Part shown: positions 1-22,450 of the stretch, piece by piece
How positions within the stretch are numbered: the first letter of the stretch is position 1
Layout: each line of letters begins with the position of its first letter
IMG/VR virus record: IMGVR_UViG_3300044613_000737
Span: 1 to 22,450 of that record
Direction: 5' to 3' (one strand)
Length of the DNA: 22,450 bases
DNA from: a virus
Notes under the pieces: model-generated
Seen by the model: the letters and a program-made list of their open reading frames with translations, nothing else
The model's database searches: none
What the model was told of the DNA's origin: nothing
Program-made: the position numbers and the translations under genes

Positions 1-28
1 ATCTAACAATCTAAAAAAATAAAGTTTT

Positions 29-664
29 ATGAGTATGAACGCAGAATCAATCTTGGACCGCATCATGGTAAAATTGGGTATCAATGAACCCGTTGCCGTG
101 GAATTGGAACAAGTAAAAACCGAAGATGGTCAAGCCATTTTTGAAGCGGACACCTTTGCCGTTGGTGAAGCGGTGTTCATTGTAACCGAAGATGGTAAAA
201 TCCCCGCACCCGCAGGTGAATTCGCCATGGAAGATGGTAACATCGTTGAGGTTGATGAAAATGGTGTAATCGTTGAAATCGCTAAAAAAGAAGCCGAAGT
301 TGAGGAAGAAATCGTTGAGGGAGTTGAAGCCCAAGACGATATCATGAAAGAAGAAATCAAGGAAGAAATGGGAATGAAACCAAAGAAGACCGTGAAATCT
401 AAAACCGAAATGGAAGAATCTTATTTCAGCGCACAAATCAAAGAACTTGAAGCCAAGTTTGAAGCCCGTTTGTCAGCATTGGAAACCGAAAAGGTTGCAT
501 TGTCAGCACAGAACGCTGAATTGGAAGAAAGATTGGCGACTGAACCCGCCCCTCACACTCCATTCAACCCCGAAGCAACAACCACAAGCAAAATGCATTT
601 TCACATTAGCGATAAGCGTGAAAAGACAATTAAAGACAGAGTATTTGACCAACTTTTTAACTAA
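29..664 (+). CDS. Acidic coiled-coil protein, candidate head scaffold/core protein
   Basis: The 211-residue product sits directly upstream of the major capsid gene, the usual place for a scaffolding or prohead core protein. The first ~85 residues look beta-rich with repeated short Gly/Glu/Asp turns. Residues ~85-120 are extremely rich in Glu and Lys, and residues ~130-170 form a heptad-like helical segment (KELEAKFEARLSALETEKVA). The C-terminus is basic and could be the capsid-binding end. ATG 29 is followed in frame by ATG 35; either could be the start. No protease motif is seen. The role is inferred from position, charge and coiled coil, not from a recognised domain; it might instead be a decoration or head-associated protein. 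Confidence 0.6.
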   Translation: MSMNAESILDRIMVKLGINEPVAVELEQVKTEDGQAIFEADTFAVGEAVFIVTEDGKIPAPAGEFAMEDGNIVEVDENGVIVEIAKKEAEVEEEIVEGVEAQDDIMKEEIKEEMGMKPKKTVKSKTEMEESYFSAQIKELEAKFEARLSALETEKVALSAQNAELEERLATEPAPHTPFNPEATTTSKMHFHISDKREKTIKDRVFDQLFN

Positions 665-673
665 ACCACTAAA

Positions 674-1615
674 ATGAACAATAAATTAAACAAAATCAAT
701 TTGAGTGGCCCAACAGTATCTCCAAATACCTACGCGGGTTTATTTGGTAACAAATACATTGCGGCTGCGTTGTTGTCAGGCGAGACCTTGGCAAAAGAAC
801 TTATCACATTGCACCCCAATGTGGCTTTCAAAGAAGTTATCCGTAACTACCAAGATTCAATCACCATTGCCGATGCAACTTGTGATTTCACTGATTCTTC
901 ATCAGTAACTTTGGGTGAATATGTGTTGACTACCATCGAAAAGCAAGTGAACTTGCAACTTTGTAAGAACCAATTGCGTACTACATGGGAAGCAGCACAA
1001 GCGGGTTTCAGTGCATTTGAAAAATTGCCTGCAACTTTTGAAGAATTCATGTTGGCACAAACCGCTGCCGAAGTAGCACAAGCAAATGAATTGGGTATCT
1101 GGAAATCAAATTTGTGGTATGATTCCGCATTGGTTCCTGGTCAAGATGGTATGGTTGGTTATTTGATTGACAACTCTGCAATCGTTCGTGCGTTCAGTGG
1201 TGCTACAACTGGATCAAATGTTGTTGCTCGTTTGCAAGAAGCATTGGACAACTCACCCGCTGCGTTGTATGGCAAAGAAGGATACCAATACTATGTTGGT
1301 CCATCTACCATGAAAGCATACCAAGCCGCTTTGTCTGCTGGTAACTACAACTTCCAATTCTATGTAGGTGAAAAGCCAATGAACTTCCAAGGTATCCCCG
1401 TAACCATGTGTCCTGGTCTTAACGATTACGACTGTGTATTGGGTATGAAGTCAGATTTGCACTTCGGAACTGGTTTGTTGAGCGATTACAATGAAGTGAA
1501 GGTTATCGACATGAGCGATATCGATGGTTCACAGAATGTGCGTGTAATCATGCGCTTCACTGGTGGTATCATCGCTACCAACCCAACTCAACAAGTTGTA
1601 ATTAATGTAACCTAA
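674..1615 (+). CDS. Major capsid protein (probable HK97-type fold)
   Basis: The 313-residue protein has the size and position of a phage major capsid protein. It follows a scaffold-like gene by 9 bases and is closed by a strong terminator, as expected for a product made in large amounts. The sequence is Ala/Gly/Asn-rich with no signal peptide or TM. A helical central part (~residues 85-145) is followed by a beta-rich C-terminal half ending in the hydrophobic stretch RVIMRFTGGIIATNPTQQVV, which resembles the P-domain/C-terminus of HK97-like capsids of Bacteroidota phages. No N-terminal delta-domain-like coiled coil is present; the separate upstream gene may serve that role. The call rests on context and general resemblance. 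Confidence 0.75.
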   Translation: MNNKLNKINLSGPTVSPNTYAGLFGNKYIAAALLSGETLAKELITLHPNVAFKEVIRNYQDSITIADATCDFTDSSSVTLGEYVLTTIEKQVNLQLCKNQLRTTWEAAQAGFSAFEKLPATFEEFMLAQTAAEVAQANELGIWKSNLWYDSALVPGQDGMVGYLIDNSAIVRAFSGATTGSNVVARLQEALDNSPAALYGKEGYQYYVGPSTMKAYQAALSAGNYNFQFYVGEKPMNFQGIPVTMCPGLNDYDCVLGMKSDLHFGTGLLSDYNEVKVIDMSDIDGSQNVRVIMRFTGGIIATNPTQQVVINVT

Positions 1616-1638
1616 TAATATAGGAACAATATAAACAC

Positions 1639-1670
1639 GGGGTGGGCGTAAACACCCGCCCCTTTTTTTT
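1639..1670 (+). terminator. Strong intrinsic terminator after the capsid gene
   Basis: An 8-bp GC stem pairs 1639-1646 (GGGGTGGG) with 1655-1662 (CCCGCCCC), with one T-G wobble. The 8-base loop is followed at once by eight T residues (1663-1670). It separates the capsid gene from downstream virion genes and may set a high capsid-to-tail transcript ratio through partial read-through, because no TAnnTTTG promoter is seen between here and the next gene. Confidence 0.9.
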
Positions 1671-1690
1671 AACCAACAAAATAGAAAAAT

Positions 1691-2260
1691 ATGCCAACTT
1701 GTGGAACTTTATTAGGAAGATACGAACCATGTAAGCAGTTTGTGGGCGGTATCAAAGGTGCGTTCTTCGTACCCTTTGAATTTGCAAACGCAATCACAAC
1801 TGATGGAAGCGGTTTAGTAACTCAATTGAATAATGGTGCAACTCCACCCGTAAAATTGTCGGGTTACTTTTGGGAGTTGAAAGGTTTGTCTACCATTGAA
1901 ACTGCGGTTATTGCATCACGCGATAACGGAACATCTGCATACGAAACCACCTTTACTTTGTCATTCAAACCAAGCGGGAAAACCCCAGTAACGGGCGATT
2001 CTGATATGGATCAATTGAAGGTTTTGACACAAGGTAGATGGCAAATCATCGTGTGGGATAGAAACGACCAATTTTGGTTGATTGGTGCAACTTTGGGTTG
2101 TGATGCCAACGGCGGAACATCTTCATGGGGTGTGCAAATGGGTGATGCCCGTTTGAATACTTTGACTTTCATGTCAAGCGAGCCAAACCCTCCGATGGCA
2201 GTAGATGCCGACAATTATGCTGAATTGGGAAGTGTAATTACCATTGTCACTGCGGCTTAA
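1691..2260 (+). CDS. Virion structural protein, tail-tube candidate
   Basis: A 189-residue protein between two terminators in the structural block. It is beta-rich and Gly/Thr-rich, without TM or signal peptide. The N-terminal stretch with two Cys residues and a GGIKGAFFVPFEF segment resembles proteins encoded next to capsid genes in many Bacteroidota phages; these are commonly taken as tail-tube or head-associated proteins. Its own transcript is bracketed by terminators at 1639-1670 and 2286-2315, which suggests a separately tuned, abundant product. That favours a tube or major head-decoration role, but no motif decides between them. Confidence 0.6.
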   Translation: MPTCGTLLGRYEPCKQFVGGIKGAFFVPFEFANAITTDGSGLVTQLNNGATPPVKLSGYFWELKGLSTIETAVIASRDNGTSAYETTFTLSFKPSGKTPVTGDSDMDQLKVLTQGRWQIIVWDRNDQFWLIGATLGCDANGGTSSWGVQMGDARLNTLTFMSSEPNPPMAVDADNYAELGSVITIVTAA

Positions 2261-2285
2261 TTTGATTTCAGTTTTATAGTTTGAC

Positions 2286-2315
2286 GACCCTCACCAAATC
2301 GGTGGGGGTTTTCTT
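2286..2315 (+). terminator. Intrinsic terminator
   Basis: The 8-bp stem CCCTCACC/GGTGGGGG (one T-G wobble), loop AAATC, is followed by TTTTCTTTT. It lies inside the 5' part of an open frame that begins at a TTG at 2281. This argues that the real downstream gene starts later, at ATG 2350. Confidence 0.85.
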
Positions 2316-2318
2316 TTG

Positions 2319-2347
2319 TAACAAAAAGTTAGAATTGCGTTTTATAG
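2319..2347 (+). promoter_or_regulatory. Candidate phage late promoter/leader motif (TAACAA-N13-CGTTTTATAG)
   Basis: TAACAA at 2319-2324 is followed 13 bases later by CGTTTTATAG at 2338-2347, two bases before ATG 2350. The same two blocks with identical spacing occur upstream of ATG 5709, and a variant lies upstream of ATG 22095. It follows directly after a terminator, where a new promoter would be expected. It does not match the TAnnTTTG element of the host sigma factor. Function is inferred. Confidence 0.4.
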
Positions 2348-2349
2348 GT

Positions 2350-2697
2350 ATGCACATCAATAACACATCCACATCAGTTACATTCACATCGTTCGTGGAT
2401 TTTGAAGGTGTGTCAACGGCAACCATTGAGGTATGGCATAAACCCACAAAAACGATGGTTTCCACCACGACTGCGTGTGTGAAGTCATATTCCTTCATCA
2501 CAATGAATTTACCCGCTTTAACGCCAATTAACGCAGTGGCAAAGAACACGGATGAATTGTTGTTTCGCGTGTACAATGGGAATGTGTTGATTTGGGAGGT
2601 TTTGGGATATTGGATTACGGGAACAACAAACATTTACAACACTTGGAAGCAGTTCACAACGACTGCCCCTGGTACACCTAATTGGAAAACACTATGA
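2350..2697 (+). CDS. Small beta-rich virion-associated protein, function unknown
   Basis: Start ATG 2350 is chosen because a terminator occupies 2286-2315, within the longer open frame, and because the conserved GTTTTATAG motif ends just before this ATG. The 115-residue product is rich in Thr, Val and aromatic residues. Alternating strands suggest an immunoglobulin-like or beta-sandwich fold, with no TM segment. It precedes the portal gene with an ATGA overlap, so it is translated in the head/connector operon. It could be a head completion, tail terminator or decoration protein; nothing in the sequence decides this. Confidence 0.75.
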   Translation: MHINNTSTSVTFTSFVDFEGVSTATIEVWHKPTKTMVSTTTACVKSYSFITMNLPALTPINAVAKNTDELLFRVYNGNVLIWEVLGYWITGTTNIYNTWKQFTTTAPGTPNWKTL

Positions 2698-4478
2698 GTT
2701 TAGAATTTATACAATTACAATCATACACCGCACCATCCATCATTGAGCAAAAGAACAAAGATTGGGTGCAATATGGTGATGATAATAATTACTACCAATA
2801 CTTGATTGACTTATACCATTCATCACCCACCAACAATGCTTGTATCAAAGGCACGGTTGACCAAATCTTTGGTAAGGGGTTGGAGGTTACAAGGGCATCA
2901 AGGGATTTGCCAGGTTACATTGAATTCAAAAAGTTGTTCAGTGCGGATGACCTTCGTGCCGTTGCAATGGATTTGAAGATGTTAGGCCAAGCATCGTTCC
3001 AATTGGTAAAGTCAAAGGACAGAAAAAAGTATGTCCAAGCCAAGCACTTTCCACAACAAACCCTTCGCCCCGCTAAATGCAACGAAAAGGGTGAAATTGA
3101 AAAGTACTATTATTGCCCAGATTGGGCTAACATGAAGCGTAACCACACGCCAATTGAATTTAGGGCGTTCGGTTATGACCAAAGTGCAAACGAATGTATT
3201 TTAACCATCAAACCATATTCAACGGGTTCGTTTTACTTCGCACCAGTGGATTATCAAGGCGGTACGCAATATGCCAACTTGGAAGCGGAAATTTCCAATT
3301 TCCATATTAACAACATCATGAATGGGTTAGCCCCATCAATGTTGATTAACTTCAACAACGGGCAACCACCCGCAGAAGTTAAAGACACTGTGGAAGCCCA
3401 AATCAAACAAAAGTTTGGCGGATCGTCAAACGCGGGAAGGTTTATTATCTCATGGAATGATGGAAAGGATTCAAGTGCGGATATTACTCCCGTTCAATTG
3501 AGCGATGCCCACAACCAATATCAGTTCCTTTCCCAAGAATCCATGCAGAAAATCATGGTGGCGCATCGTATCGTTTCGCCATTACTTTTGGGTATTAAGG
3601 ACAACACGGGATTTGGTAGTAACGCAGATGAATTGAAATCAGCGTCTATCTTGTTTGACAATGTTGTGGTACGACCTTTCCAACGATTAATCATTGATGC
3701 AGTCACCAAGGTGTTGAATTTTAACGGGTTTAATTTGAATCTTTATTTCAAGACCTTACAACCTTTGGAATTCACCGATTTGAGTGGCAATGTCATTGAT
3801 GATGAAACGCGCGAAGAAGAAACGGGCGTATCCTTGGCAAGTCAAAAAAAAAAGATTGATTTAGCGGACATGACCATCCAAGACGAAAAATCTTGGATAG
3901 AACATTTGAAAGACAAGGGGGAAATAATTAACACCGATGAATGGGAACTTATTGATGTTCAAGAGGTTACAGACGCGGATGAAGAACTAAGATTTAACTT
4001 AGCGTATGACAACCCCAATAAAAAAAGTGATGACGATAAAGGGGTGTACAAAATCCGATACCGTTATGGTCCTGATTTCGTATCCAACAAATCAAGGGAG
4101 TTTTGCTCTACAATGGTTCAAGAAGCCAAAAGCGGAGTGATATTCCGTAGGGAAGATATTATCCAAATGGGTGATGCGGGTGTGAACGGACAATTTGCCC
4201 CAAGCGGTCAAAGTTCCTATTCAATTTGGAAGTACAAAGGCGGTGTAAATTGTCACCACAGATGGGAACGATTGACATTTAGACGCAAACAAGTCAAAGG
4301 AAAGTTTTTGCCAAAGCAACCAAACGAAACGGGCGAAAGTAGGGATTTAGATAATTACAACGAAGTATCAAACAAAAGCGCAGACAATGCGGGTGTGCCA
4401 TTCTCACCAAGTGGGTGGAATACCGCCAAGACACGCCCCATTGATATGCCAAACAAAGGATCATTAAAGAATAAATAA
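2694..4478 (+). CDS. Portal protein with a C-terminal CHHRW-motif domain
   Basis: ATG 2694 is chosen over an in-frame ATG at 2682 because it overlaps the previous stop as ATGA. The product is 594 residues. Residues ~1-365 look like a Bacteroidota-type portal: an N-terminal YGDDN/Y-rich segment, a beta-rich wing, and a helical stem/crown with SQESMQKIMVAHRIVSPLLL and NTGFGSNADELKSA, typical of phage portals. Residues ~440-535 form a second unit with RYRYGP, REFC and a GVNCHHRWER motif, which recalls C-terminal regions of head-morphogenesis (Mu F/gp7-type) proteins. The two parts are joined by a charged linker that begins at an A10 tract (3844-3853). The portal makes the DNA entry vertex and binds the terminase. 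The portal call is firm; the role of the C-terminal domain is not known. Confidence 0.85.
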   Translation: MSLEFIQLQSYTAPSIIEQKNKDWVQYGDDNNYYQYLIDLYHSSPTNNACIKGTVDQIFGKGLEVTRASRDLPGYIEFKKLFSADDLRAVAMDLKMLGQASFQLVKSKDRKKYVQAKHFPQQTLRPAKCNEKGEIEKYYYCPDWANMKRNHTPIEFRAFGYDQSANECILTIKPYSTGSFYFAPVDYQGGTQYANLEAEISNFHINNIMNGLAPSMLINFNNGQPPAEVKDTVEAQIKQKFGGSSNAGRFIISWNDGKDSSADITPVQLSDAHNQYQFLSQESMQKIMVAHRIVSPLLLGIKDNTGFGSNADELKSASILFDNVVVRPFQRLIIDAVTKVLNFNGFNLNLYFKTLQPLEFTDLSGNVIDDETREEETGVSLASQKKKIDLADMTIQDEKSWIEHLKDKGEIINTDEWELIDVQEVTDADEELRFNLAYDNPNKKSDDDKGVYKIRYRYGPDFVSNKSREFCSTMVQEAKSGVIFRREDIIQMGDAGVNGQFAPSGQSSYSIWKYKGGVNCHHRWERLTFRRKQVKGKFLPKQPNETGESRDLDNYNEVSNKSADNAGVPFSPSGWNTAKTRPIDMPNKGSLKNK

Positions 4479-4479
4479 G

Positions 4480-4992
4480 ATGTACGCAAACGATGACATA
4501 TTACTGGTTGACAAAGAACTAATCTTCAAATACACCCAATTGGGTGGTAATGTGGATGTGGACAAAATCTATCCCTTTGTTAAAATCAGTCAAGACATAC
4601 AAGTTCAAGAACTTTTGGGAACGAAGTTGTATCGGTACATTTTAACCCAGGTTGAAAACGGAACATTGACGGGCAATTACCAAACTTTGGTTTCGCACTA
4701 TGTTCAACCCATGTTGATTCATTACGCCATGGCCGATTTGTTGTTGTTTCATGGCTATGAGGTAAGCAATGCGGGTATTTTGAGGAACTCACCCGAAAAC
4801 ACCACATTGCCCGACAAAACCGAAATTGATACATTGGTTCAACGCCAAAGAAATATCGCGGAAACTTATCGCCGTAGGGTTGTGGATTATTTGAGTTACT
4901 ACCCACAATTATTTTCGCAGTACACCGAGGACCAACAAGCGGGTGAATACCCAAATACAAATCCGTCAAACTATGTTTCATGGAATCTGTAA
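4480..4992 (+). CDS. Head-tail connector-like protein (DUF6712-like)
   Basis: The 170-residue, mostly helical protein begins one base after the portal stop. The N-terminal part (GGNVDVDKIYPFVKISQDIQ, then a QELLGTKLY segment) resembles DUF6712-type proteins, which sit next to portals in Bacteroidota phages and are thought to be head-tail adaptors similar in size to gp6/gp15 connectors. The C-terminal part is Tyr/Arg-rich. There is no signal peptide or TM. Position between the portal and lysis/tail genes supports a connector role, but the assignment is by resemblance and context. Confidence 0.65.
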   Translation: MYANDDILLVDKELIFKYTQLGGNVDVDKIYPFVKISQDIQVQELLGTKLYRYILTQVENGTLTGNYQTLVSHYVQPMLIHYAMADLLLFHGYEVSNAGILRNSPENTTLPDKTEIDTLVQRQRNIAETYRRRVVDYLSYYPQLFSQYTEDQQAGEYPNTNPSNYVSWNL

Positions 4993-5495
4993 AGAAAACA
5001 TACAAGCCAAAGGATGAAAAGGTCAAGAAATTGACCACCTACATGACGCAGTTGAAAACCATCAATAAGGTGAAGTGCGATTTGTTTGTCAAAGGTGGTA
5101 AATTATTAACACTTGTCATCTTGTTGACGGGGTGTTCTGCGCAGTGGCATTTGGAACAAGCCATCAAAAAGAACCCCGCCATGGCACAAATAAGCGTGTA
5201 TGGCATTGATACCGTGTTTGTGCGTGATTCTGTGACCATTACAGACACTTTCACAACAAAAACGATTGATACCCTCACAATTGAAAAGGATGGCGTTAAA
5301 ACGATTGTATATCGAAATCACGATGTGATAAGAGTTCAAACAATTGTGAAGGCAGATACCATCCGTTACACCAAAACCATTCAGTTACCACCACAGATTC
5401 AGTATAAAGAACGCATCAGTGTACCACAAAAAATTGGTGTGGCGATTGGATCGGTGTTATTTTTACTTTTACTTTTTGCATTGATAAGAAAATGA
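4980..5495 (+). CDS. Predicted u-spanin (lipoprotein with C-terminal TM)
   Basis: The 171-residue protein has the topology of a unimolecular spanin. A lipoprotein signal with lipobox LLTGC puts the lipidated Cys at residue 52. A ~95-residue beta-prone, Thr/Val/Asp-rich periplasmic domain follows, and a hydrophobic segment at residues ~152-168 is capped by RK. Such a protein would tie the outer to the inner membrane and fuse them at the last step of lysis. The ATG at 4980 overlaps the previous gene by 13 bases; ATG 5043 (residue 22) would give a shorter, more normal signal peptide and may be the true start. The gene lies ~3.5 kb from the holin and amidase genes, which is unusual but not rare. 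Confidence 0.65.
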   Translation: MESVKKTYKPKDEKVKKLTTYMTQLKTINKVKCDLFVKGGKLLTLVILLTGCSAQWHLEQAIKKNPAMAQISVYGIDTVFVRDSVTITDTFTTKTIDTLTIEKDGVKTIVYRNHDVIRVQTIVKADTIRYTKTIQLPPQIQYKERISVPQKIGVAIGSVLFLLLLFALIRK

Positions 5496-5680
5496 GCAAT
5501 TGGAACAACCCAAATAATCCGAACAACACACAGAATGGGTGGAAAACCCCATCAAGGTCATCCCCGCAAGGTGGTGGAACACGGGCGTGTTTGTGCAAGG
5601 ACAAAAACACATATTCCAAAAAGTGTTGTGATGGCACTTTGTGGGCGCAAGGCATTGGGCAAATCACCCGTAATCCGTAA
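5492..5680 (+). CDS. Small Asn/Pro- and Cys-rich protein, function unknown
   Basis: A 62-residue protein joined to the spanin gene by an ATGA overlap. The first ~25 residues are Asn/Pro/Ser/Gly-rich and likely disordered. The rest contains CLC and KKCCDGTLWAQGIG, a pattern with clustered Cys that recurs in small proteins of Bacteroidota phages. Four Cys residues could bind metal or form disulphides. No TM segment is present. It is probably virion- or envelope-associated by neighbourhood only. Confidence 0.7.
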   Translation: MSNWNNPNNPNNTQNGWKTPSRSSPQGGGTRACLCKDKNTYSKKCCDGTLWAQGIGQITRNP

Positions 5681-5706
5681 CAATTAACCTTAAAATCGTT
5701 TTATAG
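5678..5706 (+). promoter_or_regulatory. Candidate phage late promoter/leader motif, second copy
   Basis: TAACAA at 5678-5683 and CGTTTTATAG at 5697-5706 have exactly the spacing found at 2319-2347, and the motif ends two bases before ATG 5709. The TAACAA begins within the stop codon region of the preceding gene. The spacing conservation argues for a functional element. Confidence 0.4.
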
Positions 5707-5708
5707 AT

Positions 5709-5981
5709 ATGAGTATCGCAGGATCAGCATTTACCGCAGGTTACACTGGAAGTGTAGCCGTAGCCAATACCACCGCAAAAACGGGTAGATTCCGTGGATT
5801 TTTTGTCAATTCAAATGCCGTTGTATCGGCTTGTTTGGATAAGGATGGGAATTCATTGATGACTATCATGGGATTGACGGGTACAACCTTGTTACCTGGT
5901 CCTTTCCATTGCGTTGCAGACGGCAACTACATTTCATCAATTACCTTGACATCAGGTTCAATCGTACTTTACAACGAATAA
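5709..5981 (+). CDS. Small virion-like protein, function unknown
   Basis: A 90-residue, Gly/Thr/Ala-rich, beta-prone protein without TM or signal peptide, placed first in a unit that leads to the tail-fibre gene. It starts immediately after the shared GTTTTATAG motif. The composition (short strands separated by Gly/Ser/Thr) is typical of small decoration, fibre-anchor or baseplate proteins. It is linked to the next gene by TAATG. I do not recognise the family. Confidence 0.75.
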   Translation: MSIAGSAFTAGYTGSVAVANTTAKTGRFRGFFVNSNAVVSACLDKDGNSLMTIMGLTGTTLLPGPFHCVADGNYISSITLTSGSIVLYNE

Positions 5982-6139
5982 TGTTTGTTGGGATTGCAAT
6001 GGGTGTTACTCCCTTCACCCAAGCGGGTGGGGCGGTATTGGCGTTAGAATATACCAATAGGGTAACTGCGGATGGTGGTTATTACGAAGGTGTGGACTGC
6101 ATGATTTTCAAATTGGATAATTTAGATTCACAAGAATGA
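5981..6139 (+). CDS. Very small protein, function unknown
   Basis: A 52-residue product starting at ATG 5981, chosen because it overlaps the preceding stop as TAATG and ends in an ATGA overlap with the fibre gene. A longer in-frame start at 5909 would overlap the previous gene by 73 bases and is unlikely. The sequence is Gly/Ala-rich at the N-terminus and acidic at the C-terminus (DNLDSQE). The tight coupling on both sides supports it as a real gene in the fibre operon. Confidence 0.65.
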   Translation: MFVGIAMGVTPFTQAGGAVLALEYTNRVTADGGYYEGVDCMIFKLDNLDSQE

Positions 6140-7785
6140 GTACACTTTTAGAACAAGCAAGTTTGGTTTTAATACCAAGCGGATACAAAGAGGATGTTGT
6201 TTATTCTCAAATACCCACAAGTGGGGCAGGCGATTTAAGTTTCACCCGTGCATCCAACGGAACGCGAGTAAATAGCGCGGGATTGGTTGAGGTTTGCCCG
6301 TGGAATATGCTTAGCAATTCCGAAGAATTTACAAGTGCAAATGGGTGGTTTGCAAATACCGCGGTTTCATCAACCGCATCACAAACAAGTGATTACGGGG
6401 TTGCACCGAATGGAACAACAACCGCAGACCGCATTCAACTTGCATTAAATAGTGGGGCGTATGCGGATTGGGTAATTGTACCAACAACGGGTATAATTGT
6501 AGGTCAAGTTTACACTTATTCGATTTACATAAAAAGTTTAAGCGGAACAAAAACAATTGGCTTTTTTAATGATGGTGCCACGGGGGACATTTTAACAACA
6601 GTCACAACAGAATGGCAAAGATTAACATATACTTGGACGGCATTTAGTACATCAATTTATCCAAGATTTTTACTTCAAAACGGCACAAGTACAAGCGCAG
6701 ATTTGTTGGCTTGGGGTTATCAATTAAACATCGGCTCAACCGCCAAGCCCTATTTCCCCACTACCGACCGATTAAATGTTCCACGCCTAACATACCAAAA
6801 TGGCGGGGGCGGATGTCCAAGTTTGTTGTTAGAACCGCAAAGGACGAATGTTGAAACTTGGAGTGAAGATTTCAGTAATGCATCGTGGACAAAAACAAAT
6901 TCTTCAATAACTGCAAACACAACAACTTCACCAGATGGCACGCAAAATGCGGATAAAATAATTGAAAATTCGGCTAATGGGGTTCACTTTGTTTTCAATG
7001 TCGGTGCTACAATATCAGTTGCCCAAACATTATCAGTTTACGCAAAAGCCGACACAAGAACGCAACTTGCGTTGCAATTGGGTGCGTCATCTGTTATATA
7101 CAATTTGAGCAGTGGCACTATTGTAAGTGGAAGTGGTGGTACAATTACGAGCGTTGGAAACGGATGGTATAGGTGTGCAATTACTACAACACCAGCCAAC
7201 ACAAACGCATTGATTTTTACTGCAAATGGTGGCACAAATTCTTATCAAGGTGATGGCACAAGTGGATTGTTTATTTGGGGCGCACAACTCGAACTCGGTG
7301 CATACCCCACAACCTACATACCAACAACCACCGCAAGTGCGACAAGGGTGGCGGATGCTTGTTTTAAGACGGGCATTAGTTCGTTGATTGGGCAGACAAG
7401 CGGAACTATTTTTTGGGATATAAACTTTGTGGCTGATGGAACTGAACAAACAATTAATATCAGTGATGGCACAAATTTTATTTACCTTCAAAAATATATA
7501 GATAACAAAATATACACAGGTGTTTATGATGGCTCGTTTGTTGGTTCAATTACAAGTCCAGTATTGACTTCGGGGAGGAAAAAAATTGCTTTTGGATATA
7601 TTTTGAACTCGTTAATTTTATATATTAATGGCGTTTCAATTGGAACTGATTTAACGAGTACAATCCCCACTTGTGATAGATTAAGTTTAACCGTAAGTAA
7701 TACGGGAAGCATTGAGACGAATAACTTTATTTTATTTCCTACCAAATTAACCAACGCAGAACTTGCCTCTTTAACCACAATTTAA
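6136..7785 (+). CDS. Modular tail/head fibre or receptor-binding protein with duplicated carbohydrate-binding-like domains and a LamG-like C-terminus
   Basis: The 549-residue Ser/Thr/Asn/Gly-rich protein starts with ~50 residues containing the pattern FTRASNGTRVNSAGL, seen in phage fibre proteins of this type. Two similar modules follow: residues ~58-205 and ~235-400. They share NSEEFTSANGW versus WSEDFSNASW near the start and WGYQLNIGSTAKPYFPTT versus WGAQLELGAYPTTYIPTT near the end, so an internal duplication is clear. Residues ~415-545 look like a concanavalin/LamG fold. These are adhesion modules expected to bind host surface glycans. No TM and no enzymatic motif are seen. Whether it sits on the tail tip or the capsid cannot be told. 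Confidence 0.75.
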   Translation: MSTLLEQASLVLIPSGYKEDVVYSQIPTSGAGDLSFTRASNGTRVNSAGLVEVCPWNMLSNSEEFTSANGWFANTAVSSTASQTSDYGVAPNGTTTADRIQLALNSGAYADWVIVPTTGIIVGQVYTYSIYIKSLSGTKTIGFFNDGATGDILTTVTTEWQRLTYTWTAFSTSIYPRFLLQNGTSTSADLLAWGYQLNIGSTAKPYFPTTDRLNVPRLTYQNGGGGCPSLLLEPQRTNVETWSEDFSNASWTKTNSSITANTTTSPDGTQNADKIIENSANGVHFVFNVGATISVAQTLSVYAKADTRTQLALQLGASSVIYNLSSGTIVSGSGGTITSVGNGWYRCAITTTPANTNALIFTANGGTNSYQGDGTSGLFIWGAQLELGAYPTTYIPTTTASATRVADACFKTGISSLIGQTSGTIFWDINFVADGTEQTINISDGTNFIYLQKYIDNKIYTGVYDGSFVGSITSPVLTSGRKKIAFGYILNSLILYINGVSIGTDLTSTIPTCDRLSLTVSNTGSIETNNFILFPTKLTNAELASLTTI

Positions 7786-7789
7786 CACA

Positions 7790-8164
7790 ATGAAATCCTT
7801 CAATAAATTCGAGTTCACCCCTACCGAATGGGCAACACTCCAAAAAGACATACAACAAACCACAACCACCCCAAGCGGTGAAACCGTGACAACTTGGAAA
7901 GATTGTGCAGTTGTTGAAATTGGATTTATTTGTTTAGATTGGGGAACGGAAGATGACAAACCCGTTTGCACAAAGCAAAGCGACAAATGGGCGGTAGACA
8001 TTCTGTTTTATTCAGAACCCCCCGCAAGTTTTGCCCCGTTTGAGGTGTTCCCTAATCCGTGCGGGGTGCATACTTTCAGCGGTGATGATAATTTGTATCT
8101 CAAAACCTTTTGCGCTAAATATCCCGATTCACCATATTGTATTGTTCCTGATCCCGTAATATAA
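7790..8164 (+). CDS. Hypothetical virion-associated protein
   Basis: A 124-residue protein four bases after the fibre gene. It contains several Cys residues and many aromatic and Pro residues (DWGTEDDKPVC, FPNPCGVHTF, KYPDSPYC), without TM or signal peptide. It is coupled to the next gene by TAATG. Its place between the adhesin and the lysis genes suggests a fibre accessory or an unknown structural role. I do not recognise a domain. Confidence 0.7.
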   Translation: MKSFNKFEFTPTEWATLQKDIQQTTTTPSGETVTTWKDCAVVEIGFICLDWGTEDDKPVCTKQSDKWAVDILFYSEPPASFAPFEVFPNPCGVHTFSGDDNLYLKTFCAKYPDSPYCIVPDPVI

Positions 8165-8439
8165 TGGCTACACCGAAACCCAATGCCTTGCCAGTGTCGT
8201 TTGACCAATTTCGCAAAAACCCAATTGCTGCCGTTGCTTTTTGTATGCTGTTGGCTGTTTCTTATCTTTACTTTGACCTTCGTTCGGGCTATAAAGAACA
8301 AATTGAAAAGGCCAACCAAAAGATAGAAGCGTTGGATGTGAAGATTGACAAACTCACATACGCCCTTAAAAAGTCCGATTCGTGTTTGGCATCTGCCATG
8401 ACCGAAATTCGTATCATGCAAACAATGAAAAAACTATGA
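8164..8439 (+). CDS. Single-TM protein with coiled coil (inner-membrane, i-spanin-like or holin accessory)
   Basis: The 91-residue protein has a cytoplasmic N-terminus of ~20 residues, one hydrophobic segment at residues ~21-39 (PIAAVAFCMLLAVSYLYF), and a charged heptad-patterned helix at ~45-75. This type II topology matches Rz-like inner membrane proteins. It begins the lysis block and is coupled on both sides (TAATG, then ATGA). Because a full u-spanin candidate is encoded at 4980-5495, this gene may instead be a holin partner; the sequence does not settle it. Confidence 0.65.
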   Translation: MATPKPNALPVSFDQFRKNPIAAVAFCMLLAVSYLYFDLRSGYKEQIEKANQKIEALDVKIDKLTYALKKSDSCLASAMTEIRIMQTMKKL

Positions 8440-8783
8440 AAAACCTTTTAATTGTATTTAGTGCATTGTTTATCACTGGTTATGTGTTCACAATTGCCCA
8501 CGCTAAACAAAGCCCACAGATTGACGAAATAGATGCGTTGCTTAACAAGGTATCAAAAAACATTCAAAGTGCGGGAGAAGCCACGAAAATGGCTCAAACG
8601 ATGAATGCAAAGATGGTTGAATCAAAGGTTGCGGAAAAGGAAGCGTTGAAAGCGGATGTTGCCAAGGCACAAGCCAAGGCAGAAAAGTATGCAAAGACCA
8701 TGATGTTCATGGGTGTTGATACGGCCATTGCGGACATGGACACTGTGAGTTTGAACAATATGCTAAAACTAAACGGACTGTAA
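8436..8783 (+). CDS. Exported coiled-coil protein, function unknown
   Basis: ATG 8436 is chosen for its ATGA overlap with the previous stop; an in-frame ATG at 8382 would remove the N-terminal signal. The 115-residue product begins with MKNLLIVFSALFITGYVFTI followed by AHA, a convincing signal peptide or anchor with a type I cleavage site. The remaining ~90 residues are Ala/Lys/Met-rich helix, likely coiled coil, with no lipobox Cys. In the lysis block it could be a periplasmic partner of the preceding membrane protein. The family is not recognised. Confidence 0.65.
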   Translation: MKNLLIVFSALFITGYVFTIAHAKQSPQIDEIDALLNKVSKNIQSAGEATKMAQTMNAKMVESKVAEKEALKADVAKAQAKAEKYAKTMMFMGVDTAIADMDTVSLNNMLKLNGL

Positions 8784-8899
8784 TGGCAAAGGTGACAAAA
8801 TCAGTTGGTTCGTGGACACCAAAGCCCAAGCGTAAAAACAAGGGCGTACATTCAAAAAATAACAAACCCGCAAAAAGGTATCGCGGTCAAGGAAGATAA
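8783..8899 (+). CDS. 38-residue highly basic protein
   Basis: A short gene starting at the A of TAATG at the end of the previous gene and ending in the same way with the holin candidate. The product is MAKVTKSVGSWTPKPKRKNK followed by a Lys/Asn-rich stretch ending in KRYRGQGR. Twelve of 38 residues are Lys or Arg. The terminal Tyr-Arg-Gly-Gln-Gly-Arg pattern looks familiar from tiny basic proteins of Bacteroidota phages. It may bind nucleic acid or membrane; the function is unknown. The coupling on both sides makes it very likely to be translated. Confidence 0.75.
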   Translation: MAKVTKSVGSWTPKPKRKNKGVHSKNNKPAKRYRGQGR

Positions 8900-9105
8900 T
8901 GGACAAATTCAAAGCAAATGTAACGGGCATTGTTGCCATCCTAATTTTGGCATTGAGTTATGCCATTTTATTTTCAATTATCTTTTGGGACTTCCCAACG
9001 GATCAAAAAGACATTTATTTTACCATTGCTGGTGGGGTAACATCCATTGTGACTATGGTAGTATCATTCTATTTTGGGGCATCAAAGAAACAAGATGAAA
9101 ATTAA
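8899..9105 (+). CDS. Holin candidate (two TM segments)
   Basis: A 68-residue protein with two hydrophobic segments at residues ~8-30 and ~41-60. A short polar turn (DFPTDQKD) separates them and the tail is charged (SKKQDEN). This is the class II holin plan, and the gene lies directly upstream of and overlapping the amidase by 11 bases. A holin forms holes in the inner membrane so that the cytosolic amidase reaches the peptidoglycan. Size, topology and neighbour all agree. Confidence 0.8.
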   Translation: MDKFKANVTGIVAILILALSYAILFSIIFWDFPTDQKDIYFTIAGGVTSIVTMVVSFYFGASKKQDEN

Positions 9106-9733
9106 ACAAGTACCATTTCGGGCATACAATCGCGAAGCGGTTAAAAAGACCCAGGTGTATTTACACCACACCGCGGGAAACGGAAGCGGTGAACAAACCT
9201 TTGCGTATTGGGAAAAGGTTGCCAACAAGGTTGCAACTTGTGTTGCTATCTCAACAGACGGCACAATCGTTCAAGGGTTTGGAAGTGAGTATTGGGCGTA
9301 CCATTTAGGGTTAGGCACAAAGCATTTCATGGGGCATGGTTGCCCTTATCTACCTTTGGATAGAACATCCATTGGTATTGAGGTTTGCAACTGGGGTCCG
9401 TTGACCAAAAAAGGCACAAAGTATTACAACTATGTGGGTGGTGAAATACCATCGGACCAAGTGACGGAACTTCCAACGGCCTACAAAGGATACAAGTTGT
9501 GGCATAAATACACAGACGAACAAATCCAATCCGTTAAGGACTTGTTGATCCTTTGGAATGAAAAGTACGGCATTGATTTAACCTACAATGAGGATATTTG
9601 GGTTGTAACCAAGCGTGCATTAAAGAACGAATCAGGTGTATTCACCCACAATTCAGTTCGTGCGGATAAGGCGGATGTGTATCCTTGCCCCCGTTTGATT
9701 GAAATGTTGAAGTCACTCACAAAGGAAAAGTAA
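9095..9733 (+). CDS. N-acetylmuramoyl-L-alanine amidase (endolysin, Amidase_2 type)
   Basis: ATG 9095 overlaps the holin stop; an in-frame ATG at 9074 would extend the overlap and lacks support. The 212-residue enzyme cleaves the bond between N-acetylmuramic acid and L-alanine in peptidoglycan. Expected zinc ligands are H24 in YLHHTAG, H185 in GVFTHNSVR and C198 in ADVYPCP. The core strand SIGIEVCNWG (~92-101) is typical of T7-lysozyme-like amidases. There is no signal peptide, in line with holin-dependent release. It is the last gene before a terminator. Confidence 0.95.
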   Translation: MKIKQVPFRAYNREAVKKTQVYLHHTAGNGSGEQTFAYWEKVANKVATCVAISTDGTIVQGFGSEYWAYHLGLGTKHFMGHGCPYLPLDRTSIGIEVCNWGPLTKKGTKYYNYVGGEIPSDQVTELPTAYKGYKLWHKYTDEQIQSVKDLLILWNEKYGIDLTYNEDIWVVTKRALKNESGVFTHNSVRADKADVYPCPRLIEMLKSLTKEK

Positions 9734-9746
9734 CCATTTACAAAAG

Positions 9747-9770
9747 AAAGGGGTTAAAATCCCTTTTTTT
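9747..9770 (+). terminator. Intrinsic terminator after the lysis genes
   Basis: Stem AAAGGG (9747-9752) / CCCTTT (9761-9766) with an 8-base loop, running into seven T residues at 9764-9770. It closes the structural/lysis transcription unit just before the first host-type promoter. Confidence 0.8.
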
Positions 9771-9783
9771 ATTTGTGTATATG

Positions 9784-9814
9784 TTTGGAATTTCAAATAT
9801 CAAATGTATATTTG
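9784..9814 (+). promoter_or_regulatory. Bacteroidota sigma-A promoter, probably leaderless
   Basis: A -33 TTTG (9784-9787), exactly 19 bases, then a -7 TATATTTG (9807-9814), a full match to TAnnTTTG. The -7 box ends only 4 bases before ATG 9819, so transcription should begin at or very near the start codon. Confidence 0.85.
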
Positions 9815-9818
9815 CGTC

Positions 9819-9989
9819 ATGAACATGACACTTAACATTTACGAATGCGTTTATCGCACAGAAAGCGGCAAGGAATTGTACACCAAAACATGGTATGCAC
9901 CAACATGGGAACACGCCTTTCGCATGGCGGAAATTTACCGCACAGTCACTTTACACGATGCGTTTGATTTTATATTAAAACGCATTTAA
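9819..9989 (+). CDS. Small early protein, function unknown
   Basis: The 56-residue product starts at ATG 9819 (or ATG 9825). The longer frame from 9804 would start inside the promoter -7 box and is rejected. The sequence (NIYECVYRTESGKELYTKTW, then an Ala/Trp-rich helix) is short, with no TM. As the first gene behind a consensus promoter and a terminator, it is probably expressed immediately after infection, so a host take-over role is possible. The family is not recognised. Confidence 0.7.
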   Translation: MNMTLNIYECVYRTESGKELYTKTWYAPTWEHAFRMAEIYRTVTLHDAFDFILKRI

Positions 9990-10021
9990 TTTGGAATTGC
10001 AAATACTTTAACCTATTTTTG
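9990..10021 (+). promoter_or_regulatory. Bacteroidota sigma-A promoter
   Basis: A -33 TTTG (9990-9993), 20-base spacer, -7 TATTTTTG (10014-10021). It is followed by AAAAGACAAATAAC immediately before ATG 10036; nearly the same leader occurs before the methyltransferase gene. Confidence 0.85.
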
Positions 10022-10035
10022 AAAAGACAAATAAC

Positions 10036-10242
10036 ATGGATATCATTTACTTAATCATCGGAACACCCATTGCATTCGCCATTGGTTATTCATGGCACTG
10101 CATCAAACGCAACAACAAGCGTTTTGAACAAATCGAAGAAGCAACACCTTACCAGTTTGAAAAGGATGAGTACATCCCCGAATTCAATGAGTTCACTCAA
10201 ATGTTGGTTCAACGCAGAATGTATAAAGGCAAAGCAAAATGA
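10036..10242 (+). CDS. Small membrane-anchored early protein, function unknown
   Basis: A 68-residue protein. Residues ~3-20 (IIYLIIGTPIAFAIGYSW) are a hydrophobic N-terminal anchor, followed by a basic stretch (KRNNKR) and an acidic, soluble helix. This predicts Nin-Cin topology with a cytoplasmic tail. It has its own promoter and is coupled to the next gene by ATGA. Early small membrane proteins often block superinfection or change the host envelope, but that is only a guess here. Confidence 0.75.
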   Translation: MDIIYLIIGTPIAFAIGYSWHCIKRNNKRFEQIEEATPYQFEKDEYIPEFNEFTQMLVQRRMYKGKAK

Positions 10243-10436
10243 TAGAAACACTTTGGATAACGCAAAAGCAATTGGACAAGATGAAAGATTACATCATCCA
10301 ATACAGAAAGCCATGGAGTGTGGATGCAAAACTCATGCACGATGACCACATGATACTGTGGGAAGTGAAGATTGAAGGGCAAATGACATACACCGAAGCG
10401 TTTCACTTTGGTATGACAATAGATGGAACTATATGA
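10239..10436 (+). CDS. Small early protein, function unknown
   Basis: A 65-residue soluble protein with several Trp, Tyr and Met residues and no TM. It begins with an ATGA overlap and ends with another, so it lies in the middle of a coupled early operon. No recognised domain. Confidence 0.7.
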   Translation: MIETLWITQKQLDKMKDYIIQYRKPWSVDAKLMHDDHMILWEVKIEGQMTYTEAFHFGMTIDGTI

Positions 10437-10657
10437 CTTTATATTTTAGAACTCTTTTTGAATTGGATGCGGTTGAAACCATTTTGCAACGCAGAACATA
10501 TAAGAACATCAACATCATCGAAAAGCATTACCAAAACAACGGCACTTATTCCATAACCTTTGAAGGACATGAGGATTGGCAGTTGTTCACACTCGGACAA
10601 GCACATCAAATCATCATCATAAATGACAACACACGAAGCACTAACACAAGTATTTAA
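10433..10657 (+). CDS. Small early protein, function unknown
   Basis: A 74-residue soluble protein (alpha/beta-like, SITFEGHEDWQLFTLGQAHQ). It starts through an ATGA overlap and its last 35 bases overlap the next gene in another frame. No domain recognised. Its C-terminal Asn/Thr/Ser-rich end is shaped by the overlap. Confidence 0.65.
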   Translation: MTLYFRTLFELDAVETILQRRTYKNINIIEKHYQNNGTYSITFEGHEDWQLFTLGQAHQIIIINDNTRSTNTSI

Positions 10658-10835
10658 CAAGTCAAACAAAGAGTTGGCGGAGTTATTACACGCCAATTAC
10701 GCAACAGTTACAACCTGGAAATTCCAATTCAAACGAAACGGGTTAAGCATGGAAAAACAATTTGAGATTCTCACAAAACTAAACTACCAATTAAAAAACA
10801 AAATAGTATGGAACAACAAAAAAGAAGCGCAGTAA
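10623..10835 (+). CDS. Small helix-turn-helix DNA-binding protein
   Basis: A 70-residue protein. Residues ~13-50 (SNKELAELLHANYATVTTWK and the following KFQFKRNGLS) fit a Cro/phage-regulator helix-turn-helix with a recognition helix around YATVTTWKFQ. Without any linked integrase it is more likely an early/late transcription switch or a replication regulator than a lysogeny repressor. It overlaps the upstream gene by 35 bases and the downstream SSB-like gene by 28 bases. Confidence 0.65.
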   Translation: MTTHEALTQVFNKSNKELAELLHANYATVTTWKFQFKRNGLSMEKQFEILTKLNYQLKNKIVWNNKKEAQ

Positions 10836-11275
10836 CCAATGTAACTGCCAACGGAACTTACAATGGTCAGTACGGCACATTGTACAAATTTGAAATCACC
10901 TTTGCCAATGGCGATTCGGGTGAGTATGCCTCCAAAAGTGCGGATCAAACCAAATTCAAAGTGGGTGTGGAAACAGATTACACCATCACATCCAAGGAAT
11001 TCAAAGACCGCATTTATTACAAGATTGCACCCGTGATGGCACAACCAGGTGCAACGCAACAAGGCGGATTCACACCAAAACCCAAAGACCCCGAAACGGA
11101 CAAACGCATTACCCGTATGAGTGTATTGAAAGTGGCGGGTGATTTGGTCATCAATGGTGACATCAAATTACATGAGATACTTGCCTACGCACAAGTGTTT
11201 GAAAAGTTCGTGGTGGATGGTCAAGACACCTTGGCACAATTGAAACCAGTTTCACACGATGACTTGCCATGCTGA
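10808..11275 (+). CDS. Single-stranded DNA-binding protein-like (SSB-like)
   Basis: A 155-residue protein. Residues ~10-78 are a beta-rich, OB-fold-like unit (NGTYNGQYGTLYKFEITFAN, then Ser/Lys strands and KDRIYYKIAP). A Gln/Gly/Pro linker (~80-95) follows, then a helical segment (KRITRMSVLKVAGDLV to FEKFVV). The extreme C-terminus, HDDLPC, resembles the acidic SSB tip (DDDLPF type) that recruits replication and repair partners. SSB coats single-stranded DNA at the fork. It lies just upstream of the initiator and DnaB genes. The fold is inferred from pattern only. Confidence 0.65.
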   Translation: MEQQKRSAVTNVTANGTYNGQYGTLYKFEITFANGDSGEYASKSADQTKFKVGVETDYTITSKEFKDRIYYKIAPVMAQPGATQQGGFTPKPKDPETDKRITRMSVLKVAGDLVINGDIKLHEILAYAQVFEKFVVDGQDTLAQLKPVSHDDLPC

Positions 11276-11679
11276 TGAAAAAAATGATTGAGCAACTATC
11301 GGACACGATGTTGGAAATAGGGGGTGGCAATTACTGCCCCCTACAATTCCACATTGAATTGAAAGAATTGGCGGATACCATCAAGAACTTTCAGGACCAA
11401 GTAAAACCCCTTGCATTGACCGAAGCGGGCAAATGGCACGGGCAAGTGTACCACGGCTACGAAATCACACGCAAGGCGGGTGGGGGTCGGTATAACTATG
11501 ACCACATTCCCCAAGTGATGGAATTACGGGCGGAATTGAAGGAACGCGAAAAACTCCACCAACACGCCTACAAGAACATGAATCACGGAATTTATTTGAA
11601 CGAACAAACGGGGGAAGTTTACGAACCCGCCCAGTACCTTCAAAATGAGGACACTATAATGTTAAAAGCGGTTAAATAA
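11275..11679 (+). CDS. Hypothetical replication-neighbour protein
   Basis: ATG 11275 overlaps the SSB-like stop as TGATG; an alternative in-frame start is ATG 11269. The 134-residue, largely helical protein is rich in Lys and Glu, with a GYEITRKAGGGRYNYDHIPQ segment and an acidic/aliphatic C-terminus. Proteins of this outline follow SSB-like genes in related phages, but I know no function. It is the last gene before the hairpin at 11684-11706. Confidence 0.75.
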   Translation: MKKMIEQLSDTMLEIGGGNYCPLQFHIELKELADTIKNFQDQVKPLALTEAGKWHGQVYHGYEITRKAGGGRYNYDHIPQVMELRAELKEREKLHQHAYKNMNHGIYLNEQTGEVYEPAQYLQNEDTIMLKAVK

Positions 11680-11683
11680 AAAA

Positions 11684-11706
11684 TGGGGGGCATCGGCATC
11701 CCCCCA
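11684..11706 (+). terminator. GC-rich hairpin, probable terminator with unusual flank
   Basis: A perfect 7-bp stem, TGGGGGG (11684-11690) / CCCCCCA (11700-11706), loop CATCGGCAT, five bases after the stop codon. No T run follows on the + strand, but an A-rich run precedes it, so a canonical U tract would exist only for transcription from the - strand. It may stop or stabilise the 3' end of the upstream message, or act in both directions. Confidence 0.5.
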
Positions 11707-11743
11707 CTAATCCCATGAAATGACAAATAACAAGAACGGATTG

Positions 11744-11773
11744 TTGCAAAGATAGTTCTTTTTTGTATATTTG
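11744..11773 (+). promoter_or_regulatory. Bacteroidota sigma-A promoter
   Basis: A -33 TTG (11744-11746, second half of TTGTTG), 19-base spacer, -7 TATATTTG (11766-11773). It drives the structured leader at ~11779-11874 and the replication operon behind it. Confidence 0.85.
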
Positions 11774-11778
11774 TACCG

Positions 11779-11874
11779 CATTACAGTTATGTCGCAGATA
11801 ACTTGGAAAAATCTTTACAACCCCATTCAGTTTTTGGCACTGCGACCGCCATTAATTGTGTGGGGTTTTATTTT
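11779..11874 (+). ncRNA. Structured leader RNA with complementary hairpin loops (candidate regulator/attenuator)
   Basis: About 95 bases separate the expected transcription start from ATG 11875. Hairpin 1: AGTTAT (11785-11790) / ATAACT (11798-11803), loop GTCGCAG. Outer stem: AACCCCA (11819-11825) / TGGGGTT (11861-11867), followed by TTATTTT as in a terminator. An inner stem TGGC (11835-11838) / GCCA (11848-11851) exposes CTGCGAC (11840-11846), the exact reverse complement of loop 1. A 7-bp kissing interaction is therefore possible. An ATG at 11789 opens a 39-codon frame across this region (to 11908), so a small peptide is an alternative explanation. No known riboswitch class is recognised. 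Confidence 0.4.
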
Positions 11875-12099
11875 ATGCAAAACACATACACAACACAAAC
11901 AACAGTAAACAAAAACATTTGCACGATTGCAGTTTACATGAACCACACATGGTGGCACGATTACGAATTTCACACGGATGATTTGTACTTGATTAAAGGT
12001 CGAAACATTCTAATTGAAATTTCGTCTAAAAATTGGGGAACTCCTGAAAACATCCAAGAAATCCACAACTCTATTTTGAAACACCTTTTATCCAAATGA
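11875..12099 (+). CDS. Small protein, function unknown
   Basis: A 74-residue product from ATG 11875. A longer frame from TTG 11803 would run through the structured leader and is less likely. The sequence has a short beta-rich part (KNICTIAVYMNHTWWHDYEF) and a helical C-terminus (NIQEIHNSILKHLLSK), without TM. It is the first gene behind the leader RNA and precedes the replication initiator by one base. No domain recognised. Confidence 0.65.
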   Translation: MQNTYTTQTTVNKNICTIAVYMNHTWWHDYEFHTDDLYLIKGRNILIEISSKNWGTPENIQEIHNSILKHLLSK

Positions 12100-12100
12100 G

Positions 12101-12757
12101 ATGGCAACGGATAAAAAATCGTTTTTGCTCTATTGTGATTTAATACACACAGTTGACCAATTGACCAACGAACAAGCGGGTGACTTATTCAAACATATTT
12201 TGAAATATGTGAACGACCACGATCCGCAAACGGACAATGTAATTACACGCATTGCATTTGAACCAATCAAACAAGCATTGAAGCGTGATTTGTTGAAATA
12301 CGAATCAATCAGGCAGCGTAATTCCGAGAACGCACGCAAGCGATGGGATGCGACCGCATACGACCGCATACCAAATGATACCAAAAATGCCGATAATGAT
12401 AATGATAATGATAGTGATAATGATATAAAAGATAATAAAGGTGATTTGGTTAATTCAAAAAAAGAAATTAAGGAACAACAAGCCCCCCGCCCCGCGATGA
12501 AACCAGAATACGCAAATACATTTGATTTGTGGTTTCAATACAAACAAGAAAAAAGACAAGGGTACAAAAAGACGGGGATGGAACAATTTGTTAAGACAAT
12601 GGAATCACGATACACCGCAGAACAATTTGCAAAGTGTGTGGAGTATTCAATCACCCAAAATTATCAAGGTGTTTTTGAACCAAAAGATTTGAATAAAGCC
12701 GAACCCGTACCAACAAAACCAATAAAATACTTTAATATCGAAGATTATGACAAATGA
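12101..12757 (+). CDS. Replication initiator/helicase-loader-like protein (DUF6291-like N-terminus)
   Basis: A 218-residue protein directly upstream of DnaB. Residues ~6-75 (FLLYCDLIHTVDQLTNEQAG, then HILKYVND and AFEPIKQALKRDL) match the DUF6291 pattern found in replication proteins of Bacteroidota phages. Residues ~88-130 are an Asp/Asn/Lys-rich linker encoded by a GATAAT repeat. Residues ~135-200 form a helical DnaD-like C-terminus. Such proteins bind the origin and load the helicase. The last 11 bases overlap dnaB. The role follows from family resemblance and gene order. Confidence 0.75.
   Translation: MATDKKSFLLYCDLIHTVDQLTNEQAGDLFKHILKYVNDHDPQTDNVITRIAFEPIKQALKRDLLKYESIRQRNSENARKRWDATAYDRIPNDTKNADNDNDNDSDNDIKDNKGDLVNSKKEIKEQQAPRPAMKPEYANTFDLWFQYKQEKRQGYKKTGMEQFVKTMESRYTAEQFAKCVEYSITQNYQGVFEPKDLNKAEPVPTKPIKYFNIEDYDK
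12392..12436 (+). repeat. GATAAT hexamer array inside the initiator gene, possible origin element
   Basis: GATAAT occurs at 12392, 12398 and 12404, then GATAGT at 12410, GATAAT at 12416, GATATA at 12422 and GATAAT at 12431. The array is AT-rich and encodes the Asp-Asn linker of the protein. Some phages (lambda O being the best known) carry iterons within the linker of the initiator gene, so this could be an iteron or DNA-unwinding region. It might equally be plain microsatellite expansion in a disordered linker. Confidence 0.5.
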
Positions 12758-14000
12758 CATTGAGGAATATGTGTTAGGACAATTGTTGTTCTACCCACAG
12801 ACACGGGCGTTATTACCCCGTATGAAGGCGGATTGGTTTGAAACTTTATTGTATCGCAAAGCCATACGCAACATGATTACCAATTACCATGCAAATGAAC
12901 CCGTGGATTACATAACCACCACGGAAGGCATGACGGGAAAGGAACGGGTACAAATCATTGAAATTGGGCAGAATGTTCACGATGTGGCCAATGTAAGCCA
13001 GTACATCCCCAAGTTGGAACAAAAGTATTTGCACAAACAATTCATTGAACGATTGGGTAAGTTGGATTTAACCAAGGGTTTGAAGGAATTAATGGATGAC
13101 ACACAAACCATCATTGAATCAACGAGGTTTACAACCATTAACGACCCTGAATCCATCCACAAGATAAGTGCAAGGGCATTAGACAACATTACGGATGCAA
13201 TTGCAAGGGGTGAGCGGATCACGGGCAAAGCAACGGGGTGGGCTTCATTGGATAGAATTTTGGGAGGTTGGAACGCGGGTGATTTGATTGTGATGGCTGC
13301 ACGACCTGGAATGGGTAAAACGGCCTTGGCGTTATCACTGATTTACGAATTCTCAAAGTTGGGTGGGAAAAGTTTGATTATCAGTTTGGAAATGAGTTCC
13401 GAACAATTGGTAAAAAGATACTTTTCACTGATTACGGACATCATGAATTACAAGATTCGCAACGCATCATTGAACCAATATGAAGTGGAAAAACTTTGCC
13501 ATGCGGTCAATAATAGCGATGTGGAATTTTATGTGGACCAAGAACCAAACGCATCCATCCAACAATTGAAATCCAAAGCCAAAGTACACAAAGCCAAACA
13601 CGGGTTGGAACTTTTGGTCATTGATTACATCCAGTTGATGACGGGTTCAAAACAAAACCGTGAACAAGAAATTGCAGAAATATCACGCGGTTTGAAATTG
13701 TTGGCAAAGGAATTGAACATCACGATTATTGTTTTGGCGCAGTTATCCCGTAAACCCGAAGAACGCACGGACAAACGCCCATTGTTATCAGACATTCGGG
13801 AAAGCGGATCAATTGAACAAGATGCAGATGTGGTGATGTTTCCATTCCGCCCCGCAAAATACGAAGATGTACAACCCGAAATTGAGGATGCGGAATTGAT
13901 TATTTCAAAGAATAGGCATGGTGAGTGTGCCACCATCCAAACCACATACATTGGAAATCGGACACTTTACAAAGAAAATTTGATACCTAAACAATTTTAA
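12747..14000 (+). CDS. dnaB: Replicative DNA helicase DnaB
   Basis: A 417-residue RecA-fold helicase that unwinds DNA 5' to 3' at the phage fork as a hexamer. The N-terminal helical domain (~1-105) is followed by the ATPase domain. Walker A is ARPGMGKT (185-192), the catalytic Glu region is SLEMSSEQ (213-220), Walker B is LLVIDYIQLM (289-298), motif H4 is LLSDIRESGSIEQDADVV (346-363), and the KNRHGE arginine-finger motif is at 388-393. All are intact. The start overlaps the initiator gene by 11 bases, which fits a loader-helicase pair. It is slightly shorter than the ~450-470 residues of cellular DnaB. Confidence 0.97.
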   Translation: MTNDIEEYVLGQLLFYPQTRALLPRMKADWFETLLYRKAIRNMITNYHANEPVDYITTTEGMTGKERVQIIEIGQNVHDVANVSQYIPKLEQKYLHKQFIERLGKLDLTKGLKELMDDTQTIIESTRFTTINDPESIHKISARALDNITDAIARGERITGKATGWASLDRILGGWNAGDLIVMAARPGMGKTALALSLIYEFSKLGGKSLIISLEMSSEQLVKRYFSLITDIMNYKIRNASLNQYEVEKLCHAVNNSDVEFYVDQEPNASIQQLKSKAKVHKAKHGLELLVIDYIQLMTGSKQNREQEIAEISRGLKLLAKELNITIIVLAQLSRKPEERTDKRPLLSDIRESGSIEQDADVVMFPFRPAKYEDVQPEIEDAELIISKNRHGECATIQTTYIGNRTLYKENLIPKQF

Positions 14001-14011
14001 TAATAAAATAC

Positions 14012-14019
14012 TATATTTG
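14012..14019 (+). promoter_or_regulatory. -7 box of a Bacteroidota promoter
   Basis: TATATTTG, a full match to TAnnTTTG, 9 bases before ATG 14029, followed by GGACAAAT like the leaders at 10026 and 19304. No TTG is found at the expected 19-21 base distance, so it is probably weaker than the other promoters. Confidence 0.6.
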
Positions 14020-14028
14020 TAGGGACAA

Positions 14029-14337
14029 ATGAAACAAGAAACAAGAACGGTGGTTATTGAGTTGTTAACGCAATACCCCACATTTAGAGATTCGGACGAA
14101 CAATTGGTTGCATGGATTTGGGGTTTAGAAATGAACGCCAAGGGTTATTCAACTGGAACACTTCCAACACAAAAATTCTTACGCATTTTGGCGGATGGAC
14201 AATTAACATCAAGTGATTCAATTACACGGATGCGAAGAAAGGCACAAGAAGAACACCCCGAATTGCGTGGTTTGAAATACAACCAACGCCAAGACAGACA
14301 ATCATCAGTTAAAAAGGATTTGGGCTATGGACAATAA
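14029..14337 (+). CDS. Hypothetical early/replication-region protein
   Basis: A 102-residue, helical, basic protein. The N-terminal half resembles a small winged or helical domain (VVIELLTQYPTFRDSDEQLV, then WIWGLEM). The C-terminal half, SDSITRMRRKAQEEHPELRG, is a pattern common in a widespread small phage protein of unknown role. It has its own -7 box and overlaps the next gene by 11 bases. DNA binding is plausible given the basic helix, but this is inference. Confidence 0.75.
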   Translation: MKQETRTVVIELLTQYPTFRDSDEQLVAWIWGLEMNAKGYSTGTLPTQKFLRILADGQLTSSDSITRMRRKAQEEHPELRGLKYNQRQDRQSSVKKDLGYGQ

Positions 14338-14578
14338 ACAACAAACGGCAGTGGACATTCTATGTGGAAAGTTAGCAATGAAATTAGGAATACCACAAGC
14401 AATTACTTTTTACATAGACCATCAAGAGGAAATCAGAGAAGCCAAAGAAATGGAGAAGCAAAGAATTGAAACTGCATACAACAAAGGAACAGTTCATGGA
14501 ATTGATTATCCTGAAAGTACATTACCAATAACTGGTGAACAATACTACAACGAAACCTATGGAGGTGGTAAGCAATGA
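14327..14578 (+). CDS. Small protein, paralogue of the next gene
   Basis: An 83-residue protein with an N-terminal QTAVDILCGKLAMKLGI segment, a charged middle helix and the C-terminal motif EQYYNETYGG. The next gene product has QSSVEWFLDQLIEHRI and ends QFYNETYK, so the two are diverged duplicates. Proteins of this plan are frequent in Bacteroidota phages; the function is not known. It is coupled by an 11-base overlap upstream and ATGA downstream. Confidence 0.75.
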   Translation: MDNKQQTAVDILCGKLAMKLGIPQAITFYIDHQEEIREAKEMEKQRIETAYNKGTVHGIDYPESTLPITGEQYYNETYGGGKQ

Positions 14579-14817
14579 CAAACAATAAACAAAGTAGCGT
14601 AGAATGGTTTCTTGACCAATTAATTGAACACCGAATTATCATTGTTAATAAAACAACATACCAAGTAAAATATAAACACGAAATACTTTTAGAACAAGCC
14701 AAAGCAATACATAAGGAGGAAACTATAAAATTATATTATGCATACGAAGACTATGTATTGCGGGAAGAAGGTATTATAAAGACATTTGGTCAATTTTACA
14801 ACGAAACATACAAATGA
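14575..14817 (+). CDS. Small protein, paralogue of the previous gene
   Basis: An 80-residue protein sharing the overall plan of the upstream gene: a Q-x-(A/S)-V-(D/E) start, a Lys/Glu helix containing EILLEQAKAIHKEE, and the C-terminal FYNETYK. It starts and ends with ATGA overlaps. Base composition is clearly more AT-rich than in the virion genes. The function is unknown. Confidence 0.75.
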   Translation: MTNNKQSSVEWFLDQLIEHRIIIVNKTTYQVKYKHEILLEQAKAIHKEETIKLYYAYEDYVLREEGIIKTFGQFYNETYK

Positions 14818-15026
14818 TTAAAATAGTGGTACACGATAAGCAATGGTTCATTGACCGCATTGGAAAAAGAATTTACAGAGAAAACAATGTCTGTAATTGC
14901 GAAGTATGTACCACAGTTCACAAAAAAGGATTAATCATTACCGATGAGCAACACGCCAATTATTTATACGATTGTCAAGAATTAGATTTAATTTACTATG
15001 AAAACACCAATAGAAAGATTCGTTGA
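14814..15026 (+). CDS. Small Cys-motif protein, function unknown
   Basis: A 70-residue protein with CNCEVC near residue 27, which could bind zinc with a further Cys in YLYDCQ. The segment GLIITDEQHANYLYDCQELD looks conserved-type and suggests a small folded domain. It starts with an ATGA overlap; its last 29 bases overlap the next gene. No function known. Confidence 0.7.
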   Translation: MIKIVVHDKQWFIDRIGKRIYRENNVCNCEVCTTVHKKGLIITDEQHANYLYDCQELDLIYYENTNRKIR

Positions 15027-15168
15027 GTGGTTAGAAGAAAACCACCCCACCGCAGTACCAGGACCCGAAGTAATTCACCACCTCAAAAGATTAGAACAAA
15101 TGGACCAACAAATGGCATACAATGCGGGTTTCACAAAAGCCAAGTCATTGTACCTTGACGCTGAATGA
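14998..15168 (+). CDS. 56-residue protein, function unknown
   Basis: A short gene starting inside the end of the previous one and ending in an ATGA overlap with the nuclease gene. The product MKTPIERFVEWLEENHPTAV continues with a helical PGPEVIHHLKRLEQMDQQMA and a C-terminal YNAGFTKAKSLY. The internal pattern Gln/Met-helix then YNAGF recalls the linker of the paralogous proteins at 14327-14817. Coupling on both sides supports expression. Confidence 0.7.
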   Translation: MKTPIERFVEWLEENHPTAVPGPEVIHHLKRLEQMDQQMAYNAGFTKAKSLYLDAE

Positions 15169-15518
15169 AACATCTTGAAAGCCGTTTACAAGTCAACTGC
15201 GTTAAGTGGTTTCGGTTGGCATACCGCAAGTGGGCAAACCATTTGATTCATGTTCCCAACGGAGGATCACGCGATTTGCGAACGGCTCAAAGATTAAAAG
15301 CCGAAGGAGTATTGCCAGGGGTGGCCGACCTTGTGTTGTTCATCCCCAACAAAACACACCACGCGTTATTCATCGAACTTAAAATCAAACCAAACAAGCA
15401 AAGCACACACCAAAAAGAGTGGGAAAAGTTAGTCACTGCAATGAATTACGCCTATGTGGTTGTATATTCGTTTGACGATTTCAAATTACAAATAGAAGCA
15501 TACATTGGTAACACTTGA
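15165..15518 (+). CDS. VRR-NUC family nuclease
   Basis: A 117-residue single-domain protein of the PD-(D/E)XK superfamily. Visible motifs are E5 near the start, HVPNGGSRD (29-37), LKAEGVLPGVADLVLF with D55, IELKIK with E71 and K73, and Q83 in STHQKEWEKL. These are the VRR-NUC signature. Stand-alone VRR-NUC proteins are structure-selective or Holliday-junction-type nucleases in phages and probably act in replication-recombination or in clearing branches before packaging. It is coupled upstream by ATGA and overlaps the sigma-like gene by 14 bases. Confidence 0.93.
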   Translation: MKHLESRLQVNCVKWFRLAYRKWANHLIHVPNGGSRDLRTAQRLKAEGVLPGVADLVLFIPNKTHHALFIELKIKPNKQSTHQKEWEKLVTAMNYAYVVVYSFDDFKLQIEAYIGNT

Positions 15519-16113
15519 AGCCATAGCGAAACGGCACAACGAATGGTTGAAAATTGCCAAATACCTTGGGGCAACGGGTGATGAATCGGACGACATGGTA
15601 CAATCAATGTATCTCAAACTTGCAGAAATACAATTGGCGGAAGGAAATTTCACACGGCTAACAAACCACCACGGAACAATAAACACCATTTATCTTTTCA
15701 AAATGCTTCACAATGCGTTTATGGACATCAAACGAAGCCAAAAGAACACAATACCCCACCAAGACCATTTTGTTCCCGTAGAAAGCCCCGAAATGGCTGA
15801 AATGGCACATTCTGATTTAATGGGCGAGGTGAAGAACGCAATTGATGAACTCCGTGACTATGACCAAATGTTATTGGAACTCCATTTTGTGTATGGGCAT
15901 AGCATGAGGGAGATAGAAAAACGCACGGGGATTCCCACACATTCGGTGTTTAACTCCATCAAGAACGCCAAACAATTTATCAAACAAAGGACACAAAACA
16001 AATACAAGATATATGCAGAAGAAAAAAGACACACGGAAACAGTTTACCGAATCACGACCATCCATCGGACTGGGGGATACGATTCAGAAGGTAACGAAGG
16101 CCACGGGGATTGA
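15505..16113 (+). CDS. Phage sigma factor-like protein (sigma-70 family, TTG start)
   Basis: A 202-residue protein with the two-domain plan of small sigma factors. Residues ~10-80 resemble region 2 (DESDDMVQSMYLKLAE, then LFKMLHNAFMDIKR), and residues ~110-165 resemble region 4 with an HTH (DYDQMLLELHFVYGHSMREI, GIPTHSVFNSIKNAK). The only start giving a complete region 2 is TTG 15505; upstream the frame is closed at 15493-15495. It probably directs host RNA polymerase to phage promoters, perhaps the GTTTTATAG sites. Its C-terminal 34 codons overlap the next gene. Confidence 0.8.
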   Translation: MVTLEAIAKRHNEWLKIAKYLGATGDESDDMVQSMYLKLAEIQLAEGNFTRLTNHHGTINTIYLFKMLHNAFMDIKRSQKNTIPHQDHFVPVESPEMAEMAHSDLMGEVKNAIDELRDYDQMLLELHFVYGHSMREIEKRTGIPTHSVFNSIKNAKQFIKQRTQNKYKIYAEEKRHTETVYRITTIHRTGGYDSEGNEGHGD

Positions 16114-16420
16114 AACTATTGTCAAGTGGTTGAACTCGGAAGATTGCGGATGCGATGCCCGTAAACACAAATTAAACAAGATATTCCCAAATCGCAAACC
16201 ATTGTGCATGACGGAGGGTGAATATGATTGGTTTACACATTTCAAGACCATAAATTCCACCACCTTATCACCGATGGAAGCGGACCACCTATCCAAAATG
16301 TGGTCAAGGATATTTCAAAGCAAAAGAATTTACAAGCCGTGTACTTGCAACCCAAAGGCATGGCAAACCATGATAAATGAATTGACACAAGTGTATGAAA
16401 CTTATCAAGTGCAAGAATGA
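16013..16420 (+). CDS. Cys-rich protein following the sigma-like factor, function unknown
   Basis: A 135-residue protein. Residues ~17-70 carry GLGDTIQKVTKATGIETIVK, then EDCGCDARKHKLNKIFPNRK and PLCMTEGEY. The C-terminal half has CTCNPKAW. The Cys clusters CGC...C...CTC could form a zinc site. Proteins of this outline accompany phage sigma factors in Bacteroidota phages, so it may be a transcription partner, but no function is established. It overlaps the sigma-like gene by 101 bases in a different frame, an unusually long overlap for this genome. Confidence 0.75.
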   Translation: MQKKKDTRKQFTESRPSIGLGDTIQKVTKATGIETIVKWLNSEDCGCDARKHKLNKIFPNRKPLCMTEGEYDWFTHFKTINSTTLSPMEADHLSKMWSRIFQSKRIYKPCTCNPKAWQTMINELTQVYETYQVQE

Positions 16421-16610
16421 ATGTGAAGTTTGTGACCATTACAAAGTAAGCACAGAAGAAAAAATCAACCCCACTGGACCACACATAGATTCCAATTTGA
16501 TTTATATTTGTGATAAGTGCAAAGTTAGGTTTGCGGATCGTGAACGATGGGGCGAATGGTTAAAACAAATTAGGCAACTCAATGCAGAAACACACACGGA
16601 TATATCTTGA
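16395..16610 (+). CDS. Small zinc-finger-like protein
   Basis: A 71-residue protein with CKNECEVC near the N-terminus and CDKC at residues ~39-42, a likely four-Cys zinc-binding ribbon. Basic and aromatic residues follow. It overlaps the previous gene by 26 bases and the HNH gene by 29 bases. The role is unknown; small zinc ribbons in phages often contact nucleic acid or RNA polymerase. Confidence 0.7.
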   Translation: MKLIKCKNECEVCDHYKVSTEEKINPTGPHIDSNLIYICDKCKVRFADRERWGEWLKQIRQLNAETHTDIS

Positions 16611-16833
16611 TTACTTTGGATACGATACAAGCGATTGGATTGGTTGCGAAGTTCCTGATTGTGGAAAGCAATGTGTGGATGTACACCACCTTATTCCAAG
16701 GTCAAAAGGAGGCAAGGACACGATTGAAAACCTTATGGGGTTATGCCGTGATTGTCACCATGAAGTACACTTTGGAACGAAATTGAAAAACGAATATCTG
16801 ATAACAGTACACCAAATAAATATGCACAAATGA
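16582..16833 (+). CDS. HNH endonuclease
   Basis: An 83-residue single-domain HNH nuclease. Two zinc-binding pairs are C22/C27 (CEVPDC) and C55/C58 (CRDC). The active-site pattern is VDVHHLIPRSKGGKDTIENL with H35/H36 and N50, then H59 or H63 in CHHEVHFG. All key residues are intact. HNH proteins encoded close to terminase genes can assist packaging cleavage in cos-type phages; here the terminase genes lie ~1 kb downstream, so that role or homing/recombination is possible. It is coupled to the ParB-like gene by ATGA. Confidence 0.92.
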   Translation: MQKHTRIYLDYFGYDTSDWIGCEVPDCGKQCVDVHHLIPRSKGGKDTIENLMGLCRDCHHEVHFGTKLKNEYLITVHQINMHK

Positions 16834-17336
16834 TTGAAGCGTACAATATAAACGACATTCATCCCAACGATGCGAATCCAAGGTTCATCAAAGACCACAA
16901 GTTTGAACAGTTGGTAAAGTCAATAAGGGAATTCCCCGACATGACGATGGTTCGCCCATTGATAATCAACCAAGACAATATGATTTTGGGTGGCAACCAA
17001 AGATTTATGGCAATGAAAGAACTTGGGTTTACAACCGTACCTTGCCAAAAAGTTGATTGGAGTGCAGAACGCCAAAGAGAATTTTTAATCCGCGACAACA
17101 CCAATTACGGATCGTGGGATTGGGATGCACTTGCCAACGATTTTGATGCGGACGATTTGGAAGATTGGGGATTGGAACTACCAAAAGTTATTGACGAAGT
17201 GGAGGATAAACCAAAGATTGATACCCAAAAAATTACATTGGAATACACACCCGATGAATACAATCAAGTAAAAAAAGCATTACAAAAAATAGCATCAACC
17301 CCCGAACAAGCAGTTTGGAAATTATTAGAACTATGA
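16830..17336 (+). CDS. ParB N-terminal-domain (ParB/sulfiredoxin-like) protein
   Basis: A 168-residue protein. Residues ~8-105 form a ParB/Srx fold with HPNDANPRFI near the start and DNMILGGNQRFMAMKELG (49-66), the nucleotide-binding motif of the family. RDNTNYGSWDWDALANDF is typical of phage members often linked to DNA methylases. There is no ParB HTH or dimerisation domain, so chromosome partition is unlikely. Proposed roles in phages are CTP/ATP-dependent nuclease or a companion of DNA modification. It is coupled to the neighbours by ATGA on both sides. Confidence 0.88.
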   Translation: MIEAYNINDIHPNDANPRFIKDHKFEQLVKSIREFPDMTMVRPLIINQDNMILGGNQRFMAMKELGFTTVPCQKVDWSAERQREFLIRDNTNYGSWDWDALANDFDADDLEDWGLELPKVIDEVEDKPKIDTQKITLEYTPDEYNQVKKALQKIASTPEQAVWKLLEL

Positions 17337-17506
17337 AAGCATGGAGAGAAACCCGCGACACCATACCACATGACCAAGTGTGGGTATTAATTGACACCAA
17401 AGAGGTTGCTTATATTTTAGACGGGCAATGGTATTTGTCACATGATGATTCACCAATCAATGCACCCTATATGTGGATGCCTATTCCCCTTTTACCAAAT
17501 GATTAA
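17333..17506 (+). CDS. Small DUF551-like protein
   Basis: ATG 17333 is chosen for its ATGA overlap with the ParB-like stop. The 57-residue product has a Val/Trp-rich first strand (DQVWVLIDTKEVAYILDGQW) and ends in the pattern MWMPIPLLPND, which resembles DUF551 proteins found in many phages. The function is unknown. Confidence 0.7.
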   Translation: MKAWRETRDTIPHDQVWVLIDTKEVAYILDGQWYLSHDDSPINAPYMWMPIPLLPND

Positions 17507-17508
17507 TC

Positions 17509-17760
17509 ATGTGGGTAGTCAAGTACACAACGGGAACTTATGACGATTTTATGCGTCACAATATATTTGTGACTAAAAATGAAGAATTGGCAAAAGCGTA
17601 TGTTGAAAAACACAATAAGGTATTAACGAAATGGCAGAAGTATTGGGAACAATTTGAAAACGAAGATGATTGGATGGAAGACCCAACAAAAGATTGGAAT
17701 CGGTGGTATCAAATTGTAAATAGAAATGAGGCATACTACGATAAAATTGATGTCAGATAA
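17509..17760 (+). CDS. Small acidic, Trp-rich protein, function unknown
   Basis: An 83-residue soluble protein that starts two bases after the previous stop. The N-terminus MWVVKYTTGTYDDF is followed by a helix (NEELAKAYVEKHNKVLTKWQ) and a Trp/Asp-rich part. Small proteins of this look are common in Bacteroidota phages. No domain of known function. Confidence 0.75.
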   Translation: MWVVKYTTGTYDDFMRHNIFVTKNEELAKAYVEKHNKVLTKWQKYWEQFENEDDWMEDPTKDWNRWYQIVNRNEAYYDKIDVR

Positions 17761-17782
17761 TTAGCAAATAATTAGTAAACAC

Positions 17783-18106
17783 ATGGAAAACAAAGATTAT
17801 TTAATTCCTGCACAACCTGGTGAAGTACGCAACCCCAACGGCAGACCAAAGGGAAGCAAGAACCGAAGCACCATCGCACGGAAATGGTTAGAGGTAATGC
17901 AAGAAAGCAAAAACCCCATCACGGGTGAATTGGAAAAACTATCCCAAGAAGATTTAATAACCCTTGCAATGATACACAAGGCAAGGAAAGGTGATGTCGG
18001 CGCGTACAAACAATTGATGGATTCGGGATTTGGTATGCCCACCCAACAAATTGATGTCACCACTGAAAAGCCAATCTTCAATGGTATTGACTTGGATGTG
18101 AAATAA
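17783..18106 (+). CDS. Terminase small subunit candidate
   Basis: A 107-residue protein immediately upstream of the large terminase (TAATG overlap). The N-terminus contains AQPGEVRNPNGRPKGSKNRS, a basic, AT-hook-like segment seen in small terminases of the DUF5681 type. A helical region (~residues 28-85) follows with LEKLSQEDLITLAMIHKARK. Such proteins recognise the phage packaging site and regulate the large subunit. The first-position coupling to terL supports the call strongly. Confidence 0.82.
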   Translation: MENKDYLIPAQPGEVRNPNGRPKGSKNRSTIARKWLEVMQESKNPITGELEKLSQEDLITLAMIHKARKGDVGAYKQLMDSGFGMPTQQIDVTTEKPIFNGIDLDVK

Positions 18107-19263
18107 TGCTTCAAAGAACCACCGCCCAAACCAAGATTTCACAACTGCGAAAGCGGGTTAGAATTGTGCGCGGTGGAACATCCAGTTCAAAAACATTCAG
18201 TATTATTCCCATGCTTATCACATACGCGGTGCAAAACCCAAAGTGTGAAATAAGCGTTGTATCAGAAACCATCCCGCATTTGCGAAGGGGTGCAATCCGT
18301 GACTTTCTTAAAATCATGGACATGGTGGGAATGTATGACCCAAACAAGTGGAACAAATCTTCACTCACTTATACATTCTCAAATGATTCATACATTGAAT
18401 TCTTTTCTGCGGATCAACCACAAAAGTTGAGGGGTGCAAGGCGTGATGTTCTATTCGTTAACGAGTGCAACAACATAGATTGGGAATCGTACTACCAAAT
18501 GGCAATCCGTACCCGTAAATTCATTTATTTGGATTACAACCCAGTGGCGGAGTTTTGGGTGGATAGCGAATTGGTAAACGACCCTGATGCAGAGATGATT
18601 GTACTAACATACAAAGACAATGAAGCGTTGGACAAATCCATTGTGGCAGAAATTGAAAAGGCACGGGATAGGGCAGAAACATCAAACTATTGGCGTAATT
18701 GGTGGAAAGTATATGGGTTAGGTGAGATTGGAAACCTACAAGGGGTTATCTTTTCCAATTGGCAAACCATTGACAAGATTCCCGAAGATGCAAGGTTACT
18801 TGGTTGTGGTGTGGATTTCGGTTATACAAACGACCCTACGGCAATTGTGGCCGTATATGAGTACAATGGCCAACGAATCGTTGATGAAGTCGCATATCGC
18901 ACGGGGATGCTTAATTCGGATATTGCAAAGGCATTACCCAACTTTGTGCCAGTGTATGCGGATAGCGCAGAACCAAAGTCAATTGATGAAATACGCAGAT
19001 ACGGCATCAGAATAAAAGGAGTGACCAAGGGAAAGGATTCAATCAACTATGGAATCCAAATCATGCAATCACAATCGTATTTGGTCACATCCACATCCAC
19101 AAACCTAATTAAAGAACTACGAAATTATTGTTGGGATACTGATGCCCAAGGGCGCACAATGAACACACCAACGGGTACAGAACACGGAATTGACAGTTGG
19201 AGGTATCACGAAATGATGGCACTTGGGATTCGTGGGAACTACGGTCAATATGATATTAGATAA
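18106..19263 (+). CDS. terL: Terminase large subunit
   Basis: A 385-residue packaging ATPase/nuclease. The ATPase domain has Walker A RGGTSSSKT (22-30) and Walker B DVLFVNE (114-120, catalytic E120). The RNase H-like nuclease has acidic residues D237 in GVDFGYTNDP, D286 in VYADSAEPK and D363 in HGIDSWRYH. All key residues are present, so it should pump DNA and cut concatemers. It is shorter than many TerL proteins (often 420-550 residues), mainly because of a compact N-terminus and linker. It lies over 13 kb downstream of portal and capsid in this window's order, instead of beside them. Confidence 0.97.
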   Translation: MLQRTTAQTKISQLRKRVRIVRGGTSSSKTFSIIPMLITYAVQNPKCEISVVSETIPHLRRGAIRDFLKIMDMVGMYDPNKWNKSSLTYTFSNDSYIEFFSADQPQKLRGARRDVLFVNECNNIDWESYYQMAIRTRKFIYLDYNPVAEFWVDSELVNDPDAEMIVLTYKDNEALDKSIVAEIEKARDRAETSNYWRNWWKVYGLGEIGNLQGVIFSNWQTIDKIPEDARLLGCGVDFGYTNDPTAIVAVYEYNGQRIVDEVAYRTGMLNSDIAKALPNFVPVYADSAEPKSIDEIRRYGIRIKGVTKGKDSINYGIQIMQSQSYLVTSTSTNLIKELRNYCWDTDAQGRTMNTPTGTEHGIDSWRYHEMMALGIRGNYGQYDIR

Positions 19264-19268
19264 ATAAA

Positions 19269-19299
19269 TTGTTTATTTCGTGTGGGTTTCATATATTTG
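19269..19299 (+). promoter_or_regulatory. Bacteroidota sigma-A promoter for the methyltransferase unit
   Basis: A -33 TTG (19269-19271), 20-base spacer, -7 TATATTTG (19292-19299), followed by AAAGACAAATA just before ATG 19312. The leader is nearly identical to that of the promoter at 9990-10021. Confidence 0.85.
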
Positions 19300-19311
19300 C
19301 AAAGACAAATA

Positions 19312-20166
19312 ATGAGACACGGAAGTTTATTTTCGGGAATTGGTGGGTTTGACTTGGCATCCGAATGGATGGGATGGGAAAATGTATTCCATTGTGAGTG
19401 GAATGAATTCGGTAAAAAAGTATTGAAATACCATTTCCCAAATGCCGATTCTTATGGCGACATAACACAAACGGATTTTACAAAATATGCAAACAGAATT
19501 GATATTCTCACGGGTGGATTCCCTTGCCAACCATTCAGCAACGCAGGACAACGCAAAGGAACGGAGGATAAACGCTACTTGTGGGGCGAGATGCTTCGAG
19601 CAATACAAGAAATTAAACCCAAATATGTCGTTGCCGAAAATGTCTTTGGTATCACGACTATTGATGGCGGATTGGTATTCAACCAGGTGTGCATTGACTT
19701 GGAAAATGAAGGGTACGAAGTTCAACCGTTTATTATTGGTGCTGCAAGCAAAAACGCACCCCATAGAAGGGAAAGGTGTTGGTTTGTTGCCTACTCCAAA
19801 TTCAAGTCCACGGGAAGTGACGGAGGAACAAACGATGAAAAGAAAAGAGATTTACGGAGGGGAAACACGGGCGATGTACTTGGAACATTTTGCAGCGATG
19901 GGAATGTTGCCGACACCGATGGCATCGGATTGTGGGGAAAAGGTGACGGGCTTGGAAAATCAGGATTCGTTGACAAAACGAGCAAGGGAAACGACTGGAT
20001 CCATTTCCCAACTGAACCCCCGATTTGTAGCGGAGATGATGGGTTTCCCAACGAATTGGACGGAATTACCCTTTCAAAGTGGAAAAAAGAATCATTAAAA
20101 GCATACGGAAACGCAATTGTGCCACAAGTGGCGTATGAAATCTTCAAAGTAATTGAATCAATATGA
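19312..20166 (+). CDS. DNA cytosine-5 methyltransferase
   Basis: ATG 19312 lies just behind a promoter; the in-frame codon at 19282 lies inside the promoter and is rejected. The 284-residue enzyme transfers a methyl group from S-adenosylmethionine to C5 of cytosine. Motif I is FSGIGG (7-12), IV is GGFPCQPFSNAG with catalytic Cys72, VI is AENVFG (108-113), VIII is RRER (152-155) and X is GNAIVPQVA (266-274). The target-recognition part between ~162 and 235 is short and Gly/Asp/Ser-rich, which may reflect its overlap with a second open frame. It probably protects phage DNA from host restriction. No cognate restriction enzyme is evident. Confidence 0.96.
   Translation: MRHGSLFSGIGGFDLASEWMGWENVFHCEWNEFGKKVLKYHFPNADSYGDITQTDFTKYANRIDILTGGFPCQPFSNAGQRKGTEDKRYLWGEMLRAIQEIKPKYVVAENVFGITTIDGGLVFNQVCIDLENEGYEVQPFIIGAASKNAPHRRERCWFVAYSKFKSTGSDGGTNDEKKRDLRRGNTGDVLGTFCSDGNVADTDGIGLWGKGDGLGKSGFVDKTSKGNDWIHFPTEPPICSGDDGFPNELDGITLSKWKKESLKAYGNAIVPQVAYEIFKVIESI
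19487..20098 (+). CDS. Overlapping +1-frame open reading frame with methyltransferase-like C-terminal sequence
   Basis: This frame lies wholly within the methyltransferase gene and is open from 19466 to 20098. From ~residue 60 its product does not look random. It has DWYSTRCALTWKMKGTKFNR, then KGVGLLPTPNSSP, a second GMLPTPMASD, and GSISQLNPRFVAEMMGFPTN followed by WTELPF. To my recollection these patterns are typical of C-terminal parts of another group of Bacteroidota phage cytosine methyltransferase-like proteins. It could be a real overprinted gene, a frameshift product of the main gene, or an old frame relic. There is no strong separate promoter; ATG 19487 is the first start. Confidence 0.4.
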   Translation: MQTELIFSRVDSLANHSATQDNAKERRINATCGARCFEQYKKLNPNMSLPKMSLVSRLLMADWYSTRCALTWKMKGTKFNRLLLVLQAKTHPIEGKGVGLLPTPNSSPREVTEEQTMKRKEIYGGETRAMYLEHFAAMGMLPTPMASDCGEKVTGLENQDSLTKRARETTGSISQLNPRFVAEMMGFPTNWTELPFQSGKKNH

Positions 20167-20402
20167 TAATAGAAGGATTTGAAAAAGCAATTGTAGGGAT
20201 TCAAAAAAACACGAATCGGGTTGTGTATAGTAATCAAATTATGGTTAACATATTAATTGAAGACGGCATGAACCGCGATGAAGCAATTGAATATTTGGAA
20301 CACAATGTTTGGTCGTCCTGGATCGGTGAAAATAATCCAATCTACATGAACCAAATGAATCACGATGAATTAATAGAAATGACCAATGAAAATATGGACT
20401 GA
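20163..20402 (+). CDS. Small acidic protein, function unknown
   Basis: A 79-residue protein coupled to the methyltransferase by ATGA. It has a central motif (NILIEDGMNRDEAIEYLEHN) typical of a widespread small phage protein in which a helix is followed by VWSSWIGENNPIYM. It is soluble, with no TM. Its last 17 bases overlap the HNH gene. The function is unknown. Confidence 0.75.
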   Translation: MIIEGFEKAIVGIQKNTNRVVYSNQIMVNILIEDGMNRDEAIEYLEHNVWSSWIGENNPIYMNQMNHDELIEMTNENMD

Positions 20403-20982
20403 ATCCGAAATGGATGAATTTCGCTTGTTGTTCCCCGTAACCCACAACAAGGACTTGGCGGTGAAGTTTAATTGCACACCGAATGTCATTAAAAACATTG
20501 CATACAAAAACGGGTTAAGAAAGGACAAGGATTTTTGGCATGGTTATTTGAAAAACACCGCCCATAAGCATTTGCCTAAATTTAAAAAAGGATGCACAAG
20601 TTGGTGCAAAGGAACAAAGGGCGTAATGCTGAATGGGGCTGAAACACGATTTGTCAAAGGGCAACGCCCACACAACTACCATCCGATAGGGCATTTGAGC
20701 AGTTATAGGGACTTCATAACGATTAAAACCGAGCAAGGGTACAAACCCCTTCACCGATTAACTTGGGAACAACACAACGGCAAAATCCCACCATTCAAAT
20801 ACATTGTGTTTAAGGATGGCAACAAAGAGAATTGCGACATAAGCAACTTGGAAATGGTGGACAAAATGCACTTCATGAAGGAACACCACCCAATGAAGTA
20901 CCCGAAGGACATCAAAGATGCAATCAATATCAAACGAGAAATAACAAAATACATAAAAAAACATGGCAAGAAACAAGATTAA
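20386..20982 (+). CDS. HNH homing-type endonuclease
   Basis: A 198-residue basic protein. Residues ~1-45 form a small DNA-binding HTH-like unit (VTHNKDLAVKFNCTPNVIKN). Residues ~100-158 carry an HNH_3-like nuclease: LHRLTWEQHNGKIPPFKYIV with H123, then FKDGNKENCDISNLEMV with Asn residues. The C-terminus is Lys-rich. Such stand-alone nucleases are often mobile (homing) genes in phages. Its position between a small gene and a conserved replication-type cluster, overlapping both, suggests it is well adapted. Confidence 0.85.
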   Translation: MKIWTESEMDEFRLLFPVTHNKDLAVKFNCTPNVIKNIAYKNGLRKDKDFWHGYLKNTAHKHLPKFKKGCTSWCKGTKGVMLNGAETRFVKGQRPHNYHPIGHLSSYRDFITIKTEQGYKPLHRLTWEQHNGKIPPFKYIVFKDGNKENCDISNLEMVDKMHFMKEHHPMKYPKDIKDAINIKREITKYIKKHGKKQD

Positions 20983-21178
20983 CGATGTGCGTGACCACTT
21001 ATTTGAAGTGTTGGAACGCTTAAAAGATGGTGACATTGACATCGAAACGGCAAAAACAATGGCAGATGTAAGCCAAGTAATTATCAATTCGGCAAAGATT
21101 GAAGTGGATTTTATCCGTATCACTGGGGCAAACCAAAACACGGGTTTCATCAAACTAACCGAAGGGGGTGACAAATGA
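20963..21178 (+). CDS. Conserved-type small phage protein, function unknown
   Basis: A 71-residue, mostly helical protein: VRDHLFEVLERLKDGDIDIE followed by TAKTMADVSQVIINSAKIEV and a GFIKL end. This pattern is common next to HNH or replication genes in many Bacteroidota phages and prophages, but no function is known to me. It overlaps the HNH gene by 20 bases and is coupled downstream by ATGA. Confidence 0.78.
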   Translation: MARNKINDVRDHLFEVLERLKDGDIDIETAKTMADVSQVIINSAKIEVDFIRITGANQNTGFIKLTEGGDK

Positions 21179-21354
21179 CACCAAAAGAGAAAGCCGAGGA
21201 ATTATTACATAAAATGCAATTAGATTGGGGGTGTAATTGTTGCTACAACGATTGGGCCAAGCAATGTGCATTGGTTGCAGTTGAGGAATTAATTGAACAT
21301 GATGATATTGATGATTATTGGATTAAAGTAAAACAAGAAATAAAAAACTTATGA
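21175..21354 (+). CDS. Small Cys-containing protein, paralogue of the next gene
   Basis: A 59-residue gene bounded by ATGA overlaps at both ends. The product starts MTPKEKAEELLHKMQLDWGC, has a CNCC cluster at residues 20-23 and the pattern QCALVAVEELI, and ends in WIKVKQEIKNL. The next product shares the KEKA(E/Q)(E/Q)L start, the SACLAIDEII pattern and a similar helical end. It is a short member of a family widespread in Bacteroidota phages; the function is unknown. Confidence 0.75.
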   Translation: MTPKEKAEELLHKMQLDWGCNCCYNDWAKQCALVAVEELIEHDDIDDYWIKVKQEIKNL

Positions 21355-21620
21355 CATTAAAAGAAAAAGCCCAGCAGTTAGTTGATAAATTTGAACTTAT
21401 TCAAAGCCGAATTGAATGGACTGATGATAATAGCGATGTTAATAATGAATGTAAAAAATTCAACAGTGAAAACAATAAAGAGGTTGCATTTTACTGGAAA
21501 GAATTGGCAAAAAAATCTGCATGTTTAGCAATTGATGAAATAATAGATGCAGATAGGAATCGACCATTCAAAGAGGTTAGGCATTATTTAGAATTGAAAC
21601 AAGCAATAAAAGATTTATGA
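21351..21620 (+). CDS. Small helical protein, paralogue of the previous gene
   Basis: An 89-residue protein beginning MTLKEKAQQLVDKFELIQSR, with a central SACLAIDEIIDADRNRPF and a helical end containing YLELKQAIKDL. It is a diverged duplicate of the upstream gene. It is chained by ATGA to both neighbours and precedes the DnaA-like gene. The function is unknown. Confidence 0.75.
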   Translation: MTLKEKAQQLVDKFELIQSRIEWTDDNSDVNNECKKFNSENNKEVAFYWKELAKKSACLAIDEIIDADRNRPFKEVRHYLELKQAIKDL

Positions 21621-22063
21621 CAGTTAGCCATTATCAGGAAGTTCACAACCTTAAACAAGAAATCAGGCGGATGCGGTTGCAGATGATTGAACAAAAGTCG
21701 GACTATGACAATTTGGTTCGTGCGTTGAAGCGTGAAATCGTTCAACCCAAAACCGATATCAATTTAGAACCAACCCCATGGCGTGAAGTGTTACGGGCAA
21801 TCTGTGAGGTTTACGACCTTACCCCCGACACAGTGATAACAAGGTCAAGAAAGCGCAGGCCGTTGTATGCCCGTCATATGTTCAACCACATTTGCAGAAA
21901 GCGGTTGGAAATGACATTTGAAGAAATAGGGTTAATCTGTGGGCGGGATCACTCCACCATCATTTCATCAGTGCGTGAATTTGGGGATATTTTACAGACG
22001 GACAAAGAAGTCCAAAGATACCATGCAAGGGTTCACACCATCCTTCACGAAAGATTCCCGTAA
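21617..22063 (+). CDS. DnaA domain IV (DNA-binding) protein without ATPase domain
   Basis: A 148-residue protein. Residues ~1-42 are a coiled coil, and residues ~55-125 match the DnaA C-terminal DNA-binding domain. The basic SRKRRPLYARHMF segment is followed by the signature EEIGLICGRDHSTIISSVRE (103-122), where RDHST contacts the DnaA box in cellular DnaA. The AAA+ ATPase domains are absent. It may mark a phage origin, repress host initiation by occupying DnaA boxes, or act as a transcription factor. It is the last gene before a terminator. Confidence 0.88.
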   Translation: MTVSHYQEVHNLKQEIRRMRLQMIEQKSDYDNLVRALKREIVQPKTDINLEPTPWREVLRAICEVYDLTPDTVITRSRKRRPLYARHMFNHICRKRLEMTFEEIGLICGRDHSTIISSVREFGDILQTDKEVQRYHARVHTILHERFP

Positions 22064-22085
22064 ACATTCGGGAATTTCTTCGTTT
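22053..22085 (+). terminator. Intrinsic terminator after the DnaA-like gene
   Basis: Stem ATTCCCG / CGGGAAT (7 bp) with loop TAAACATT, which includes the stop codon of the upstream gene, followed by the T-rich TTCTTCGTTTT. The stop codon in the loop means that translating ribosomes could influence folding. Confidence 0.75.
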
Positions 22086-22090
22086 TATTA
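22080..22090 (+). promoter_or_regulatory. Candidate phage late promoter/leader motif, variant copy
   Basis: TCGTTTTATTA here, reading on to TAGTATATG, resembles CGTTTTATAG-x-TATG at 2338 and 5697, with two extra bases. It comes directly after a terminator and ends a few bases before ATG 22095. A TAAACA block lies about 14 bases upstream, matching the TAACAA of the other copies loosely. Confidence 0.3.
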
Positions 22091-22094
22091 GTAT

Positions 22095-22450
22095 ATGATT
22101 GAAAACAAAAAGATAATTGTACCTACCGAACTGCGTGATGTAAAGTTGCATCAAATGATAACATACAACGGGTTAAAACCCGAAATGGATGATGTATCAA
22201 GGCAGTTGGAAGCGGTGGCAATCTTTTGTGACTTGACCATGTCGGAGGTTAAGAATATGCCATTTGACACACTGAAATACTGTGTGGAAAAAATCACAAC
22301 CATGTTGGAATCTAAACCAACATTTACACCCAGGTTCGAGTACAAAGGCATTGAATACGGATTCATCCCAAACTTTGACGAACTCACAACGGGTGAATTC
22401 ATTGACATTGAAAATTACTGCAAAGAACCAAACGACCTTTGGAAAGTGTT
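22095..22450 (+). CDS. Start of a probable tail-region protein (runs off the window)
   Basis: The gene opens at ATG 22095 and is still open at the window end (118 codons seen). The sequence has a helical first part (ELRDVKLHQMITYNGLKPEM), a middle MSEVKNMPFDTLKYCVEKI, and a segment containing YKGIEYGFIPNFDELTTGEF followed by IDIENY. That pattern is recurrent in proteins encoded with tail genes of Bacteroidota phages and may be a tail-assembly chaperone. The identity is tentative because the C-terminus is missing. Confidence 0.7.
   Translation, partial: MIENKKIIVPTELRDVKLHQMITYNGLKPEMDDVSRQLEAVAIFCDLTMSEVKNMPFDTLKYCVEKITTMLESKPTFTPRFEYKGIEYGFIPNFDELTTGEFIDIENYCKEPNDLWKV

Follow-up and report, generated by a model that had tools for sequence, protein, structure and literature searches.

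A structurally conserved kissing-loop leader RNA ahead of replication operons in Bacteroidota phages

Does the stretch in front of a phage replication operon encode a regulatory RNA and, if so, how might that RNA act? The window analysed here, a whole IMG/VR virus record, is a phage contig of 22,450 bases carrying genes for a terminase, a portal-like protein, DnaB, an amidase, a ParB-like protein and a DNA methylase. A Bacteroidota-type promoter (TATATTTG) precedes the stretch in question (11778–11874), which is followed by an ATG at 11875. The promoter (11744–11773, plus strand) comprises a TTG-like element and a -7 box at 11766–11773 that agrees with the Bacteroidota consensus TAnnTTTG (PMC7366714) and is not of the sigma-70 type; transcription would start near 11778. 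A both-strand sigma-70 scan returned no minus-strand match at the leader. Downstream, on the plus strand, follow a first gene of 74–75 residues without a Pfam or PHROG match (11875–12099), a gene for a DUF6291 replication-initiator/primosomal-like protein (12101–12757; Pfam PF19808, 6.6e-24; PHROG primosomal and O-like matches) and the DnaB-type replicative helicase gene (12747–14000; Pfam DnaB_C, 5.4e-85). The view of the first-pass annotation that the stretch is the RNA leader of a replication operon is supported. The slot between leader and DUF6291 is highly variable among close relatives (the window, L001, L002, L004, L005, L013 and L016), being occupied by a 75-residue ORF, a 176-residue ORF or an HNH-like gene, or left empty; DUF6291 starts directly after the leader in L004 and L005.

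The leader folds into two plus-strand hairpins. The promoter-proximal hairpin P1 (11785–11803), present in the MFE fold, pairs AGTTAT (11785–11790) with ATAACT (11798–11803) around the seven-base loop L1, GTCGCAG (11791–11797). An A/U-rich linker (11804–11818), U-rich just before P2 and reading about AAGAYATTTRCC in the alignments of relatives, connects it to a long terminator-like hairpin with internal loops, P2/P3 (11819–11867), whose outer strands AACCCCAT and GTGGGGTT occupy 11819–11826 and 11860–11867. At the tip, TGGC (11835–11838) and GCCA (11848–11851) close the loop ACTGCGACC (11839–11847), within which L2, CTGCGAC (11840–11846), is the exact complement of L1. A U-run, TTTTATTTT (11866–11874), directly follows the stem and reaches the ATG. 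The hairpins and complementary loops that had been described from the sequence are thus all in place. The unconstrained MFE fold of the leader has an energy of -27.2 kcal/mol (z = -3.07), matched by none of 200 shuffles, and the two loops that it leaves open are exactly L1 and L2.

A search with the DUF6291 protein as query yielded 80 related loci from viral contigs, to which 32 loci from bacterial assemblies and further viral contigs were added later. Upstream of the homologues the layout is conserved while the letters differ. A promoter-proximal hairpin with a seven-base loop is joined by an A/U-rich linker to a long hairpin; the tip of the long hairpin is exactly complementary to the first loop, and a U-run, found in every parsed leader, comes last. 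Nearly all leaders are preceded by a TAnnTTTG-type box, at a near-constant spacing from the first loop (median 16 nt in 76 distinct leaders collected with a descriptor that itself demands the box). More than 30 different loop pairs occur; the combined list holds 35 loop sequences, with at least one match (L111) that looks spurious. Besides GTCGCAG/CTGCGAC of the window they include GTTGCGG/CCGCAAC (L001), GTAGGAG/CTCCTAC (L014, L071), GTAGCAG/CTGCTAC (L027), GTAAGAG/CTCTTAC (L119), GTGCGAG/CTCGCAC (L034), TCGCAGC/GCTGCGA (L016), AGAGAGA/TCTCTCT (L115), GTACGAG/CTCGTAC (L114), CGGGCAGG/CCTGCCCG (L045 and Flavobacterium phage 11b) and GAGTCTCA/TGAGACTC (L145). A DNA similarity search of the leader region against named phages gave no match. 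The element is conserved in structure, not in sequence.

Three sub-types share this topology. Type A, which includes the window, has a nearly continuous P2 helix and often a further, outer stem at the predicted 5′ end; this stem covaries in relatives and is missing from the window clade. Type B leaders carry an AGTA/GAA internal loop, letters that we take to be the bulged-G (sarcin-ricin) motif, and type C leaders a TGAA/GGAT internal loop, presumably compatible with tandem G-A pairs. The A/U-rich linker recurs in partly conserved form, and no unpaired core is common to all types. One phage (L067) contains two kissing-loop leaders that have separate promoters and different loop pairs (ATTGCAG/CTGCAAT and CCTTCAC/GTGAAGG), one at 158–260 before a helicase gene and the other just upstream of 3001, before DUF6291. 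Two loci (L078, L079) combine the loop pair TGAACCC/GGGTTCA with an extra hairpin inside the second arm and possibly represent a further variant.

Covariation was assessed first on a sequence-based alignment of 12 leaders (A1), in which 22 of the 30 pairs of the structure, kissing helix included, show two-sided changes and the covariation exceeds that of all 500 shuffles. A covariance model (R1) built without the kissing helix recovered more leaders and gave a 36-row alignment with two-sided changes in 29/32 pairs, a level reached by none of 500 shuffles; the covariation score is 0.70, against 0.10–0.13 for slid partners. All five aligned pairs of P1 change on both sides (96.5% of cells paired), as do 14 of the 16 of P2/P3, the basal C-G pairs of which are near-invariant. 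The kissing helix, although absent from the aligning model, shows two-sided changes at six of the seven L1–L2 pairs and is 90.5% paired. The first-pass annotation had proposed to judge the loop–loop pairing by compensatory changes in the two 7-mers of homologous leaders, and these are what the alignment contains. At least six contiguous loop pairs can form in all 36 leaders, in 34 of them by Watson-Crick pairing alone (six or seven pairs), with L018 and L021 needing one G-U pair for a run of six; the run amounts to seven Watson-Crick pairs in nearly all leaders and is never longer. Exchanging loops among leaders lowers the mean run to 3.4, with only 5.8% reaching six. As cells count sequences rather than independent events, the count of distinct loop pairs carries more weight. 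On this comparative evidence a conserved RNA structure with a loop–loop helix is nearly certain.

The same data bear on whether the complementarity could be due to chance or to coding constraint from a 39-codon frame. In the window and in leaders nearly identical to it no stop interrupts that frame, but many homologues have a stop directly after its ATG (ATGTAG, ATGTAA), so the frame is not the explanation; the first-pass annotation had itself named conservation in the codon pattern of this frame as a ground for refutation. Also speaking against chance are the compensatory changes seen in more than 30 loop pairs and a blind test of IMG/VR with a pattern that described only the second arm of one sub-type (GAGTAGTNCTGCNNNNACGAAA). 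A matching loop was present in an upstream hairpin for 38 of 43 matches, compared with 0/172 for swapped loops; three of the misses lie at contig ends and two in GC-rich unrelated contigs. With the A1 and 36-leader covariation and the blind test all against it, this explanation was rejected as extremely improbable. The blind-test matches were not selected by protein, and they still precede replication genes, whose products are a DnaD-like helicase loader (phrog_2514) or a DUF6291 protein. Further matches have a first gene from a family without Pfam recognition; one such gene appears ParB-like by eye without a database match.

A strict descriptor combining the TAnnTTTG box, a hairpin loop, a complementary hairpin loop and a GC stem plus U-run matches the window once, at the leader, and gave 3 matches in 3.2 Mb of Markov-shuffled phage DNA, with 0–1 in wrong-box controls. 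It missed leaders in three isolates, all of which are found by a relaxed version that produced 6 chance matches in 5 Markov repeats: Olleya phage Harreka_1 (30070), Flavobacterium phage 11b (33621) and Flavobacterium phage elemoA (20761, minus strand). A leader in Cellulophaga phage phi19:3, with a three-pair P1, was recognised by eye only, and none was found by the relaxed descriptor in Bacteroides phage B40-8 or Riemerella phage RAP44. Neither a strictly filtered covariance-model search of 297 Bacteroidota genomes nor a pattern search for one sub-type in 396 gave a match; given the strict filters and the single sub-type, these searches indicate rarity outside phages and not absence. Four bacterial assemblies picked by DUF6291 carry the leader, in each case on what is probably a viral contig (L094, L099, L101, L106). 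The downstream replication genes come from unrelated families, either DUF6291 and DnaB or a DnaD-like helicase loader. The presence of the leader at operons with unrelated initiators, including those of sequenced isolates, suggests that it marks a common control point.

The first-pass annotation could not match the leader to a riboswitch class, and the searches agree. Rfam 15 returned no match at the gathering threshold for the window and 15 homologous loci, relaxed searches gave sub-threshold matches only (for example TEG147, 23.3 of 56.1 bits), and in the literature on Bacteroidota phage leader RNAs we found nothing relevant and no paper describing the leader. Like terminator-type riboswitches and attenuators, it is a structured leader that closes with a GC hairpin and a U-run ahead of the first gene, and loop–loop contacts do occur in purine and lysine riboswitches. 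In the phage leader, however, the tip of the terminator hairpin is itself the kissing partner, no antiterminator stem covaries and no invariant ligand pocket was recognised. ANTAR-controlled leaders such as eut also have two successive hairpins, the second tied to a terminator, but ANTAR sites carry conserved hexaloops, whereas the phage loops are of 7–9 bases, mutually complementary and freely variable; the leader thus lacks the two hexaloop hairpins with conserved loop letters that define that class. Seven-base loop–loop kissing beside replication control is familiar from ColE1 RNAI/RNAII and other plasmid copy-number RNAs, from which the leader differs in having both loops on one RNA strand.

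How might the RNA act? Between promoter and first gene lies a GC-rich hairpin followed immediately by a U-run, the form of an intrinsic terminator, and all parsed leaders have the GC-rich stem base and the immediate U-run. The ATG comes 7 to >20 bases after the U-run begins. The distance from stem to U-run is therefore fixed and that from stem to ATG variable, as befits a terminator and not a ribosome dock. The region upstream of the leader ATG is U-rich, with T at a frequency of 0.90 at -3, compared with A at 0.53 at -3 in 637 other reading frames of the phage loci. Bacteroidota genes are normally A-rich upstream (PMC7366714), the reverse of the leaders. A simple terminator scan did not call P2, owing to its nine-base tip loop and interrupted stem. 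The terminator-like form of the hairpin makes attenuation the reading with the best support, and we give about even credence to the proposal that the leader is a cis-acting RNA of about 95 bases that attenuates transcription of the phage replication operon. RNA polymerase would make P1 first and P2/P3 just before the first gene, and L1 could capture the emerging L2 before the downstream strand of P2 exists. A phage or host protein, translation or another copy of the RNA might hold or release this capture, the fate of which would set the share of transcripts in which the P2 hairpin forms early enough for termination at the U-run and, through the frequency of termination there, the amount of replication protein.

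The first-pass annotation had envisaged competition between the kissing pair and a stem CAGT/ACTG. This stem is present in the window but broken in the nearest variant, L003 (CCGT), in which a matching change within the long hairpin restores its pairing (CAGTT/AATTG to CCGTT/AATGG), supporting the terminator-like stem and not the competitor. A search for an alternative antiterminator helix among 25 non-redundant leaders found none that covaries, so that competition with other stems fares no better, and a kissing- or factor-dependent mechanism is likelier than a classical two-stem switch. We would suggest only tentatively, and with some doubt, that the leaders form a phage-specific class of RNA, widespread among Bacteroidota phages, in which the first hairpin of a transcript clamps the tip of that transcript's intrinsic terminator, a kinetic, RNA-only kissing-loop antiterminator or self-sensing replication brake that would work by geometry with no alternative stem and might be tuned in trans by leader copies.

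Attenuation has to be weighed against control of translation, in which the P2 stem and L2 would govern access to the start codon and L2 would pair with L1 or with a further L1 copy located there. Such a copy, the third L1 copy, is placed beyond the U-run, at the start codon, in two unrelated lineages (GTTGCAG in AAAATGTTGCAGATG, TCGCAGC in ATTCGCAGCAAAAATG), so that L2 could pair with either copy; it was found in 21 of 76 distinct leaders, against 0.6% in a swapped control. Most lineages, including the window, have no third copy, and the distance from stem to ATG varies widely. Translation control is thus favoured in the two lineages with the copy and, for the leader at large, appears unlikely. 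The first of these lineages comprises L148, L176, L178, L180–L182, L190 and L193–L216, the second L016, L022, L025 and L030, and the copy is conserved across different first genes.

A promoter and a terminator-like hairpin also delimit a unit, and relatives show covariation in the outer stem at the predicted 5′ end, as might be expected if transcription mostly stopped at the U-run to release a stable RNA of ~95 bases, sealed at both ends and acting in trans. Both loops are consumed internally, however, a coding gene follows at once as for a leader, and the two copies in L067 differ in their loop sequences; we regard such a small RNA as improbable.

A comparably low probability attaches to an RNA of the put type, a folded leader that would bind its RNA polymerase so that pauses and terminators downstream in the replication operon are ignored. 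HK022 putL, an antitermination RNA from a lambdoid phage, lies directly behind an early promoter and has two stem-loops and a triplex in a compact tertiary fold of about 70–95 bases (PMC9378689). The window leader likewise has two stem-loops directly behind its promoter, at the very start of a transcript whose early class is inferred from the replication genes, and, as in put, the compact structure would be made by RNA alone, with no conserved protein partner seen adjacent. The putRNA description names its stem-loops and triplex and neither kissing loops nor a pseudoknot (PMC9378689); put RNA also lacks a terminal start codon and belongs to a different host phylum, and the leader of the window has, as its second arm, a terminator-like hairpin that reaches the start codon.

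Taken together, the sequence comparisons point to a hitherto undescribed candidate RNA that may switch phage replication genes or act as a brake on them, in a setting, RNA-level control in Bacteroidota phages, of which very little is known. If loop–loop kissing does control termination, this would be attenuation without an alternative stem. The two loops, separately breakable and restorable, offer a ready experimental handle, and in contigs of uncultured phages the leader provides a strong signal by which early promoters and replication operons can be annotated.

Two further features of the window were noted. A small protein with sigma-70 region 4 (15511–16110; 3.1e-06) has a weak, below-cut-off match to phage antitermination protein Q (0.00088) and is possibly a phage transcription factor. 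A strong hairpin, GGGGGG-CATCGGCAT-CCCCCC (11684–11706), lies directly upstream of the promoter, and likewise upstream of the leader in L003, L004 and L005; as an A-run precedes it and no U-run follows, it resembles a minus-strand terminator, and the recognisable genes around it are all on the plus strand.
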